A stretch of 64,000 nucleotides of DNA from Kaistia terrae (GTDB lineage: Bacteria; Pseudomonadota; Alphaproteobacteria; Rhizobiales; Kaistiaceae), in assembly GCF_026344005.1 (NCBI RefSeq), contig NZ_JAPKNH010000002.1, positions 62,001-126,000 on the forward strand, read 5' to 3'. The notes under the pieces were generated by a model. That model saw nothing but the letters and a program-made list of their open reading frames with translations, made no database searches and was not told where the DNA came from. Made by a program: the position numbers and the translations under genes. This document shows, piece after piece, positions 1-64,000 of the stretch; position 1 is the stretch's first letter; each line of letters opens with the position of its first letter.

Positions 1-2225
1 GTGGCGCCACCATCTCCGGCGAAAAATACGGCATTCATGCCAATGGCGACCGGGTCACGGTCACGAATTCCGGCGAAGGCAGCCGGATCGAGTCGACCGA
101 CGCCAGCTATGACTCCCGCTTCACGATCTTCCTGGCCGGTGGCGGCGAGGTCATCAACACCGACGGCGCAAAGATCGTTGGCGCGTCGAGCGAGAACGGC
201 ATCGGCGTCTACTTCTTCGATCCGAACTACGATGCCGACGTCGTGCCGACGCTCACGGGCAGCGTCGTCAACGGGGTCGGGTCGAGCATCACGGGCTCGG
301 CGACCGCCATCCATTCGCTGATCAATACTTCGCTCGATAATGCCGGGCTGCTGGACGGAAGGGTCTGGCTGCTCGATACGGCCGTCAACGACGTGACGCT
401 CCACACAGGAAGCAGCATCACCGGCGAACTCTTAATCGGCCACAATGCGCTGTCGTCGCTCACCCTGACCGGCGCCGGCGAGCAGCTTTATTCGGAAGCG
501 GTGAATGGCCCGACCTCGTTCGCGGCCAATCTCGTCAAGAAGGGCACCGGCACCTGGCTGCTCGACCGGGATCTCGAATCGACCACCGTCAGTGTCGACG
601 AAGGCACCCTCATCGTCGGCGTCGACGAGGTGGGTTCGCTTAAGGGAACTGTCAGCGTCGCTTCCGGCGCAACGGTCGGAGGCTCCGGCCTCATTCACGG
701 CAACCTCGTGAATGACGGCGTCGTCACTCCCGGCAACAGCCCCGGCGTTCTCACGGTAAAGGGCGACTACCTGCAGAAGGCCGATGCGGTCCTCAAGATC
801 GAGCTCGATCCGCTGAACGCGCTGTCCGACCGGCTCGACGTCGTCGCCGACAACGGCCTCCACGGCACCGCCACCCTCAACGCCGGCGCGGTTCTCGACG
901 TCACCAGCCTGTCGAGCGCCTACATGCTCGGAACCCGCTACACCGTTCTCTCCACCGAAAACGGGCTTTTTGGGGAGAATTCGGATCCGGCCGAATTCGT
1001 GCTGACCGGCGACCTGACGCCGTCCGCTTTCCTCACGCTTGAGGACGAATACGACGCGTACAATGCCTATATCGCCGTCCGGCAGTCCCAGACCCTGGAA
1101 AGCGCGGCGATCGGCGGCAACCAAGGTGCGGTAGCCACGGCGCTCGACGCACTGGCCGAAGCCGACCCGCTGCGCAACCTGGCGCTGAACGCGCCGGATG
1201 CCGCCTTCGCCCAGGCGATGTTCGACGGCCTTTCCGGCGAGATCCATTCCGATATCAAGGGCGCGCTCGTCGAAGACAGCCGCTTCGTGCGCGACGCGGC
1301 CAACCGCCGTATCCGCTCCGCCTTCGACGGCATCGCCAGGGCCTCCTCGGCGACCGCAAGCTATGACGCAAATGGCCTGCATGCCGCGCCGGCAAATTCC
1401 GATGGCATTGTGCTCTGGGGCGAAGCGCTGGCGATGACGGCTGATGCCGACGGCGCCGGTTCTCTCGCCGATTTCGACCGTACCAGCGCTGGCTTCGTCG
1501 CCGGCGTCGATGCCCCGGTCGGTGATTGGCGCGTCGGCTTCCTCGGCGGCTACAGCCATGCGAGCTACCATGTCGACGACCGCGCCTCTTCTGGCTCGAG
1601 CGACACGTACGATCTCGGCGTCTATGCCGGCACCCAGTTTGGCGCGCTCGGCTTCCGCACCGGCGCCATCTATGCCTGGCACAACATCGACACGCATCGC
1701 GGCGTGGTTTTCCCTGATTTCGCCGAGCCGCTTTCGGCCGATTACAACGCCGCCACGGCGCAGGTGTTCGGCGAACTGGGCTATCGCTTCGATTGGGCCC
1801 GCAGTTCGATCGAGCCCTTCGTCAACCTCGCCTATGTCCATCTGAACACGGACGGCTTCACGGAGACCGGTGGCGCGCTGGCCGCGCTTGCCAGCGAGAA
1901 GACGACGACCGAAAACACCTTCTCGACCTTTGGCGCGCGCGCCGCGACGGCGTTCGAGCTTGGCAGCAGCAAGGCCGCCCTGCACGGCATGCTGGGCTGG
2001 CAGCACGCCTATGACGACGTGACGCCGATCTCTGCCTTCGCTTTCGGCGGTGGTTCTTCGTTCGACATCGCCGGCGTGCCGATCGCCCGCGATGCACTGG
2101 CGGTCGAGGCTGGCCTCGATTTCTGGCTAACCCCGAACGCAACCCTGGGTTCGTCCTATTCCGGCCAGATCGCCAGCGATGCGCAGGCGCATGCCGTCAA
2201 GGTCCGGTTCGATCTGAAGCTCTAG
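1..2225 (+). CDS. Autotransporter, C-terminal part (5' end outside window)
   Basis: The reading frame is open from the first complete codon (position 3) to the stop at 2225, so the gene starts upstream of the window; a GTG at 246 is only an internal codon. About 740 residues are visible. The first part is low-complexity Gly/Thr/Val/Asn sequence typical of a beta-helical passenger. A passenger-associated repeat lies near 610-770 (GTGTWLLD, then GSGLIHGNL and TPGNSPG). The last roughly 270 residues, from about 1410, are rich in alternating aromatic residues and form an autotransporter beta-barrel domain. The chain ends FDLKL, with Leu rather than the more usual terminal Phe or Trp. The passenger function cannot be read from this part. 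Confidence 0.85.
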   Translation, partial: GATISGEKYGIHANGDRVTVTNSGEGSRIESTDASYDSRFTIFLAGGGEVINTDGAKIVGASSENGIGVYFFDPNYDADVVPTLTGSVVNGVGSSITGSATAIHSLINTSLDNAGLLDGRVWLLDTAVNDVTLHTGSSITGELLIGHNALSSLTLTGAGEQLYSEAVNGPTSFAANLVKKGTGTWLLDRDLESTTVSVDEGTLIVGVDEVGSLKGTVSVASGATVGGSGLIHGNLVNDGVVTPGNSPGVLTVKGDYLQKADAVLKIELDPLNALSDRLDVVADNGLHGTATLNAGAVLDVTSLSSAYMLGTRYTVLSTENGLFGENSDPAEFVLTGDLTPSAFLTLEDEYDAYNAYIAVRQSQTLESAAIGGNQGAVATALDALAEADPLRNLALNAPDAAFAQAMFDGLSGEIHSDIKGALVEDSRFVRDAANRRIRSAFDGIARASSATASYDANGLHAAPANSDGIVLWGEALAMTADADGAGSLADFDRTSAGFVAGVDAPVGDWRVGFLGGYSHASYHVDDRASSGSSDTYDLGVYAGTQFGALGFRTGAIYAWHNIDTHRGVVFPDFAEPLSADYNAATAQVFGELGYRFDWARSSIEPFVNLAYVHLNTDGFTETGGALAALASEKTTTENTFSTFGARAATAFELGSSKAALHGMLGWQHAYDDVTPISAFAFGGGSSFDIAGVPIARDALAVEAGLDFWLTPNATLGSSYSGQIASDAQAHAVKVRFDLKL

Positions 2226-2466
2226 CGTCCGGGCAGGCCAGGCTCGGAGGATGATGGGGCCGATGCGTAGTCGCCCTTGCTCAACGTCTTGAGCAGGGTG
2301 GAACCTTTGAATCGTCCCTCCCTCTACCACCTCGTGACGGTGAGGAAGGTTGCGGGTTCTGAAGCCATTTGCTTCGAGTTTCTACTTCAGGTTGACGAAA
2401 TGACTGAGGGGGTTAAGCTTTGAAGCGCGGCCATCAGATGAACCCCTAAGTCCACTGAAGCTCGCA

Positions 2467-2498
2467 GCCCGCCGGCTCCCTGCCAGGAGTCGGCGGGC
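2467..2498. terminator. Hairpin, possible terminator
   Basis: Arms of 13 bases (GCCCGCCGGCTCC at 2467-2479 and its complement at 2486-2498, with one G-T pair) enclose a 6-base loop. There is no T tract. It is one of two hairpins between the autotransporter and the convergent pump gene. Confidence 0.4.
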
Positions 2499-2636
2499 AC
2501 CGCCAATTTGGCATGGGCGTGTCTTGCTCTCCGAAAGTAGTAGGTTGATCAACTTAAAGATGCGTAGACGCAACGTCCGTGTCGGACTTAACTTGATTTG
2601 CGGTCGGCGAGACGGGAACCCGCTTCATCGATTGCC

Positions 2637-2673
2637 GGCCTGCCGGCCGCTGTCATAACAGGGCCGGCGGGCC
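2637..2673. terminator. Strong GC hairpin, possible bidirectional terminator
   Basis: GGCCTGCCGGCC (2637-2648) pairs with GGCCGGCGGGCC (2662-2673) at 11 of 12 positions. An inner CTGT/ACAG stem closes on a CATA loop. It lies between two convergent genes, which is where a shared terminator would be expected. Confidence 0.45.
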
Positions 2674-3087
2674 CCCATCATAGGGCGCTCTTCTCGCCTC
2701 GGAACCATCTGCATTTGAGCGAGTTGACCGCCGCAGCATGCAATTGAGCATGCCGGTTTGGTCCATCGTCAGGCTGGCAGTTCGCGGAGTGGGTGTTGCT
2801 CCTGCGAACCGCCTGCTCCAATTCCCTGGGCTGCCCTGGCTCGTGTTGACAGGCGACCGGCCGGCTTTCGAGAGTAAACGTGAATAGCTGCCGTGCTGCG
2901 TTGCGACGCACTTGGAGAATCTGGACGAGGATGCCGGAGCATCGAGCGGGGTTGCGCTCCATGCTCCGGGCCTCAGGCCTGAGCCTAGCCTTCATCCGCC
3001 GTCACCTCGATCGCCCCTTACCAATCAAGCACATGGCGAGACACGGCGAACGACCTCGATGGCCATCTCCAAGTTACTTCCAGCGCG

Positions 3088-6000
3088 TCATGCCTTGGCA
3101 CTTGTGGAAGTAATGATATGCGCCTCTCCGGCTTCGGAGATGGCAATCTTGTGCTGGACGAGTGGGCGATTGCCCGCCACGCGGCGCATCAGGACATAGA
3201 ACACCGGCGTCATGAAGATACCGAAGAACGTCACTCCGATCATGCCGGAGAATACGGCGACACCCATGGCCGAGCGCATTTCCGCACCGGCGCCGACGGA
3301 CACAACCAAGGGAACAACACCCATGATAAAGGCCATCGACGTCATCAGGATCGGCCGCAGGCGCTGGCGGCTCGCCTCGATTGCCGCTTGAACCGGGCTT
3401 CGGCCTTCGAATTCCAGTTCGCGAGCGAACTCGACGATCAGAATTGCATTCTTTGCCGATAGACCGACCAGGACCATGAGGCCGATCTGGGTGAAGATGT
3501 TGTTGTCTCCACCCGTGAGCCAGACACCCGTCAGGGCGGCCAGCACGCCCATCGGCACGATCAGAATGATGGCAACCGGCAAGGTCAGGCTCTCATATTG
3601 GGCTGCCAGCACCAGATAGACCAGCAGCAGGGCGAGAGCGAAGACGATAAAGCTCGAATTGCCGGCGATGATTTGCTGATACGTTAGGTCCGTCCACTCG
3701 AAATCGATGCCCGGCGGCAAGGTCTCGCCGGCGATCTTTTCAATCGCGGCTTCTGCTTGGCCCGACGAAAATCCGGGCGCCGGTCCGCCATTGATATCAG
3801 CGGCGAGAAAGCCATTGTAGCGCGTGGTCCTTTCCGGGCCATTCGCACTTTCCACCTTGAGCAACGCGGCCAAGGGAATCATCTCCCCCGATTGCGAGCG
3901 CACCTGGAGCCGGCCGATATCTTCGGGTGTTGCCCGAAATGCTGCATCGGCCTGAACCCGGACGCTATAGGTCCTGCCGAACGCGTTGAAATCATTGACG
4001 TACAGAGACCCCAGATAGATCTGCAAGGCGTCAAAGACGTCCGTGACCGCGACGCCGAGCTGCTGGGCTTTCGGACGATCGATGTCGGCGAAGAGCTGTG
4101 GAACGTTGATCTGGAAGCTGGAGAACAAGCCAGCCAGTTCCGCTGTTTGGCGGGCTTTGGCAAGGAAGTCCTTGGTGGCGTTGTCGAGCGCCTGATAGCC
4201 AAGACCAGCCCGATCTTCGATCTGCAGCTTGAAGCCGCCTGTCGAACCAAGTCCGTTGACTGGCGGCGGCGGGAACATGGCGATAAAGGCGTCCTGGATG
4301 CCTGCAAATTTCCCGTTCAGCTGCATCGCGATGGCGCCGCTCGACAACTCCGGCGACTTGCGCTTTTCGAAATCATCAAGGACCGCGAAGACGATGCCGG
4401 AGTTGGAGCCGATCGTGAAACCGTTGATCGACAAGCCCGGGAAAGCGATCGCATGCGCGACCCCCGGCTGTTCCAGCGCGATGGCGCTCATCCGCTTGAT
4501 GACACCCTCGGTGCGATCAAGCGAGGCGCCGTCCGGCAGCTGCGCGAAACCGATCAGATATTGCTTGTCCTGCGCCGGGACGAACCCGCCGGGAACGCTG
4601 TTGAATACCAGATACGTCGCGCCGCCGAGGGCCAGATAGATGACCATGACGATGCCTTTGCGCGACATGAGGCCGCCGACGCCTTTGCCGTAGCTATCGG
4701 ACGCGGACCTGAACATCCGGTTGAAACCGCGGAAGAACCAGCCAAACGCAAAATCCATTGCGCGGGTGAGGCGGTCTTTGGGTGCGTGATGGTCCTTGAG
4801 CAGGAGGGCCGCCAATGCGGGCGACAGCGTGAGCGAGTTGATGGCCGAAATGACGGTCGAGATCGCAATCGTCAGGGCGAACTGTCGGTAGAACTGGCCC
4901 GAGAGTCCGCTGATGAACGCCAGTGGAACGAAGACGGCCACCAGCACCAGTGCGATGGCGACGATCGGCCCAGACACTTCTCGCATGGCGCGATAGGTCG
5001 CCTCTCGGGGACTGAGCCCCATCTCGATGTTTCGCTCGACATTCTCCACCACGACAATGGCATCATCGACGACGATGCCGATGGCCAACACCAAGCCGAA
5101 CAACGTAAGCGCGTTGATAGAGAAGCCGAAGGCATACATCACGGCAAAGGTGCCGATGATCGACACGGGAACCGCGATCAACGGAATGATCGACGCGCGC
5201 CATGACTGCAAGAATATGATGACGACGAGAACGACGAGCGCGACTGCCTCGAGCAGCGTATCAATGACCTTCTCGATGGAGGCGCGCACGAACTTGGTCG
5301 TGTCATATACGATCTCGTACTTGACGCCCTCGGGCATGGCGAGTTGCAGCTCGTCCATGGTGGAATAGATCTGGTCGGCAATCTCGATCGCATTCGAACC
5401 GGGTGCCTGCAGCACGGCAACGGCCACCGCCGGCTGGCCATCGAGCAACGAGCGCAGCGTATAGTCGGCCGCGCCCATTTCAACACGCGCAACATCCTTC
5501 AGCCGGGTGATCTCACCGTTCGAGCCGGTCTTGACGATGATTTCGCCAAACTCCTCGGGAGTGCCCAGTCGGCCACGGGCATTTACGTTCAACTGCAAAT
5601 CCGCGGTGGAAGGCGCAGGCGAAGCGCCGATAATGCCCGCTGCCGCCTGAACGTTCTGCTGGCGGATGGCATTCGTGATGTCGCTCGCGGCAAGGCTGTG
5701 TTGTGCCGCCTTCTCTGGATCGACCCAGACGCGCATGGCGTAATCACCAGCGCCGAAAATCTGCACCTGGCCGACCCCCTCAATGCGAGCCAATCGATCC
5801 TTTATGTTCAAGGTCGCATAGTTTCGCAGATAGGTGATGTCGTACCGATCCGTGTCCGAGACCAGGTTCACCACCATGATGAAATCGGGCGAACTCTTGA
5901 TGGTCGTGACGCCAAGAGCGCGCACCTCGGCAGGCAAGCGGGGCTCTGCCTGCGAGACGCGATTCTGCACCAGTTGCTGCGCCTTGTCAGGATCCGTGCC

Positions 6001-6294
6001 GAGCTTGAAGGTTACCGTGAGTGTCAGAACGCCATCGGACGTGGCCTGGCTGTTCATGTACAGCATGTCCTGGACGCCGTTTATTTGCTCCTCAAGTGGC
6101 GTTGCTACGGTCTCGGCGATCACAACAGGATTTGCGCCTGGATAGGTCGCGCGCACAACGATCGAAGGGGGAACGACCTCCGGATATTCTGAGATCGGCA
6201 GGGACCTCATGCCGATGAGGCCTGCGACGACAATGAGGACAGACAGCACACCGGCAAACACGGGACGATCGATGAAAAATCGCGATATATTCAT
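3088..6294 (-). CDS. RND multidrug efflux permease, MexF/BepE-like (HAE1 family)
   Basis: This inner-membrane proton/drug antiporter of 1068 residues has the normal length for the AcrB/MexF family. It begins MNISRFFIDRPVFAG, the family N-terminus. Transmembrane segment 4 carries the paired aspartates for proton relay (IGIVVDDAIVVVEN, near residue 405), and the C-terminal half carries the SAKNAILIVEFA segment with the relay lysine. ATG at 6294 is preferred over TTG at 6300 because the family begins MN and AGGA lies at a workable distance. It follows the membrane fusion protein gene by 119 bases. No outer-membrane factor is adjacent, so the complex probably borrows a TolC encoded elsewhere. The drug spectrum cannot be told from sequence. 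Confidence 0.93.
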   Translation of the reverse strand: MNISRFFIDRPVFAGVLSVLIVVAGLIGMRSLPISEYPEVVPPSIVVRATYPGANPVVIAETVATPLEEQINGVQDMLYMNSQATSDGVLTLTVTFKLGTDPDKAQQLVQNRVSQAEPRLPAEVRALGVTTIKSSPDFIMVVNLVSDTDRYDITYLRNYATLNIKDRLARIEGVGQVQIFGAGDYAMRVWVDPEKAAQHSLAASDITNAIRQQNVQAAAGIIGASPAPSTADLQLNVNARGRLGTPEEFGEIIVKTGSNGEITRLKDVARVEMGAADYTLRSLLDGQPAVAVAVLQAPGSNAIEIADQIYSTMDELQLAMPEGVKYEIVYDTTKFVRASIEKVIDTLLEAVALVVLVVIIFLQSWRASIIPLIAVPVSIIGTFAVMYAFGFSINALTLFGLVLAIGIVVDDAIVVVENVERNIEMGLSPREATYRAMREVSGPIVAIALVLVAVFVPLAFISGLSGQFYRQFALTIAISTVISAINSLTLSPALAALLLKDHHAPKDRLTRAMDFAFGWFFRGFNRMFRSASDSYGKGVGGLMSRKGIVMVIYLALGGATYLVFNSVPGGFVPAQDKQYLIGFAQLPDGASLDRTEGVIKRMSAIALEQPGVAHAIAFPGLSINGFTIGSNSGIVFAVLDDFEKRKSPELSSGAIAMQLNGKFAGIQDAFIAMFPPPPVNGLGSTGGFKLQIEDRAGLGYQALDNATKDFLAKARQTAELAGLFSSFQINVPQLFADIDRPKAQQLGVAVTDVFDALQIYLGSLYVNDFNAFGRTYSVRVQADAAFRATPEDIGRLQVRSQSGEMIPLAALLKVESANGPERTTRYNGFLAADINGGPAPGFSSGQAEAAIEKIAGETLPPGIDFEWTDLTYQQIIAGNSSFIVFALALLLVYLVLAAQYESLTLPVAIILIVPMGVLAALTGVWLTGGDNNIFTQIGLMVLVGLSAKNAILIVEFARELEFEGRSPVQAAIEASRQRLRPILMTSMAFIMGVVPLVVSVGAGAEMRSAMGVAVFSGMIGVTFFGIFMTPVFYVLMRRVAGNRPLVQHKIAISEAGEAHIITSTSAKA

Positions 6295-6413
6295 TTCCAA
6301 GTCCTACTCTGGGACGAAATTTGCATGAATCGTCCTAGTCCCCGGATCGCTCCGCAGGCTGATTAGAAACATTTCATGATCCCGCGGAGCTTAGAGGCCC
6401 TCCGCAACGGCCT

Positions 6414-7604
6414 CTATTTCAGTACAGCGACAGCTTCATCGACCTGCGGGGCTACAAGTGCGCCGGGGCGAACTCTTTGCAGACCGTTGACGACCACTCG
6501 GTCACCTGCTGCAAGCCCGCTTTCGACGATCCGTTCACCATCCGCATTGCCGCCGAGTTGGACGGGGCGGTAGATCACCTTGTTGTCCGCACCAATGACG
6601 AAGACGAACTTCTTGTCCTGATCGGTGCCGATTGCCCGTTCGCTGACGAGGATCCTCTTTTCGGCCTTCGGTTCGCCGATGCGAATCCGAACAAACTGGC
6701 CGGGGATCAGCTTGCCGCCTGGGTTGTCGAATACAGCGCGGACCCCGATTGTGCCGCTCGCGGCATCGACCTGGTTGCCGATAAACTGCAGTTTGCCGTT
6801 GATCGACGACCGACTATCCGTTGGCGATCCAATCTCGACGGGTATCTCTTCGATTGGCGAATTGGTGGCGTCGGATGCTGGAAGCTTGGCGAGGATCTGG
6901 GCCGCGACTTCCTCGGCTACGTCGAAGCTCGCATAAATCGGATCAATCGAAACGAGCGTCGTGAGGGTGGGGGAGGCGGATCCGGCGGCGACCAGATTGC
7001 CGGCGGTGATCTCAACCTTGCCGATGCGACCGGTCACCGGCGCATACAGCTTGGTATAGTCCAGTTCCAGCTGCGCGGACTGCAACACAGCCTGCGCCGT
7101 TTTCTGAGCTGCCTGCGCTTCTGCAACGGCATTCTGCCGCTGGTCGAGGGTGCTCTGCGATATCACCTGGTTCTGCGACAGTCGTCGACCACGGTCCAAT
7201 TCGATTTCGGCAAGATTCAATTTGGCGCGAGCCGACGCCATCTGGCCTTCGGCCTGCGCGACGGCAGCCTGATAGGGAGCGGGATCGACTGTGAAGAGCA
7301 GGTCGCCCGCATTCACCAGCGAGCCTTCGCGGAAATCCACGGATTGGATTGCGCCCGCGACGCGCGAGCGTATTTGGATACGGTTGACGGCTTCAAGGCG
7401 GCCCGAAAATTCCTGCCAGTTGTTCACGTCACGAGTCTTTATGATGGTGACGGTAACGGGCACTGCGGGGGCTTCCACCGCCCCATCCGACGCCGATGCC
7501 TTTGTGCTCAGGGGCAGATCCAGAAAGACGGCGGCGGTAAAAACGGACGCAGCCAGTCCCAGGCCGGTGCCCGCAAGGGCCCAGAGTTTGATCGTCGATG
7601 TCAT
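6414..7604 (-). CDS. RND efflux periplasmic adaptor (MexE/AcrA-like membrane fusion protein)
   Basis: This 396-residue protein links the RND permease to an outer-membrane channel. An N-terminal hydrophobic segment serves as signal or anchor (residues about 7-30). It is followed by the lipoyl/barrel-sandwich halves (RIQIRSRVAGAIQSVDF, then LYAPVTGRIGKVEI) flanking an alpha-helical hairpin rich in Ala and Gln (about residues 110-170), then beta-barrel and membrane-proximal domains. The start at 7604 has AGGAAG six bases upstream. It is the middle gene of hydrolase-adaptor-permease, probably one transcript controlled by the divergent LysR gene, as mexEF is by MexT. Confidence 0.92.
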   Translation of the reverse strand: MTSTIKLWALAGTGLGLAASVFTAAVFLDLPLSTKASASDGAVEAPAVPVTVTIIKTRDVNNWQEFSGRLEAVNRIQIRSRVAGAIQSVDFREGSLVNAGDLLFTVDPAPYQAAVAQAEGQMASARAKLNLAEIELDRGRRLSQNQVISQSTLDQRQNAVAEAQAAQKTAQAVLQSAQLELDYTKLYAPVTGRIGKVEITAGNLVAAGSASPTLTTLVSIDPIYASFDVAEEVAAQILAKLPASDATNSPIEEIPVEIGSPTDSRSSINGKLQFIGNQVDAASGTIGVRAVFDNPGGKLIPGQFVRIRIGEPKAEKRILVSERAIGTDQDKKFVFVIGADNKVIYRPVQLGGNADGERIVESGLAAGDRVVVNGLQRVRPGALVAPQVDEAVAVLK

Positions 7605-7662
7605 TGTTTTCTTCCTTACGGCCTTTGGATGCCGGATATGGTCAATGGGTCTTCAGGCCAAA

Positions 7663-8511
7663 TCACCTGGTGCTGAGTTCGCGGGTGAAACTCAAAAAAT
7701 GGCGACCTGCCGCATCTTGCCAGGACGATGCTTCGCCGGCGTTGCCACCATAAATGGACGGCCAACCGGTCCCGGCAGGAAGGGTGTGTTGTTGAACTCG
7801 GACCCCTGCATTGGTCAGGTGCTTGGCGTAGCCTCTGGCTTCATCAAGCAGGGGATCGTCGTCTGACGACAGCACGAGCGCCGGTGCGACGTCACGAAGG
7901 CGCGAACAGAGGGAGGGGGCGGCATATGGATGACAAATCCCACCGCTCAGGTAATGGACCCACCCATTCTCCCAGTGTTGACGCATTCCAACATCGTCGG
8001 AGTTGCGAAACGAGGGCGATCCCATGAAGGGATCAAGCAAGGGCGAAGCGAGCACCTGACCATCCAGCTCGCTGGCGAAATGATCGCGTGCCTTCAGGGC
8101 GACCGCCGCCGCGATATTGGCTCCGGACTCCTCACCGCCGACAATCAGGAGCGACTTTCGGTCGCCAAATCCCACGCACTTGCGTGCAAGAGTGGAGAAA
8201 ATCGAAAAGCCGACTTCCAGTGGCTTGGGGAAGACGCCGCCGAGTGGTGCGTTGTAGTCCGGCACCACGACAATGGCGCCGGTGGCGGCAAAGCACCGGG
8301 CGACGGGGCACTCTTCGAGACCCGTGCGCATGAAAGCGCCGCCATGAAAATACAGAAGAACGGGCGCGCACCTGGCGAGTTCAGCGCTCTGATAGATGTG
8401 CGCGGAAACACGGCCTCCCGCCACCTGTTCCAGTTCCACCTGTCTCACATCGACGGTTGTCACGTTTGTCGCCCTGGCGGTTGGCATTGCGGGATTCGCT
8501 GCACCGATCAT
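7663..8511 (-). CDS. Alpha/beta-hydrolase fold protein (HSL esterase-like), probably non-catalytic
   Basis: This 282-residue protein has the hormone-sensitive-lipase layout: an oxyanion-hole motif HGGAF at 56-60, VVPDYNAPL, and an acid-loop segment DDDPLLDE near 217-224. The nucleophile elbow reads GGEESGAN (125-132) where active members have GGDSAGGN, so a Glu sits at the Ser position and no GxSxG exists. The stretch where the catalytic His-Gly-Phe is expected reads GTGWPS (247-252). It is therefore predicted to be an inactive homologue, perhaps a binding or accessory protein for the pump encoded 58 bases downstream. The family fold is clear; the role is inference. Confidence 0.8.
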   Translation of the reverse strand: MIGAANPAMPTARATNVTTVDVRQVELEQVAGGRVSAHIYQSAELARCAPVLLYFHGGAFMRTGLEECPVARCFAATGAIVVVPDYNAPLGGVFPKPLEVGFSIFSTLARKCVGFGDRKSLLIVGGEESGANIAAAVALKARDHFASELDGQVLASPLLDPFMGSPSFRNSDDVGMRQHWENGWVHYLSGGICHPYAAPSLCSRLRDVAPALVLSSDDDPLLDEARGYAKHLTNAGVRVQQHTLPAGTGWPSIYGGNAGEASSWQDAAGRHFLSFTRELSTR

Positions 8512-8567
8512 TTCGCCAAGCTAGTATTATTCGCGCTCTTGAATAAGATGGCATAGCCTAGCTACAC

Positions 8568-8585
8568 TGTTCGAGATCTCGAACA
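8568..8585. promoter_or_regulatory. 18-bp perfect palindrome, candidate LysR operator
   Basis: TGTTCGAGATCTCGAACA reads identically on both strands and lies between the divergent hydrolase (start 8511) and LysR (start 8617) genes. It contains the T-N11-A pattern known for LysR-type binding sites. The position fits control of the pump operon together with autoregulation. Confidence 0.55.
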
Positions 8586-8616
8586 ATGACTCCAAATCGA
8601 AGGCGCAAACTCCCAG

Positions 8617-9579
8617 ATGGATCAGTTGTCGGCCATGCGCGCCTTCGTCCGCGTCGTCGAGACGGGCAATTTCACCAAGGCTTCCGAGGTGCTCGGTCTG
8701 TCGAAAGCGTCGATGACCAATCTCGTCCAGAATCTCGAGGCGCACCTGCAGACGAAGCTGCTCAATCGAACGACGCGGCGGGTAATGGTCACCACCGACG
8801 GCGCCCTCTACTATGAACGGGCCTTGCGAATTATCGCTGAAGTTGACGAACTCGACAGCAGCCTTTCTCAATCCCAATCGACCCCGAGCGGACGCTTGCG
8901 GGTGGAGATGGCGGGCGTCTTCGCTGACTATATCGTCATTCCCGCTCTCGATGATTTCCACCGGGAATTCCCGGATATCCATATCGACCTGGGTGTCGGC
9001 GACCGGACGGTCGACTATCTCGCCGAAAATGTCGATATCGCGTTGCGGGGTGGACAGCCCGCGGACCAGTCCCTCATCGCGCGACGCGTCGGCCATGTCG
9101 ACATGATATTCTGCGCCTCGACGCGTTACGTGGAAAAGCTAGGCATGCCGAAGCACCCCTCGCAGTTCGAGGACAATCATCAATGCGTCAGCTACTTCAT
9201 GCAGCCCAGCAATCGGAGCATGCCTTTCGTCTTCGAAAGGGCGGATGAACAGGTCGAGATCAACCCGCGTTATGTCGTATCCGTCAATGACGCACGCAGT
9301 TACATGACCGCGGTTCTTTCCGGTCTTGGCGCGGGCATGCTGCCTTGTTTCATGGTCGCTGACGACCTTGCCAGCGGACGTCTCGTTTCGGTTCTGCCGG
9401 ATTGGCGCATTGAGGCGATCCCGCTCTATGTCGTCTATCCGCCGAACCGGCATCTGAGCAACAAAGTAAGGGTCTTCGTCGAGTGGCTTGTAAGGCTGAT
9501 TGCGGAAATGGGGCTAAACGCCAAACATCCGCTGGCCTCGTCCACGGCGGTCGGTGAGCGAGCCAACAGACGGGAGTGA
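8617..9579 (+). CDS. LysR-type transcriptional regulator of the pump operon
   Basis: The 320-residue protein has an N-terminal winged helix-turn-helix (MDQLSAMRAFVRVVETGNFTKAS, continuing to about residue 60 with LNRTTRRVMVTTDG) and a LysR substrate-binding domain from about residue 90. It diverges from the hydrolase-adaptor-permease operon with 105 bases between start codons and a perfect palindrome in that gap. By analogy with MexT/mexEF it probably activates the pump in response to a small effector. The effector cannot be named. Confidence 0.9.
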   Translation: MDQLSAMRAFVRVVETGNFTKASEVLGLSKASMTNLVQNLEAHLQTKLLNRTTRRVMVTTDGALYYERALRIIAEVDELDSSLSQSQSTPSGRLRVEMAGVFADYIVIPALDDFHREFPDIHIDLGVGDRTVDYLAENVDIALRGGQPADQSLIARRVGHVDMIFCASTRYVEKLGMPKHPSQFEDNHQCVSYFMQPSNRSMPFVFERADEQVEINPRYVVSVNDARSYMTAVLSGLGAGMLPCFMVADDLASGRLVSVLPDWRIEAIPLYVVYPPNRHLSNKVRVFVEWLVRLIAEMGLNAKHPLASSTAVGERANRRE

Positions 9580-9625
9580 CCCACGGCAAAGGGCGGGGCA
9601 CCCTCAGGATTTCCTCGCCTGGAGG

Positions 9626-9647
9626 AGATGGCGTGAGCACGCCATCT
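9626..9647. terminator. Hairpin between convergent genes
   Basis: AGATGGCGT (9626-9634) and ACGCCATCT (9639-9647) form a perfect 9-bp stem with a GAGC loop. It lies between the LysR gene stop (9579) and the dipeptidase stop (9724), so it could end transcription from either side. There is no T tract. Confidence 0.4.
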
Positions 9648-9723
9648 GACGGAACGTCCTTCCGCTATTTGTCCGAGCAGGACCCTCGGTGAGGTATACG
9701 CTGACAGCGTCTTGGAGCGACCG

Positions 9724-10797
9724 CTATCCGCGCGGCGACCAGGTCCGGTCGAGCACGTCGAGCCAGTTTTCCGACGCGATGCGGCGGATTAGTTCGTCGC
9801 CATAGCCATGCGCCTGCATCGCCTCGATCAGGCGCGGCAGCAGCGACACGTCGGCGATTCCCTCCGGCACCACGGCGCCGTCATAGTCCGAGCCGAGCGC
9901 GACGCCGTTTTCGCCGAGCCGTTCCAGCATGGCGTCGAGATGCCGGATCATCACGTCGAGGCCGGTGGCGGCGTCCATGTGGCCGTCAGGCCGCAGGAAT
10001 GCGGTGGCGTAGTTGAGGCCGACCACGCCGCCGCTGGCGCGGATCGCCTCGAACTGCGCGTCGGTCAGGTTGCGCGAGACGGGGCAGATCGCGTGGACGT
10101 TGGAGTGGGTCGCGACCAGCGGTGCATTGCTGGTCTTGGCGACCTCCCAGAAGCCCTTTTCGTTCAGATGCGAGAGATCGATCAGGATGCCGAGCCGGTT
10201 GCAGGCGCGGACCAGGTCAAAGCCGCGATCCGTCAGGCCGGGGCCGGTATCGGGCGTGCCGGGGAAGCGCATGGGAACGCCGTGGCCGAAGATGTTGGGC
10301 CGGCTCCAGACCGGGCCGATCGAGCGCAGGCCGGCGGCGTGGAGAATGTCGAGCATGACGAGATCGCCGTCGATCGCCTCGGCGCCCTCGATATGCAGCA
10401 CGGTCGCGAGCGCGCCGCGTGCCATAGCGGCGCGGATTTCAGGAACGCTGCGACAGACGGCGACGGCGCCTTCCGAGGCGCGCTCGATGCGGAACAGGAT
10501 CGAGGCCATCGCCAGCGTCGAGGCCTGGCCGTCCGAGAGTTCCAGCGCATCGGGCAACGCCAGGTCGTAGCTTTCACCCTGCATCAGCTCCATGAAATCG
10601 GCCATGGACGGCGAGGGCGGGAAGATAGCGAACAGGCCGCCGGCGAAGCCGCCTTCGCGGGCGCGCGGCAGGTCGAGATGGCCGCCGGCGCCGCCGGTCA
10701 GGAAGGACTGGATCGCGGCAGCATCGCCGCCATCGTTGAACAGGCGCAGCAGGACGTCATTGTGCCCGTCGAAGACGGGGATCGGGGCAGTCGTCAT
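9724..10797 (-). CDS. Membrane dipeptidase, peptidase family M19
   Basis: The 357-residue protein belongs to the renal dipeptidase family of zinc enzymes that cleave dipeptides, including some with D-residues. The N-terminal DGHNDVLLR supplies the first metal-binding His and Asp. VLHIEGAEA carries the bridging Glu, IDLSHLNEKGFW and ATHSNVHA carry the next His residues, and GSDYDGA is near the C-terminus. There is no signal peptide, so it is probably cytoplasmic. The nitroreductase gene lies 42 bases upstream on the same strand, suggesting co-transcription. The physiological substrate is unknown. Confidence 0.9.
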   Translation of the reverse strand: MTTAPIPVFDGHNDVLLRLFNDGGDAAAIQSFLTGGAGGHLDLPRAREGGFAGGLFAIFPPSPSMADFMELMQGESYDLALPDALELSDGQASTLAMASILFRIERASEGAVAVCRSVPEIRAAMARGALATVLHIEGAEAIDGDLVMLDILHAAGLRSIGPVWSRPNIFGHGVPMRFPGTPDTGPGLTDRGFDLVRACNRLGILIDLSHLNEKGFWEVAKTSNAPLVATHSNVHAICPVSRNLTDAQFEAIRASGGVVGLNYATAFLRPDGHMDAATGLDVMIRHLDAMLERLGENGVALGSDYDGAVVPEGIADVSLLPRLIEAMQAHGYGDELIRRIASENWLDVLDRTWSPRG

Positions 10798-10839
10798 GAA
10801 AGGGCTTTCCGGTGGGCGGGCGGCGGGGAGGGCGATATT

Positions 10840-11850
10840 TCAGGCGCGCAGGGCGGGATCGAGGCGCAGGATCTCGTCCAGCGGCTTCCTCTGCGAGCGG
10901 GGAACCTTGAAGTTTTCGGGCATGTGGCCGAAGCCGATCATGGTGATGACCAGCTCGTTGTCGGGAATGCCGACATGGGCGCGCATGGCGGCGTCGACAT
11001 CCTTGGTCTCGCTCCAGTTCAGCATGCAGGCGCCGAGCCCTTCGGCATGCAGCCCGAGCGCCAGCGTCATGGCGAACATGCCGCCATCGATCCAACCCTG
11101 GTAGCGTTCGCCGACAGAGCCCCAGTGGCGGATGTCGGTGGTGACGATCAGGATGCCGCCCAGTTGCTCGCCAAAACCGCGATTGCCGGACTGGAAGCCG
11201 AGCACGCTGGTGATCGCCTTGCGGTCGGTGAAGGCATAGACGCGGCAGGTCTGGCGGTTGCAGCTCGACGGCGATTGTTGCGCGGCGCGCACCGCCTGCT
11301 CGATCCGCTGGGGATCGACCGGTCGGTCGGCATATTGGCGGACGCTGTGGCGCGCTTCCATGAAGCCCAAAAAGTCCATCGAGGCGCGTTGGCGGATGCC
11401 TTCGGCGGTGACGTCCTCCGTGCCGCCGAGCAGTTCCACCCGCGCCGAGACGAGCGCCTGCGTCAGCGTCTCGACGGCGGCGGGCACCTCGCCGATATCG
11501 GCGGAGGCCGCGCGGTTGAACTCGACATAGGCGCCGAGCGCCTTGATCGCGATCTCGGTGCTGGCGTCGATGCCGTAGTCGGCGACGTAGGTTTGGGTTT
11601 CGCTCACCAGCTTGCGGATCTTCTCCAGCCCGAAGGCGGGGCGCGGATTGGCCAGTGACAGGCCGTGCTCCACCGTGTGGGCGAGCAGGTGGATATGCGC
11701 CTTGCGGCTTTCGCGGCTCTTGGGTCCGTGCAGGAAGGACTCTCGCGAATAGCGGCGATAGTCATAGAGGAAGTTGCGGACCAGCCAGAGGGTCTGTCTT
11801 GCACGCTCGACACGCATGACAAGCGGGTTGGTCACCGATAGCCAACTCAT
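10840..11850 (-). CDS. Nitroreductase family protein with N-terminal extension
   Basis: This 336-residue protein has an FMN-dependent nitroreductase fold in its C-terminal part (from about residue 150). It starts with MEARHSVRQYADRPV, the FMN-phosphate-binding motif, then SPSSCNRQTCRVY and GLGACMLNW. The first 140 residues (YDYRRYSRESF, helical and basic) are extra relative to the minimal family of about 200 residues. Such extended forms occur next to polysaccharide or cell-surface genes in some bacteria, but no such genes are present here. The substrate is unknown. It is divergent from the racemase-led operon across a 345-base gap. Confidence 0.8.
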   Translation of the reverse strand: MSWLSVTNPLVMRVERARQTLWLVRNFLYDYRRYSRESFLHGPKSRESRKAHIHLLAHTVEHGLSLANPRPAFGLEKIRKLVSETQTYVADYGIDASTEIAIKALGAYVEFNRAASADIGEVPAAVETLTQALVSARVELLGGTEDVTAEGIRQRASMDFLGFMEARHSVRQYADRPVDPQRIEQAVRAAQQSPSSCNRQTCRVYAFTDRKAITSVLGFQSGNRGFGEQLGGILIVTTDIRHWGSVGERYQGWIDGGMFAMTLALGLHAEGLGACMLNWSETKDVDAAMRAHVGIPDNELVITMIGFGHMPENFKVPRSQRKPLDEILRLDPALRA

Positions 11851-12195
11851 TCACGGCCTCGTCTTGAAACGGGAATAGGATAGGTGCAACCACCGGGGAT
11901 TGCCGCATTGCGGTGAGGTTCGGTCGTGAGGCCGCCCCTGTCAAACCAGACGGCGCCTGCGAAAACGGCGGTCGGGACCCCACTGGGTCGGGCGAAAAGC
12001 CCGTCGAACCGATCAAAAACGCAGCAAAATCAGCAAATCCGATGATCTGAAACTATCCCTATGGGTAGGTCTCCGGAGTAAAGTTGCGTAAACCTACCCT
12101 CCTAATCACTTGTCGGCCTATCTCTCTTCAGCCTTGGACCTTGGCCCTGTTCGATGCGAGCCTTTCGGCAACGCAGCAGGAACAGTGAGACCGTC
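11851..12195. other. Divergent intergenic region upstream of the hydantoin-type operon
   Basis: These 345 bases separate the nitroreductase and racemase start codons and hold no gene that I can support. Towards the racemase side there is a set of repeated half-sites (listed separately) and a less GC-rich stretch around 12000-12115, suitable for a promoter. Confidence 0.5.
12053..12099. promoter_or_regulatory. Inverted repeat, candidate operator of the hydantoin-type operon
   Basis: GGGTAGGT (12063-12070) is repeated in inverted orientation as ACCTACCC (12092-12099), an exact 8-bp match with centres 29 bases apart. A third, degenerate copy (CTATCCCT, 12053-12060) abuts the first. The repeats lie about 100 bases upstream of the first gene of the operon. 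Confidence 0.45.
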
Positions 12196-12960
12196 ATGAG
12201 CGATCTGATCGACGTCCGGGTGTTGTCCCCCATCACGACCAAGGGCTTTCGCAAGCCTTCCGACCTGTCCGCCCTGGGTTATGCAGGCCTGACCGTCAGC
12301 CATAGCCAGATCGATATCGGACCCGGCTCAATCGAGAGCGAGTTCGAGATCGCCATGTCGGTTCCCGGCACCATCGAGAAGGCGATCGAGGCCGAACGGG
12401 AAGGCGCGAATGCGATCATCATCGATTGCATGGGCGATCCCGGTCTGCGGGCGGTGCGCGAGGTCGTCTCAATCCCGGTCCTGGGTCCGGCCGAGACGGC
12501 GATGCATGTTGCCGCCATGCTCGGACATCGCTTTAGCGTGGTGACCGTGCTGCGCCGCCTGCGCGCGCAGTTCGAGAACGAGGCCGCCGTCTATGGCCTC
12601 TCCACAAAGATGGCATCCGTGCGCCATGTCGACATTCCGGTGCTGGAGCTGGAGGACGATCTCGTCAACACCCGCGCCCGCCTTGTCGAGCAGGCCGTCA
12701 TCGCCGTCGAGCAGGACGGCGCCGACGCGATCATCTTCGGCTGCACCGGCCTGATGGGCTGTGCCGCCGCTGTCCGCGAAGGCCTGCTGGCCAAGGGCAT
12801 CGACATTCCCGTCGTCGATCCGATCCCGACGGCGGTGTCGGTGGCCGCGGCGCTCGCCCGCGTCGGCCTCAGCCAGAGCAAGCTCACCTATCCGATGCCG
12901 CCGAAGAAGGAACTCATCGGCTACGGCTTCACGCTCCCGACCGCGATCGCGGCCGAGTGA
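12196..12960 (+). CDS. Aspartate/glutamate racemase superfamily, hydantoin racemase-like
   Basis: The 254-residue protein belongs to the two-cysteine racemase superfamily. The catalytic cysteines are visible as IIDCMGDPG (Cys78) and IFGCTGLMG (Cys183), nearly the same positions as in characterised hydantoin racemases. ATG at 12196 (MSDLIDVRV) is preferred to an upstream in-frame ATG at 12154 because homology begins there. It probably interconverts the enantiomers of a 5-substituted hydantoin or a related ring, or a free amino acid derivative. It is the first gene of an operon with an ABC importer, a HyuA-type protein and two DUF917 proteins, which favours a hydantoin-like substrate. Confidence 0.85.
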   Translation: MSDLIDVRVLSPITTKGFRKPSDLSALGYAGLTVSHSQIDIGPGSIESEFEIAMSVPGTIEKAIEAEREGANAIIIDCMGDPGLRAVREVVSIPVLGPAETAMHVAAMLGHRFSVVTVLRRLRAQFENEAAVYGLSTKMASVRHVDIPVLELEDDLVNTRARLVEQAVIAVEQDGADAIIFGCTGLMGCAAAVREGLLAKGIDIPVVDPIPTAVSVAAALARVGLSQSKLTYPMPPKKELIGYGFTLPTAIAAE

Positions 12961-12992
12961 ACCCCAAGGGCGAGGCGAAGGAGACAGCATCG

Positions 12993-13910
12993 ATGGCATT
13001 GGCCGAAGGGCGAACAACGACACGGATCCGCAAGCACGGATCGATTGCCGAGGCGCTCGGTGGCTTCCGGCTCTGGTGGCTCGTCCTCCCGGCCTTCCTG
13101 TTCTTCCTGGTCTTCTTCATCGCGCCGGTGATGTCACTGTTCGCGCTCGCCTTCGACAAGCCCGTTGCCGGCGTCGTCTCCTTTGCCGGCAACCTGACGC
13201 TCGACAATTTCGCCCGCATCTTCACGCGGCCGCTCTATTACCTGGCGATCGTGCGCTCTGTCGGCATCGCCGCGGTCGTCGCGGTGATCGCCCTGGCGAT
13301 CGGCTATCCGCTCGCCTACGTCATCGCCAAGACCGAGCATCCCGGCCGCAATACGCTGCTGATGATCCTCGTGCTCTCGTCGATGCAGCTCGACACCGTC
13401 ATCCGCATGTATGGCCTGATGGTGCTGATGGGCGACCAGGGCCTGATCAACGGCGCGCTGATGTCGATCGGCCTGATCGAGAAGCCGCTGCCGCTGATGT
13501 ACAACACCTTCGGCGTCGTCGTCGGCCTCGTGCAGATCGCCTTGCCCTTCATGATCCTGTCGCTGATCGGCATCATCAAGGCGATCCATCCCTCGCTGGA
13601 GGAGGCGGCCCGCAGCCTTGGCGCTACCCGCGCCGAAGCCTTCTGGCGGGTCACGCTGCCGCTCTCCATGCCGGGCATCCTGGCCGGTTCGCTGCTCGTC
13701 TTCGCGCTGTCAGTCTCGTCCTATGTCGTCCCGGCGCTGATGGGCGGCTGGAAGGTCATGGTCCTGCCGATCCACATCTACCAGCAGATCGCCGAGACCG
13801 GCCGCTGGCAGTTCGGCTCCGCCGTCGCCGTGGTGCTGTTCGCCACCAGCCTGATGGCGGTCTTCATCTATCACAAGGCCGCGGTGCGCTCGGCCGGAGG
13901 ACGGACATGA
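12993..13910 (+). CDS. ABC transporter permease, PotB-like (polyamine/2-aminoethylphosphonate class)
   Basis: The 305-residue inner-membrane permease has about six hydrophobic segments. The ATP-binding-subunit contact motif (EAA loop) reads EEAARSLGATRAEAFWRV. ATG at 12993 is chosen because GGAGA lies eight bases upstream; an in-frame GTG at 12957 overlaps the previous stop but lacks such a site. It pairs with the next gene to form the membrane channel of an importer whose binding protein and ATPase follow. The class transports polyamines, but in this operon the substrate is more likely a hydantoin or an amidated compound. Confidence 0.88.
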   Translation: MALAEGRTTTRIRKHGSIAEALGGFRLWWLVLPAFLFFLVFFIAPVMSLFALAFDKPVAGVVSFAGNLTLDNFARIFTRPLYYLAIVRSVGIAAVVAVIALAIGYPLAYVIAKTEHPGRNTLLMILVLSSMQLDTVIRMYGLMVLMGDQGLINGALMSIGLIEKPLPLMYNTFGVVVGLVQIALPFMILSLIGIIKAIHPSLEEAARSLGATRAEAFWRVTLPLSMPGILAGSLLVFALSVSSYVVPALMGGWKVMVLPIHIYQQIAETGRWQFGSAVAVVLFATSLMAVFIYHKAAVRSAGGRT

Positions 13911-14713
13911 TGCGCGAAGAATCCGCAATCCCGCTCGTCTTCAAGGTGATCGCAGGCTTCGCGCTGGTCGTCCTGCTGTTGCCGCTGGTAATCGTCGTGC
14001 TGGCCGGGCTGAACGCCGGCGACTACCTCACCTTCCCGCCGCAGGGCCTGTCGCTGCGCTGGGTGAAGTCGTTCCTGTCGTCGCCGGTCTTCCTGTCGGC
14101 CTATTTCTACAGCTTCCTGCTGGCGCTCTGTGCGACGCTGATCTCGACGGTCGTCGGCACGCTGGCGGCGCTCTACCTGGCCCGCTCGTCGAGCAAGACA
14201 TCCGGCGCCATGCGCGGCTTCTTCATGCTGCCGATCGTGCTGCCCGGCGTCGTCCTCGGCCTGGCGCTCTACGTGTTCTTCACCACCACCGATATCGGAC
14301 TTGCCCGCACCTTCCCGGGCCTGCTGATCTGCCATGTGCTGGTGACGTGCCCGTTCGTGATCGCCACGGTCACCGCTTCGCTGGTCGGCTTCGACATCTC
14401 GCTGGAAGAAGCAGCGCGCAGCCTCGGCGCATCGCCCTGGACCGCTTTCCGCAAGATCACGCTGCGGATCATCGCGCCGGGCATCTCGGCCGGTTGCATC
14501 TTCGCCTTCATCGTCTCCTTCGGCCAGTTCGAGACGACCCTGTTCCTGGCGGTTCCCAACCACGAGCCGCTGCCGATGGCGATGTACATTTCGCTTCGCT
14601 ACAAGTTCGAGCCCACGGCGGCTGCGGCCGGCATCTTCGCCATAGCCCTTGTCGTGATCTCCACCATCGTCACATCCCGCCTTGTCAGTCTGCGGAGGGT
14701 CTTCAAGGCCTGA
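13907..14713 (+). CDS. ABC transporter permease, PotC-like
   Basis: This 268-residue permease is translationally coupled to the previous gene: its ATG overlaps the previous stop as ATGA, and GGAGG sits just upstream. It has six predicted membrane segments and the EAA loop EEAARSLGASPWTAFRKI. It is the second transmembrane half of the importer encoded by 12993-17035. Confidence 0.9.
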   Translation: MMREESAIPLVFKVIAGFALVVLLLPLVIVVLAGLNAGDYLTFPPQGLSLRWVKSFLSSPVFLSAYFYSFLLALCATLISTVVGTLAALYLARSSSKTSGAMRGFFMLPIVLPGVVLGLALYVFFTTTDIGLARTFPGLLICHVLVTCPFVIATVTASLVGFDISLEEAARSLGASPWTAFRKITLRIIAPGISAGCIFAFIVSFGQFETTLFLAVPNHEPLPMAMYISLRYKFEPTAAAAGIFAIALVVISTIVTSRLVSLRRVFKA

Positions 14714-14792
14714 CGCACGGCCGCGCTTCCACGCAGGTGTCTACGTCCCGCCCAAAGAGGTTGGGGCCAGTAAAACAACAAAGGGGAATGCA

Positions 14793-15917
14793 ATGAAGTC
14801 TACTTCCAAGGGAATTCTATCGACCCGACGCGGCTTCCTGAAGGGTTCGGCCGCCGGCGCGCTCGCGCTCGGTACGGGCGTCAACCTGTTCAACATCAAC
14901 CATGCCTGGTCGCAGGACGTCACCTATGACGGCGCCGTCTTCGACGGCGGCGGTGCGACGCTGCGCATCGCCGAATGGGGCGGCTTCTGGCAGGAGATCA
15001 TGCGCAAGGAACTGCTCGACCAGTTCGAGAAGGACTTCAACTGCAAGATCGCCTACGAAAGCTCATTCCCCTGGTTCCCGAAATTCGTCGCCGGTGGCCC
15101 GCAGAAGCCGCCCTTCGCGCTGGTGAACTGGAACTATGGCGAGATGTTCAAGACGGCGTCTGCCGGCGACTTCTTCACGCCGCTTGACGAAGTCGTCGCC
15201 AACCTGCCGAACGCGAAGCTGATCTGGCCGTTCGCGACCGAGAACGGCGTCGGCGTGACGTGGAGCTACTCGCGTTACTGCTACGCCTACCGCACCGACC
15301 TGGTCGATCCGAAGCCGGCCAATTTCAAGTCGTTCTGGGAAGAGAAGTTCGCCGGCAAGCGCGGCGCCTACATCACCTCGAACGGCTTGCAGATGGACTT
15401 CTTCATCGCGGCCTGCAAGCTGTTCGGCAAGGATCAGTATGACCTCGAGGCTGGCTACGAGGCCATGCGCAAGGCCATGCCGATGAAGATCTCGGACTTT
15501 ACCGGCAACATGCAGACCCTGCTGGAGCGCGGCGAAGTCGAACTGGCCGTGCAGCACGACGCCGAGGTCTATCAGCAGATGGACAAGGGCATCAAAGTCG
15601 CGCCGATGCTCTGGGAAGAGGTCAAGCCGATCCTTACCCAGACCAAGACCGTCAGCCGTTACATCGAGCCGATGGAGAAGAAGCTCGCTTACGCGCTTCT
15701 CAACCGCACGCTCGAGACCAAGCTTCAGTCGGTCATGGGCTCGACCTTCTACCAGCGCCCGGTCAACAAGGACGTGGTCATCACCGAGAACCTTGCTTCG
15801 AAGGGCGTGACCAATACGGCCGATTCCGTCGCCGGTTACTGGACGCCGGACTGGAAGAGCTACAACGAGAACGAAGAGGACATCGTCGAGACGGTCAACG
15901 GCATCTTCGCCGGCTGA
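14793..15917 (+). CDS. ABC transporter substrate-binding protein (PotD-like), Tat-exported
   Basis: The 374-residue periplasmic binding protein delivers the substrate to the PotB/PotC-like permeases. A twin-arginine signal is visible (STRRGFLKGSAAGALALG) with a likely cleavage site after Ala-Trp-Ser-Gln near residue 41. ATG at 14793 has AAGGGGAA upstream; an earlier in-frame start would place the signal 37 residues inside the protein. The mature part matches the extracellular solute-binding class 1/PotD fold (LRIAEWGGFW, FEKDFNCKIAYESS). Export by Tat suggests folding or ligand acquisition in the cytoplasm. The ligand is unproven. Confidence 0.88.
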   Translation: MKSTSKGILSTRRGFLKGSAAGALALGTGVNLFNINHAWSQDVTYDGAVFDGGGATLRIAEWGGFWQEIMRKELLDQFEKDFNCKIAYESSFPWFPKFVAGGPQKPPFALVNWNYGEMFKTASAGDFFTPLDEVVANLPNAKLIWPFATENGVGVTWSYSRYCYAYRTDLVDPKPANFKSFWEEKFAGKRGAYITSNGLQMDFFIAACKLFGKDQYDLEAGYEAMRKAMPMKISDFTGNMQTLLERGEVELAVQHDAEVYQQMDKGIKVAPMLWEEVKPILTQTKTVSRYIEPMEKKLAYALLNRTLETKLQSVMGSTFYQRPVNKDVVITENLASKGVTNTADSVAGYWTPDWKSYNENEEDIVETVNGIFAG

Positions 15918-15967
15918 CCCCTCAGCATCCGCCACGAACGATCCCGGGAACGGAAGCCTCGATACCC

Positions 15968-17035
15968 ATGTCCGATATCCGCCTTGTGAACTTGTCCAAG
16001 ACCTATGGCGAAGGCAACGCCGTCTCCGAGATCAATCTCAAGATCGGGGAGGGGGAGTTCTTCTCCCTCCTCGGCCCCTCCGGTTGCGGCAAGTCGACGA
16101 CGCTCCGCATGATCGCGGGTTTCATCAAGCCGTCCGCCGGCCAGATCCTGATCGGCTCCGACGACGTGACCGCGCTGCCGCCGGAAAAACGCGACATCGG
16201 CATCGTGTTCCAGAACTACGCGATCTTCCCGCACATGAATGTCGCGGAGAACATCGCCTTCGGCCTGAAGCTCAGGAAGCGCAACAAGAACGAGATCACC
16301 TGGCGCGTCACCGAGGCGCTGAAGCAGGTCGGCCTCGCCGGCTATGGCGAACGCTACCAGCGCCAGCTTTCCGGCGGTGAACAGCAGCGCGTGGCGCTGG
16401 CCCGCGTGCTGGTGACCGAGCCGCGCATCCTGCTGCTCGACGAGCCGCTCTCGGCCCTCGACAAGGGGCTGCGCGAGGAAATGAAGTTCTGGATCAAGGA
16501 TCTGCAGAAGAACCTCGGCATCACCACTGTCTACGTCACCCACGACCAGGACGAGGCGCTGACCATGTCCGACCGGATCGGCGTGATGTCGAAGTCGAAG
16601 ATCGTGCAGATCGGGACGCCGCAGGAAATCTATGAAAGGCCGAAAACGCTGTTCGTGACCAGCTTCATCGGTCATTCGAACATGCTCGACGTCACCATCC
16701 TCGGCCAGGATGCTAACGGCGTCACCGTCGATCTCAACGGCCAGGAACTGAAGACCCGCGCCTCGTCCTCCGTCACTCCCGGTGGCGCCGCCAAGCTGGT
16801 GTTGCGTCCGGAAAATGTCCTCATCGGCGCCGCGCTCGGCGACGGCGATTCCCGGCTCAGCGCCACGGTGCTGAGTGAAACCTACCAGGGCCCGATCGTC
16901 CGCTACCGGCTCAAGGTCGGCGAGCAGGAGATCGTGGCCGAACGCCAGAACCAGGCGCATGTCGAGCGCTTCTCCCCCGGCACGGTCGTGACGATCGGCT
17001 GGGATCCCGAATGGTCAGAGGCGCTCGTCGCCTAA
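15968..17035 (+). CDS. ABC transporter ATP-binding protein (PotA-like)
   Basis: The 355-residue ATPase energises the importer encoded immediately upstream. All nucleotide-binding motifs are present: Walker A GPSGCGKST, Q-loop FQNYAIFPHM, signature LSGGEQQRVAL, Walker B ILLLDEPLSALD and the switch His in VTHDQDEAL. A C-terminal TOBE domain (about residues 270-355) is typical of PotA/UgpC-class ATPases. It completes the operon's two-permease, binding-protein and ATPase set. Confidence 0.92.
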   Translation: MSDIRLVNLSKTYGEGNAVSEINLKIGEGEFFSLLGPSGCGKSTTLRMIAGFIKPSAGQILIGSDDVTALPPEKRDIGIVFQNYAIFPHMNVAENIAFGLKLRKRNKNEITWRVTEALKQVGLAGYGERYQRQLSGGEQQRVALARVLVTEPRILLLDEPLSALDKGLREEMKFWIKDLQKNLGITTVYVTHDQDEALTMSDRIGVMSKSKIVQIGTPQEIYERPKTLFVTSFIGHSNMLDVTILGQDANGVTVDLNGQELKTRASSSVTPGGAAKLVLRPENVLIGAALGDGDSRLSATVLSETYQGPIVRYRLKVGEQEIVAERQNQAHVERFSPGTVVTIGWDPEWSEALVA

Positions 17036-17077
17036 TTCCACTCCGCACATAAAAACCATCCAATCGAGGTTCGATTC

Positions 17078-18619
17078 ATGCGTATCGGCATTGACGTCGG
17101 CGGCACCAACACGGATGCCGCCCTGATGGACGGCATGACCGTCCTGGGCGCCTGCAAGACTCCGACGACGTCGGACGTGAGCTCGGGCATCTCCAAGGTG
17201 CTGCGCGACGTGCTCAGCCTGACGGGCGTCGCCGTTTCCGAGATCAAGGCGGTGATGATCGGCACCACGCATTTCACCAATGCCGTGGTCGAGCGCAAGC
17301 GCCTGCTCGAAGTCGCCGCCATCCGCCTCGGATTGCCGGCGACTAAGGGCCTGCCGCCGATGACGGACTGGCCGAACGACCTCGCCACCACGCTCGGCCG
17401 CCACACCTTCATGGTGCGCGGCGGGCACGAATTCGACGGCCGCGAGATCTCGCCGCTCGACGAAAAGGAAATCCTGCGCATTGCCGGTGAGATCAAGGCG
17501 CGCGGCCTGAAGACGGCGTCGATCACCTCCGTCTTCTCGCCCGTCACCCCGATCATGGAGCAGCGCGCGGCCGAAATCCTGCACAACGAAGTGCCGGACC
17601 TGTCGATCTCGCTGTCGCATGAAGTCGGCCGCGTCGGCTTCCTGGAGCGCGAAAACGCCACGATCATGAACGCCTGCCTGGCCGATCTCTCGACCAAGGT
17701 GGTGAGTTCGTTCCGCCAGGCGCTGAAGGATCTCTCGATCGAGGCGCCCTTCTTCATCAGCCAGAACGACGGCACGCTGATGACGCCCGACTATGTCGCG
17801 CGCTATCCCGTTCTCACCTTCGCCTCCGGCCCGACCAATTCGATGCGCGGCGCGGCGCTGCTCGCCGGCGAGAAGGAAGCCATGGTCGTCGATATCGGCG
17901 GCACGACATCGGATGTCGGCATGCTGATGCAGGGCTTTCCGCGCGAATCCGCGGTTGCGGTCGACATTGGCGGCGTGCGCACCAATTTCCGCATGCCGGA
18001 CGTGCTGGCGATCGGCCTTGGCGGCGGCTCGATCATCCGCGACGACGGCCTGCGCATCGGCCCGGACTCGGTCGGCTACGAGATCACCTCGAAGGCGCTC
18101 GTCTTCGGCGGCGACACGCTGACAACCACCGATATCGTCGTGGCAGCCGGCCTTGAGGATATCGGCGATCGCTCCCGCGTCGCCCATATCCCGGCCTCGA
18201 CCATTAACAACGCTCTCGACACCATGCACCGCATGGTCGATGAGGCCGTCGATCGCATGAAGACCAGCGCCGATCCGCTGCCCGTCATCCTCGTCGGCGG
18301 TGGCTCGATCCTCGTCTCGCGCGACCTGCCCTCGGCCTCGCGCGTCATCCGCCCGGAAAACGCCTCGGTCGCCAATGCCATCGGCGCGGCGATCGCCCAG
18401 GTCGGCGGCGAGATCGACCGCATCTTCTCGCTCGAAGGCACCTCCCGTGACGTCGTGCTGGCCGGCGCCAAGGCCGAGGCCACGGAACGCGCGACCAAGG
18501 CCGGCGCCGATCCGGCCAGCGTCAAGATCGTCGACATCGAAGAAGTCCCGCTCGCCTACCTGCCCGGAAGCGCTACGCGCATCCGCGTCAAGGCGGTCGG
18601 CGACCTCGTGATGGATTGA
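17078..18619 (+). CDS. Hydantoinase/oxoprolinase family protein (HyuA type)
   Basis: The 513-residue protein has the actin-like ATPase fold of the HyuA/5-oxoprolinase alpha family. The N-terminal phosphate motif is GIDVGGTNTDAALMDG, and a second motif, MVVDIGGTTSDVGML, lies near residue 270. These enzymes use ATP to open a lactam or hydantoin ring. No HyuB-type partner is encoded nearby; the next two genes are DUF917 proteins, a recurrent partner of this shorter form of about 515 residues. It sits between the importer and the DUF917 pair, so it probably acts on the imported ring compound. GAGG precedes the ATG. Confidence 0.88.
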   Translation: MRIGIDVGGTNTDAALMDGMTVLGACKTPTTSDVSSGISKVLRDVLSLTGVAVSEIKAVMIGTTHFTNAVVERKRLLEVAAIRLGLPATKGLPPMTDWPNDLATTLGRHTFMVRGGHEFDGREISPLDEKEILRIAGEIKARGLKTASITSVFSPVTPIMEQRAAEILHNEVPDLSISLSHEVGRVGFLERENATIMNACLADLSTKVVSSFRQALKDLSIEAPFFISQNDGTLMTPDYVARYPVLTFASGPTNSMRGAALLAGEKEAMVVDIGGTTSDVGMLMQGFPRESAVAVDIGGVRTNFRMPDVLAIGLGGGSIIRDDGLRIGPDSVGYEITSKALVFGGDTLTTTDIVVAAGLEDIGDRSRVAHIPASTINNALDTMHRMVDEAVDRMKTSADPLPVILVGGGSILVSRDLPSASRVIRPENASVANAIGAAIAQVGGEIDRIFSLEGTSRDVVLAGAKAEATERATKAGADPASVKIVDIEEVPLAYLPGSATRIRVKAVGDLVMD

Positions 18620-18626
18620 TCCAGCC

Positions 18627-19715
18627 ATGAAGCTCAACTCCGAAGACCTGCGCGATCTCGCAGTCGGCGCCGCCTTTCTTGGAACAGGCGGCGGCGGCAA
18701 CCCGTATGTCGGCCGGCTGATGGCGCAACGTTGCCTGGATGAGGGACTGACGATCGACCTTATCGATCCGAGCGAGGTCCCCGACGAGGCACTGGTGATC
18801 CCGACCGCGATGATGGGCGCCCCGACCGTGCTCATCGAGAAGCTGCCGAGCGGCGAGGAGGCGATCCATTCGCTGAAGGCGCTCGAAAAGCACCTTGGCC
18901 GGAAGGCCTACGCCACCATGCCGATTGAGATCGGCGGCATCAACTCGACGATCCCGCTCGTCGTCGGCGCCCGGCTCGGCATCCCGATCGTCGATGCCGA
19001 CGGCATGGGCCGGGCGTTTCCGGAACTGCAGATGGAGACGTTCGGCGTCTACGGGATCTCGGGCAGCCCGATGTTCGTCACCGACGAGCGCAACGACTCG
19101 ACCCTGATCCAGGCCGTCGACAACAAGTCGATGGAGTGGCTGTCGCGTGGGGTCGCGATCCGCATGGGCGGCTGCGCCTATATCGCCGAATATGCGATGT
19201 CGGGCGCGGATGTGAAGCGCACCGCGGTTCCCAACACGATGACGCTCGCCATGCGCATCGGCCGCTGCCTGCGCGAGGCGAAGTCGAACCACCAGAGCCC
19301 GTTCGAGGCGCTGCTCGAGCTGATGCCGAAGACGCTCTACAACCATGCCCGCATCATCTTCAGCGGCAAGATGGTCGATGTCGAGCGCGAGACCCGCAAC
19401 GGCTTTTCCATCGGCCGGGCGCGGATCGACGGCCTGTCGCCCTGGCGCGGCACGATGAAGATCGAGATCCAGAACGAAAACCTGATTGCGACGGTCGACG
19501 GCGTCGTCAAGGCGATCGTGCCGGATCTGATCTGCATCATGGACAGCGAAAGCGCCGAGCCGATCACAACCGAGCAGTTGCGCTACGGCCAGCGGGTCAC
19601 CGTCGTCGCCGTCGCCGTTCCCCAAATCATGCGCACGCCGGAAGCGCTCGACGTCTTCGGCCCGCGCTGCTTCGGCCTCGATCACCCCTTCACTCCAATC
19701 GAGACAATGGCCTGA
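18627..19715 (+). CDS. DUF917 / S-methyl-thiohydantoin desulfurase-like protein, copy 1
   Basis: The 362-residue protein matches the DUF917 family through the blocks FLGTGGGGNPYVG, GGINSTIP, DADGMGRAFPEL and LRYGQRVTVVAV. I recall that Pfam has renamed this family after an S-methyl-thiohydantoin desulfurase; that is from memory and should be checked. It lies 7 bases after the HyuA-type gene and one base before a paralogue, so the two may form a heteromeric enzyme or act on related substrates. No signal peptide is present. The reaction in this organism is unknown, but the context points to hydantoin-type ring metabolism. Confidence 0.85.
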   Translation: MKLNSEDLRDLAVGAAFLGTGGGGNPYVGRLMAQRCLDEGLTIDLIDPSEVPDEALVIPTAMMGAPTVLIEKLPSGEEAIHSLKALEKHLGRKAYATMPIEIGGINSTIPLVVGARLGIPIVDADGMGRAFPELQMETFGVYGISGSPMFVTDERNDSTLIQAVDNKSMEWLSRGVAIRMGGCAYIAEYAMSGADVKRTAVPNTMTLAMRIGRCLREAKSNHQSPFEALLELMPKTLYNHARIIFSGKMVDVERETRNGFSIGRARIDGLSPWRGTMKIEIQNENLIATVDGVVKAIVPDLICIMDSESAEPITTEQLRYGQRVTVVAVAVPQIMRTPEALDVFGPRCFGLDHPFTPIETMA

Positions 19716-19716
19716 G

Positions 19717-20808
19717 ATGATCACTCACATCACGCTCGACGATCTGGAAGACCTGGCGCTCGGCGCCGCCGTGCTCGGCACGGGGGGCGGTGGCGATCCC
19801 TATATCGGCAAACTGTTCGCCCGCGCGGCAATCGAGGAACACGGGCCGGTGCGGCTGCTGTCGCTGGAGGAAGTACCGGACGCGGTCCGCGTTCTCACCT
19901 GCGGCGCCATGGGCGCACCGACCATCCTGATCGAGAAGATCGCCAGCGGCGACGAGATGGGCCTCGCCTTCGATACCTATGAGGCCCACACCGGCACCAA
20001 GGTCGAGGCGGTGATGCCGTTCGAGGCGGGCGGCATCAACTCGACCATCCCGGTGATGATCGCCGCCAAGCGCGGCTTGCCGCTGGTTGACGCCGACGGC
20101 ATGGGCCGCGCCTTCCCGCAGCTGGAGATGGAGACCTTCAACGTCTATGGCGTCCCGGCTTCGCCGGTGGCGATCGCCGACGAACAGGGCAATACCGGCA
20201 TCATCCAGACGGACACGGCGGCCAAGGCCGAGTGGATCGCCCGCGGCATCACAATCCGCATGGGCGGGCAGGCCTATATCGCCAATTACGGCATGGATGG
20301 CGAGACCGCCCGACGCGTCTCGGTTCCCGGCACCGTCTCGCTGGCGATCGGCATCGGCCGCACGCTGCGCGAGGCGCGCGAGAACCACAAGGACATGATC
20401 CAGGCGTTGATCGATTTCTTCGCCACCACGCATTACGAGGAGGCGCGCATCGTCGGCTCCGGCAAGATCACCGACGTCCAGCGCCGGATGGAGAATGGCT
20501 GGTCAGTCGGCATCGCGACGATCGAGCCGTTCGGCGGCGGCACGCCGATGCAGATCCGCATCCAGAACGAGAACCTCGTCGTGGAACAGGGCGAGGACGT
20601 GCTGGCGGTCGTGCCCGACCTGATCTGCCTGCTCGACGTCGATACGGCCGAACCAATCCTGACCGAGCGGCTGCGCTACGGCCAGCGGGTCAACATCCTC
20701 GCGGTCCGCGTGCCGCCGATCATGCGCACGCCCGAGGCGCTCGCCGTCTTCGGCCCGAAGGCGTTCGGCCTCAAGCACGAGTACCGTGGCCTGGGCCTCG
20801 ACGCTTGA
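19717..20808 (+). CDS. DUF917 / S-methyl-thiohydantoin desulfurase-like protein, copy 2
   Basis: This 363-residue protein is a clear paralogue of the preceding gene, sharing VLGTGGGGDPYIG, GGINSTIP, DADGMGRAFPQL and LRYGQRVNIL at matching positions. Identity looks close to half by eye. Its start codon lies one base after the previous stop, so translation is coupled. Retention of both copies suggests two subunits or two specificities. It is the last structural gene of the operon before the MalT-like regulator. Confidence 0.85.
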   Translation: MITHITLDDLEDLALGAAVLGTGGGGDPYIGKLFARAAIEEHGPVRLLSLEEVPDAVRVLTCGAMGAPTILIEKIASGDEMGLAFDTYEAHTGTKVEAVMPFEAGGINSTIPVMIAAKRGLPLVDADGMGRAFPQLEMETFNVYGVPASPVAIADEQGNTGIIQTDTAAKAEWIARGITIRMGGQAYIANYGMDGETARRVSVPGTVSLAIGIGRTLREARENHKDMIQALIDFFATTHYEEARIVGSGKITDVQRRMENGWSVGIATIEPFGGGTPMQIRIQNENLVVEQGEDVLAVVPDLICLLDVDTAEPILTERLRYGQRVNILAVRVPPIMRTPEALAVFGPKAFGLKHEYRGLGLDA

Positions 20809-20857
20809 AGCTCTGGTGAAATCGAGATCGACCGTTATACTCGGATCCGCATAGGAC

Positions 20858-23581
20858 GTGCCTCTGTTCCAGAGACATGATCGCTATCCTGATCCGGATC
20901 CAATGACGGTTGCATCTGTCGTCGACCCTCCAGCCGAAGCGCAGCGCCGCACGAATGTGCCGCGGCGCTTCGGTGACGCCATCGAACGCCCGTTCCTGAT
21001 CGATTGCATCCGCCACGGCATTGCCGGGCAGGTCGTCGTGCTGCAGGCGCCGTCCGGCTTCGGCAAGACGGAGCTGCTTTCCGCCGCTTTCGCCAATCTG
21101 CCCGAGCCGGGCGACCGCTTCGGTTGGCTGACCGTATCGGCGATCGACTCCGATCCTGCCGTATTCCTCGACGGCATCGCGGCGGCGTTCGGCTTGCAGC
21201 CGCGCCCGCGCGTCGACGCCGATATCGAGGCTTCGGCGCAGCGCCTGCTGGCGCGGCTTGCCGATGGCGGCGAGCGCTTCGTGCTGTTTCTCGACGAGTT
21301 CCAGACCGCCGGTGGCGAGGCTTTTCTCGCCTGCTGTTCGGTGCTGTTCCGGCATCTGCCGGACAATGTCCGCCTCGTCATCGCCTCCAACAGCCGGCCG
21401 GACATTCCGCTGTCGCGCTTTCGCCTGCGCGGCTTCCTGACGGAGTTGCTTTCGGGCGATCTCGCCTTCACCCGGACCGAGATGCGACGGCTGCTGGGCA
21501 AGCGGCTGGCGCCGAACGAGCTGGATGCGTTTGCCGAGCTCACGGGCGGCTGGCCGGCGCTGGTACAACTGGCCGTGCCGCTGCTGGCATCGGGCCAGGA
21601 AACGCGTGATCGCGCCGAACTGCTCGACGGCACGCACCGGACGTTTCGAGACTTCATGTTCGAGGAGATCGTCCCGCGCATTCCTCCCGACATGCGCGAG
21701 GCGCTGACGGTCTGCTCGATCCTCGCCGATTTTCCCCTCGATCTCGCCTCGCATCTCGCCGGCGTCGCCGTCGAGCAGCGGTCGGTCCGGGATCTCGAGG
21801 ATTTCGCGCCGATCATCGTGCCGGTCGACCAGCGGCCGGGCTGGTTCCGCCTGCATCCGGTGCTGCGCGTCACCGTCTCCTCGCAGCTGCAATTGCACCC
21901 TTCCGAACGCGTGCTGGCGCTGCATTCCAAGGCTGCGGCCTGGTTTGCTGCCCGCGACCATCTCGAAAAGGCCGTGACGCATGCGTCGCTCGCCGGCGAT
22001 TTCGCGCTCGCCGCCGAGACCATCCGCCGGGCCGGCGGCGTCAACATTTTCCTGCGCGCCGGCCATTCCGTGCTCGAAAGGCTGATCGAGAACATCCCCG
22101 CCGGCGACATCTATCGCTCGCCCAGCCTCAAACTGATCTACGCCCTCGTGCTCGCCAAGCGCGGCCGCATCCGTTCGGCGCGCGAAATCATCGTCGACGT
22201 GCGGGAATCCGGCGAGATCAGTGAACTCGCTTTGCTGCCTCCCGATGGCGAACTCGAGTTCAGCCATATCGAGGGGATGATCGACATCTACGAAGATTGT
22301 CACTTCGAGGATGAGCAGATCGAGACCCTGGAGCGCATGGTCAGCCGGCTCGGGCCGAAGGATACCTGGGACCGGGGCTGGCTCTATAACCACCTCTGCA
22401 TCGCCTATACGCGCCGCGGCGACCTCGACCGGGCCCGTACCAATGCGCTGCGCTCGCTCGCCTGCTACCGAGAGGAGCGGGCGGCCTATCCGCAGATCTT
22501 CATGTTGATCCATCTGAGCCTGGTCACCATGCTGACCGGCCGGCCCTCGGCGGCGCTGATGCTGGCGCGCGAGGCCGAGGAACTGGCGCAGCGCACGCAA
22601 TGGAGCGACCACAACCTGCTCGCCATCGCGCACATCCCGATGGCCGAGGCGCTGTACCAGCAGTCGGATGTGCGGATCGCCGAAAAGATGCTGCGCGACG
22701 GCATGCCGATCATCGCCCGAGGCGAGGGGTGGGTGGACCTGTTCGTGCGCGGCTATGGCACGCTCGCCCGCGCCCAGATGGGACTGATGGGCATCGAGGC
22801 GGCGCTCGCTGTCATGGACCGCGCCGAGGAAGTGGCGATCGAGCGCGACCTGCTGCGGCTGCGCCTCGCCGTGCGCATTCTCCGCGTCGAACTACTCACC
22901 CGCGCCGGGCTGCTGGAGGCGGCCGCCCAGATGATTTCGGACATGCCGGCGCTGGACCAGACCCTACTGTGGCCGACCTGGCGCGAATGGGGCGACGCCT
23001 CGGTCGCCTATGCCCGCGTCCTGGCCCGCACCGGCAAGCCGGACATCGCCATTTCCCGGCTCGAAACCCTGATGGCCCGCGCCGGTGCCCGCGATCACGG
23101 CAGCCATCAATTGGCCGGATCGGTCGTCTCGATCGAGGCCTATTGGGCCGCCGGCCGGATGGAGGAGGCGCTCGCTGCCCTGCAGCGCTCGATCGCGCTG
23201 GCGCAGCCGCAGGATTGCCTGCAGATCTTCCTCGACGAGGGCCAGCCGCTGTCACAGGCGGTGCGTGGCATCGTCCGACGCTTCGGTCTCTCGACCTTCA
23301 GCCCAAAGACGGCGGAGTTCGTCAGCCGCATTGCCGGCGCGCTGCATCAGGTCAACCCGAACCAGCCTGGCGCCGGCACCGATCTCCTGACGGCGCGCGA
23401 AGCCGAGATGCTGGAATTTCTGGCGCGCGATGCGACCAACAAGGAAATCGCCCGCGACCTCGGCCTGACCGAGGCGACGGTGAAGTTCCACCTGAAGAAC
23501 CTCTACGCCAAGCTCGGCGTCGGCCGCCGCAGCCTCGCCGTCTCGGTCGCCCGCAAGGTCAGCCTGCTCGAGGTCGAATAG
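20858..23581 (+). CDS. LuxR-family regulator with N-terminal ATPase (MalT/LAL-like)
   Basis: This 907-residue regulator has three parts. An N-terminal STAND-type ATPase carries the P-loop QAPSGFGKTEL (about residues 64-74) and VLFLDEFQ. A long helical, TPR-like region follows (about 330-820). The C-terminal LuxR helix-turn-helix (LTAREAEMLEFLARDATNKEIARDLG, then EATVKFHLKNLYAKLGV) covers about the last 65 residues. MalT-like proteins bind an inducer and ATP, then oligomerise to activate transcription. It lies 49 bases after the hydantoin-type operon and is its likely activator. The GTG at 20858 is weakly supported; ATG at 20903 is an alternative start. Confidence 0.88.
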   Translation: MPLFQRHDRYPDPDPMTVASVVDPPAEAQRRTNVPRRFGDAIERPFLIDCIRHGIAGQVVVLQAPSGFGKTELLSAAFANLPEPGDRFGWLTVSAIDSDPAVFLDGIAAAFGLQPRPRVDADIEASAQRLLARLADGGERFVLFLDEFQTAGGEAFLACCSVLFRHLPDNVRLVIASNSRPDIPLSRFRLRGFLTELLSGDLAFTRTEMRRLLGKRLAPNELDAFAELTGGWPALVQLAVPLLASGQETRDRAELLDGTHRTFRDFMFEEIVPRIPPDMREALTVCSILADFPLDLASHLAGVAVEQRSVRDLEDFAPIIVPVDQRPGWFRLHPVLRVTVSSQLQLHPSERVLALHSKAAAWFAARDHLEKAVTHASLAGDFALAAETIRRAGGVNIFLRAGHSVLERLIENIPAGDIYRSPSLKLIYALVLAKRGRIRSAREIIVDVRESGEISELALLPPDGELEFSHIEGMIDIYEDCHFEDEQIETLERMVSRLGPKDTWDRGWLYNHLCIAYTRRGDLDRARTNALRSLACYREERAAYPQIFMLIHLSLVTMLTGRPSAALMLAREAEELAQRTQWSDHNLLAIAHIPMAEALYQQSDVRIAEKMLRDGMPIIARGEGWVDLFVRGYGTLARAQMGLMGIEAALAVMDRAEEVAIERDLLRLRLAVRILRVELLTRAGLLEAAAQMISDMPALDQTLLWPTWREWGDASVAYARVLARTGKPDIAISRLETLMARAGARDHGSHQLAGSVVSIEAYWAAGRMEEALAALQRSIALAQPQDCLQIFLDEGQPLSQAVRGIVRRFGLSTFSPKTAEFVSRIAGALHQVNPNQPGAGTDLLTAREAEMLEFLARDATNKEIARDLGLTEATVKFHLKNLYAKLGVGRRSLAVSVARKVSLLEVE

Positions 23582-23640
23582 GCTCGTCCTGTCCGAACAC
23601 CTGGTCATCGTCCTCCCGAGCTATCGCTGAGCACTGCTAG

Positions 23641-24648
23641 CTAGGTGGCTATGCCGTTGCGAGGCTGAAGGGGTTTGGGCAAGTCCAGCTCGCCCATGGC
23701 AGAACGCAACTCTATCTCGAGCTCGCGGCAAATCTGCGAAATCGGGACGTCGTTCGCGCCACCCTCGAAGGGATTGGATGTGCTCTCGCCGACCTGGTCG
23801 AGCGACATATACATCCAACCCAATAGCGCGCTGAATGGAATGGTCAGCCAGATCGAGATCACACCCCACACGCCGCCCAGCCGGCTCATTTCCGCGAAGA
23901 CCGGCACTGCGCCGAAGGGCAGGAGCGTGCAGAAGATCGCCACGAACATCGTGCTGACAATGGCATACTGGCGCGGGTAGGGGCTGTTCTTGATCCGGTC
24001 GCAGCGGGCCTGCTGGTCATGCAGGTCACGCAGCAGCTTGAGCAGTTCGGTATAGACTTGTGGCGCCAGGCCGGCATCGCGGAACAACAGATTGATCTGG
24101 TGCCCTTGCTGGTTGAGCAATTGCAGGGGCGCCGCGAGCATGCCGCTTTTCAGGATCTTTGCCGCTTCGTCGTGTCCCAGCAATGCCGTCAGCTCGTCGG
24201 ACAGAGACGTCGTGTCCTCGATGACGCGGTATCGTTTGCGAAACGCCGCATTGGATTTGCGCCCCATGGATTCCCAGGGCATCGGCCGGCGCAGGCAGAA
24301 GCGCAGGGCCGTCATCCAGGCGATATGGCGATAGACCAGTGCGCGCTTGGTGGGCTCGTCGGTGAAATCGCAACAGAAGCGCGACAGCATGCGGCTGGTC
24401 GCCGAGATCTGGGCAAAGGCCTGAAGAGCCTCGCTACTGCGCGCCAGGACCTGTGAATTTTTGAAGCCGGCCATCAGCGACACTGTCGTGCCCAAAACGA
24501 CGATGATCGGCCAGGGTACGGAGAAGCCCGCAATCGAGGGGATGCTGTAGGCCCCAATGGCACAGAGGCTCACCAGCACCATGAAAAGGATGCTGCCGCG
24601 CGACCACAGCGCAAATTCGATCGGCCTATAGGATCTTCCGACGTGCAT
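23641..24648 (-). CDS. Bestrophin-family membrane protein
   Basis: This 335-residue membrane protein fits the bestrophin/YneE anion-channel family. It has an N-terminal amphipathic start (GRSYRPIEFALWSRGSIL), then hydrophobic helices, including a second segment running into FKNSQVLARSSEALQAF, which corresponds to the family's region after helix 2, and two C-terminal membrane segments. A start at 24648 is chosen because an in-frame ATG at 24693 lies inside the promoter: a matching ECF41-type promoter sits at 24682-24708. Bestrophins conduct small anions or cations; the substrate here is unknown. Its promoter links it to the sigma factor encoded across the gap. Confidence 0.75.
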   Translation of the reverse strand: MHVGRSYRPIEFALWSRGSILFMVLVSLCAIGAYSIPSIAGFSVPWPIIVVLGTTVSLMAGFKNSQVLARSSEALQAFAQISATSRMLSRFCCDFTDEPTKRALVYRHIAWMTALRFCLRRPMPWESMGRKSNAAFRKRYRVIEDTTSLSDELTALLGHDEAAKILKSGMLAAPLQLLNQQGHQINLLFRDAGLAPQVYTELLKLLRDLHDQQARCDRIKNSPYPRQYAIVSTMFVAIFCTLLPFGAVPVFAEMSRLGGVWGVISIWLTIPFSALLGWMYMSLDQVGESTSNPFEGGANDVPISQICRELEIELRSAMGELDLPKPLQPRNGIAT

Positions 24649-24681
24649 GGGATGCCCCGAACTCAAGGTTGATGCATCCAA

Positions 24682-24708
24682 GACGAGACCCATGCGGACG
24701 GTGTGACA
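24682..24708 (-). promoter_or_regulatory. ECF41-type promoter driving the bestrophin gene
   Basis: On the minus strand TGTCACA (24708-24702) is followed after 16 bases by CGTC (24685-24682). This matches the -35 and -10 elements described for ECF41 sigma factors. The -10 region shares the 10-mer TCTCGTCTTG with the divergent promoter. It lies 33 bases upstream of the chosen bestrophin start. Confidence 0.75.
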
Positions 24709-24738
24709 TGCAGCGGGCAGAATCTTTTTCGAACCCCG

Positions 24739-24766
24739 TGTCACATCCGCCCCAGGCCATCTCGTC
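24739..24766 (+). promoter_or_regulatory. ECF41-type promoter driving the epimerase-CMD-sigma operon
   Basis: TGTCACA (24739-24745) is followed after 17 bases by CGTC (24763-24766), matching the published ECF41 promoter pattern. The start codon of the epimerase gene lies 57 bases downstream. Because the sigma factor is the third gene of this operon, the site implies autoregulation. Confidence 0.8.
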
Positions 24767-24823
24767 TTGCTGCTGAAGACGTCGCCAATCGCGGCACAGC
24801 GTCTCGAGCAAAGGGCAAGAACC

Positions 24824-25576
24824 ATGAAGATCCTCGTCATCGGCGGAACCGGCCTCATCGGCTCCAAGACCGTGCGCATACTTCTCGACCGCGGCCATGA
24901 GGTCATCGCTGCCTCGCCCAGTTCGGGCGTCAATACGATCACCGGCGAGGGCCTGGCTGAGGCCATGGTTGGTGTCGACGTGGTGCTCGACCTCGCCAAT
25001 TCGCCGTCCTTCGAGGATGCCGCTGTACTCGAGTTCTTCCAGACCGCCGGGCGCAACCTGCTTGCCGCTGAATCAGCCGCCGGCGTTCGCCATCACGTCG
25101 CGCTCTCGGTGGTCGGCACGCAGGATCTGTCCGAAAGCGGCTATTTCCGCGGCAAGCAGGCGCAGGAAGCCCTGATCAAGGCCTCGCCCATTCCCTATAC
25201 GATCGTGCACTCCACGCAGTTCTACGAGTTCCTCGGCGGCATAGCCAAGTCGGCCGGCGCTGAAGGCACGATCACCCTTTCGACGGCCTTCATCCAGCCG
25301 ATCGCCTCGCCCGACGTGGCGGCCGTCATGGCGGATGTCGCGCTCGCCGCCCCGCTCAACGGCACGCTCGAAATCGCCGGCCCCGAAAAAGTCCGCATGT
25401 CCGATCTGCTGGCCCAATATCTGCGCGATATCGGCGACACCCGCGCCGTCATCGGCACCCCGGAAGCGCTCTATTTCGGAGCCCCTCTGAACGATGACAC
25501 GTTGCTGCCGCGCGGCACGGCCCGCCTCGGCACCATCGGCTATGCCAACTGGCTCGCCAGCCAGCCCCCGCGTTGA
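24824..25576 (+). CDS. NAD(P)-binding epimerase/atypical SDR, ECF41-associated
   Basis: The 250-residue protein starts with a Rossmann fingerprint GGTGLIG (residues 7-13), typical of atypical short-chain dehydrogenases and NmrA-like proteins. ATG at 24824 follows AAGGG, and homology begins there. Later segments include HHVALSVVGTQ and GYFRGKQAQE. It is the first gene of an operon with a carboxymuconolactone decarboxylase-like gene (10 bases downstream) and an ECF41 sigma factor. Oxidoreductases and epimerases of this kind are known neighbours and targets of ECF41 sigma factors. The substrate is unknown. Confidence 0.85.
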   Translation: MKILVIGGTGLIGSKTVRILLDRGHEVIAASPSSGVNTITGEGLAEAMVGVDVVLDLANSPSFEDAAVLEFFQTAGRNLLAAESAAGVRHHVALSVVGTQDLSESGYFRGKQAQEALIKASPIPYTIVHSTQFYEFLGGIAKSAGAEGTITLSTAFIQPIASPDVAAVMADVALAAPLNGTLEIAGPEKVRMSDLLAQYLRDIGDTRAVIGTPEALYFGAPLNDDTLLPRGTARLGTIGYANWLASQPPR

Positions 25577-25586
25577 GGAGAGCTCG

Positions 25587-26051
25587 ATGAAGGCCAGACT
25601 GGACGATCACCTCAACAAAGCGCCGGCCGCCATCAAGGCCATCATGGCGCTTGAAGCGGCCCTCAGGACCAGTACTCTGGAAACTACCCTCCTGGAACTG
25701 GTCAAGCTGCGCGCTTCCCAGATCAATGGTTGCGCCTATTGCATCCATCTGCACGCCACATCCCTGCGCAAGTCCGGTGAAAGCGAAATGCGACTGTACC
25801 TGCTGGACGCATGGCGCGAGGCGCCCCACTACACGGCGCGCGAACGCGCGGCCCTTGGCTGGACGGAGACCTTGACCAGGCTGTCGGAAGCCGATGTGGA
25901 CGAGGCCGAGTACGAAATCCTCGAAGCCGCTTTCACGCCGCAGGAACAGGTCAACCTGACCCTTGCCATCGGCGCCATCAATCTGTGGAACCGCCTTCAG
26001 GTCGGCTTTGCCGTGCCCCCTCCATTCCCCGAGGGCGCCTATGACGCCTGA
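25587..26051 (+). CDS. Carboxymuconolactone decarboxylase/AhpD-like protein
   Basis: The 154-residue protein carries the AhpD core: a Cys-Ala-Tyr-Cys pair (Cys49, Cys52) and His56 in NGCAYCIHLH, the redox-active site of alkylhydroperoxidase-like members of the family. GAGGAG precedes the ATG. It lies between the epimerase and ECF41 genes and overlaps the latter by 11 bases. Such proteins are the hallmark partner of ECF41 sigma factors. A peroxide- or thiol-linked role is likely, but direct evidence for its substrate is lacking. Confidence 0.88.
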   Translation: MKARLDDHLNKAPAAIKAIMALEAALRTSTLETTLLELVKLRASQINGCAYCIHLHATSLRKSGESEMRLYLLDAWREAPHYTARERAALGWTETLTRLSEADVDEAEYEILEAAFTPQEQVNLTLAIGAINLWNRLQVGFAVPPPFPEGAYDA

Positions 26052-26904
26052 CCAGGCTTCGGACGTCTTCGAAACGCACCGGCGCCGGCTGGTCCGTCTC
26101 GGCTATCGGATGCTCGGCGGCCGCGCCGCCGCCGAGGACATCGTGCAGGATGCCTGGCTGCGCTGGTCCAATACGGACCAGTCCGCGGTTACCAATGTCG
26201 GGGCGTTTCTCACCCGCATCGTCACCCGACTGTGCCTCGATGAAATGAAATCGGCTCGCGCGCGGCGCGAGCTCTATGTTGGCAGCTGGCTTCCCGAGCC
26301 GATCCTCGAACCGGACGAGCCCGGCATCGATACTGACGAACTGACCATGACGCTCATGCTCGCGCTTGAACGCCTCTCGCCCCTGGAACGGGCCGCCTTC
26401 CTGCTACACGATGTCTTTGGCCAACCGCTCGACGAGATCGCCACCACGCTGGGCCGTGACGCGCCCGCCGTGCGCCAGCTTGCCTCCCGCGCCCGAAAGC
26501 ATGTGCAGGAGGCCCGCCCGCGCTTTCCCGTCGCCCGCGAGGATGGCGACCGCATCGCCCAGGCCTTCTTTTCCGCCGCTCATACCGGCGATGTCACCGC
26601 GCTGCGGGCGCTTCTGGCCGATGACGTCGTGCTGCACTCCGACGGCGGCGGCAAGGTCTTCGCTTTCCTGCGCCCGATTGTCGGCATGGATCATGTGCTG
26701 CGGATGTATGGCGGGCTCTATCGCAAGCTCGGCCCCGACTGGACCCAGTTCATCCGACCGGCCTGGATCGACGGCCTGCCCGGCTATGTCAGCCGCGAAC
26801 GCGGCGCGATCCTGCAGACCACCGCCTTCGCCATAGAGGGCCGCAAGATCACCGCCATCTACATGATGCGCAATCCGGACAAGCTCACCCATGTCGATGG
26901 CTGA
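26041..26904 (+). CDS. ECF41-type RNA polymerase sigma factor with SnoaL-like C-terminal domain
   Basis: The 287-residue sigma factor has region 2 (about residues 8-75, with AAAEDIVQDAWLRW) and region 4 (about 105-155). An extra SnoaL/NTF2-like domain (170-287) is diagnostic of ECF41. The three conserved ECF41 motifs are visible: WLPEP in the linker (83-87), DGGGK (201-205) and NPDKL (278-282). ECF41 members have no separate anti-sigma factor; the C-terminal domain modulates activity. It overlaps the preceding gene by 11 bases. Two TGTCACA...CGTC promoters upstream of the operon and of the divergent bestrophin gene are its expected targets. Confidence 0.93.
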   Translation: MTPDQASDVFETHRRRLVRLGYRMLGGRAAAEDIVQDAWLRWSNTDQSAVTNVGAFLTRIVTRLCLDEMKSARARRELYVGSWLPEPILEPDEPGIDTDELTMTLMLALERLSPLERAAFLLHDVFGQPLDEIATTLGRDAPAVRQLASRARKHVQEARPRFPVAREDGDRIAQAFFSAAHTGDVTALRALLADDVVLHSDGGGKVFAFLRPIVGMDHVLRMYGGLYRKLGPDWTQFIRPAWIDGLPGYVSRERGAILQTTAFAIEGRKITAIYMMRNPDKLTHVDG

Positions 26905-26923
26905 GCGATCCCTCGCCAAGCAT

Positions 26924-27862
26924 TCAGTGACCCGCGGTATCAGCTTCGATGGCTGAGGAGCCGACCTTCTGTTCGTTTCGATAGCGTGACGGCGACGTGC
27001 CATAGATCCGGCGGAAGCTGGCGCCGAAGGCGCTGTCCGAGCGATAGCCGAGAGTTGCGCCGATGCTGGAGACCGGCTCGACGCCACGCCGTAGCTTGCC
27101 GGCCGCCAGGCGCATGCGCCAGCGTGTCAGGTAATCCAGCGGCGCGAGGCCAACGCGCTGCTTGAACCGCGCGGCAAAGCTGGACCGCGATTGGCCGGCA
27201 AGGCGCGACAATTCGGTGAGCGTCCAATTGCGTTCGGGTTCGGCATGTACCGCCTGCAGCACCGGGGCAATGTGACGGTCGGTCAAACCGCTCAACCAGC
27301 CGGTATCATCGGCAGCCCGCTGCGCCAAGTGGGCGCGTAGCACATGGATGAAGGCCAGGCGCAGCAGGTCATTGCACATCAGTTGCGCTCCGGGCGCGCC
27401 GGAATCCCACTCGCGATCGAGCTGGTCGAGCAGCCAGGCGATTGGCGCAGCGGCGTCGCCCTTGATGACCAGAATGCGTGGCAGGGCATCGGACAGCACC
27501 ACGCCATCGATCGTATCGAGCCGCACGCTGCCACCGAGAATGGCGAAGTCGTTGCCCTCGCCCAATTGTGCCGCCATGCCCGAGCCGGAGAACACGTCCT
27601 GGGCCGCGACCATCGTCGCGTCCGGTGCGCTGGCCAGATCAAAGGCACCATTGGTGACGACGAAACAGTCGCCGGCCTCCAGGTGCACAGGTGCTTGATC
27701 CGCCGTGAGCAGCCAGCAGCCGCCATGGCGCACAACGTTGAACTTGATATTGGCCGGTGCCGCAAACCGAATGCCCCAATCGCCGCCCGCCTGCAGGCTG
27801 ATCGAGCAGAGCGCAACCGCATTGATGGCATTGAGGATGGCCGACAGGGCATCACTGGGCAT
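26924..27862 (-). CDS. AraC-family transcriptional regulator with N-terminal cupin
   Basis: The protein has about 312 residues. The N-terminal half is a cupin sensor (NVVRHGGCWLL, then VHLEAGDCFVV) and the C-terminal 100 residues hold two helix-turn-helix units (LTELSRLAGQSRSSFAARFKQ, then SSIGATLGYRSDSAFGASFRR). ATG at 27862 is preferred; a GTG at 27877 is an alternative start. It is divergent from the SDR gene at 27956, which is the usual arrangement for AraC regulators of this cupin class. The ligand is unknown. Confidence 0.88.
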   Translation of the reverse strand: MPSDALSAILNAINAVALCSISLQAGGDWGIRFAAPANIKFNVVRHGGCWLLTADQAPVHLEAGDCFVVTNGAFDLASAPDATMVAAQDVFSGSGMAAQLGEGNDFAILGGSVRLDTIDGVVLSDALPRILVIKGDAAAPIAWLLDQLDREWDSGAPGAQLMCNDLLRLAFIHVLRAHLAQRAADDTGWLSGLTDRHIAPVLQAVHAEPERNWTLTELSRLAGQSRSSFAARFKQRVGLAPLDYLTRWRMRLAAGKLRRGVEPVSSIGATLGYRSDSAFGASFRRIYGTSPSRYRNEQKVGSSAIEADTAGH

Positions 27863-27955
27863 GATTTGGACGATCACGATAGTATCCCGGATTTGGCCGA
27901 CTGGATTGTCTGGGTAGGTAGATCATATGCAGGGTCATTACCAGTGGAGATCAGC

Positions 27956-28924
27956 ATGACACAGCTTCAACATCCCATCGGCTCGCCGTTTTCCGCAGCC
28001 AGCACTGCTGCGGACATCGTCAGCGGAATTGACCTGTCCGGCAAGACGGCAATCGTCACCGGCGGCCATTCCGGCATCGGCCTCGAAACCGTGCGGGCAC
28101 TGGCCGGAGCCGGTGTCCGGGTGATTGTTCCGGCGCGCGACCCCGATCGTGCCACGGCCGCCCTCGCCGGAATTTCCAATGTCGAGATCGACCGGCTCGA
28201 CCTGGCTGATGCCGCCTCGGTTGCCGCCTTCGGCCGGCGCGTCTTCGAAAGCGGCCGTTCCATAGATATCCTGATCAACGGGGCCGGCATCATGGCTGCG
28301 CCATTGTCTCGCGATATCGACGGCCACGAAAGCCAGTTTGCGACCAACCACCTGGGTCACTTCCGTTTGACCGCGGCACTCTGGCCGGCGCTGATGCGCA
28401 ATGGCGATGCCCGGGTCATCGCCGTCTCATCGCGCGGACATCAGATCGCCGGAATCGATTTCGACGACATCGACTTCCTCGAACGTCCCTATGACAAATG
28501 GCTGGCCTACGGTCAGTCCAAGACCGCCAATGCGCTGTTCGCCCTCTCGCTGGACAAGCGGGGCCAAGCCGCGGGCGTGCGGGCCTTCTCGCTGCATCCG
28601 GGTCAGGTGCTGACCGGCCTGGCGCGGCATCTCTCGGAAGAGGAGATTGCCGGCTTCGACGCACGGGACGAACACGGAAATCTCCGTGTCGACCCGGCCA
28701 GGGGCATGAAGACGGTCCAGCAGGCGGCCGCGACAGCTGTCTGGGCCGCTACAAGCCCGCAACTACAGGGGCTCGGTGGCGTCTATTGCGAAGACTGCGA
28801 GATCGCTGCCATCAACACAGCCGAAGCCGGCCGCAAGGGCGTTGCTCCATGGGCGGCTGACCCCGTTTTGGCGGAGCGGCTATGGCTTGTTTCGGAAGCT
28901 ATGTCGGGCGTATCGATCGCCTGA
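27956..28924 (+). CDS. Short-chain dehydrogenase/reductase, retinol dehydrogenase-like
   Basis: The 322-residue SDR has the cofactor motif TGGHSGIG (35-42), NGAGIMAAPL and the catalytic Tyr-x3-Lys in YGQSK. The extended length and the C-terminal DPARGMKTVQQAAAT segment resemble the retinol/WW-domain oxidoreductase subfamily common in bacteria next to AraC genes. ATG at 27956 has GGAG upstream. It is divergent from the AraC gene (gap about 93 bases), its likely regulator. The substrate is unknown. Confidence 0.88.
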   Translation: MTQLQHPIGSPFSAASTAADIVSGIDLSGKTAIVTGGHSGIGLETVRALAGAGVRVIVPARDPDRATAALAGISNVEIDRLDLADAASVAAFGRRVFESGRSIDILINGAGIMAAPLSRDIDGHESQFATNHLGHFRLTAALWPALMRNGDARVIAVSSRGHQIAGIDFDDIDFLERPYDKWLAYGQSKTANALFALSLDKRGQAAGVRAFSLHPGQVLTGLARHLSEEEIAGFDARDEHGNLRVDPARGMKTVQQAAATAVWAATSPQLQGLGGVYCEDCEIAAINTAEAGRKGVAPWAADPVLAERLWLVSEAMSGVSIA

Positions 28925-28950
28925 CAGGATGAAGCCCTCCATCTCCTGTA

Positions 28951-28980
28951 GCCATTCTTGACTATTCAGTCCAGAATGGC
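28951..28980. promoter_or_regulatory. TetR operator, autoregulatory site (imperfect palindrome)
   Basis: This 30-bp imperfect inverted repeat has outer arms GCCATTCT/AGAATGGC and inner arms TGACT/AGTCC. It lies 12 bases upstream of the TetR start codon. Its AGTCCAGAA half-site is the same as in the perfect palindrome before the downstream SDR gene, so both are likely bound by the same TetR protein. Confidence 0.65.
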
Positions 28981-28992
28981 TAATTGGAGACT

Positions 28993-29577
28993 ATGGCAAG
29001 ATCCAAGGAATTCGATCGCGACGCAGCCCTGGCCCGAGCATTGGATGTGTTCTGGACCAAGGGATACGAGGGTGCATCGACGGACGACCTGCTCAAGGGC
29101 ATGAAAATCGGTCGCCAGTCGATGTACGACACTTTCGGCGATAAGCAGTCGCTATTCCTTGAAAGCCTGCGGTCGTACCACAAGCTCGACAACAAGAACT
29201 TCTTCGATCACCTGGGTGACAATCCTTCCCCGCTAGAGGTTCTGCACGGCTTTCTCGCCATTTTCACCCGGCGCAGCGCCGAGGAAAATGCACGCGGCTG
29301 CATGGGCATCAATGCCACTACGGCCTTCGGCCATGCCCAGCCGGAGGTGACAGCCCTCGCACGCTGCACGGCAACGAGTGTGGAGACCATGCTTGCCGGC
29401 CTGGTCGAGGCCGCGAAGGCGCGGGGCGAGCTCTCCGGGACACTGGACGCAATGGTTGCCGCCAGCTTCCTCTATGCGACCCTGCAGGGCCTGACGGTCC
29501 GGGCGCAGGCCGGTGCCAGCCGTGACGAGCTGGCCGCTGTCGCCCACTTCGCCATGAAAGCGCTCTCAGCGATGTAG
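28993..29577 (+). CDS. TetR/AcrR-family transcriptional repressor
   Basis: The 194-residue protein begins MARSKEFDRDAALARALDVFW, the TetR N-terminal helix-turn-helix (to about residue 55, with GASTDDLLKGMKIGRQSMYDTFGDK), followed by a variable ligand domain with a C-terminal-domain segment rich in Ala. ATG at 28993 follows GGAGA; a TTG nine bases earlier is less likely. It lies upstream of the SDR gene in the same direction. Related palindromes before each gene indicate repression of itself and of the SDR. Confidence 0.9.
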   Translation: MARSKEFDRDAALARALDVFWTKGYEGASTDDLLKGMKIGRQSMYDTFGDKQSLFLESLRSYHKLDNKNFFDHLGDNPSPLEVLHGFLAIFTRRSAEENARGCMGINATTAFGHAQPEVTALARCTATSVETMLAGLVEAAKARGELSGTLDAMVAASFLYATLQGLTVRAQAGASRDELAAVAHFAMKALSAM

Positions 29578-29616
29578 CCGCCGTCCCGATGCAACCTCAT
29601 CAACAAGCTTGCCTAA

Positions 29617-29638
29617 TTCTGGACTGATCAGTCCAGAA
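29617..29638. promoter_or_regulatory. TetR operator before the SDR gene (22-bp perfect palindrome)
   Basis: TTCTGGACTGA and its exact reverse complement abut to form a perfect 22-bp palindrome ending 33 bases before the SDR start codon. The CTGGACT core is shared with the site upstream of the tetR gene. Confidence 0.75.
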
Positions 29639-29671
29639 AATGCCTCTCTGTGCCTGACGAAAGGAAACACA

Positions 29672-30406
29672 ATGTCGGCATCTCTTCTCAACAAACGTGC
29701 CATTGTCACCGGGGGGTCGCGCGGCATCGGCGCCGCCATCGTCCGCAAGCTGGTCGAGCAGGGCGCCCAAGTGGCCTTCACCTATTCGGCAAGTCCCGAT
29801 GCAGCCAAGAGTCTGGTCGACGAACTTACCGCCACCGGCGGCACGGCCTTCGCTCTCCAGGCCGATAGCGCCGATCCTGCAGGCCTGCAGGCCGCTATTC
29901 GTCAGGCGGTCGATCGGCTCGGCGGTCTCGACATTCTGGTCAACAATGCCGGCACCCTGGTGCATGCGCTGATCGACGATTTCAGCCAGGCGGATTTCGA
30001 CAGGACCATGGCGATCAATGTGCGCGCGCCCTTCTTTGCCATGCAGGAAGCAGCGCGGCATATGCAATCCGGCGGCCGCATCATAAACGTCTCCAGCAAT
30101 GTCGCGGTGAGCGCGGCCGTGCCCGGTGCCAGCGTATATGGTCTGTCCAAGTCCGCGCTCACTGCGATGACGCGTTCCCTTGCCCATGAGTTTGCGCCAA
30201 AGGGCATCACCGTCAATGCTATCCAGCCGGGTCCAACCACGACCGACATGACCTCGGGCATGGAGGACTTCATCCTCGGCATGGTGCCGGCGGGTCGAAT
30301 GGCACATGCCTCGGAACCTGCAGCGCTCGTTGCCTACCTCGCCGGGCCTGATGCCGGCTTCATCAACGGCGCTGCCGTGACCATCGATGGCGCGATGACC
30401 GCATGA
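29672..30406 (+). CDS. Short-chain dehydrogenase/reductase (FabG-like), TetR-controlled
   Basis: The 244-residue classical SDR has TGGSRGIG (13-20), NNAG and the catalytic YGLSK, and ends in a typical INGAAVTIDGAM segment. AAGGAAA precedes ATG 29672. The gene lies directly behind a perfect 22-bp palindrome matching the site before the upstream tetR gene, so it is the repressor's target. A role in detoxifying or reducing a xenobiotic carbonyl is plausible but unproven. Confidence 0.9.
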   Translation: MSASLLNKRAIVTGGSRGIGAAIVRKLVEQGAQVAFTYSASPDAAKSLVDELTATGGTAFALQADSADPAGLQAAIRQAVDRLGGLDILVNNAGTLVHALIDDFSQADFDRTMAINVRAPFFAMQEAARHMQSGGRIINVSSNVAVSAAVPGASVYGLSKSALTAMTRSLAHEFAPKGITVNAIQPGPTTTDMTSGMEDFILGMVPAGRMAHASEPAALVAYLAGPDAGFINGAAVTIDGAMTA

Positions 30407-30415
30407 CACTGGTTC

Positions 30416-30448
30416 GACGGCCTTGCCGTGGACTACGGCAAGGCCGTC
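30416..30448. terminator. Rho-independent-like hairpin
   Basis: GACGGCCTTGCCGT (30416-30429) and its exact complement (30435-30448) form a 14-bp perfect stem with a 5-base loop, starting 10 bases after the SDR stop. It lies between convergent genes, so it may serve both. No long T run follows. Confidence 0.65.
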
Positions 30449-30556
30449 CTTGAAATAGACTGTAGGTTCGTATTCTCGATCTTGTTCTCTGATGATCGGG
30501 TTGGGGCGATCACGGTCCGCCGCGAAGTATTGCCCCGAGTTATTGACTTGCGTTGA

Positions 30557-31336
30557 CTATGCCGTCGGGATCGTGCCGCCGTCGATTACATGCTCCGTGC
30601 CGGTAATCGATGCGGCGCGGTCCGAGGCGAGGAAGCCGATCAGGTTGGCAACTTCTTCTGGCTCAGCAGGCCGACCAAGGGGAATGCCGCCCAGCGAGTC
30701 CATTATCAGCTTTACGCCGCCCGCATAGTCGGTGCCTGCTTCCCTGGCGAGACGTTCGGCCAAACCTTTTGACGCCTCACCTGCGATCCAGCCCGGAGAG
30801 ACCCGCACTACGCGCACTCCCTTGGGCGAAACCTCCTTGGACAGACTTTTGCTGTAGGTCGACAGCGCCGCCTTGGCCGCTGCATAGGCCGTCGTGGCAT
30901 CCGGCAGAGGCAAGCGGTTCTGGATCGAGGTCACGTGGATAATGACGCCGCTTCCCTGTGAAATCATGTCCGGAAGGAGCGCGCGATCCAGCCGGATCGC
31001 GGGGTACAGGTTCAGATCAAATTCCTTACGCCATTGCGCGTCGTCGAGTGCTGCAAAGCCCCCGGCTGGTGCGGACGAACCACCCAGCATGTTGACCAGG
31101 ACATCAAGGCCGCCCAAGCGCTCTCGAACGGCGTCAGCTACGGTCCTGCATCCAGTTTCCGTTGTCAGATCGGCCGCCACGAACAGGGCTTCCCGCAACG
31201 TGTCGGGCCTCGCCCGTGCCGTGGTCAGGACTCGTGCGCCCAGATCGCGGAACAGAGCTGCGGTTGCCGCGCCGGCGCCGCGCGTGCCCGATGTGACGAG
31301 CACGCGCTTTCCCGTCAGGTTCAAAAAGTCGGTCAT
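30557..31336 (-). CDS. Short-chain dehydrogenase/reductase
   Basis: The 259-residue SDR has an unusual cofactor motif TSGTRGAG (15-22) in place of TGxxxGIG, with [11 protein letters not shown] where NNAG is normal and YAAAK as the catalytic Tyr-x3-Lys. The C-terminal [14 protein letters not shown] is typical. Its ATG overlaps the stop of the upstream SnoaL-like gene, so the two are translationally coupled. The divergent LysR gene at 31758 is the likely regulator. The substrate is unknown. Confidence 0.87.
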
Positions 31337-31668
31337 CAGTGAATTTCCAGCGTGGCGATCCGGCCGCGTACGAGCGTGAATGTGTAGTCGAGCATCACTG
31401 GACTAGTCGGAAAATCACCATTGACTTTGCTTTTCACCACGATGCGGTCACCGTCGACCGACTGCGCAACGGGCTCGGAAGCGAGGTCGGCGTATTTCGT
31501 CGAGGTGGCCAGCCGCCATGCCAGGATTTCCGCGAGGCCGACGTACTCGGCTCCTTCATCCCGAACAATGGCGTCGGGTGTGAAAATGACATCTAGAGAG
31601 CCCTTGTCGGCATTGAGGTGGGCATCGAAATAGGCTGCGATTTCAGGGAGGAGTTTCATGGCGACCAT
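31336..31668 (-). CDS. SnoaL/NTF2-like protein
   Basis: This roughly 110-residue protein has the small cone-shaped alpha+beta fold of the NTF2/SnoaL family: an N-terminal helix ([19 protein letters not shown]), [18 protein letters not shown], then a sheet. Start is taken at 31668 (MVAMKLLPE), or nine bases later at 31659. It overlaps the SDR start and is co-transcribed with it. The family includes polyketide cyclases and small ligand-binding proteins; the ligand is unknown. Confidence 0.8.
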
Positions 31669-31757
31669 CCTTGTCTTGTGATGCCACCAATATGAAGGTG
31701 GACCGTTGTGCCGATAAGTGGGATAAATTGGCATGTGGAGATGAATGGATCGGGATA

Positions 31758-32657
31758 ATGTTTCGTGCGAGTTTGACGGATCTTGATGCAGTTATCGCCG
31801 TATCCCGCAGGGGTTCGTTCCGAGCTGCGGCTATCGACCTGGGTGTCTCAAGCACAGCCTTCAGCCACACGATTGCCCGCCTCGAGGCCGAGCTTGGCGT
31901 CCGCCTGTTCAACCGAACGACCCGAAGCGTATCGCTGACCGATGCAGGTCGCACGTTCATTGAGGAGGTCGGTCCCGCCCTGCAGTCTATTGCCGAGGCG
32001 ATCGTGGCGGTCAGCGCGCAGCGCCAGACCCCATCGGGCGTCCTGCGCATCAACGCGGCCGTTACCGCTGCGCGCGAATTCCTGTCGCCGCTGGTGCTGG
32101 AGTTTCTCCGGCGCTTTCCAGACATGGAGGTCGACCTGGTGACGGAGGGGCGCCTGGTCGACATCGTCGCCGAAGGATTCGACCTCGGCGTACGCGTGGC
32201 GAACCTGGTGCCCACTGACATGATCGCGGTGTCGCTGGGCCGCCCGCAGATCTATGCCGTCGTCGGTTCACCGGGCTATTTCGCCAGACACTCGATTCCG
32301 AGAACGCCGGCCGACCTGCTGGCCCATCGCTGCGTCAGGGTGCGGTTGCCGAATGGCGCGCTATACCGCTGGCAATTTGAGAAGCAGGGCGAAAGCGTAC
32401 AGCTCGATGTGCGTGGACCGATCACCCTGGACGAGGGAACTCTGTCGAGACAAGCTGCGATCGAGGGACTCGGGCTAATCTACATACACGAATATGCCGT
32501 TCTCGAAGACATAGGTGCGGGCAGACTGGTTCGCGTCCTGGAGGACTGGACCCCTAAGCTCCCAGGGCTTGCCATCTACTACCCAGGCCGACGCAACCTT
32601 TCCGCGGGAATGCGGGCATTCATTTCGTTGGCAAAAGAGTTGGCCGCCAAAGAGTAG
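31758..32657 (+). CDS. LysR-type transcriptional regulator
   Basis: The 299-residue protein has an N-terminal winged helix ([34 protein letters not shown]) and a LysR effector domain from about residue 90, ending in the YYPGRRNLS segment. It begins 89 bases from the divergent SnoaL-like gene and probably controls the SnoaL-SDR pair. Homology and GGGA upstream support ATG 31758. The effector is unknown. Confidence 0.9.
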
Positions 32658-32876
32658 GCAGGCGCGGCACGACGCACGCAATAAGTTGCGGTCAGGCGAT
32701 CAGCCAGTCGACGAACAGATGAAACAGCAAGCCGATTTCGCCGGCCACGCTACCCATCAGGACGGCGAGCGCCAATTGGCGTGCCTCGTCCGTCCGTCAC
32801 GGCTCGAGAGCCGTCAGCCGGTCATGAATGCCTGTTCCATCCCTTCCGTCCGGCGCCGGCGCACCGGGGCGGTGGC

Positions 32877-34352
32877 TCACGCGTTGAGCGTGTTCTTGTA
32901 GACGGTGCCCGCCTTCATGATCAGCTTCATGCGATCGGGATCTCCGATGATGCCGATTTCCAGGGTGGGGTCGCCGTCGACAACGAGAAGGTCGGCATGG
33001 GCGTTCTTTTCGATCACGCCGATCCGCCCGGGATAGGGGTTCTGGGAGCCGGAAAGCGCGAGCAGATCGCCGTTGCGGCCCGTCACCAGCCGCAGCACGT
33101 CGACATTGGACATGAAGCGCGCGATCTTGGCGAGCTGCCGCCCCTGGCTCTCGGTCTTGGCCGGACTGAACAGGATGTCCGTGCCGACGGCGGTCTTGAC
33201 CGAATATTTCTGGCAGAGCTCGAAGGCGCGCACCGTGCCTTCCGAGATCAGCCGCTGGTCGGCCTGCTGGCGAGCGGTCGCCTGCGGGTTTGCGTCCTCG
33301 TCGGCGAGGAAGGGTTGCAGGCTCCACCAGGCACCGGCATCGGCGATGCGCCGCGCCGCCTCGTCGTCGGCGAGCTGGCCGTGCTCGATGCTCTGCACGC
33401 CGCCGGCGAGCGCCCTGGCTATGCCGGCCGGCGTATAGACATGGGCGCAGACATAGGTGCCCCAATCCCCGGCTGCGTCCACGGCCGCGCGAATTTCGGC
33501 ATTCGTGAACTGGATGGAGCTCAGTGGATCGAACTGCGACGAGACACCGCCGCCGACCATGATCTTGATCTGGCTGGCGCCCTGCAACAGCTGCTCGCGG
33601 GTCCGGAGCAGCATATCCGGGACGCCGTCCGAGATGATGGAGATGCCCACCTGTTCGGCGGGGCTTAGCGGGGACGTGGCCGTGTGAGGACCGTCGAAAC
33701 GCGCGCGGAAGTCGCCATGGCCCGAGGTCTGCGAAATCATCGCGCCCGAGGGATAGATGCGCGGGCCGGGGAAGCGGCCTTCGTCGACGGCGCGCTTCAG
33801 GGCAAAGGATGGGCCGCCGACGTCGCGCACGGTGGTGAAACCGCGCATCAGCGTGCGTCCAGCCTCCTGCGTTGCCAGGAGATGCAGGTAACCGGCATCC
33901 GCCGTCATCGCCACCATCTGCGGCAGGGCGGCGAGGAAGGTGTGCCAATGCGCGTCGATCAGGCCCGGCATGATGACCTTGCCGCTGCAATCGATCACCG
34001 TCGCATCGGCGACGGGCTGGCCGTGCGGGATCAGATCGACGATGCGCCCGTTCTCGATCACGATGTCCCGGCCCTCGATCAGCGTGGCCGAGAGGCCGTC
34101 AAAATGCCGAGCATTGGCGAGCACCCGTTTTCCCGAGGCTTCTTGCGCCATGGCTGGTGCAATTCGCCCCAGGGAGCCGGCAAGGCCGCCTGCCAGCAGG
34201 GTGCCGGCCAGTCCCTTCAGCATCGAGCGGCGGGAGAGACCCTCCTCGACGGCGCGATACACGCGCTGGGCTTCCGGCCCGTGACAAGGGCAGGGAGCCA
34301 TTCCATGCTCGCCTGCCAGATGCCCGTAGCGCGTTCCAAATCGGCTCGTCAT
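32877..34352 (-). CDS. Tat-exported metal-dependent amidohydrolase
   Basis: This 491-residue amidohydrolase-superfamily protein has a twin-arginine signal (LSRRSMLKGLAGTLLAGGLAG) that starts about 40 residues in, after a Cys-containing leader. AGGAG supports ATG at 34352 over an ATG at 34388. The metal site HxH is visible in GLIDAHWHTFL, with further ligand segments in HVYTPAGIA, SIEHGQLAD and GTDILFSP. It matches the imidazolonepropionase/prolidase-like exported group. The likely activity is hydrolysis of an amide or cyclic C-N bond in the periplasm; the substrate is unknown. An efflux operon lies upstream on the same strand. Confidence 0.85.
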   Translation of the reverse strand: MTSRFGTRYGHLAGEHGMAPCPCHGPEAQRVYRAVEEGLSRRSMLKGLAGTLLAGGLAGSLGRIAPAMAQEASGKRVLANARHFDGLSATLIEGRDIVIENGRIVDLIPHGQPVADATVIDCSGKVIMPGLIDAHWHTFLAALPQMVAMTADAGYLHLLATQEAGRTLMRGFTTVRDVGGPSFALKRAVDEGRFPGPRIYPSGAMISQTSGHGDFRARFDGPHTATSPLSPAEQVGISIISDGVPDMLLRTREQLLQGASQIKIMVGGGVSSQFDPLSSIQFTNAEIRAAVDAAGDWGTYVCAHVYTPAGIARALAGGVQSIEHGQLADDEAARRIADAGAWWSLQPFLADEDANPQATARQQADQRLISEGTVRAFELCQKYSVKTAVGTDILFSPAKTESQGRQLAKIARFMSNVDVLRLVTGRNGDLLALSGSQNPYPGRIGVIEKNAHADLLVVDGDPTLEIGIIGDPDRMKLIMKAGTVYKNTLNA

Positions 34353-34412
34353 GGTGTCTCTCCTGGTAGGTCGGTTCGGTGCCGTCATCGGTTCGCTGGG
34401 TGGCCGAAAGGT

Positions 34413-35936
34413 CTACCGCTGCGTGACGGAATCGCCCGACGTCATGGCGCCGAGAACGAAGGCGAGATTGGCTGCCGCGACGAGCGAGGCGGTGTAGCCA
34501 TCGGCCTCGCCCTGCCGTGCTGCCAGCAGGCCGCTATTGGCCGCCGTTGCCGTCGTGATGTTGCCGATGCCGACACGATAGGAGTCGAGCGCGGCGTCGT
34601 AGGTGACGGCCGAGGCCTGGGTCAGGGCAGACGCCGCCCTGTGGGAGGCGAGGGCCGAACGCAGCGCTTCCGTGCTGACAACGATTTCCCGCGCGGCCGC
34701 GTCGCGCGTCTTCTCGAAAGTCGCAGCGCTCGCGGCGGCGAGCGACTGCGCATTGGCCAGCTGTGCCTGCCGGAGACCGCCGTCGAAGAGCGGCAATGTG
34801 GCGCCGATCATGACGCCCGAGGCGGAGGCCTGCTGGCCGATTGTCGGCAGGCCCGAATCGCTCAGATTGGTGTTGCCGGTCGCGGCCACAGCGCCGAGGA
34901 ACACCTTGGGCATGAGCTCCGCCTGGGCCGCCTTGATACCGGATTCGCTCGCTTTCATGGCGGAGAAGCTGGCGAGGACGTCCGGCCGACGCGTGAGCGC
35001 CGCCTTGATCATCGCCTCTGTCGGTTTGCCGACATCCTGCGGCAGACGTCGGGAGCCGGGCTCCTTGATGCGCATTTTCGTCATTGGCGAGACACCCATT
35101 GCCCCGAGGAGGGCTTGATAGGCATCCTTTTCGGTGCCCTGGGCCTGCACGAGGCCGAACTGCGCCTGGGCCACGGCCTGCCGCGCCTGCGCGAGTTCGA
35201 CCGTGGTGCCGATACCCTTCTGGGAGCGTGCCTGAGCCGCGTCTTCGATCTTGCGGCTGTTGGAGAGGCTCTGTTGTGCAGATTGGACGCGGTTCCGCGC
35301 GGCGCCATAGAGGAAGTAGCGTTGCGTGACGTCGTAGATGATCGTCTGGTGCGCGCCGTTGAAGAGGACGTTGGCGGCATCCGAATTGTGCCGCGCCGCC
35401 GTATGCAGCGCGCTGCGCTGGCCGAAATCGAAGACGAGCCATTGCAGGGCGATCTGCGGCGATACGCCATCGACAGAAGTCGTAACCTGATCCCGGCCGT
35501 TGATCGGGATCGGTAGTGGCTGCGTGACCTCCTGTCGTCCCGCAATCACATTGGCCGAGATGAAGGGGAGATAGGTCGCCTCGACCATGCCGGCCGCCAA
35601 GGCAGCCTGCCGCGCCTGCTGCCAGGCGACGCGGGTCAGCGGATTGCGGGTCTGGGCGATGTCGATGAGTTCGGCAAGCCCGTATGACTTGTCGCTGGAT
35701 ATGCCCGGCGTCGGCTGAAGAGCGGAAACCTCCGGCGGGCCCTCGACGCCGAAGTCGGCGGTGGGGCGTGCCGTCCCGGTGCTCGATCCGGTCGTCTTCG
35801 GTTGCCAGGGCTTGGCAGGATCGGGCGGCGCATTTTCCAGCATCTGCGTGGTGCATGCGGCAAGCACCGTGCAGAAGAGCGCCATCGCGCCTTGTCGCCG
35901 GAGCGTTCGAAAGCCGAGGACCGAACGCCAACTCAT
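34413..35936 (-). CDS. Outer-membrane efflux lipoprotein, MdtP/TolC-family
   Basis: The 507-residue protein is the outer-membrane channel of a tripartite pump. The N-terminus carries a lipoprotein signal ending LAAC (Cys28). The body holds two TolC-type repeats, each with an OEP helical hairpin (GLAELIDIAQTRNPLTR near residue 80, and the second repeat around 300). Its start overlaps the previous gene's stop as ATGA. It is the last gene of the four-gene operon, as MdtP is in E. coli (488 residues). The substrate is unknown. Confidence 0.88.
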   Translation of the reverse strand: MSWRSVLGFRTLRRQGAMALFCTVLAACTTQMLENAPPDPAKPWQPKTTGSSTGTARPTADFGVEGPPEVSALQPTPGISSDKSYGLAELIDIAQTRNPLTRVAWQQARQAALAAGMVEATYLPFISANVIAGRQEVTQPLPIPINGRDQVTTSVDGVSPQIALQWLVFDFGQRSALHTAARHNSDAANVLFNGAHQTIIYDVTQRYFLYGAARNRVQSAQQSLSNSRKIEDAAQARSQKGIGTTVELAQARQAVAQAQFGLVQAQGTEKDAYQALLGAMGVSPMTKMRIKEPGSRRLPQDVGKPTEAMIKAALTRRPDVLASFSAMKASESGIKAAQAELMPKVFLGAVAATGNTNLSDSGLPTIGQQASASGVMIGATLPLFDGGLRQAQLANAQSLAAASAATFEKTRDAAAREIVVSTEALRSALASHRAASALTQASAVTYDAALDSYRVGIGNITTATAANSGLLAARQGEADGYTASLVAAANLAFVLGAMTSGDSVTQR

Positions 35937-37831
35937 GCCGCCAACTCCTCGGTAAGATTTTCGATCCGTTTGAGCCGGGGCGCGATCTCGCCGGATGGCG
36001 TGCCGTCGGGTGGTGGCATCGTTGTCGGCGCCGTCTCGTGCTCTGAAACGCCGATCCGGCGCGCCAAATAGGAGAGCCGGTCGGCTACGCCCGCTGTCTC
36101 CTCGGCGCTGAACATCAGAACGGGCAACAGCGCGCGCGTTTCGTCGGTCAGCCGCTCGGCGTCGGCGATGCGCGCGTCGGAAGGGCGCCGCGATGCCGGC
36201 TCGAAGGGGAGAAGGGCCAGCTGCTGGTAGGCAGCCTCCATTTCCGTCTCGACCCTGTCGGCTTCGGCCAACGCCACCGATCGTGCCGGTCGGTCGAGCC
36301 GCGCCAGTTGGGCCAGCGCCTCAAGGGCGCGCGCCAGTCGCTCGCGGGCTTCGACCACGGCGCTCTTTGACCAGAGTCCGGTGAAAAAGAGATAGACCAC
36401 GACGTTGCCGAGAAGAATGCCGATGATGCGGTCGCGGCCCGATTCCATGCTGAGATTGGGCGAGAAGCCGTTCAGGACGGTGAGCAGGAAGGCCAGGCCG
36501 ATCTGAACGCCCGCATAGGAAATGCGCTCGCTGCCCGTCGATACCCAAGCGGCGACGAGAATGGCGCAAAACACGAGCGCCATCAGGCCGCCGACCGATT
36601 CCAGATGCGGGATCACGAACAGGATGGACAGGAAGCCCATCGAAGCACCGATCAGGCAGCCGAGAATGCGCAGCGTCAGCTTGTGAACGGTTTCCGCCGT
36701 GGTTCCGAGCGCTGCGACATAGCAGGTGATCATGGCCGTGTGGATGCCCTGCCAGTTGATCAGCGAATAGATCAGGTAGCAGCTGATCGCTGCTGCGGTC
36801 GTCTTCAGCGCATAGCGTTGATAGTCGGGATTGGTAAAGGCATCCTTAGCCAGAAATGGCGGGTTCGCGGGCTTGGCGTCCGATCCGCCGTTCGGCATCG
36901 CGAGGTCGTCCAGCATCTTGCCGATCGTATCGAGTGTCGGCTGGCCTGTGGGCGTCGCGTCTGTCCGGCCTGTCGGGCGATTTCCCGCGGTGATCGTCGC
37001 GACGGCGGCCCGGCAGCGGCGCGCAAGATCCGCGCGGACGTCGCTCGCGGCGTCGGCGGGCAGGGCAGCGACGGCGAGCATCAGGCGATAGCTGTTCATC
37101 GCAGCGCCGCGGAGCCATGTGACGGTCCCGCCGGGTGCCGTATGGAAGATCGTGGCCAGCATGCCGCGCTTGCCGACTTCGGCATTGCCCTCGGAGAGAG
37201 GGGCACGGAGCGCGGCGGCGCCGGCCGGGCCGGGCTGTTCGAGCGCGGTGGCGGCGGCAGAAAGCCGTTCCGTGACCGTTTCCCTCAGCAGGCGGTGTGG
37301 CGAGGTGCCGAAGATGAGGTTGAAGACGATCATCATCGCCATGGGCACGCAGGCCATCTGCCAGGCATAGAGCAGGCCGCGCGTGACGACCTCTCCCGCC
37401 GGGACCTGATCGACCAGCGACAGGATGAACGCGATGACGAGCGCGATGATGGAGCCGATCTCGCCGAGCTGCGAGGCAGCGCCGAGAAAGACGAAGACGA
37501 AGGAGAATGCTGCCATCAGCAGAATGCGGAGAAAGGCGGAATCGGCCGTCGCTTCCACCAGGGACGCCATGCCGAGAACGACGACGCTGGCCAGTATGAT
37601 CAGGCCGATCGCCTGGCCAACGCACTCGGCGCCGTTCGGGCGGGCCAGGAAGATGATCAAATAGCAGCCGATCGCCGATTCCGGGATCTTGTAGATCATT
37701 GCGACGCCGGCGAAGAGCGCGCACAGCAGCGCGATGCGCCAGGCCATCCCGAACCGCCCGGGGAAGGGCTGAAGATCCGACCAGGCCTGGCGGACTATCG
37801 CCCACCAGGCAGAGTTAGCAGTCCTGTCCAT
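35933..37831 (-). CDS. FUSC-family inner-membrane transporter (MdtO/AaeB-like)
   Basis: The 632-residue integral membrane protein has two halves of about six hydrophobic segments: MAWRIALLCALFAGVAMIY onward, and the C-terminal half from about residue 340. It belongs to the fusaric acid resistance (FUSC) family of aromatic-acid efflux proteins. It is coupled by overlap to the outer-membrane gene downstream and overlaps the adaptor gene upstream by 17 bases. Order and family match E. coli mdtO (683 residues), though the N-terminal linker looks shorter. Confidence 0.88.
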   Translation of the reverse strand: MDRTANSAWWAIVRQAWSDLQPFPGRFGMAWRIALLCALFAGVAMIYKIPESAIGCYLIIFLARPNGAECVGQAIGLIILASVVVLGMASLVEATADSAFLRILLMAAFSFVFVFLGAASQLGEIGSIIALVIAFILSLVDQVPAGEVVTRGLLYAWQMACVPMAMMIVFNLIFGTSPHRLLRETVTERLSAAATALEQPGPAGAAALRAPLSEGNAEVGKRGMLATIFHTAPGGTVTWLRGAAMNSYRLMLAVAALPADAASDVRADLARRCRAAVATITAGNRPTGRTDATPTGQPTLDTIGKMLDDLAMPNGGSDAKPANPPFLAKDAFTNPDYQRYALKTTAAAISCYLIYSLINWQGIHTAMITCYVAALGTTAETVHKLTLRILGCLIGASMGFLSILFVIPHLESVGGLMALVFCAILVAAWVSTGSERISYAGVQIGLAFLLTVLNGFSPNLSMESGRDRIIGILLGNVVVYLFFTGLWSKSAVVEARERLARALEALAQLARLDRPARSVALAEADRVETEMEAAYQQLALLPFEPASRRPSDARIADAERLTDETRALLPVLMFSAEETAGVADRLSYLARRIGVSEHETAPTTMPPPDGTPSGEIAPRLKRIENLTEELAA

Positions 37832-38864
37832 GATGCACGGTCACCGTCGCGGAGGCGCCGATGCGCATCAGGTTGTCTGGCGGATCAATCAGGCGGACGC
37901 GAACCGGGAAGCGTTGCGCGACCCGTACCCAGTCGAGACTTTTCGGCACGATCGGCAGGGCGCGCGGCAGGTTGATGACTTCCTCCGACATGACGCCCCA
38001 ACTGGCGCCCTCGACGCGTCCCTTGATCGGGAGCGTCCGGTCGGCGAGGGCATAGACGGTTGCACAGTCGCCGATCTGGATGGACGGAAGCTCCGTTTCG
38101 AGGAATGTCGCCGACGCATACCAGGCGTCGGTGTCGATCAGCGTGAAAACGGACTGGCCCGTCAGCACAAAATCGCCCGGCGAAACCGTCAGGCCCACCA
38201 CCTTGCCGGTGAAGGGCGCATGAACCTCTGTGTCGGTGAGCGCGCGCTCGGTGATGGCGAGCGCCGCCTTGCGCGCCGCGACGAGGGCTGCCGCCGCCGC
38301 GACATCACTTACAAGGGACTCGGCCGCTGCTTCCTGATGGCGCGCCTGCCGGAGGCTCACTTCGGCGTCGCGCTTGGCGGTCGCTGCATCGTCGACCTGC
38401 TGGGCGCTGACATAGCCCTTGGGTCGCAGGGACTGGAGGCGGGCAAGGGTCTGGGTCGCCAGATCGAGATTGGACTGCGCGCGCGTGATCTGTTCGCGGG
38501 CGATAACCGCGTTGGAGCGCTCGGCGCTGACCGCGCGCTGCTTGTCGGCATAGGCCGCTTCCGCGATCTGGAGGTCCGCCGCTGCCTGCGCGACCTGCAA
38601 CTTGTAGGGCTCGGCATCGAGCGAGAACAGAAGTTCGCCCTTCGTGACGGCGCCGTTTTCCTGGACCGCAATAGTCGCAATTCGGCCCGGAACGGCAGAG
38701 GCGATCTTTGCGACATTGGCGCTTAGAACAGCGTCCTGCGAGAGGGGGTTGCGGTCGGCGTTGGCGAAATATTGTCGGCCGAGAACCACCGCGGCCGCGA
38801 GGATGGCGAGACTGACCAGGATTCCGGCCAGTTTTCCGATCAAGGACTTGCGTGCTGGCGTCAC
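37815..38864 (-). CDS. HlyD/EmrA-family membrane fusion protein (MdtN-like)
   Basis: The 349-residue adaptor has one N-terminal membrane anchor (KLAGILVSLAILAAAVVLG), a biotinyl-lipoyl-like core (KIASAVPGRIATIAVQENG, VHAPFTGKVVGLTVSPG) and a long alpha hairpin in between. The GTG start at 38864 is well supported by GGGAGG six bases upstream, and it lies 3 bases from the YtcA-like stop. Length is close to E. coli MdtN (343 residues). Confidence 0.9.
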   Translation of the reverse strand: MTPARKSLIGKLAGILVSLAILAAAVVLGRQYFANADRNPLSQDAVLSANVAKIASAVPGRIATIAVQENGAVTKGELLFSLDAEPYKLQVAQAAADLQIAEAAYADKQRAVSAERSNAVIAREQITRAQSNLDLATQTLARLQSLRPKGYVSAQQVDDAATAKRDAEVSLRQARHQEAAAESLVSDVAAAAALVAARKAALAITERALTDTEVHAPFTGKVVGLTVSPGDFVLTGQSVFTLIDTDAWYASATFLETELPSIQIGDCATVYALADRTLPIKGRVEGASWGVMSEEVINLPRALPIVPKSLDWVRVAQRFPVRVRLIDPPDNLMRIGASATVTVHHGQDC

Positions 38865-38867
38865 CCA

Positions 38868-39137
38868 CTACCTCCCGAAGCCGAGCAGCGATACGGAGAA
38901 CCCGATCGCTGCGGCGACGGCCACGTATACTGGCAGGCGAATGGGGAGCACGTCGTCGAGCCCGAGAGGAATGAAGATCAGTCGCACGACGACGGCCCCG
39001 AGAATGCCGGCGAGCGCGCAGGCGAGCCAGGATGGGAAATAGGCTCCATACATGGCAATCGTGGGCGCCCCGGCGTTCGTGCATCCGCCGAGCAGCAGGG
39101 CGGCGCCGAACAGGGTCGCCAGCCGGCCGAACGCCAT
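38868..39137 (-). CDS. Small YtcA-like inner-membrane lipoprotein
   Basis: The 89-residue protein starts MAFGRLATLF and has a lipobox LLGGC (Cys19), followed by YGAYFPSWLACALAG and two membrane segments. YtcA of E. coli (91 residues) has the same layout, with a short lipoprotein signal, GAYYPGW, then two hydrophobic helices. It heads the operon just as ytcA heads ytcA-mdtNOP. A start at 39137 fits the lipoprotein signal; longer in-frame starts (39212, 39287) would bury it. The function of YtcA is not known. Confidence 0.75.
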   Translation of the reverse strand: MAFGRLATLFGAALLLGGCTNAGAPTIAMYGAYFPSWLACALAGILGAVVVRLIFIPLGLDDVLPIRLPVYVAVAAAIGFSVSLLGFGR

Positions 39138-39493
39138 GCGAACCGGGTCGGTCTGGAGGACGATCTCTGCGTCTCCGGCGCCGCGTATGGATTTAGCTTC
39201 GTTCGAGATCATCAATTGAACCGCAGAAAAGGTGGCCCCTGAGACGGAAGGGAGGGCTCCGGACTCGCTCGTTAGTCGATGTGTCATACCACGACAACTA
39301 TAACAACCAGTCGCACAAGGCTTTATCGCTGAGCGATTCAGCGAATGGGAATCTCGGCCTCATAGAGAGCCCTCGTATTCAGAACGACGGTCAGATTCGG
39401 CGGCCAGCACCCGGTCTTGCCGCGCCGGACCATCAAGGTTCCTAGCGACAAGACCGGGTGTTTCACGCGCCGGCTAGTTTTGGGCTCTTTGGC
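39138..39493. other. Intergenic region between AEC transporter and YtcA-like gene
   Basis: No gene is supported in these 356 bases. They hold a large inverted repeat (listed separately) and the likely promoter region of the efflux operon. I cannot assign -35/-10 elements with confidence. Confidence 0.5.
39408..39460. repeat. Perfect 12-bp inverted repeat
   Basis: CACCCGGTCTTG (39408-39419) is repeated as its exact complement CAAGACCGGGTG (39449-39460) with a 29-base spacer. It lies downstream of the AEC gene on its strand and upstream of the YtcA-like operon, so it could be a terminator, a regulator site or both. Confidence 0.55.
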
Positions 39494-40414
39494 TTAGTTC
39501 GATATCGCCCTGACGATTGCTATCCACGCAGGCGCGGCGGCTGCGAACAGCACCGTGGTTGTGATCAGCGTCGACGAACCCAGCTCGACATAAAGCTGAT
39601 AGCGGCCGGAGAGCACGATGCCGGTGAAGAGCGTCGGCAAGGCGACGAGCAGCACAAGTTGCTCAAGGTGCGCACCCGAGATGCCGAAGGCCAAGGCCAG
39701 CATCAGCATCGCGGCGGGAGCCAGCACCAGCTTGACCAGCGTGTTCCAGAGGACCTCGGCATTGACGGTCAGCTTGTGGGCGGAGAGCACGAGGCCGGCC
39801 GCGAACACGGCGATACCGGAATTGGCGTGGGCGATCAGGCTGAGCGGCGGCAGGAACCAGCCCGGGACGTGCACGTTCAGGAGCACGAGAACGACGGCGA
39901 TCAGCGGCGAGAGCACCACCGGCTGCTTGATCGCGTTGACCAGCGCCGCGCTGGGCTTCTGCCCCTCCGGGGCGATCAGGAAGATGGCGATCGGCACCAT
40001 GATCACGTTGACGATCAGGGCGACGATGGCAACCGTCAGGCCGGCCTCGGCCCCGTATATCGGCGAAAGCACCGCGATGCCGAGAAAGCCGACGGTCGGT
40101 GCTCCGGCGACCAGGCTGGCAATGCCGGATTCCCGATGATTGTGCTTGAACACATACATCGCCGCGAGGAAGACAACGACCTGCGAGACGATCAGCACGA
40201 TGAAGGTCGAGAGCAGCATGTTCCATTCGGCGAACAGCTCCGCCCGTGTCGAGCGCACGATCGACACGAAAAGCGTGGCCGGAAGGCAGTAGTTCAAGAC
40301 CACCTTCAGCAGCGCGCCGGCCTGGTCCTGCGTGAAGGCGCTTCTCCTGCCCGAGAAATATCCGAGCGCGAGAACGAAGAAGATTGAGACGATGTCCTGG
40401 ATGATCGCGGTCAT
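39494..40414 (-). CDS. AEC-family (auxin efflux carrier-like) transporter
   Basis: The 306-residue membrane protein has about ten hydrophobic segments in two repeats and the AEC family's N-terminal MTAIIQDIVSIFFVLALGYFSGRR start. ATG 40414 fits the family; an upstream in-frame ATG would add 54 unrelated residues. AEC members export organic acids such as malate and malonate, besides auxin. It follows the oxalate decarboxylase gene on the same strand, separated by a strong hairpin, so a role in moving an organic anion for that enzyme is possible but unproven. Confidence 0.85.
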   Translation of the reverse strand: MTAIIQDIVSIFFVLALGYFSGRRSAFTQDQAGALLKVVLNYCLPATLFVSIVRSTRAELFAEWNMLLSTFIVLIVSQVVVFLAAMYVFKHNHRESGIASLVAGAPTVGFLGIAVLSPIYGAEAGLTVAIVALIVNVIMVPIAIFLIAPEGQKPSAALVNAIKQPVVLSPLIAVVLVLLNVHVPGWFLPPLSLIAHANSGIAVFAAGLVLSAHKLTVNAEVLWNTLVKLVLAPAAMLMLALAFGISGAHLEQLVLLVALPTLFTGIVLSGRYQLYVELGSSTLITTTVLFAAAAPAWIAIVRAISN

Positions 40415-40544
40415 GTGTCGAGTGTCCGGAGGTTGTTCGCCGGCAAAAGCCAAGCTTGGTGGACCGCGAACGCGACCGGGAATCGGCCGAGGACGGGAAA
40501 TCCTTTTGCGATGAGGGCAAGCGGCTGGGTCGCAGGCACCCTGG

Positions 40545-40580
40545 CGGCATGACCGGCGGAAGAATCCGCCGGTCATGCCG
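40545..40580. terminator. Strong hairpin after the oxalate decarboxylase gene
   Basis: A 16-bp perfect stem (GGCATGACCGGCGGA at 40546-40560 and its complement at 40565-40579, plus one flanking pair) closes on an AGAA loop. It starts 15 bases beyond the oxalate decarboxylase stop on the minus strand and is well placed as its terminator. Confidence 0.65.
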
Positions 40581-40594
40581 GATCAATTAGGTGC

Positions 40595-41728
40595 TTAGCC
40601 CGGGACGACCTTCCGGTCGGTCTGGGTCAGTGCGTCCATCAGCACGCTATCGACGTCGAGATGTCCCTGAACCAGCGACTTCGGCGTCAGCGCCATCCAG
40701 TGGCCCAGCGATATGTCCCTGTAGACGTCGGTACTGAATACGTTGATCACCTGCATCGGCTCGTCGCCGATGTTCTCGATATAGTGGCCGAGCGCCTTGG
40801 GCACGCAGCCGACGTCGCCTGCCTGGAAGTCGAAGGTGCGCGCGGCGTTCACCGCGTTGAACACCGTCATCCGCGCCTTGCCCTTGGTGTAATACTGCAG
40901 CTCGTCCGCGTCCGGGTGCCAGTGCATTTCCCGCATGGCGCCGGGCTCGAGATCGATGATCAGCGCCGAAAGCGACGTCGCAGGGAAGAGCTTTGAATCG
41001 ATGACCTTGGTCGATCCGCCGGGGAAACTGGTCGAGGGAGCATCGGCGTTGCGGAACACATAGCTGCCGACCATCGACTTGGCGTTGAGCTCCTTGCGAA
41101 CTTCCTCGATCGGGCCGGGAACCGGCAGGCGGAAGATGTACTTCTCGGACTTCGGAATGTTGTCGAAGGCGGTCTCCGGCACGCCGAAATTCTTCGCCAG
41201 AACCTCGCGCGGCGTGTGGGCCATCCATTCGGTGATCAGCAGCGTCTCGTTTTCGGAGAAATTGCCGTCGTTGAAAACCAGCAGGAACTCGGTGCCTTCC
41301 TCGAGACCCTGGATCGCATGCGGGATGCCGGCCGGCGCAAACCACATGTCGCCGGGGCCAAGATCTTCGACCAGCGTGTTCCGATCGGAATCAACAAGGT
41401 AGAAGCGCACCCTTCCTTGCAGCACATAGGCCCACTCGGCCTCCTTGTGCCAATGCATCTCACGGACGACGCCCGGTCCGAGACGCATGTCCACGGCGGC
41501 GAGCGACTTCAGCGAGCCCATTTCGCGCTGCGTGACCTCACGCGCCCAGCCGCCATCTTCCATGCGGTTATGAGCGAGCGAGAAAGGAAACTTCAGGTTC
41601 GGGATGCCGCCATTGTCGGTCTCGGGCGGCATGAAGATGTCGGGGTTTTGCGCCTCGATCTCAGGATTGCGCGGGCCAACCATGGTTGCGCCCTGCGTGC
41701 CGCGGATCGGTTGTGGCAGATCGGTCAT
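40595..41728 (-). CDS. Bicupin oxalate decarboxylase
   Basis: The 377-residue bicupin converts oxalate to formate and CO2, consuming a proton. Manganese ligands are present in both domains: His92, His94, Glu98 and His137 in the first, and His269, His271, Glu276 and His315 in the second. The lid over the N-terminal site reads Ser-Glu-Asn-Glu (158-161), keeping the Glu that favours decarboxylation over oxidation in Bacillus OxdC (SENS). At the position corresponding to Bacillus Glu333 there is Asn329, from my own alignment. AAGGGA precedes ATG 41728. It is divergent from a LuxR-type regulator. Confidence 0.9.
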   Translation of the reverse strand: MTDLPQPIRGTQGATMVGPRNPEIEAQNPDIFMPPETDNGGIPNLKFPFSLAHNRMEDGGWAREVTQREMGSLKSLAAVDMRLGPGVVREMHWHKEAEWAYVLQGRVRFYLVDSDRNTLVEDLGPGDMWFAPAGIPHAIQGLEEGTEFLLVFNDGNFSENETLLITEWMAHTPREVLAKNFGVPETAFDNIPKSEKYIFRLPVPGPIEEVRKELNAKSMVGSYVFRNADAPSTSFPGGSTKVIDSKLFPATSLSALIIDLEPGAMREMHWHPDADELQYYTKGKARMTVFNAVNAARTFDFQAGDVGCVPKALGHYIENIGDEPMQVINVFSTDVYRDISLGHWMALTPKSLVQGHLDVDSVLMDALTQTDRKVVPG

Positions 41729-41846
41729 CGAGATTCCCTTTTTGAAGATGACGGTCAGGTGTGGCGGATGCAGGCATGCGACCGGGGAAACAAGCTTGGT
41801 GCGCTGACGTCGATGTGTTCCACGGCCTCATCGAAGCGCCGTCGAG

Positions 41847-41886
41847 AGTATCGACATTGGGGCGCAAGTATCGACATGGGAGCGCA
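41847..41886. repeat. Two tandem 20-mer repeats
   Basis: AGTATCGACATTGGGGCGCA (41847-41866) is followed directly by a near-identical copy differing at a few positions near its middle (41867-41886). Adjacent direct repeats of one to two helical turns upstream of the oxalate decarboxylase gene suggest an activator site. Confidence 0.55.
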
Positions 41887-42133
41887 CATGACGGCCGCCC
41901 CCGCTCGCGGATGTTATCGCGCCGTGGCCTTGCAGCACCACGGCTGCAGCTCGACACCGGTGACCAACTGCCTGTTGTCGGCGAGAAGGCGTTCGTCGCC
42001 TTCATCCAGAAGTAATGAAATGATCGCACACCCCAGCGAAATATCACGCTCAGAACAAAAAATTGAAGCTCGAATTTCACAGAAAACCGATGCAACACCC
42101 CCATTGTTCAAGCTTATGGGCGGCAACAGCCAC

Positions 42134-42163
42134 AGGTCAACTGCCCGTTCGAACGGTTGACCT
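42134..42163. promoter_or_regulatory. 30-bp inverted repeat, candidate operator
   Basis: AGGTCAAC (42134-42141) and its exact complement GTTGACCT (42156-42163) flank a 14-base spacer that itself holds the palindrome CGTTCGAACG. It lies 83 bases before the LuxR start and could be the binding site of the LuxR regulator or of another factor. Confidence 0.5.
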
Positions 42164-42245
42164 GAATCGTGCTCCATGCTAAATTTTATAGATTATAAAT
42201 TTTAAGTAATACTGTAAATATTATTACGATTGCTAAGTATATTCA
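42164..42245 (+). promoter_or_regulatory. AT-rich promoter region of the LuxR gene
   Basis: About 60 bases here are nearly all A or T, in sharp contrast to the rest of the GC-rich window. The stretch precedes the GTG start of the LuxR gene. A clear -10 box cannot be singled out among many TATAAT-like words. Confidence 0.45.
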
Positions 42246-42974
42246 GTGCGAGTTGCGGATTTGAATTTGCTTGAAATCACATCGGGGGTTGTGGCGAGCA
42301 TATGCAATGCGGATGACAAGCATGAGTTGCGCAGGGCTATCAACGCGTCTGCTGGATTGCTGGGATTCGATAGCTTTAATCTCGGATGCGAAAAGCGCGC
42401 CCAGCGCGAATTCATGACCAATCCGACCTTGACCAACTGGTCCTATGACGACCTCGTTGCCTATGAACGAGACGGGTGGTCCGAGCGTGATCCACTGCTG
42501 GAATATGCGGCGACCGGTACCGGTCCTCTGTACTGGCAGAGGCCCACCTGGAAGGTGCGGCACGATGATTATCTGGAATATATAGAGCACGCCGGTATTT
42601 TCAGCGGCATTACAATCCCGATGGGCGGACAGTCGGGGATGGTTGGCGCGTTAACGTTTCTGTCGTTTGCGGACAGAGAGCATGACAAGGATGCTGTCCA
42701 TGCCGCGACGATTATCGGAATGGTCGCCAAGGAACGCGCGAGGTCGCTGGGTCTGTTTTCCGGAGATGCGCCCGCAGTAAACGGAATGTTGCAGTCGCTC
42801 TCCTCCCTTCAGCGTGAAGTGCTCAAATGGATTGCGAATGGAAAATCCAACTCGGAGATCGCGATCATCGTCGGCCAGTCGAAGCGCTCGGTTGACTATC
42901 ATGTGATCGAAATCCTCAAGAAGCTGGCGGTCAGTTCGAGGGCCCAGGCTGCGGCGTTCTACGCGTCCCTCTGA
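42246..42974 (+). CDS. LuxR-family regulator with acyl-HSL-type binding domain (solo LuxR)
   Basis: The 242-residue protein has an N-terminal autoinducer-binding domain (about residues 20-165) and a C-terminal LuxR helix-turn-helix (LQREVLKWIANGKSNSEIAIIVGQSKRSVDYHV). Of the ligand-contact residues of TraR, Tyr61, Asp70-Pro71, the FTW Trp and Gly113 have counterparts (AYERDG, RDPLL, LYWQ, SGITIPMG), but the Trp57 position appears to hold Asp. No LuxI-like synthase is encoded in the window. Codons are more AT-rich than in the neighbours, which hints at transfer. The start is a GTG with no clear alternative. It probably controls the divergent oxalate decarboxylase. Confidence 0.85.
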   Translation: MRVADLNLLEITSGVVASICNADDKHELRRAINASAGLLGFDSFNLGCEKRAQREFMTNPTLTNWSYDDLVAYERDGWSERDPLLEYAATGTGPLYWQRPTWKVRHDDYLEYIEHAGIFSGITIPMGGQSGMVGALTFLSFADREHDKDAVHAATIIGMVAKERARSLGLFSGDAPAVNGMLQSLSSLQREVLKWIANGKSNSEIAIIVGQSKRSVDYHVIEILKKLAVSSRAQAAAFYASL

Positions 42975-43229
42975 TCGACCTGTTGGGAGGGACGTCTTCA
43001 TGCCCCGAAACGGCGCTCCTTCTTGCTTGTCGCGGGCCCCTGCTATCCTGCGGAACGGACGAACGGCTCCCGCTCTCCGCGCTCTTGCGAATGGTCGCCG
43101 GCACTTACGAGGACCCGGGCTGAAGGCGGTGCGGCCGCGTCTGCATCCCGCTTTTGCCGGCCGGAGCCACAGCGGCGTTAATCGGGTCCGGCCATGTCTT
43201 CACTACCTTTCTGGGAAGGGCGAATCTTG

Positions 43230-44633
43230 ATGTCAGAAACCTTGGACTCCGGTCTGCGTGCCGATCTTCTGGACGATATCTATGGGTCCACGGACCTTTC
43301 GGGGAGCCTGCCGAAGTTTGCGTTCCCCGCGGAAGAGCGGCAGCCGCGTCACGTCTTCAATTCGGTACGCGACGAACTCATGCTGGACGGAAACTCGCGC
43401 CAGAATCTCGCAACCTTCTGCCAGACTTGGGTCGATGACGAGATCCGCGATCTGATGGCGCTGTCGATCGACAAGAACATGATCGACAAGGACGAATATC
43501 CGCAGACGGCCGAGATCGAAGCGCGCTGCGTGGCCATGCTGGCGGATTTGTGGAATTCGCCGGATGCTCGCACGACGATCGGCTGCTCGACGGTCGGCTC
43601 ATCCGAGGCGGCCATGCTCGGTGGTCTGGCGCTGAAGTGGCAGTGGCGCAAGAAGCGCCTCGCCGCCGGCCTTCCCGCCGACAAGCCGAACCTGATCTGC
43701 GGTCCCGTACAGATCTGCTGGCACAAATTCGCGCGCTATTTCGACGTCGAGATCCGCGAGATCCCGCTCGAGGGCGATCGGCTGATCATGAATGCCGAGG
43801 AGGTGCTGAAGCGGGTGGACGAGAACACCATCGGCGTCGTGCCAACCATGGGCGTCACTTTCACCTGCCAGTACGAGCCGGTGAAGGCGGTCAGCGATGC
43901 GCTCGACCGCCTCCAGGCGGAGAGGGGGCTCGACATCCCGATCCACGTCGACGGCGCCAGCGGCGGCTTCCTCGCCCCATTCTGCGCTCCCGACATCGCC
44001 TGGGATTTCCGCCTGCCGCGGGTAAAGTCCATCAATGCGTCTGGCCACAAGTTTGGCCTGTCGCCGCTGGGCGTGGGCTGGGTGGTGTGGCGCGAAGCGG
44101 CCGACCTGCCGGAAGAACTCGTCTTCAACGTCAACTATCTCGGCGGCAACATGCCGACCTTCGCGCTGAACTTCTCCCGTCCCGGCGGGCAGGTGATCGC
44201 GCAGTACTATAATTTCCTCCGGCTCGGCCGTGAGGGTTACGCCAAGGTCCACAATGCCTGCTATTCGACGGCGCAGTATCTGGCGCGCGAGATCGCGGCG
44301 ATGGGCCCGTTCGAGATCCTGTTCGACGGCGATAGCCAGAGCGGCATCCCGGCGCTGTGCTGGAAGCTCAAGGACGAGGCTGGCATTGGCGGCTACACGC
44401 TCTACGATCTCGCCGACCGCCTGCGCAGCCGCGGCTGGCAGGTGCCGGCCTATTCGATGCCGGCTGACCGCCAGGATCTCGTGATCCAGCGCATCCTGGT
44501 TCGCCACGGCGTCAGCTTCGACCTTGCCAATCTGTTGCTGGAAGACCTGAAACGAAGCCTGGACTTTTTCGTGAAGCATCCGGTCGCAAAGCCGATGACG
44601 GGTGAAGAGGCGAGCGGCTTCAACCACAACTGA
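43230..44633 (+). CDS. gadB: Glutamate decarboxylase (PLP-dependent)
   Basis: The 467-residue enzyme turns glutamate into GABA and CO2, consuming a proton; E. coli GadB has 466 residues. The PLP lysine is Lys274 in [15 protein letters not shown] (E. coli Lys276), with the pyridine-nitrogen Asp241 in [12 protein letters not shown] 43230 follows GGGAAGGG; an upstream in-frame ATG would add 12 unrelated residues. No GadC-type glutamate/GABA antiporter is nearby. It is followed by an Ntn hydrolase gene 81 bases downstream, on the same strand as the LuxR gene. Confidence 0.93.
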
Positions 44634-44714
44634 ACCGGCTTCCAATGCCTGGCCCACGAGGGGCTGGGTATTGGCAGGCTGTCTGTCAAACCGATTACGG
44701 AGAACAGTGCAGAG

Positions 44715-45836
44715 ATGTGCACGTCCCTTGGCTACAAGGATGCCAGCGGCAAGGTCTATTTCGGCCGGACGCTCGAACTGACCGTCGATCTGCCCTACCA
44801 GATCACCTATTTTCCCGCCGGCTTCGAGACGATTTCGGAAGTCGAAGGCGATGCGCCACTGAAATACAGCGCGCGCTTCGGCGTTCTGGCGGTGGCGATG
44901 CCCTGCCGCGTGCCGACAGCGGACGCGCCGATCGAGATTGCCGATCTGAAGGTGCTGGAAGGCCTGAACGATCAGGGCCTGACCTTCAGCCTGCTGTCTT
45001 ACCCGACCGCTGCCGGCAAGCAGCAATCAGCGGAGGTGACGAAGTCGGTTCTGTCGGCGTCCGATCTCGGGAGCTGGGCGCTCAGCCAGTTTGCGACCGT
45101 CGCCGAGGTCAAGGCGGCCTTGGCCGATCAACCGATCGCCTTGCAGCCGCTGGCCTTGCTTGGCGGCGTCGTATCGCCCTTCCACTATGTCGTGCATGAC
45201 GCGACCGGCGCTTCGCTGGTGATCGAGTTCGATCACGGCGTCATGACGGTCTACGACAACCCGGTCGGCGTGATGACCAACGGGCCGAAGTTCAGCTGGC
45301 ACCTGACCAATCTGGACAATTACACCTTCCTGTCCAATGTCGACCAGTCCTCTGCCACCTTCGGCAGCTACAAGGCGGCGCAGCCAGATTCGGGCATCGC
45401 CACGGCGGGCCTGCCATCCTCGAGCACCTCGGTCGGCCGTTTTGTCCGCGCGGCGTATTATGCGCAGTTCACCGAAAAGGCGGCGACGCCGGACCTCGCG
45501 GTGACGACGCTCGCCCATGTGATGAACAATTTCGACCGCCCGCGCGGCGTGTCGATCGACTATCCGAGCCAGAACGGTGGCGGTCATATGGAAGTGGCCG
45601 GGCTGGAGCAGAAGGGATCCGAGCCTTACGCGACAGAGTTCACGTGCTGGACGAGTCTTTCCGACCTCGACCGAAAGGTCTTCTACGTACGGGACTACAA
45701 GAGCCTCAACTTCACCTCGTTCGATCTGAAGGCGCTGGCCGAGCTGAAGGTTCCGGCCGTCCTGCCGCTCGATCGGCTTGATGAGGCCGGCGCGACCGAC
45801 GCGACCGCGGTTCTGAAGGCCCCGAAGGCCGCCTGA
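44715..45836 (+). CDS. Choloylglycine hydrolase-type Ntn hydrolase (penicillin V acylase family)
   Basis: The 373-residue protein begins Met-Cys, so removal of Met exposes the catalytic Cys2 nucleophile of this Ntn-hydrolase family. Other family residues appear: Arg18 in GRTLEL, Asn in MTNGPKFSWHL and Arg in GRFVRAAYY. There is no signal peptide, so it acts in the cytoplasm. Family members cleave linear amides, such as conjugated bile acids, penicillin V or acyl-homoserine lactones. Its place between gadB and a LuxR gene makes an N-acyl amino acid or acyl-HSL substrate worth testing; this is inference. Confidence 0.82.
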   Translation: MCTSLGYKDASGKVYFGRTLELTVDLPYQITYFPAGFETISEVEGDAPLKYSARFGVLAVAMPCRVPTADAPIEIADLKVLEGLNDQGLTFSLLSYPTAAGKQQSAEVTKSVLSASDLGSWALSQFATVAEVKAALADQPIALQPLALLGGVVSPFHYVVHDATGASLVIEFDHGVMTVYDNPVGVMTNGPKFSWHLTNLDNYTFLSNVDQSSATFGSYKAAQPDSGIATAGLPSSSTSVGRFVRAAYYAQFTEKAATPDLAVTTLAHVMNNFDRPRGVSIDYPSQNGGGHMEVAGLEQKGSEPYATEFTCWTSLSDLDRKVFYVRDYKSLNFTSFDLKALAELKVPAVLPLDRLDEAGATDATAVLKAPKAA

Positions 45837-45857
45837 GTGCCCATATCTGCATCCCAT

Positions 45858-45882
45858 CGCCCCGCGATTTTTTCGCGGGGCG
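45858..45882. terminator. Hairpin, likely terminator of the gadB-hydrolase unit
   Basis: CGCCCCGCGA (45858-45867) and its exact complement (45873-45882) form a 10-bp stem with a TTTTT loop, 22 bases after the Ntn hydrolase stop. It separates that gene from the next one on the same strand. Confidence 0.55.
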
Positions 45883-45910
45883 TCTACGTGGCTGACGCGA
45901 GGGTGGGCGC

Positions 45911-46747
45911 ATGAACGTTTCGCCACGCGAGCCGGACGGCGGCGGGGTCCGCGGCGAAGGCCCTTGGCCGTTCGTCACGCGCTACAGCTTCATTCAGGCA
46001 GGGCGGCGAACCGTCCGGGGAGCGCGGCAGCATCGCAAGGGCCTGGGCGGCGAGGATGTCAACGCGCTGCCGTTCTGGCAGAGCGCGCGCTACAACTGGA
46101 CCACAGGCGCCTTCTTTGCCGTCGGCTCGCTTCTGTTCATGCTGGGTAGCTTGCTCTCGCTGATCCCGACCGACGTGGCGCCGTCGACTTTTGCCATCAA
46201 CGTCGTCTTGTTCCTCGGCTCGGTGCCCTTCACCATTGCCGGCTATCTGCAACACTTTCAGGCGGCGAACACGCCGGCCTTCCGTGCCGACGGAACGGTC
46301 GCGCGCGGCCAGGAGTCGATTGAACTGATCGGCTGGAATCCACGCAGTCCGGGCTGGCTCAGTACCTTTACGCAGTTCATCGGCACGCTCGCCTTCAACG
46401 TTAGCACCTTCAATGCCATCATCGTGTCCAACCGTGCGTTCGTGCAGGATCTGGCGGTATGGACGCCCGATGTGATCGGGTCTGTCCTGTTCCTCGTATC
46501 CGGCTATCTCGCTTTTCTTGAATCAAGCCATGGATACTGGAGCTGGAAGCCGAAGGATCTCGCCTGGCAGATCGTGTTCGTGAATCTGCTCGGCTGCGTC
46601 GCCTTCATGACCTCGGGTATCCTGGCCTATGTCCCGACGGGCCCGGAGGCGGCGTGGATCATCGATGCGTCGAACAGCCACCTCCTGCTCGGCGCGCTCT
46701 GCTTCTTCATCGGGGCTGTGCTGTCGATGAAAGAGAGTCGGGCATGA
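45911..46747 (+). CDS. Unknown multi-pass membrane protein
   Basis: The 278-residue protein has a soluble N-terminal 60 residues and about six hydrophobic segments (around residues 68-88, 93-113, 150-170, 183-203, 218-240 and 255-273). Two halves with similar segments (FMLGSLLSLIP and FLVSGYLAF) hint at a duplication. I do not recognise a characterised family. It lies behind a hairpin after the Ntn hydrolase gene and may still belong to the same acid- or stress-related group. The ATG follows GAGGGTGGG. Confidence 0.6.
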   Translation: MNVSPREPDGGGVRGEGPWPFVTRYSFIQAGRRTVRGARQHRKGLGGEDVNALPFWQSARYNWTTGAFFAVGSLLFMLGSLLSLIPTDVAPSTFAINVVLFLGSVPFTIAGYLQHFQAANTPAFRADGTVARGQESIELIGWNPRSPGWLSTFTQFIGTLAFNVSTFNAIIVSNRAFVQDLAVWTPDVIGSVLFLVSGYLAFLESSHGYWSWKPKDLAWQIVFVNLLGCVAFMTSGILAYVPTGPEAAWIIDASNSHLLLGALCFFIGAVLSMKESRA

Positions 46748-46779
46748 GGACCTTTTGCGCGCCTCGATAGTTCCGCTGG

Positions 46780-47631
46780 CTAGAACTTGAATGTCGCTCC
46801 GACAACCGGTCCTTGCATTGTCGTGTCGAACTTGAAGGGGCCGCTCTCATAGTCAACACCCTGCGCTCTATACCCCGCCATGGCCCAGATACTGTCGGTA
46901 AACTTGTATCCGACGCTGCCGAGCAGGTCCCAGGTGAATGTCGAGCCGCCGCTGCCAGCCAGGGCCCATCCGGCCAGAAAGAGGTTGCTGGTCAGGGCAT
47001 ATTGGCTTTTGACACCCACCATGGCGTCCACCCAGACTTCACTTTCGTCGACACTGGCGCTTAGGGCGCTACCCACAGCAAGGGTGGTATCGAGGTCGAC
47101 GGCCCAAACACGCGCGCCCACCATCACATCCAGGTTCCAGTCATCCGTCTTGACGACGGAATATCCGACCATCGGAGTCCATTCGAACAGGTTGATGCCG
47201 ACATCGATCTCAACCGGAAGGCTTGAGGGGCGGACTTCCCTTGAAAGATTAAGATCTATCAAGTCCGAGAACAGCACGAACCGATCGTATCGCGCTTCCC
47301 CGACCAGCATGCCGCCGAAATTAAGATCGTCGAGAAGATCCGAAAATGGTGCTTCCAGATGAACGGCCGGAATGCCGCGATAGGAAAGATCACCCGCTAC
47401 GCCTGAAGCCCAGACATAAGGGGCGACGGTAAACTGCCACTGCTGCGGGGAGGGTATGGCCCGGGCAGCTTCCTGATCTTCAATGGCCGAAATATCGGCC
47501 GCCATCGCTGGGCCAGTTGGCATCCACATTGTGGAAACCACACAGCAGCTCAGTGCGTTCAGTATCGAGCGCCCAATTCCGAACGGCACGAGACGGTTGC
47601 GTGCCGGTTTCACCTTGGTTCGATTGTGCAT
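46780..47631 (-). CDS. Outer-membrane beta-barrel protein
   Basis: The roughly 283-residue protein has a possible signal peptide ending MPTGPAMA and then many short amphipathic strands with aromatic residues (WQFTVAPYVWASG, LLGSVGYKFTDSIWAMAGYRAQG). It ends GATFKF, with the terminal Phe typical of outer-membrane proteins. Start choice is uncertain: ATG 47631 fits the signal best, 47697 is a longer option, and neither has a good ribosome binding site. It belongs to the general bacterial outer-membrane protein class; the ligand is unknown. Confidence 0.7.
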   Translation of the reverse strand: MHNRTKVKPARNRLVPFGIGRSILNALSCCVVSTMWMPTGPAMAADISAIEDQEAARAIPSPQQWQFTVAPYVWASGVAGDLSYRGIPAVHLEAPFSDLLDDLNFGGMLVGEARYDRFVLFSDLIDLNLSREVRPSSLPVEIDVGINLFEWTPMVGYSVVKTDDWNLDVMVGARVWAVDLDTTLAVGSALSASVDESEVWVDAMVGVKSQYALTSNLFLAGWALAGSGGSTFTWDLLGSVGYKFTDSIWAMAGYRAQGVDYESGPFKFDTTMQGPVVGATFKF

Positions 47632-47840
47632 CGTCGAAAGGGCAGGTGAAAAGTTCGAAAGCATTATTAAAAACGCCCGTAAAAAAGGGATGTGCAAATA
47701 ACGTTGGACAGCAAAATCTGTACCAAGCCGACCAGGGCGAAGCTAGCCCTGGCGCGGGATCTCCGTTGTTTTTGCTCGTCCAGGGCACCCTTGGCAACCA
47801 CGTGCAGGAGATCGGCCGCAGCCGGAAGCGTCCGTGTTGG

Positions 47841-48791
47841 CTAGCGGCCCCAGACGACGGCGTTTTCGTGACGCTTGATGATGTGTTTCAGGTTTTCGAA
47901 GGCGGTCGTGACATGCCCGGCGAAGCGCTCTGCCGCGGGTGAACGTGGGCCACCGACCCGGCGCAGGATGCCGAGCGAGCGGTTCGGCTGCGGGATTTCA
48001 TAGGGCAGCACCGTCACCCGGTTTTCCTTGCGCTGGGCGAAGACGACCGAGAAGGGCAGTACGGCGAGCGCATCGGTCTCGGCCAGGAAATTGATGACGC
48101 TCATCAGCGACCCGCCGGAATAGCGCACGTTCAGATCCGACATGCCGATGCTCATCAGGATCATCTGCAGATCCGACATCAGCGGCGAGCCGGGCAGGGG
48201 CGCTACCCAGGGGAAGCTGGTCAGGTCATGCGCCTGCAGGCGGCGATTGCGCAGCAGCGGGTGATCCGGTCGGCAGGCGACGATATTGCGTCCCGGCAGG
48301 ATTTCCGTGAATTCGAAGCCGGGCCCGAGGTCCAGCACGCCGATCGGCACGATGCCGAGGTCGATCTGGTGCCCTTCCAGAGCGGCGACCATCTCCGGTA
48401 GGTTGAGATAGCTCTGCTGGACGGTGACTTCCGGTTCCAGGTTCTGGAACTCGCCGATCATCCGGCTGATCATCGCATCCATGAAGAACGGCACGCCGCC
48501 GACGCGGACGACGCCCTTGGTGCCTTTCATGAAGCCCTGTACGGCATCCGACGCCTTGCGCGAGGCGGCGATGATCGTGCGCCCCTGGGCCGCCAGTTGC
48601 GAGCCGAGTGGCGTTGCCTGCAGGGGACGGCGCCCCTTGAGGAAAAGCGGTTCGCCGACACGCGCTTCCAGCATGGCAAGCGACCGGCTGACGGCAGGCT
48701 GGGTCAGGCCCAGCATCGCGGCGCCTTCCGATACGCCGCCGGCATCGAGCACCGCGGCAAGCTGCATGAGATGGCGTTCGTTCAATCGCAT
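47841..48791 (-). CDS. LysR-type regulator of the aromatic catabolism operon
   Basis: The 316-residue protein has an N-terminal winged helix (MLGLTQPAVSRSLAMLEARVG) and a LysR effector domain. It is divergent from the dioxygenase operon starting at 48885, the standard layout for LysR activators of aromatic pathways, for which a ring-cleavage product usually acts as inducer. A near-perfect palindrome overlaps its own start codon (48789-48791), so autorepression at translation initiation or an alternative start is possible. Confidence 0.9.
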   Translation of the reverse strand: MRLNERHLMQLAAVLDAGGVSEGAAMLGLTQPAVSRSLAMLEARVGEPLFLKGRRPLQATPLGSQLAAQGRTIIAASRKASDAVQGFMKGTKGVVRVGGVPFFMDAMISRMIGEFQNLEPEVTVQQSYLNLPEMVAALEGHQIDLGIVPIGVLDLGPGFEFTEILPGRNIVACRPDHPLLRNRRLQAHDLTSFPWVAPLPGSPLMSDLQMILMSIGMSDLNVRYSGGSLMSVINFLAETDALAVLPFSVVFAQRKENRVTVLPYEIPQPNRSLGILRRVGGPRSPAAERFAGHVTTAFENLKHIIKRHENAVVWGR

Positions 48792-48804
48792 AGCAAATTG
48801 CTAT
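48790..48804. promoter_or_regulatory. LysR operator palindrome overlapping the regulator's start codon
   Basis: ATAGCAA (48790-48796) and TTGCTAT (48798-48804) are exact complements separated by one base. The 15-bp site contains a T-N11-A LysR motif. It begins within the start codon of the LysR gene and ends 80 bases before the dioxygenase start. Confidence 0.6.
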
Positions 48805-48884
48805 ACCGGGGAGCGTAGAACTCATCAAGAGTGGGACAGGGCCGTGCTATCCCGTTTGGCAAGGGGAAGGGAGGCCCCGGCGGA

Positions 48885-49793
48885 ATGCACGGCCAGCACG
48901 AGGGTCCGCACGAGGAAGATTCCGCCGATGCAATCTCGGCGCAGGCGAGGGAATTCTCGCGGCGTCTGGACGCAATAGGGCAATCCCGTTTGGCAGCGGC
49001 CGCACAGGCGACCGTGGGTGGACTGCACGCGCTGATCGCGGAACTCCGTCCCTCCGGCGACGAATTCCGGCTTGCCATCGACTTTCTCACCGAGGTTGGC
49101 CACTACGCCGATGCGCGGCGGCAGGAATGGGTTCTGTTCGCCGATGTCCTCGGCGTGTCCTCGCTGATCGAGGACCAGAACAACCCGCGTCCCGCCGGCG
49201 CGACGCCCAACACCGTGGCCGGGCCGTTCTACCGCTCCGACGTCCCCGAGATGTCGTCCGGCGCGAATATTTCTCGCGACGGCAAGGGCGAGCCGCTGGA
49301 TGTCTCTGGCCGGATCCTGGCCCTGGATGGTTCGGGCATTGGCGGCGCGACGGTCGAGGTCTGGCACGCCAATTCCGAAGGGCGCTACGAGAACCAGGAG
49401 CCGGACCGGCAGCCCGAATTCAACCTTCGCGGCCGTTTCCGCACCGATGCGCAGGGGCGCTTCCATTTCAAGACGGTGAAGCCGAAGGGCTACACGCTGC
49501 CGGCCGATGGGCCTGTCGGCCAGCTGATGTCGGCGCTCGGCCTCGGCCTCGAAAGGCCGGCCCATATCCATTTTCGCGTCTCGGCCGAGGGCTTCGAGAC
49601 GCTGACCACTCACATCTTCGACCAATCCGATCCCGCGATCGGCCGGGATGCGATTTTCGGGGTCAAACCCGAACTCATGGCCGAATTCCGCGCGCTGCCA
49701 CCCCTTGGAGGAAAGCGGAAGTGCGCGCTCGACCTCAACCTTGTGCTCTGCCCGAATCGGCAGGGCGAAACCGGAACCTCTGGGAGGAGATGA
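48885..49793 (+). CDS. Intradiol ring-cleavage dioxygenase (hydroxyquinol 1,2-dioxygenase-like), copy 1
   Basis: The 302-residue non-haem iron(III) enzyme opens an aromatic 1,2-diol between the hydroxyls. The N-terminal dimerisation helices are followed by the catalytic domain with the iron ligands Tyr (in EGRYENQ), Tyr (in KPKGYTLP) and the His pair in RPAHIHF. GGGAGG supports ATG 48885 over a longer frame starting at 48831. It is the first gene of the operon. A second, divergent intradiol enzyme lies at 58951, so the two may take different substituted hydroxyquinols or catechols. Confidence 0.88.
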   Translation: MHGQHEGPHEEDSADAISAQAREFSRRLDAIGQSRLAAAAQATVGGLHALIAELRPSGDEFRLAIDFLTEVGHYADARRQEWVLFADVLGVSSLIEDQNNPRPAGATPNTVAGPFYRSDVPEMSSGANISRDGKGEPLDVSGRILALDGSGIGGATVEVWHANSEGRYENQEPDRQPEFNLRGRFRTDAQGRFHFKTVKPKGYTLPADGPVGQLMSALGLGLERPAHIHFRVSAEGFETLTTHIFDQSDPAIGRDAIFGVKPELMAEFRALPPLGGKRKCALDLNLVLCPNRQGETGTSGRR

Positions 49794-49797
49794 ACCG

Positions 49798-50757
49798 ATG
49801 GCCCGTGTAAGCGGCTACCACCACCTGACCATGTCGACCGACAGCGCGCAGGAAGATTTTGATTTCTACACCAAGGCGCTCGGCCTGCATTCGGTGAAGC
49901 GGACCGTCCTGTTCGACGGCGTGATCCCGGTCTACCACCTCTATTACGGCTCGCCGAATGGCGACGCCTCGACGATCATCACGACGTTCCCGTTCCGCAA
50001 GCCGGCGGTCTATGGCCGTCGCGGCACCAACCAGTCGCGCGCCATCCTGCAATCGATCCCGGTCGGCGCCGCCGATTTCTGGGTCGATCGGCTGAATGCA
50101 CGCGGCATCGAAGCCGCCAAGATCACCCGCTTCGGCGCCACCCGCGTGGCCTTCGCCCATCCTTGCGGCATCCCGCATGAGCTGGTGGAAAGCGAAAGCG
50201 ACCCGCGCGAGCCGATCACCAACGCCGCACAGGGCATCGGCAAAGATCACGGCATCAAGGGCATCTATGGCAGCGTCGTCGCCGTGATGGACCGCACCGC
50301 CATGGACGACTTCCTGACCATTGCGTTGCCGCTGGAGAAAGAGGCCGACAATCACGAGGGTCTCGTCTACCGCGTGCCGGACGCCTCCGGCGTCATCCAG
50401 CGTGTCGAGGTCATCGTCGACCGGGACAGCGCGCAGGGAACCTGGACGCTGGCCGGCGGCACGATCCACCATCTCGCGCTCAACACCGGCAACGAGGAAA
50501 ACCAGCTGAAGCTGCGCGCGCATATCGAGGGCCTCGGCTTCACCGATATCTCCGAGCAGAAGGACCGCAATTACTTCAAGTCCTGCTATGTCCGCTCGCC
50601 GGGCGGCGCGCTGTTCGAGCTTGCCTGGACGACGCCCGAAGGCTGGGCCAAGGACGAGCCTCCGGGCGCGATCGGCAAGACGCTGGTGTTCCCGCCGTGG
50701 TTCAAGGATCGCGAGAGCGAGCTGCGCGAAGGCCTGGAGCAGGCGGAATTCGCATGA
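49798..50757 (+). CDS. Glyoxalase-fold ring-cleaving dioxygenase, MhqO/PcpA-like
   Basis: The 319-residue protein has two vicinal-oxygen-chelate domains. Metal ligands appear as His in SGYHHLT, His in TIHHLAL and Glu in LFELAW, as in PcpA-type hydroquinone dioxygenases and the Bacillus MhqO-type proteins. GGGAGGAGA precedes ATG 49798, 4 bases after the first dioxygenase gene. It probably opens a hydroquinone or substituted quinol rather than a catechol. It overlaps the hydrolase gene that follows, a pairing that matches mhqO-mhqD. Confidence 0.85.
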   Translation: MARVSGYHHLTMSTDSAQEDFDFYTKALGLHSVKRTVLFDGVIPVYHLYYGSPNGDASTIITTFPFRKPAVYGRRGTNQSRAILQSIPVGAADFWVDRLNARGIEAAKITRFGATRVAFAHPCGIPHELVESESDPREPITNAAQGIGKDHGIKGIYGSVVAVMDRTAMDDFLTIALPLEKEADNHEGLVYRVPDASGVIQRVEVIVDRDSAQGTWTLAGGTIHHLALNTGNEENQLKLRAHIEGLGFTDISEQKDRNYFKSCYVRSPGGALFELAWTTPEGWAKDEPPGAIGKTLVFPPWFKDRESELREGLEQAEFA

Positions 50758-51413
50758 TCCAAGGCGGCGGTCCGCTCAGGCTTGGCTCACGGGCCCCGGA
50801 GGCGAAGGCGATCTGCGTCTTCGTCCACGGCCGCGGCCAATCGCCGGAAGAGATGCAGTCCCATGTGCTGGCGCGGCTTTCCGCGCCGGACGTGGCCTTC
50901 GTCCTGCCGCGCGCCCCGCAGGGCGCGTGGTGGGATGCGCGGGCCGTCGATCCTCTGACACCGGTTGCGAGGGCGCAGCTTTCCGGGGCTCTCGACCATC
51001 TCGCCGCCGCCGTCGCCGCTGTGCGTGGCGAACTGCCGGGACGACCGCTGCTGCTGGCTGGCTTTTCGCAAGGGGCCTGCCTCGCCATTGAATATCTCTG
51101 CGCGGGGCTGCCGCCTCCGGAGGCGCTGGCCGCCTTCACCGGTTGCCGCGTCGGCGTTCCCGCCGATGGGCGCGCCGAGGCCGTGCCGGCCGGGCTGCCG
51201 GTCTATCTGTCCGGCGGCGACGCCGATCCCTGGATTCCCGTCTCTGCCTTTGCCGATGCGGCGCAGTCGCTCGGCCGTAAGGGCGCGAGTCTCCGCGCTG
51301 ACCTGTTCCCGCGTCGGGGGCATGAGGTCTCGGATGCCGAGATCGCCATGCTGGGCGGGATCCTCACCGATCTGAGCGCCGGGCGCAGCCCGCGCATGGA
51401 GGCGGCGCGATGA
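50754..51413 (+). CDS. Alpha/beta-hydrolase, phospholipase/carboxylesterase family (MhqD-like)
   Basis: The 219-residue hydrolase has the family oxyanion segment VFVHGRGQSPEE, the nucleophile elbow GFSQGACLA (Ser105), an Asp in GGDADPWIPVS and the catalytic His in RRGHEVSD. Unlike the pump-linked homologue at 7663, the triad is intact. Its ATG overlaps the stop of the MhqO-like gene, and its own stop overlaps the maleylacetate reductase start, so the three are translationally coupled. MhqD-type proteins accompany quinone resistance in Bacillus; here it may hydrolyse a ring-cleavage product. Confidence 0.85.
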   Translation: MIQGGGPLRLGSRAPEAKAICVFVHGRGQSPEEMQSHVLARLSAPDVAFVLPRAPQGAWWDARAVDPLTPVARAQLSGALDHLAAAVAAVRGELPGRPLLLAGFSQGACLAIEYLCAGLPPPEALAAFTGCRVGVPADGRAEAVPAGLPVYLSGGDADPWIPVSAFADAAQSLGRKGASLRADLFPRRGHEVSDAEIAMLGGILTDLSAGRSPRMEAAR

Positions 51414-52474
51414 TGGACAGCTTCATTTTCCCGGGCCTGACGACGCGGGTTGTTTTCGGTGCCGGCACGCTGTCGCGCGCGCAGGAGGAAGTGCGCCGGC
51501 TCGGTCATGACAAGGTTCTGGTGCTGTCGACGCCGCACCAGAAGGCGGATGCCGAAAAGCTGGCGGAAAGCCTGGGAGACCTCGCCAGCGGTATCTTCGC
51601 GGGCGCCGTCATGCATACGCCGGTCGAGGTGACCGAGACGGCGGTGGAAGCGTTCCGCGCCAGCGGCGCCACAGCGGTAGTCAGTCTCGGCGGCGGCTCG
51701 ACCACTGGTCTCGGCAAGGCGATCGCCGTTCGCACCGGCGCCGATCAGGTCGTGATCCCGACCACCTATGCCGGCTCGGAAATGACCGACATCCTGGGCG
51801 AGACCGCGTCCGGCGAGAAGACGACGCGCCGTTCGCCGGATATTCGTCCCGAAACGGTGATCTACGATGTCGACCTGACGCTGAGCCTGCCGGTCGGCCT
51901 AACCGTCACCTCGGCGATGAACGCCATCGCCCATGCGATGGAAGCGTTCTACGCGCCCGACCGCAACCCGGTGATCGAGCTGATGTGCCGCGACGCCATG
52001 GTCGCGTTTCGCGACGGCATCCCGCGCCTGATCGAGGATCCGCAGGACCGTAGCGCCCGGACCAAGGCGCTCTACGCCGCCTGGTGCTGCTCGACGGCGC
52101 TCGGCTATGTCTCGATGGCGCTGCACCACAAGCTCGCGCATGTCTTCGGCGGCTCGTTCGACACGCCGCATGCCGAAACCCACGCCATCCTGTTGCCCTA
52201 CACCACCGCCTTCAACGAGCAGGCAGTGCCCGATCTGCTGCGCCCGATCGCCGATACGTTCGGCGGCGGCTCGGCCGGCGGCGAGCTATGGGATTTCGCG
52301 CAAACCGTCGGCTCGCCGATGAGCCTCAAGGCGCTCGGGATCGAGGAGAGCGATCTCGACCGCGCCACGGCGATCGCCGTCAAGAATGCCTACACGAACC
52401 CGAGGCCAATAGACCCGGGATCGATACGGGAACTCCTCCAGGCGGCGTGGGAGGGACGCCGTCCGGGGGGCTGA
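51410..52474 (+). CDS. Maleylacetate reductase
   Basis: The 354-residue protein belongs to the iron-alcohol-dehydrogenase-like superfamily and to its maleylacetate reductase branch, with GGGSTTGLGKAIA as the NAD(P)H-binding glycine motif and HHKLAHVFGGSFDTPHAETHA typical of the branch. It reduces maleylacetate, the product of hydroxyquinol cleavage, to 3-oxoadipate. Its start overlaps the previous stop. It links the intradiol dioxygenases of this locus to central metabolism. Confidence 0.9.
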   Translation: MMDSFIFPGLTTRVVFGAGTLSRAQEEVRRLGHDKVLVLSTPHQKADAEKLAESLGDLASGIFAGAVMHTPVEVTETAVEAFRASGATAVVSLGGGSTTGLGKAIAVRTGADQVVIPTTYAGSEMTDILGETASGEKTTRRSPDIRPETVIYDVDLTLSLPVGLTVTSAMNAIAHAMEAFYAPDRNPVIELMCRDAMVAFRDGIPRLIEDPQDRSARTKALYAAWCCSTALGYVSMALHHKLAHVFGGSFDTPHAETHAILLPYTTAFNEQAVPDLLRPIADTFGGGSAGGELWDFAQTVGSPMSLKALGIEESDLDRATAIAVKNAYTNPRPIDPGSIRELLQAAWEGRRPGG

Positions 52475-52500
52475 GAAGAAGCAAGAGGGAGGAGGAACAC

Positions 52501-53775
52501 ATGATTACGAGACGGAGCTTGTTGAAAGCCTCGGCGGCGACGGGTTTCACCCTTGCCACTTCGGGCCTTGCCGCCCCTGCCATCGCGCAGGGCGCCAAGA
52601 TCCGGCTGGGCTATGTTTCGCCGCAGACCGGCCCGCTGGCCGGCTTCGCGGAGAGCGACGCGTATAACATAAAGGCATTTCTGGATTCCGACGCTGGCAA
52701 GAATTTCGAGGTCATCGTCAAGGACAGCCAGTCGAACCCGAACCGCGCGGCGGAGGTGGCGAAAAGCCTGATCGTCGACGACGAAATCAATCTGATGCTC
52801 GTCGGTTCGACGCCGGAAAACACCAATCCTGTCGCCACCACCTGCGAAGCGGAAGGGATGCCCGTCATCTCGACCACGGCGCCGTGGCAGCCCTGGTTCA
52901 TCGGCCAGCAGGGCAATCCGGGCGACCCGTCGACGTGGAAGCCGTTCGACTTCGCCTTCCACTATTTCTGGGGGCTGGAAGACATCATCGCCGTCTATAC
53001 CGGCATGTGGAAGCAGCTCGACACCAATGGCAAGGTCGGCGGCCTGTTCCCGAACGATGCCGACGGCAATGCCTGGGGCGACCCGAAGAACGGCCTGAAG
53101 CCTGGCCTGGAAGCGGCCGGCTTCAGCCTGACCGATCCCGGCCGCTACCAGAACCTCTCGGATGATTTCACCGCGCAGGTCAATGCGTTCAAGGCAGCCA
53201 ATGCCGAGATCGTCACCGGCGTCGTGATCCCGCCTGACTTCACCACCTTCTGGAACCAGGCGCGTCAGCAGGGCTTCAAGCCGAAGGCCGTGACGGTGGC
53301 CAAGGCGATCCTATTCCCGCAATCGGTCGAGACACTGGGCGATGCGGGCCACAACCTGTCCTCGGAAGTCTGGTGGTCGGCCTCGCATCCGTTCAAGTCG
53401 TCGATCACGGGGCAGAGTTCGGCCGAGCTGGCGGCGGATTTCACCGCCAAGACCAAGCGCCCCTGGACGCAGCCGATCGGCTTCTCCCATTCGCTGTTCG
53501 AAGTGGCGGCGAATGTCATGGGCCGGGTCTCGGATCCGACCGATGCCGAGGCGATCGCGGCCGCCATTGCCGCCACCGACATGTCGACGGTCGTCGGCAA
53601 GGTGGCGTGGAACGGCGTCGGCGTGCCGCCCTTCGCGGCGAAGAACGTCTGCAAGACGCCGCTTGTCGGCGGTCAGTGGCGGAAGAAGGACGGCGGCGGC
53701 TTCGATCTGGTGATCGTCGAGAACGCCACCGCTCCCGAGATCCCCACCGCCGGCAAGATGGAAGCCCTGGCCTGA
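52501..53775 (+). CDS. Branched-chain-type ABC substrate-binding protein, Tat-exported, system 1
   Basis: The 424-residue periplasmic binding protein has a Tat signal (TRRSLLKASAATGF, cleavage probably after AIAQ) and the type I LivJ-like fold (IRLGYVSPQTGPLAGF, then KDSQSNPNRAAEVAKSL). GGGAGGAGG precedes the ATG. It delivers a ligand to the permease encoded downstream and is paralogous to the protein at 60793. The context suggests an aromatic acid or phenol rather than an amino acid. A strong hairpin follows its stop. Confidence 0.9.
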   Translation: MITRRSLLKASAATGFTLATSGLAAPAIAQGAKIRLGYVSPQTGPLAGFAESDAYNIKAFLDSDAGKNFEVIVKDSQSNPNRAAEVAKSLIVDDEINLMLVGSTPENTNPVATTCEAEGMPVISTTAPWQPWFIGQQGNPGDPSTWKPFDFAFHYFWGLEDIIAVYTGMWKQLDTNGKVGGLFPNDADGNAWGDPKNGLKPGLEAAGFSLTDPGRYQNLSDDFTAQVNAFKAANAEIVTGVVIPPDFTTFWNQARQQGFKPKAVTVAKAILFPQSVETLGDAGHNLSSEVWWSASHPFKSSITGQSSAELAADFTAKTKRPWTQPIGFSHSLFEVAANVMGRVSDPTDAEAIAAAIAATDMSTVVGKVAWNGVGVPPFAAKNVCKTPLVGGQWRKKDGGGFDLVIVENATAPEIPTAGKMEALA

Positions 53776-53778
53776 ATT

Positions 53779-53813
53779 GGATCGGGGGCGGCGCAGGTCG
53801 CCGCCCCCGATCC
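53779..53813. terminator. Intercistronic hairpin after binding protein gene
   Basis: GGATCGGGGGCGGCG (53779-53793) and its exact complement (53799-53813) form a 15-bp stem with a 5-base loop, 3 bases after the stop. It lies inside the operon, so it more likely stabilises the upstream mRNA or attenuates read-through than ends the transcript. Confidence 0.65.
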
Positions 53814-53848
53814 ATCCGGCTCCCAAGGTGCGCCCAAGGATGGCAGCA

Positions 53849-54565
53849 ATGATACTCAGGCTTGAAAATGTCTCGAAGTCGTTCGGGGCGCTGAAGGTTA
53901 CGGATGCCGTGACCGTTTCTGTGCCGCGCGGCGAAGCCTTGGGCATCATCGGCCCGAACGGGGCCGGCAAGTCGACGCTGTTCAACCTGATCACCGGCAA
54001 TGTGCTGGCGAATGAAGGCCGCATCGAATTCCTCGGCCGTGACGTCACCCGCGCTCCCGCGATGGAGCGTGTGCGGATGGGCGTTGGCCGCAGCTTCCAG
54101 ATCCCGCAGCCTTTCGAGGGGCTCACCGTGTTCGAGAACCTGCTCACCGCCGCCGCCTTCGGTCGGGGCGGACGCGAGGCCGACATGGTCGATGCCTGCG
54201 CGCGCATCCTCGAGGAGACCGAGCTTCTGAAGAAGGCGAATGTCGTCGCCGGCTCGCTCAGCCTGCTCGACCGCAAGCGGCTGGAGCTTGCCCGGGCGCT
54301 CGCGACCGGGCCGGAACTGCTGTTGCTCGACGAGATTGCTGGCGGTCTGACCGAGGGCGAATGCAAGGCGCTGGTTGAAACGATCCGCGCCATCCATGCG
54401 CGCGGCACCACGATCATCTGGATCGAGCATGTGCTGCATGCGCTGACTTCAGTGGTCGAGCGGCTGCTTGTGCTGGATTTTGGCCGCGTCATCGGCATCG
54501 GCGCGCCGGACGAAATCATGGCCTCGAAGGAAGTGCGCGAGATCTATCTGGGGCTAGAGGTTTGA
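53849..54565 (+). CDS. ABC transporter ATP-binding protein (LivG-like), system 1
   Basis: The 238-residue ATPase has Walker A GPNGAGKSTLFN, the LivG-type insertion with GVGRSFQIPQPF, a reduced signature SLSLLDRKRLELARAL, Walker B LLLLDEIAGGL and the His in WIEHVLHAL. ATG 53849 has AAGGA eight bases upstream; ATG 53840 is nine bases earlier. It is coupled to the LivF-like gene and energises the importer of system 1. Confidence 0.92.
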   Translation: MILRLENVSKSFGALKVTDAVTVSVPRGEALGIIGPNGAGKSTLFNLITGNVLANEGRIEFLGRDVTRAPAMERVRMGVGRSFQIPQPFEGLTVFENLLTAAAFGRGGREADMVDACARILEETELLKKANVVAGSLSLLDRKRLELARALATGPELLLLDEIAGGLTEGECKALVETIRAIHARGTTIIWIEHVLHALTSVVERLLVLDFGRVIGIGAPDEIMASKEVREIYLGLEV

Positions 54566-55269
54566 TGCTGCTTCAAACCCACGGCCTCACCGCGAATTAC
54601 GGCCAGTTCCGCGCCCTGTTCGGCGTGGATATCGCCGTCGCCGCGGGCGAATGCGTGGCGATCATCGGCGCCAACGGCGCTGGCAAGTCGACGCTGATGC
54701 GCGCGATCACCGGCGTGATCCGCAACGAACCGGCCATGGTGCTGCACCGGGGCGAGCCGATCGGCGCGCTGTCCTCGGCCGAGGTGATGAAGCGCGGCAT
54801 CGCGATGGTGCCAGAGGGCCGCCGGCTGTTTCCCTCGCTCAGCGTGGAGGAAAACCTCCTGATCGGCGGGCAGGTGCGCAAGGCGCCGGGCCCGTGGAAC
54901 CTGGAGGCGATCTACGAGCTGTTTCCGATCCTGCGCGAGCGGCGCAGGAATCCCGGTACCGCGCTTTCCGGCGGCCAGCAGCAGATGGTGGCGATCGGCC
55001 GGGCGCTGATGTCGAACCCCGAACTGCTGCTTTGCGATGAGATCAGCCTTGGCCTCGCGCCGGTAGTCATCCGCGACATCTACGCCGCCCTGCCGAAGAT
55101 CCGCGCTGGCGGCGCCGCGATCGTCGTGGTCGAGCAGGATATCGGCAAGGCGCTCGCCGTCGCCGACCGCGTCTATTGCATGATGGAAGGCCGCGTGACG
55201 CTGACGGCGAAGGCCGCCGACGTCAGCCGCCAGCAGATCCACACCGCCTATTTCGGGGAGGCGGCATGA
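54565..55269 (+). CDS. ABC transporter ATP-binding protein (LivF-like), system 1
   Basis: The 234-residue ATPase has Walker A GANGAGKSTLM, signature LSGGQQQMVAIGRAL, Walker B LLLCDEISLGLAP and the His-loop region VVVEQDIGKAL (Gln replaces the usual His, as is common in LivF). Its ATG overlaps the previous stop. It forms the second nucleotide-binding subunit with the LivG-like protein. Confidence 0.92.
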   Translation: MLLQTHGLTANYGQFRALFGVDIAVAAGECVAIIGANGAGKSTLMRAITGVIRNEPAMVLHRGEPIGALSSAEVMKRGIAMVPEGRRLFPSLSVEENLLIGGQVRKAPGPWNLEAIYELFPILRERRRNPGTALSGGQQQMVAIGRALMSNPELLLCDEISLGLAPVVIRDIYAALPKIRAGGAAIVVVEQDIGKALAVADRVYCMMEGRVTLTAKAADVSRQQIHTAYFGEAA

Positions 55270-56129
55270 TCTGGCTCGACACCCTGGTGCAGGGCATTCT
55301 TCTCGGCGGACTCTATGCGCTATTCGCGGCGGGCCTCAGCCTCGTCTTCGGCATCATGCGGCTGGTCAATCTCGCGCATGGCGACCTCATCGTCTTCGCC
55401 GCCTATCTGGTGCTGATGGGCGTCACGCTGCTCGGCCTGTCGCCGTGGATCGCGGCGCTCGTCGCGATGCCGCTGATGTTCGGGCTGGGCTGGCTGCTGC
55501 AGACCGTGGTGCTGAACCGGGTGCTCGGCAAGGACATCCTGCCGCCGCTGCTCGTCACTTTCGGCCTGTCGGTCGCGCTGCAGAACGGCCTGCTCGAGGC
55601 CTTCTCTGCCGACAGCCGCCGCATTCCGGCGGGCAGCCTCGAAGGCGCTTCGCTCGATCTCGGGCTGGTGACGGTCGGCGTGATGCCGCTGCTCACTTTC
55701 GCCTCGGCGATCGTCGTCATCGTCGCCCTGAACGGCCTTTTCTACCACACCGCGCTCGGCCGGGCGTTTCGCGCCACCTCGGACGACGCCGTGACGGCGG
55801 GGCTGATGGGGATCGAGCCGAAGCGGATCTTCGCCATGGCGACCGGCATCGCCATGGTCGTGGTGACGATCGCCGCGCTCTATCTCGGCATGCGCTCCAA
55901 TTTCGATCCGTCGATCGGCCCGGCGCGACTGATCTACGCCTTCGAGGCGGTGATCATCGGCGGCCTCGGCAGCCTGTGGGGGACGCTGGCCGGCGGCGTG
56001 ATCATCGGCGTCGCGCAGACATTCGGCGCTGCGGTGAACCCGGAATGGCAGATCCTCGCCGGCCACATCGCCTTCCTGGTCGTGATGCTGCTCAAGCCGC
56101 GCGGGCTGTTCCCGCGCGCCGTGGATTGA
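55266..56129 (+). CDS. ABC transporter permease (LivH-like), system 1
   Basis: The 287-residue permease has about eight hydrophobic segments and starts MIWLDTLVQGILLGGLYALFAAGLS. The family motif IMRLVNLAHGDLIVFAAY is present. Its ATG overlaps the LivF stop as ATGA. It works with the LivM-like protein encoded next. Confidence 0.92.
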   Translation: MIWLDTLVQGILLGGLYALFAAGLSLVFGIMRLVNLAHGDLIVFAAYLVLMGVTLLGLSPWIAALVAMPLMFGLGWLLQTVVLNRVLGKDILPPLLVTFGLSVALQNGLLEAFSADSRRIPAGSLEGASLDLGLVTVGVMPLLTFASAIVVIVALNGLFYHTALGRAFRATSDDAVTAGLMGIEPKRIFAMATGIAMVVVTIAALYLGMRSNFDPSIGPARLIYAFEAVIIGGLGSLWGTLAGGVIIGVAQTFGAAVNPEWQILAGHIAFLVVMLLKPRGLFPRAVD

Positions 56130-56136
56130 GGGCGGC

Positions 56137-57186
56137 ATGTACAGACTGACAACCCGAACCCGCGCCGGAACCGCCACAGCGATCGCCGTGCTGGTCCTCG
56201 TCATCGCCGGAATGGCGCTGCCGGCCTTCGCCTCGCGCGGCGTCATCCAGGACCTGTTCTTCATCCTCACCATGCTGACGCTGGCGCAGATCTGGAACCT
56301 GCTCGCCGGCTATGGCGGCCTCGTCTCGGTCGGCCAGCAGGCCTTTGTCGGCATCGGCGCCTATGCGATGTTCGCCGGCGTCATCCTGCTTGGCTGGAAC
56401 CCGGTCTGGGCGATTCCGCTCGGCGGACTCGCGGCGCTCCTGCTGGCGATCCCGACCGCCTATTTCGCCTTTCGTCTGCAGGGCGCCTATTTCGCCATCG
56501 GCACCTGGGTGATCGCCGAGGTGACGCGCCTACTGGTCGCGCAGTGGAAGACGCTCGGCGGCGGTACCGGCACGTCGCTGCCGCGCGAGGCGACCAGCAA
56601 CATCCTCGGCACGGATCTGATCCGCGCGCTGTTCAGCGTCCGCGAGGCGGCGGCACGCGACATCCTCGCTTACTGGCTGGCGCTGGTGCTCGTCGTCGCC
56701 GTGACCGGCGGGATCTACTGGCTGCTGCGCAGCCGGCTCGGCCTGGCGCTCTCCGCCGTGCGCGACAATGTCGAGGCGGCGCGCTCTGTCGGCGTCGATG
56801 CGGGACGGATCAAATGGGCGGTCTTCCTGATCGCCGCCGCCGCCACCGGGCTAACCGGCGCGCTGATCTTCATGCAGACGGCACGGATCTCGCCGGATGC
56901 CGCCTTCGCGGTCACCGACTGGACCGCCTACGTCATTTTCATCGTCGTCATCGGCGGCATCGGCACCATCGAGGGGCCGATCCTCGGCGTGCTCGTCTTC
57001 TTCGTCCTGCGCTCGGCGCTGGCCGATTACGGCAGCTGGTACCTGATGACGCTCGGGCTGATCGCCATTGCCGTGATGCTGTTCGCGCCAAAGGGGCTGT
57101 GGGGGCTGATCTCCGCCCGCAGCGGCCTGCACCTATTTCCCGTCCGCCGCAAGCTGGTCGGGTTGAAGATCGAGGGAGGAATTTGA
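56137..57186 (+). CDS. ABC transporter permease (LivM-like), system 1
   Basis: The 349-residue permease has the LivM motif IWNLLAGYGGLVSVGQQAFVG, multiple membrane segments and the loop RDNVEAARSVGVDAGRIKW. It is seven bases after the LivH-like gene and its stop overlaps the start of the FAD monooxygenase, so uptake and the first catabolic step are co-expressed. Confidence 0.92.
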   Translation: MYRLTTRTRAGTATAIAVLVLVIAGMALPAFASRGVIQDLFFILTMLTLAQIWNLLAGYGGLVSVGQQAFVGIGAYAMFAGVILLGWNPVWAIPLGGLAALLLAIPTAYFAFRLQGAYFAIGTWVIAEVTRLLVAQWKTLGGGTGTSLPREATSNILGTDLIRALFSVREAAARDILAYWLALVLVVAVTGGIYWLLRSRLGLALSAVRDNVEAARSVGVDAGRIKWAVFLIAAAATGLTGALIFMQTARISPDAAFAVTDWTAYVIFIVVIGGIGTIEGPILGVLVFFVLRSALADYGSWYLMTLGLIAIAVMLFAPKGLWGLISARSGLHLFPVRRKLVGLKIEGGI

Positions 57187-58940
57187 TGGTCGATATCGAA
57201 ACCGACGTGCTGATCGTGGGAACGGGCCCGGCTGGCTCGGCCACGGCGGCGCTGCTTTCCAGCTATGGCGTCGCCAACATGGTGGTGAACCGCTACCGCT
57301 GGCTGTCCAACACGCCGCGCGCCCACATCACCAACCAGCGCACGATGGAAGTGCTGCGCGACCTCGGCCCGGACGTCGAGGCGGAAGCCGTGATGCACGC
57401 CTCGCCGCAGGAACTGATGGGCGAGAACGTGTTCTGCGAAAGCCTGGCCGGCGAGGAGATCGGCCGCATGAAGAGCTGGGGCATGCACCCGCTCTCGAAG
57501 GCCGAGCATCTGCTGTCGTCGCCGTCGCTGATGAACGACCTGCCGCAGACCTTCATGGAGCCGATCCTGTTCAAGACGGCCTGCTCGCGCGGCACGCAGG
57601 CACGGATGAGTACGGAATATGTGAGCCACGTCCAGGATGCGGACGGCGTCACCACCACCTGCCGCGACCGGCTCTCGGGCAAGGATTTCACCGTTCGCTC
57701 GAAGTTCCTGGTCGGCGCCGATGGCGGCAATTCGCTCGTCGCCGAGCATCTGGGCCTGCCGTTCGAGGGCAAGATGGGCGTCGGCGGCTCGATGAACATC
57801 CTGTTCCGCGCCGACCTCTCGAAATATGTCGCTCATCGACCGAGCGTCCTCTACTGGGTGATGCAGCCCGGCGCCGACGTCGGCGGCATCGGCATGGGCC
57901 TCGTGCGCATGGTCCGCCCCTGGAACGAGTGGCTGATCGTCTGGGGCTATGACATCAACCAGCCGCCGCCGGTGGTGACGCCGGAACTGGCCACCGAGGT
58001 CGCGCGCCAGCTGGTTGGCGATCCCGCGCTCGAGATCGAGCTGCTCGGCGCCAATACCTGGACCGTGAACAACTGCTTCGCGACCGAGATGCAGAAAGGC
58101 CGCGTTTTCATCATGGGCGATGCCGCGCACCGGCATCCGCCGTCGAACGGCCTCGGCTCCAACACCTCGATCCAGGACGGCTTCAACCTCGCCTGGAAGC
58201 TCGCCAAGGTGGTCAAAGGCCAGGCTGGCCTCGGCCTGCTCGACAGCTACACCGTCGAGCGCGCGCCGATCGCGCGCCAGATCGTGACGCGCGCCAACCA
58301 GTCGATCGGCGAGTTCGGGCCGATCTTCGAGGCCCTCGGCATGGATGGCGGCGTCGACCACGAGAAGATCCAGAAGAATATGGGCGCGCGCTGCGACGCG
58401 ACCGCCGCCGGCGAAGCGCAGCGCGAAGCACTGCGCAAGGCGATGGCCTTCAAGAAATACGAGTTCGACGCGCATGGCGTCGAGATGAACCAGCGCTATG
58501 CCTCGAATGCCGCAGTGACAGACGGCCAGGCGGAGCCGGCCTTCGAGAAGGATCGCGAACTGCACTATGCGCCGACGACCTGGCCCGGCGCGCGGCTGCC
58601 GCATGTCTGGGTGTTCGAGCGCTCGGGCCGCAAGGTCTCGACGCTCGATCTCTGCGGCCATGGCGAATTCACCATCCTGACCGGCATTGGCGGCGAAGCG
58701 TGGGTCGAGGCGGCCGAGACGGTCGGCGCGGAGCTCGGCCTGCCGATCCGCACCCAGGTGATCGGGCCGCGTCGCGGCGTCGAGGATCATACCGGCGACT
58801 GGGCCCGCGCCAGCGAGATCCGCGACGCCGGCTGCCTGCTCGTCCGGCCAGACCATCACGTCGCCTGGCGTTCGGAGACGCTTGCCGCCGATCCGGCGGC
58901 CGAACTGCGCCGCGTCCTTAAATCCGTACTCGCGCGCTGA
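57186..58940 (+). CDS. FAD-dependent phenol/resorcinol-type monooxygenase
   Basis: The 584-residue flavoprotein hydroxylases a phenolic ring with NAD(P)H and O2. It has the Rossmann motif VGTGPAGSATAALL (11-24), the DG motif VGADGGNSLVAEHLG and the GD motif FIMGDAAHRHPPSNGLG for FAD, with a C-terminal thioredoxin-like extension from about residue 480. This is the layout of TfdB/PheA and resorcinol hydroxylases. Its start overlaps the LivM stop, and the intradiol dioxygenase follows 10 bases later, so the likely product is hydroxyquinol or a substituted form. Exact substrate is unproven. Confidence 0.9.
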   Translation: MVDIETDVLIVGTGPAGSATAALLSSYGVANMVVNRYRWLSNTPRAHITNQRTMEVLRDLGPDVEAEAVMHASPQELMGENVFCESLAGEEIGRMKSWGMHPLSKAEHLLSSPSLMNDLPQTFMEPILFKTACSRGTQARMSTEYVSHVQDADGVTTTCRDRLSGKDFTVRSKFLVGADGGNSLVAEHLGLPFEGKMGVGGSMNILFRADLSKYVAHRPSVLYWVMQPGADVGGIGMGLVRMVRPWNEWLIVWGYDINQPPPVVTPELATEVARQLVGDPALEIELLGANTWTVNNCFATEMQKGRVFIMGDAAHRHPPSNGLGSNTSIQDGFNLAWKLAKVVKGQAGLGLLDSYTVERAPIARQIVTRANQSIGEFGPIFEALGMDGGVDHEKIQKNMGARCDATAAGEAQREALRKAMAFKKYEFDAHGVEMNQRYASNAAVTDGQAEPAFEKDRELHYAPTTWPGARLPHVWVFERSGRKVSTLDLCGHGEFTILTGIGGEAWVEAAETVGAELGLPIRTQVIGPRRGVEDHTGDWARASEIRDAGCLLVRPDHHVAWRSETLAADPAAELRRVLKSVLAR

Positions 58941-58950
58941 GGAAGATCGC

Positions 58951-59838
58951 ATGATCGACGAACACGAATACGGCTATTTCACCGAGGCGAACTCCGCCGA
59001 GGTCGTCGTGGCGCGCAACAAGAACGCTGGCGACGCGCGCCTTCAGCAGGTGATGGAGGTCATCACCCGCAAGCTGCACGAGGCGGTGAAGGAGATCGAG
59101 CCGACCCAGGAGGAATGGTTCGCCGCCATCCTGTTCCTCACCCAGACGGGGCAGATCTGCAACGACTGGCGCCAGGAATACATCCTGCTGTCGGACGTGC
59201 TCGGCGTCTCGATGCTGGTCGACGCCATCAACAACCGCAAGCCGTCCGGCGCTTCGGAATCGACGGTGCTCGGGCCGTTCCATGTCGCCGACGCGCCGGA
59301 ACTGCCGATGGGCTTCAACATCTGCCTCGACCAGAAGGGCGAGCCGATGTTCGTGCATGGCCGCATCCTCGACACCGAGGGCAAGCCGATCGCGGGGGCC
59401 AAGATCGACGTCTGGCAGGCGAATGACGAAGGCTTCTATGACGTGCAGCAGCAGGGCATCCAGCCCGAGTTCAACCTGCGCGGCGTGTTCCGCACCGATG
59501 CCGACGGACGCTACTGGTTCCGGGGCGTGAAGCCGAAATACTACCCGATTCCGGATGACGGCCCGGTCGGCAAGCTGCTCGGCGCGCTCGGACGCCATCC
59601 GTACCGGCCGGCGCATCTCCACTACATCGTCGAGGCCGAGGGCTTCGACGCGCTGACCACGCACATCTTCGATCCCGACGATCCGTACATCAATTCCGAC
59701 GCCGTCTTCGGCGTGAAGGAAAGCCTGCTGGCCGAGTTCCGCAGGGTTGAGGATGCGCAGGCGGCAGCGAAGGTCGATGTCGAGGCGCCGTTCTACGACG
59801 TCGAATTCGATTTCGTGCTGTCGCGCAAGAAGCAGTGA
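58951..59838 (+). CDS. Hydroxyquinol 1,2-dioxygenase-like intradiol dioxygenase, copy 2
   Basis: The 295-residue enzyme has the intradiol layout with N-terminal helices, then ESTVLGPFHVADAPELP, iron ligands Tyr (in EGFYDVQQ), Tyr (in KPKYYPIPDDG) and the His pair in RPAHLHY. These features match hydroxyquinol 1,2-dioxygenases. GAGGAAG precedes ATG 58951; the longer frame from 58882 overlaps the monooxygenase. Together with the upstream hydroxylase and the maleylacetate reductase it completes a hydroxyquinol pathway. Confidence 0.92.
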   Translation: MIDEHEYGYFTEANSAEVVVARNKNAGDARLQQVMEVITRKLHEAVKEIEPTQEEWFAAILFLTQTGQICNDWRQEYILLSDVLGVSMLVDAINNRKPSGASESTVLGPFHVADAPELPMGFNICLDQKGEPMFVHGRILDTEGKPIAGAKIDVWQANDEGFYDVQQQGIQPEFNLRGVFRTDADGRYWFRGVKPKYYPIPDDGPVGKLLGALGRHPYRPAHLHYIVEAEGFDALTTHIFDPDDPYINSDAVFGVKESLLAEFRRVEDAQAAAKVDVEAPFYDVEFDFVLSRKKQ

Positions 59839-59901
59839 CCGTGCCGCGGGCGCGGGGAGGCGCCTGTATGCCGGTCTTCATGGAATAAACGGGAGGAAAC
59901 A

Positions 59902-60720
59902 ATGGCCGCACTGGAAAAGATGTTCGACGTCAGGGGCAAGTCGGTGATCGTCACCGGCGGCGCCAGCGGCATCGGCCGGGCCTATGCCGAGATCATGGCC
60001 GAGCATGGCGCCCGGGTTTGCATCTTCGATATCGATGCCGAGGGCTCGGCGCGGCTTGTCTCCGAGATGACGGCCAAGGGCTGGGACGTCTGGTCCCAGA
60101 CGGTCGATGTAAGCGACCGCCCGGCCATGGCGGCAGCCTTCGACGCTGTCGCCGCGAAGCATGACCGCATCGATACGGTGTTCGCCAATGCAGGCATTGA
60201 TCCCGGTCCCGGCTTCAACACCGTGACCGGCGAGCGCTATCCGGGCGGGGCGATCGAGAACATCCCCGACGAGCAGTGGGATCGCGGCATCGAGCTCAAT
60301 CTGAACTCGGTCTACACGACGGTGAAGAACGCCGTCCGTCACATGAAGCCGAATGGCGGCGGCGAGATCATCGTCACCTCGTCGATCGCCTCGCTGATCA
60401 ACGAGAGCATCGTCGGCACGTCCTACATGCCGGCCAAGGCGGCGGTGAACCACTTCGTGCGCCACATGGCGATGGAGCTCGGCGCCTATGGCATCCGCGT
60501 CAACGCGATCCTGCCGGGCCCGTTCATCACCAACATTGCAGGCGGAAGGCTGCGCAACAAGGCCGACCGCGCCGCCTTCGAGAGCCAGTCGCTGATCGGG
60601 CGCATCGGCGACATCGAGGACATCAAGGGTTTGGCCTTGCTGCTCGCGTCGCCCGCCGGCTCGTTTTTCACCGGCTCGCTGATCGTCATCGACGGCGGGT
60701 CCCTGACGCGCATGACCTGA
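59902..60720 (+). CDS. Short-chain dehydrogenase/reductase in the catabolic operon
   Basis: The 272-residue SDR has TGGASGIG, IFDIDAEG, FANAG and the catalytic YMPAK after a Ser in TSSIASL. GGGAGGAA precedes the ATG. It lies between the second intradiol dioxygenase and the second binding protein. It may oxidise a side-chain alcohol or reduce a keto intermediate of the pathway; the substrate is not evident from sequence. Confidence 0.88.
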   Translation: MAALEKMFDVRGKSVIVTGGASGIGRAYAEIMAEHGARVCIFDIDAEGSARLVSEMTAKGWDVWSQTVDVSDRPAMAAAFDAVAAKHDRIDTVFANAGIDPGPGFNTVTGERYPGGAIENIPDEQWDRGIELNLNSVYTTVKNAVRHMKPNGGGEIIVTSSIASLINESIVGTSYMPAKAAVNHFVRHMAMELGAYGIRVNAILPGPFITNIAGGRLRNKADRAAFESQSLIGRIGDIEDIKGLALLLASPAGSFFTGSLIVIDGGSLTRMT

Positions 60721-60792
60721 GATTTCGACCTGAGGCCGGCGTCGTCGAGGAGGGCGGGGCCGGAGACACCTTATCAACGGGAGGGAACGACA

Positions 60793-62100
60793 ATGACCTA
60801 CTACAACAAGCTGGTGAAATCCGGCATTCGCCCCAGCCGGCGAGCCATGCTCAAGGGCCTCGGCGCCAGCGTCGCGGCCAGCACGCTGGCCTTGCCGGGC
60901 TATGCCCGCGCCGCCAATGCCGGCACGATCAAGGTCGGCTATCTGAGCCCGACCACCGGCCCGCTTGCCCTGTTCGGCGAGACCGACGGCTACACGCTGG
61001 GGAAGATCCGCGCGCTGCTCGGCGGCCAGATCCAGGCCGCCAATGGCGACACCTACGCCATCGAGATCCTCGATCGCGACAGCCAGTCCAATCCGAACAA
61101 GGCTGCCGAGATTGCCGGCAACCTGATCCTGAACGACGAGATCCACCTGCTCGTCCCGGCCTCGACCACCGACACCATCCTGCCGGCGGCCGAGCAGGCC
61201 GAACTCTACGAGACGCCCTGCATCTCGTCCGGCGCGCCCTGGCAGGCGGTCGTCTTCCCGCGCGGCGGCGGCAAGCAGACCTTCGAATGGACCAACCACT
61301 TTTTCTGGGGCCTCGACGAGGCGCTGAACACCTTCGTCGGTCTCTGGAACCAGCTCGAGACCAACAAGAAGGTCGGCATGCTGTTCCCGCAGAACATCGA
61401 TGGCGAGACCTGGGGCAACGAGGAATACGGCCTGCCTGTGCCGACCCGCAAAGCCGGCTACGAAGTCGTCGTGCCGGGCTATTTCCAGCCGCGCACCAAT
61501 GATTTCTCGGCCCAGATCGCCGAGTTCAAGAAGAACAATTGCGAGATCATCGGTGGCATCACCTATCCCGACGATCTGAAGACCTTCGTCACCCAGTGCA
61601 ACCAGCAGGGCTACAAGCCGAAGGCGATCACGGTGGCGGCAGCACTGCTGTTCCCCGGCGGCGTCGAGGCGATGGGTCCGCTCGGCAACGGCATGTCGTC
61701 GGAAGTGTGGTGGACGCCGGCCTTCCCGTTCAAGTCGTCGCTCACCGGCCAGGTCAGCCAGGACATCGCCACCCAGTGGGAGGCCGATACCAAGCGCCAG
61801 TGGACCCAGCCGCTCGGCTATTCGCATGCGCTGCTCGAAGTCGCGATCGACATCCTCAAGCGCTCGTCCAACCCGCTCGACCGCGAGGCCAACCGCGATG
61901 CGATGGCCGCGACCGACCTGCAGACGCTGGTCGGCCACATCAAGTTCGACGGCTCGCCGCACAAGAACATCTGCAAGACGCCGATCTTCGGCGGCCAGTG
62001 GGTGAAGGGCGCGAAGTGGCCCTACGACCTGAAGATCGTCGACAACACGGTCAATCAGCTCTTCGCGCCGCAGCAGAAGATCCAGCCGATCGTCTGGTGA
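60793..62100 (+). CDS. Branched-chain-type ABC substrate-binding protein, Tat-exported, system 2
   Basis: The 435-residue protein is a paralogue of the binding protein at 52501 (VGYLSPTTGPLALF, DRDSQSNPNKAAEIAGNL, SSEVWWTPAFPFKSS). A Tat-like signal is present (SRRAMLKGLGASVAAS, cleavage near GYARA). GGGAGGGAACGACA precedes ATG 60793. It serves the second importer, whose ATPases follow directly. The ligand is probably related to, but different from, that of system 1. Confidence 0.9.
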   Translation: MTYYNKLVKSGIRPSRRAMLKGLGASVAASTLALPGYARAANAGTIKVGYLSPTTGPLALFGETDGYTLGKIRALLGGQIQAANGDTYAIEILDRDSQSNPNKAAEIAGNLILNDEIHLLVPASTTDTILPAAEQAELYETPCISSGAPWQAVVFPRGGGKQTFEWTNHFFWGLDEALNTFVGLWNQLETNKKVGMLFPQNIDGETWGNEEYGLPVPTRKAGYEVVVPGYFQPRTNDFSAQIAEFKKNNCEIIGGITYPDDLKTFVTQCNQQGYKPKAITVAAALLFPGGVEAMGPLGNGMSSEVWWTPAFPFKSSLTGQVSQDIATQWEADTKRQWTQPLGYSHALLEVAIDILKRSSNPLDREANRDAMAATDLQTLVGHIKFDGSPHKNICKTPIFGGQWVKGAKWPYDLKIVDNTVNQLFAPQQKIQPIVW

Positions 62101-62122
62101 CATGAGACAGGACGCGGGGACA

Positions 62123-62854
62123 ATGATGGACGGGGAAATCCTGCTGAAAGCGCGTGGCGTGTCGAAGTCCTTCGGCGCCGCCCGCGTCCTGCATGAGGTG
62201 AGTTTCGATGTGCGTCGGGGCGAGGTGCTTGGCATCCTCGGCCCGAACGGAGCGGGTAAGACGACGCTGTTCAACATGATCAGCGGCGATCTGAAGGTGT
62301 CGGGCGGTGAAATCCAGCTCGGCGAGACGGCGCTGCGCGGCGAACCGCCGTTCCGGCGCTGCCAGATGGGGATCGGGCGCACCTACCAGATCCCGCGCCC
62401 CTATTCCGGCATGACCACCTTCGAGAACTTGCTGGTCGCCGCCGCGTTCGGCGGCGGCCGGTCGGAGAAGCAGAGCTACGCCTTCTGCGCCGACGTGCTG
62501 CGCGAATGCGAGCTCTACGACAAGGCCAACGTCTCGGCCGGCGCGCTGACCCTGCTCGACCGCAAGCGGCTCGAACTGGCGCGCGCTCTCGCCTCCGATC
62601 CGAAGCTGCTGCTTCTCGACGAGATCGCCGGCGGGCTCACCGACGATGAATCGAAGGCGCTGGTGGCGCTGGTCCGCCGCATCCGCGATCGCGGCATCAC
62701 CATCGTATGGATCGAGCATGTGCTGCACGCGCTGATGGCGGTGGCCGACCGGCTTCTGGTGCTGAACTTCGGCGAGAAGATCGCGGAAGGGCTACCGGCC
62801 GAGGTGATCGCGCTGCCCGAGGTCCAGCGCGTCTATATGGGGATCGAGGCATGA
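62123..62854 (+). CDS. ABC transporter ATP-binding protein (LivG-like), system 2
   Basis: The 243-residue ATPase has Walker A GPNGAGKTTLFN, GIGRTYQIPRPYSG, the signature region TLLDRKRLELARAL, Walker B LLLLDEIAGGL and WIEHVLHAL. It mirrors the system 1 LivG throughout. Start is taken at ATG 62123, or the adjacent ATG at 62126, after GGGGA; an ATG at 62102 is in frame and also possible. Confidence 0.9.
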   Translation: MMDGEILLKARGVSKSFGAARVLHEVSFDVRRGEVLGILGPNGAGKTTLFNMISGDLKVSGGEIQLGETALRGEPPFRRCQMGIGRTYQIPRPYSGMTTFENLLVAAAFGGGRSEKQSYAFCADVLRECELYDKANVSAGALTLLDRKRLELARALASDPKLLLLDEIAGGLTDDESKALVALVRRIRDRGITIVWIEHVLHALMAVADRLLVLNFGEKIAEGLPAEVIALPEVQRVYMGIEA

Positions 62855-63579
62855 CCGCCGTTCTTTCCACCCACGGGCTGATCGCCCGCTATGGGGATTT
62901 CCAGGCGCTGTACGGCGTCGACACGGAACTGCATCCGGGCGAGGCCGTGGCGCTCATCGGCGCCAATGGCGCCGGCAAGTCGACCTTCCTGCGCTCGATC
63001 ATGGGTCTGCTGCCGGTGGCGAAGGAGATGGTGCGGCTGGACGGCGAACCCGTCGGCGGCACGGCCACCGACCGCATGGTGCAGAAGGGCATCGCCATCG
63101 TACCGGAGGGCCGGCGGCTCTTCACCGGCATGTCGGTGGAGGACAATCTGCGGGTCGCGATCGACCAGGCCGCGCGCATTGGCGCCAAGGGCGGCTGGAC
63201 GCTGGCGCGGCTGCACAAGCTGTTCCCGATCCTCGCCGAAAAGGCTCGCTCGCAGGTACAGAGCCTCTCCGGTGGGCAGCAGCAGATGGTCGCCATCGGC
63301 CGGGCGCTGCTCTGCCAGCCGCGCGTGCTGCTCTGCGACGAGATCAGTCTCGGCCTTGCGCCCAAGGTGATCCGAGAGATCTACGCGGCGCTGCCGGAGA
63401 TCCGCGCCGCCGGCACGGCGATGATCGTGGTCGAGCAGGATGTCGGCCTCGCCCAGTCTGCCTCCGACCGCCTCTACTGCATGCTGGAGGGGCGCGTGAC
63501 CCTCACCGGCAAATCCGGCGACGTCACGCGTGAACAAATCGGCAAAGCATATTTTGGAGCGGGCCATGCAGTGGTTTGA
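62851..63579 (+). CDS. ABC transporter ATP-binding protein (LivF-like), system 2
   Basis: The 242-residue ATPase has Walker A GANGAGKSTFLR, signature LSGGQQQMVAIGRALL, Walker B LLCDEISLGLAP and VVEQDVGLAQ. Its ATG overlaps the LivG stop, and its last 14 bases overlap the next gene's start. It is the second nucleotide-binding subunit of system 2. Confidence 0.92.
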   Translation: MTAVLSTHGLIARYGDFQALYGVDTELHPGEAVALIGANGAGKSTFLRSIMGLLPVAKEMVRLDGEPVGGTATDRMVQKGIAIVPEGRRLFTGMSVEDNLRVAIDQAARIGAKGGWTLARLHKLFPILAEKARSQVQSLSGGQQQMVAIGRALLCQPRVLLCDEISLGLAPKVIREIYAALPEIRAAGTAMIVVEQDVGLAQSASDRLYCMLEGRVTLTGKSGDVTREQIGKAYFGAGHAVV

Positions 63580-64000
63580 CGCATTGGTGCAGGGGATCCT
63601 GCTGGGCGGCATGTATGCCCAATATGCGCTCGGCATGGCGCTGATGTTCGGCGTCATGCGGATCGTCAACATCAGCCATGGCGACCTCGTCATCCTGCTG
63701 TCGCTGATCGGCATCTCGATGGCGACGGCCTGGGGGCTGGCCCCGGTCTCGGTGCTGATCATCCTGGTGCCGCTCGCCGTGCTGATGGGCTGGCTGTTGC
63801 AGAAGTTGGTGCTGAACCGCGTGGTAGGCAGCGATCCGCTGCCGTCGCTGATCGCGACCTTTGGCCTGTCGATCGCGCTGCAGAACCTGATGCTGCAGAT
63901 CTGGTCGGCCAATAGCCGGTCGCTGCCGGGCCATGGCATCGAGAGCCAGTCGATCGAGATCGCCGGCATCTATGTCGGCGTCTTGCCGCTGATCGTGCTG
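63566..64000 (+). CDS. ABC transporter permease (LivH-like), system 2, cut by window end
   Basis: The first 145 codons are visible and the frame stays open to the end of the window. It begins MQWFDALVQGILLGGMYAQYALG and contains VMRIVNISHGDLVIL, the LivH signature also seen in system 1. GGAG precedes ATG 63566, which overlaps the LivF end by 14 bases. A LivM-like gene probably follows outside the window. Confidence 0.9.
   Translation, partial: MQWFDALVQGILLGGMYAQYALGMALMFGVMRIVNISHGDLVILLSLIGISMATAWGLAPVSVLIILVPLAVLMGWLLQKLVLNRVVGSDPLPSLIATFGLSIALQNLMLQIWSANSRSLPGHGIESQSIEIAGIYVGVLPLIVL

Follow-up and report, generated by a model that had tools for sequence, protein, structure and literature searches.

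In the 64-kb stretch of Kaistia terrae DNA analyzed here (the window), a gene for a bestrophin-family channel lies back to back with an operon that ends in the gene for an ECF41 sigma factor. The question that this arrangement raises is whether the channel gene is controlled by the sigma factor of the operon across the intergenic stretch. To our knowledge, the roles of bestrophins in bacteria are largely unknown. ECF41 sigma factors occur in 10 phyla, and no ECF41-related phenotype could be identified according to the available text of the founding study of ECF41-COE systems (COE, decarboxylase/oxidoreductase/epimerase) by Wecke et al. 2012, in which the COE and sigma genes were the only detectable conserved targets (PMC3426412).

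Gene Content of the Bestrophin-ECF41 Module

The module consists of 4 genes, the last 3 of which form the operon:

23641..24648, minus strand: bestrophin-family channel gene, 335 amino acids (PF25539, E 1.7e-35)
24824..25576, plus strand: epimerase-like NAD(P)-binding gene (NmrA/NAD_binding_10 in Pfam), 250 amino acids
25587..26051, plus strand: carboxymuconolactone decarboxylase (CMD)/AhpD-like gene, 154 amino acids, with a CAYC (CxxC) motif
26041..26904, plus strand: ECF41 sigma factor gene, 287 amino acids, with a WLPEP linker and a SnoaL-like C-terminal domain

The bestrophin matched PF25539 with 123.4 bits against a cut-off of 27, while no NCBIfam family was found for it at E≤0.001. It belongs to the same sequence family as the bacterial bestrophins of PDB 4wd7 (E 1e-16) and 4wd8, which we take to be a Klebsiella bestrophin homologue, and most of its length could be aligned to them, but the identity was low and the window protein contained insertions. 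The start of the gene was placed at 24648, because full-length homologues align from this position. An in-frame ATG at 24693 was rejected as the start codon, since it is located inside the spacer of a promoter motif (see below) and the homologues support 24648.

The sigma factor contained the sigma2 (PF04542, 48.4 bits) and sigma4 (PF08281, 52.9 bits) domains, both above the cut-off, and matched the SigJ subfamily NF007214 over its whole length (379.6 bits against a cut-off of 271). Its SnoaL-like C-terminal extension reached 26.7 bits for PF12680, slightly below the cut-off of 27, and was counted as present. The WLPEP linker motif, which is characteristic of ECF41 (PMC3426412), was located at residue 83. 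Judged by these features (sigma2, sigma4, SigJ match, tail, and WLPEP), the protein is an ECF41 sigma factor, with the definition taken from PMC3426412 and a review (PMC8999054), as far as their text was available. The sigma and CMD genes share an 11-nt overlap, and the adjoining COE-type genes, for the epimerase-like protein and the CMD, are located upstream. There was no anti-sigma gene beside it, the immediate neighbors being the CMD, epimerase-like, bestrophin, and AraC-type genes. The CxxC motif is conserved in ECF41-linked CMDs and has been taken as a hint of a role in oxidative stress (PMC3426412).

The locus thus resembles the ECF41-COE loci of PMC3426412 in its sigma2 and sigma4 domains with a fused C-terminal extension, the WLPEP motif, the COE genes upstream in the operon and the promoter motif TGTCACA-N16±1-CGTC, but differs from them in that a divergent membrane channel is added to a complete epimerase-CMD-sigma operon. 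Divergent ECF/COE pairs are known (55 of 373), and in many of them both sides bear a promoter; the few other promoter-bearing or intervening neighbors mentioned in the available text are mostly hypothetical proteins (PMC3426412).

Two Outward-Facing Promoter Motifs

The 175-bp intergenic stretch was found to contain the following elements:

24682..24708, minus strand: ECF41-type promoter on the bestrophin side, with -35 TGTCACA (24708-24702), N16, and -10 CGTC (24685-24682), 33 nt from the start codon
24709..24738, no strand: the 30-bp gap separating the -35 elements, which includes an A/T-rich block (AATCTTTTT)
24739..24766, plus strand: ECF41-type promoter of the epimerase-CMD-sigma operon, with -35 TGTCACA, N17, and -10 CGTC

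The left site, read from 24708 to 24682, points into the bestrophin gene and the right site into the epimerase-CMD-ECF41 operon; both agree exactly with the ECF41 motif as published (TGTCACA, 16±1, CGTC; PMC3426412), and the N17 spacer of the operon promoter falls within its range. Each CGTC is followed by TTG, and the 2 sites have the 10-mer TCTCGTCTTG in common as an extended -10 element. The pair of outward-facing sites with TGTCACA, this 10-mer, and spacers of 16 and 17 bp was present just as the earlier note had described it.

The pattern TGTCACA-N15..17-CGTC was observed 3 times in the 64 kb, compared with 0.06 times on average over 100 dinucleotide shuffles, none of which reached 3, and the full divergent pair was observed once in the window vs. 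never in the 100 shuffles. The third match (23250-23275, N15) was located inside a LuxR-type gene. In the complete 5.59-Mb genome, the N15-17 pattern occurred 7 times and a reversed control pattern once, which corresponds to an expectation of about 2e-4 sites for an intergenic stretch of 175 bp.

Pairing of the Bestrophin with the Operon in Related Genomes

Within the genus of the window, a close copy of the bestrophin was identified in only 2 of 14 genomes, the window genome itself (G000) and G005. One ECF41-like sigma gene was present in 11 of the 12 genomes that lacked such a copy, and at the 6 ECF41-like loci inspected among these 11 genomes a CMD gene was located beside the sigma gene and there was no bestrophin. 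Because these relatives keep the sigma factor and the CMD without the bestrophin, the link between the 2 is not a general one.

A scan of genome contigs for the divergent promoter pair yielded at least 119 stretches, 80 of which were readable; the sample was uneven and the counts are lower bounds. Among the 80 readable stretches listed, this bestrophin was located opposite an epimerase-CMD-sigma operon in 2, both from Devosia sp. YR412 (G784). We searched 136 genomes from the family of this species and identified the bestrophin in 14 at E≤1e-60. In 6 of them (G784, G790, G888, G807, G876, and G867), the operon was divergent and both promoters were present, while no such operon was seen around the bestrophin in the other 8 in the stretch inspected, which was mostly 10 kb around the gene and in G902 a contig of 3.5 kb. 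No other bestrophin was found at E≤1e-60 in a sample of 385 genomes from the class, and a sample of 397 genomes from the order added 10 genomes with a bestrophin at E≤1e-30, in none of which the inspected stretch contained the sigma operon. A general linkage of ECF41 and bestrophin across the order or class was rejected for these 2 samples.

Devosia sp. YR412 contained a second copy of the module (L113 / L206:3477-6180), which appeared to have decayed: the bestrophin had a large internal gap, and the epimerase, CMD, and sigma factor were matched in separate pieces, with both promoters intact.

Together with the window, G005, and the decayed copy of Devosia sp. YR412, the 6 loci above make up a set of 9 loci in 8 genomes. 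As unlinked controls, we used 13 bestrophins of 55% to 70% identity, consisting of the 8 from the Devosia family and 5 (57% to 65%) from one genus of the order. Both promoters were kept at all 9 loci that pair this bestrophin with the operon; the search for TGTCACA-N16/17-CGTC in related genomes with a bestrophin beside ECF41, which the earlier note had proposed as a check, was hence positive throughout.

Conservation of the Promoter Pair

The 9 intergenic stretches were 171 to 184 bp long. All of the 22 motif columns were invariant, compared with 35 of the 169 others (p=9e-14), and 11 of 11 columns were invariant on the bestrophin side (p=1e-7) as well as on the epimerase side (p=1e-7), where the columns are taken as independent and the loci come from related bacteria in 2 sequence groups, so that the p-values overstate independence. 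The same pattern was seen in the more divergent of the groups (G807, G876, and G867), in which the bestrophin was about 63% and the sigma factor 73% to 74% identical to that of the window: the motif columns matched at 22 of 22 positions vs. 66 of 169 others for G807 (64% bestrophin identity), and at 22 of 22 vs. 67 of 169 for G876. An origin of the motifs by chance was ruled out by the shuffles and the nine-locus footprint.

The spacer on the bestrophin side was 16 bp at all 9 loci, with a distance of 32 to 33 nt to the start codon, and the spacer on the epimerase side was 17 bp at 7 loci and 16 bp at 2. Since the 2 -35 elements in the window are perfectly inverted, 30 bp apart, the repeat TGTGACA-N30-TGTCACA could also be read as a dyad operator for a dimeric regulator rather than as 2 promoters. 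We give this reading hardly any credence, because the distance between the arms ranged from 29 to 37 bp over the 9 loci while each -35/-10 spacing stayed at 16 to 17, both -10 elements were invariant to the same degree as the -35 elements, and the TGTCACA-CGTC pair occurs singly in front of CMD-sigma pairs in the genus of the window. A drifting gap between the -35 elements combined with fixed -35/-10 spacings is the pattern expected of 2 independent promoters and not of a single dyad operator.

The presence of the motif also tracked the operon in the loci examined. Over the 400 nt that precede the bestrophin start codon, the best match comprised 11 of 11 positions at each of the 9 linked loci, whereas none of the 13 unlinked bestrophins had the full motif within this distance; their best matches covered 7 to 10 of the 11 positions and were scattered in location. 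The highest of these was in G229 (10 of 11, N15, at 231 nt), the bestrophin of which was matched as 2 overlapping pieces. The difference between 9 of 9 linked and 0 of 13 unlinked bestrophins corresponds to a Fisher p=2e-6, for loci that are related. Among weak homologues (29% to 36% identity), the best upstream matches were 8 to 9 of 11 in the 4 that were scored, and no site was found in G245 and G043, which were scanned as whole loci only. A phylogeny of 22 rows inferred with IQ-TREE, from which 3 partial or odd rows (G902, G229, and G879) were left out, placed the operon-linked bestrophins on one side of a branch with modest support (76/86), while the 2 operon-linked groups stayed apart in a FastTree run with more rows; neither program included the decayed G784 copy, which was too short.

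These data bear on the suggestion that only the right promoter works, the left being a non-functional by-product of the divergent layout and the bestrophin using another promoter. Known ECF41 regulons contain only COE and sigma genes in the available text of PMC3426412, and the decayed copy in Devosia sp. YR412 also has intact motifs, which means that intact motifs alone are no proof of use. Even so, we regard a non-functional left site as unlikely, as it equals the right site in invariance amid otherwise scrambled intergenic DNA and is missing from the 13 homologous bestrophins that have no sigma operon nearby. It is less likely still that the left promoter is read by a different ECF sigma factor. 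Such a factor could be at hand in the relative G005, which has 3 ECF41-like sigma genes, but this sigma gene was the single strong match in the window genome, where the only other match at E≤1e-5 was 28% identical over 142 residues (E 1.9e-9), and the extended -10 element TCTCGTCTTG is common to both sites.

Predicted Coregulation of the Channel and the Sigma Factor

Two independent, outward-facing promoters for the sigma factor of the right-hand operon are thus the preferred reading of the intergenic stretch, and we consider it highly likely from the sequence comparisons that they co-switch the bestrophin gene and the epimerase-CMD-sigma operon via the operon's own sigma factor. We infer that this sigma factor binds and transcribes from both sites, and that ion flux would be affected as a consequence. 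In the published model, the fused C-terminal domain gates the activity of ECF41 sigma factors (PMC3426412; review PMC8999054, both as available in part). By analogy, once the fused SnoaL-like domain permits the sigma factor to act, RNA polymerase would transcribe in both directions, rightward through epimerase-CMD-sigma in a positive feedback loop and leftward through the bestrophin gene. Activation would raise the levels of the sigma factor, CMD, epimerase, and bestrophin jointly, and induction of the channel very probably accompanies that of the sigma factor.

The bestrophin would then be a second effector of a small stress module, the other effectors of which resemble redox enzymes, suggesting that the module responds to redox or electrophile stress and includes a channel as one of its arms. 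More speculatively, the channel might adjust ions or the membrane potential while the CMD and the epimerase deal with oxidative or electrophile stress. If the coupling is real, a channel as a conserved co-target would provide a concrete, measurable output of ECF41 (ion flux or membrane potential) and a way to approach the signal, as well as a regulatory context for a bacterial bestrophin.

The bestrophin had been called an unusual ECF41 target, which agrees with the available text of PMC3426412, where only COE and sigma genes were detectable as targets. Similarly, the COE operon was the only target in studies of ECF41 in B. licheniformis, R. sphaeroides, and S. meliloti, as far as covered by the text available (PMC3426412, PMC6180224). 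The closest comparison is with RpoE9 of S. meliloti, an ECF41 factor that is likewise encoded in an alphaproteobacterial CMD-sigma operon, which has one mapped start behind TGTCACA-CGTC; unlike the operon in the window, that operon is the sole target and there is no channel gene, according to the available text (PMC6180224). No link of a bestrophin to an ECF41 sigma factor was found in the text retrieved in a literature search, and relative to the papers compared, as available, the channel is a new class of ECF41 target. For another lineage, a broader ECF41 regulon may already have been published, since the available part of PMC8999054 cites a study whose title concerns an ECF41 factor of Azospirillum and lateral flagella.

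Probable Horizontal Transfer and Selection

The module proteins in the window were 87% to 94% identical to those in 3 Devosia-family genomes (G784, G790, and G888). For comparison, the identity of the ClpA protein was 73% to 74% to G784 and G790 and 72% to G807, the 3 genomes that this comparison covers, and 93% to 2 other members of the window's genus. Given 87% to 94% for the 4 proteins against 72% to 74% for ClpA, the four-gene module has probably been transferred horizontally as a unit, with both promoters kept at all 9 loci. The bestrophin dN/dS values were 0.08 to 0.20 in 4 comparisons, which suggests that purifying selection acts on the channel gene as it does on its partners.

Even G000 and G005 have different flanks, in that the LuxR-type gene next to the bestrophin in the window was absent from the 12 kb inspected in G005. 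To the right of the module, the window contains 4 optional neighbors:

26924-27877, minus strand: AraC-type regulator, collinear with both module copies of G784 and with that of G005
27956-28924, plus strand: SDR, likewise collinear with both module copies of G784 and with that of G005
28984-29577, plus strand: TetR regulator, adjoining the module in another placement in G888, G807, G876, and G867
29672-30406, plus strand: SDR, adjoining the module in another placement in G888, G807, G876, and G867

These AraC, SDR, TetR, and SDR genes (26924-30406) recur with the module in some Devosia-family loci in different arrangements, and within the window no exact ECF41 motif was associated with them.

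Other Twin-Promoter Loci and Genomic Sites

Of the 80 readable twin-promoter loci listed, 68 had a sigma match on one side, and the commonest pairs were sigma/other (35) and CMD/sigma (27), with partner classes based on mechanical ORFs, BLAST clusters, and the Pfam assignment of one representative per cluster. The recurrent "other" genes among the loci listed encoded ClpP-family (at least 12, in Burkholderiales), DoxX-like (at least 8), MFS (at least 6), and SDR (at least 6) proteins. They accounted for 30 of the 35 sigma/other loci listed (ClpP 12, DoxX 7 of the cluster's 8, MFS 6, and SDR 5 of the cluster's 6), the further ones having an alpha/beta hydrolase (L056), a glyoxalase (L064), or a Pyr_redox protein (L094), with L065 and L098 remaining; the Pfam scan gave no family for the ORF at L065. 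The SDR partners are arguably COE-like. Among the loci listed, the bestrophin is one of several unusual divergent ECF41 partners. In Burkholderiales, a ClpP-family protease (representative L051) was located opposite an ECF41-like sigma gene with the same kind of promoters, and the loci listed in this BLAST cluster were:

L046, L051, L059, L060, L077, L082, L087, L093, L097, L105, L107, L111: ClpP cluster

The gaps between the opposed -35 elements (L042-L121) clustered at 10 to 13, 20 to 24, and 28 to 38 bp (62 genus/length combinations from the 80 loci listed). When gaps of 10 to 40 bp were searched, with kinship partly removed, none of 20,000 uniform samples was as periodic, the best period being about 11.5 (periods of 9.5 to 12 were tried). 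It is conceivable, at slightly less than even chances, that many ECF41 factors own 2 targets, the COE or sigma operon and, across a divergent promoter pair, a lineage-specific gene (the bestrophin in the window, and ClpP-family, DoxX-like, or MFS genes at other loci). The seeming phasing of the gaps would suggest that the geometry of the 2 polymerases on the template matters.

The 7 exact N15-17 sites in the window genome were:

the two window promoters, the site in the LuxR-type gene, L017, L018, L019, L020

No plausible target was seen near L018 and L019. At L017:5151-5676 (G000 contig C23, 555150-555675), a perfect ECF41 promoter with an N16 spacer precedes a CMD gene without a sigma gene. 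The counterpart in G005 (L177) consists of a CMD gene followed by an ECF41-like sigma gene, the latter of which is missing at L017. As this orphan CMD has no sigma gene of its own, the ECF41 factor of the window may control it in trans.
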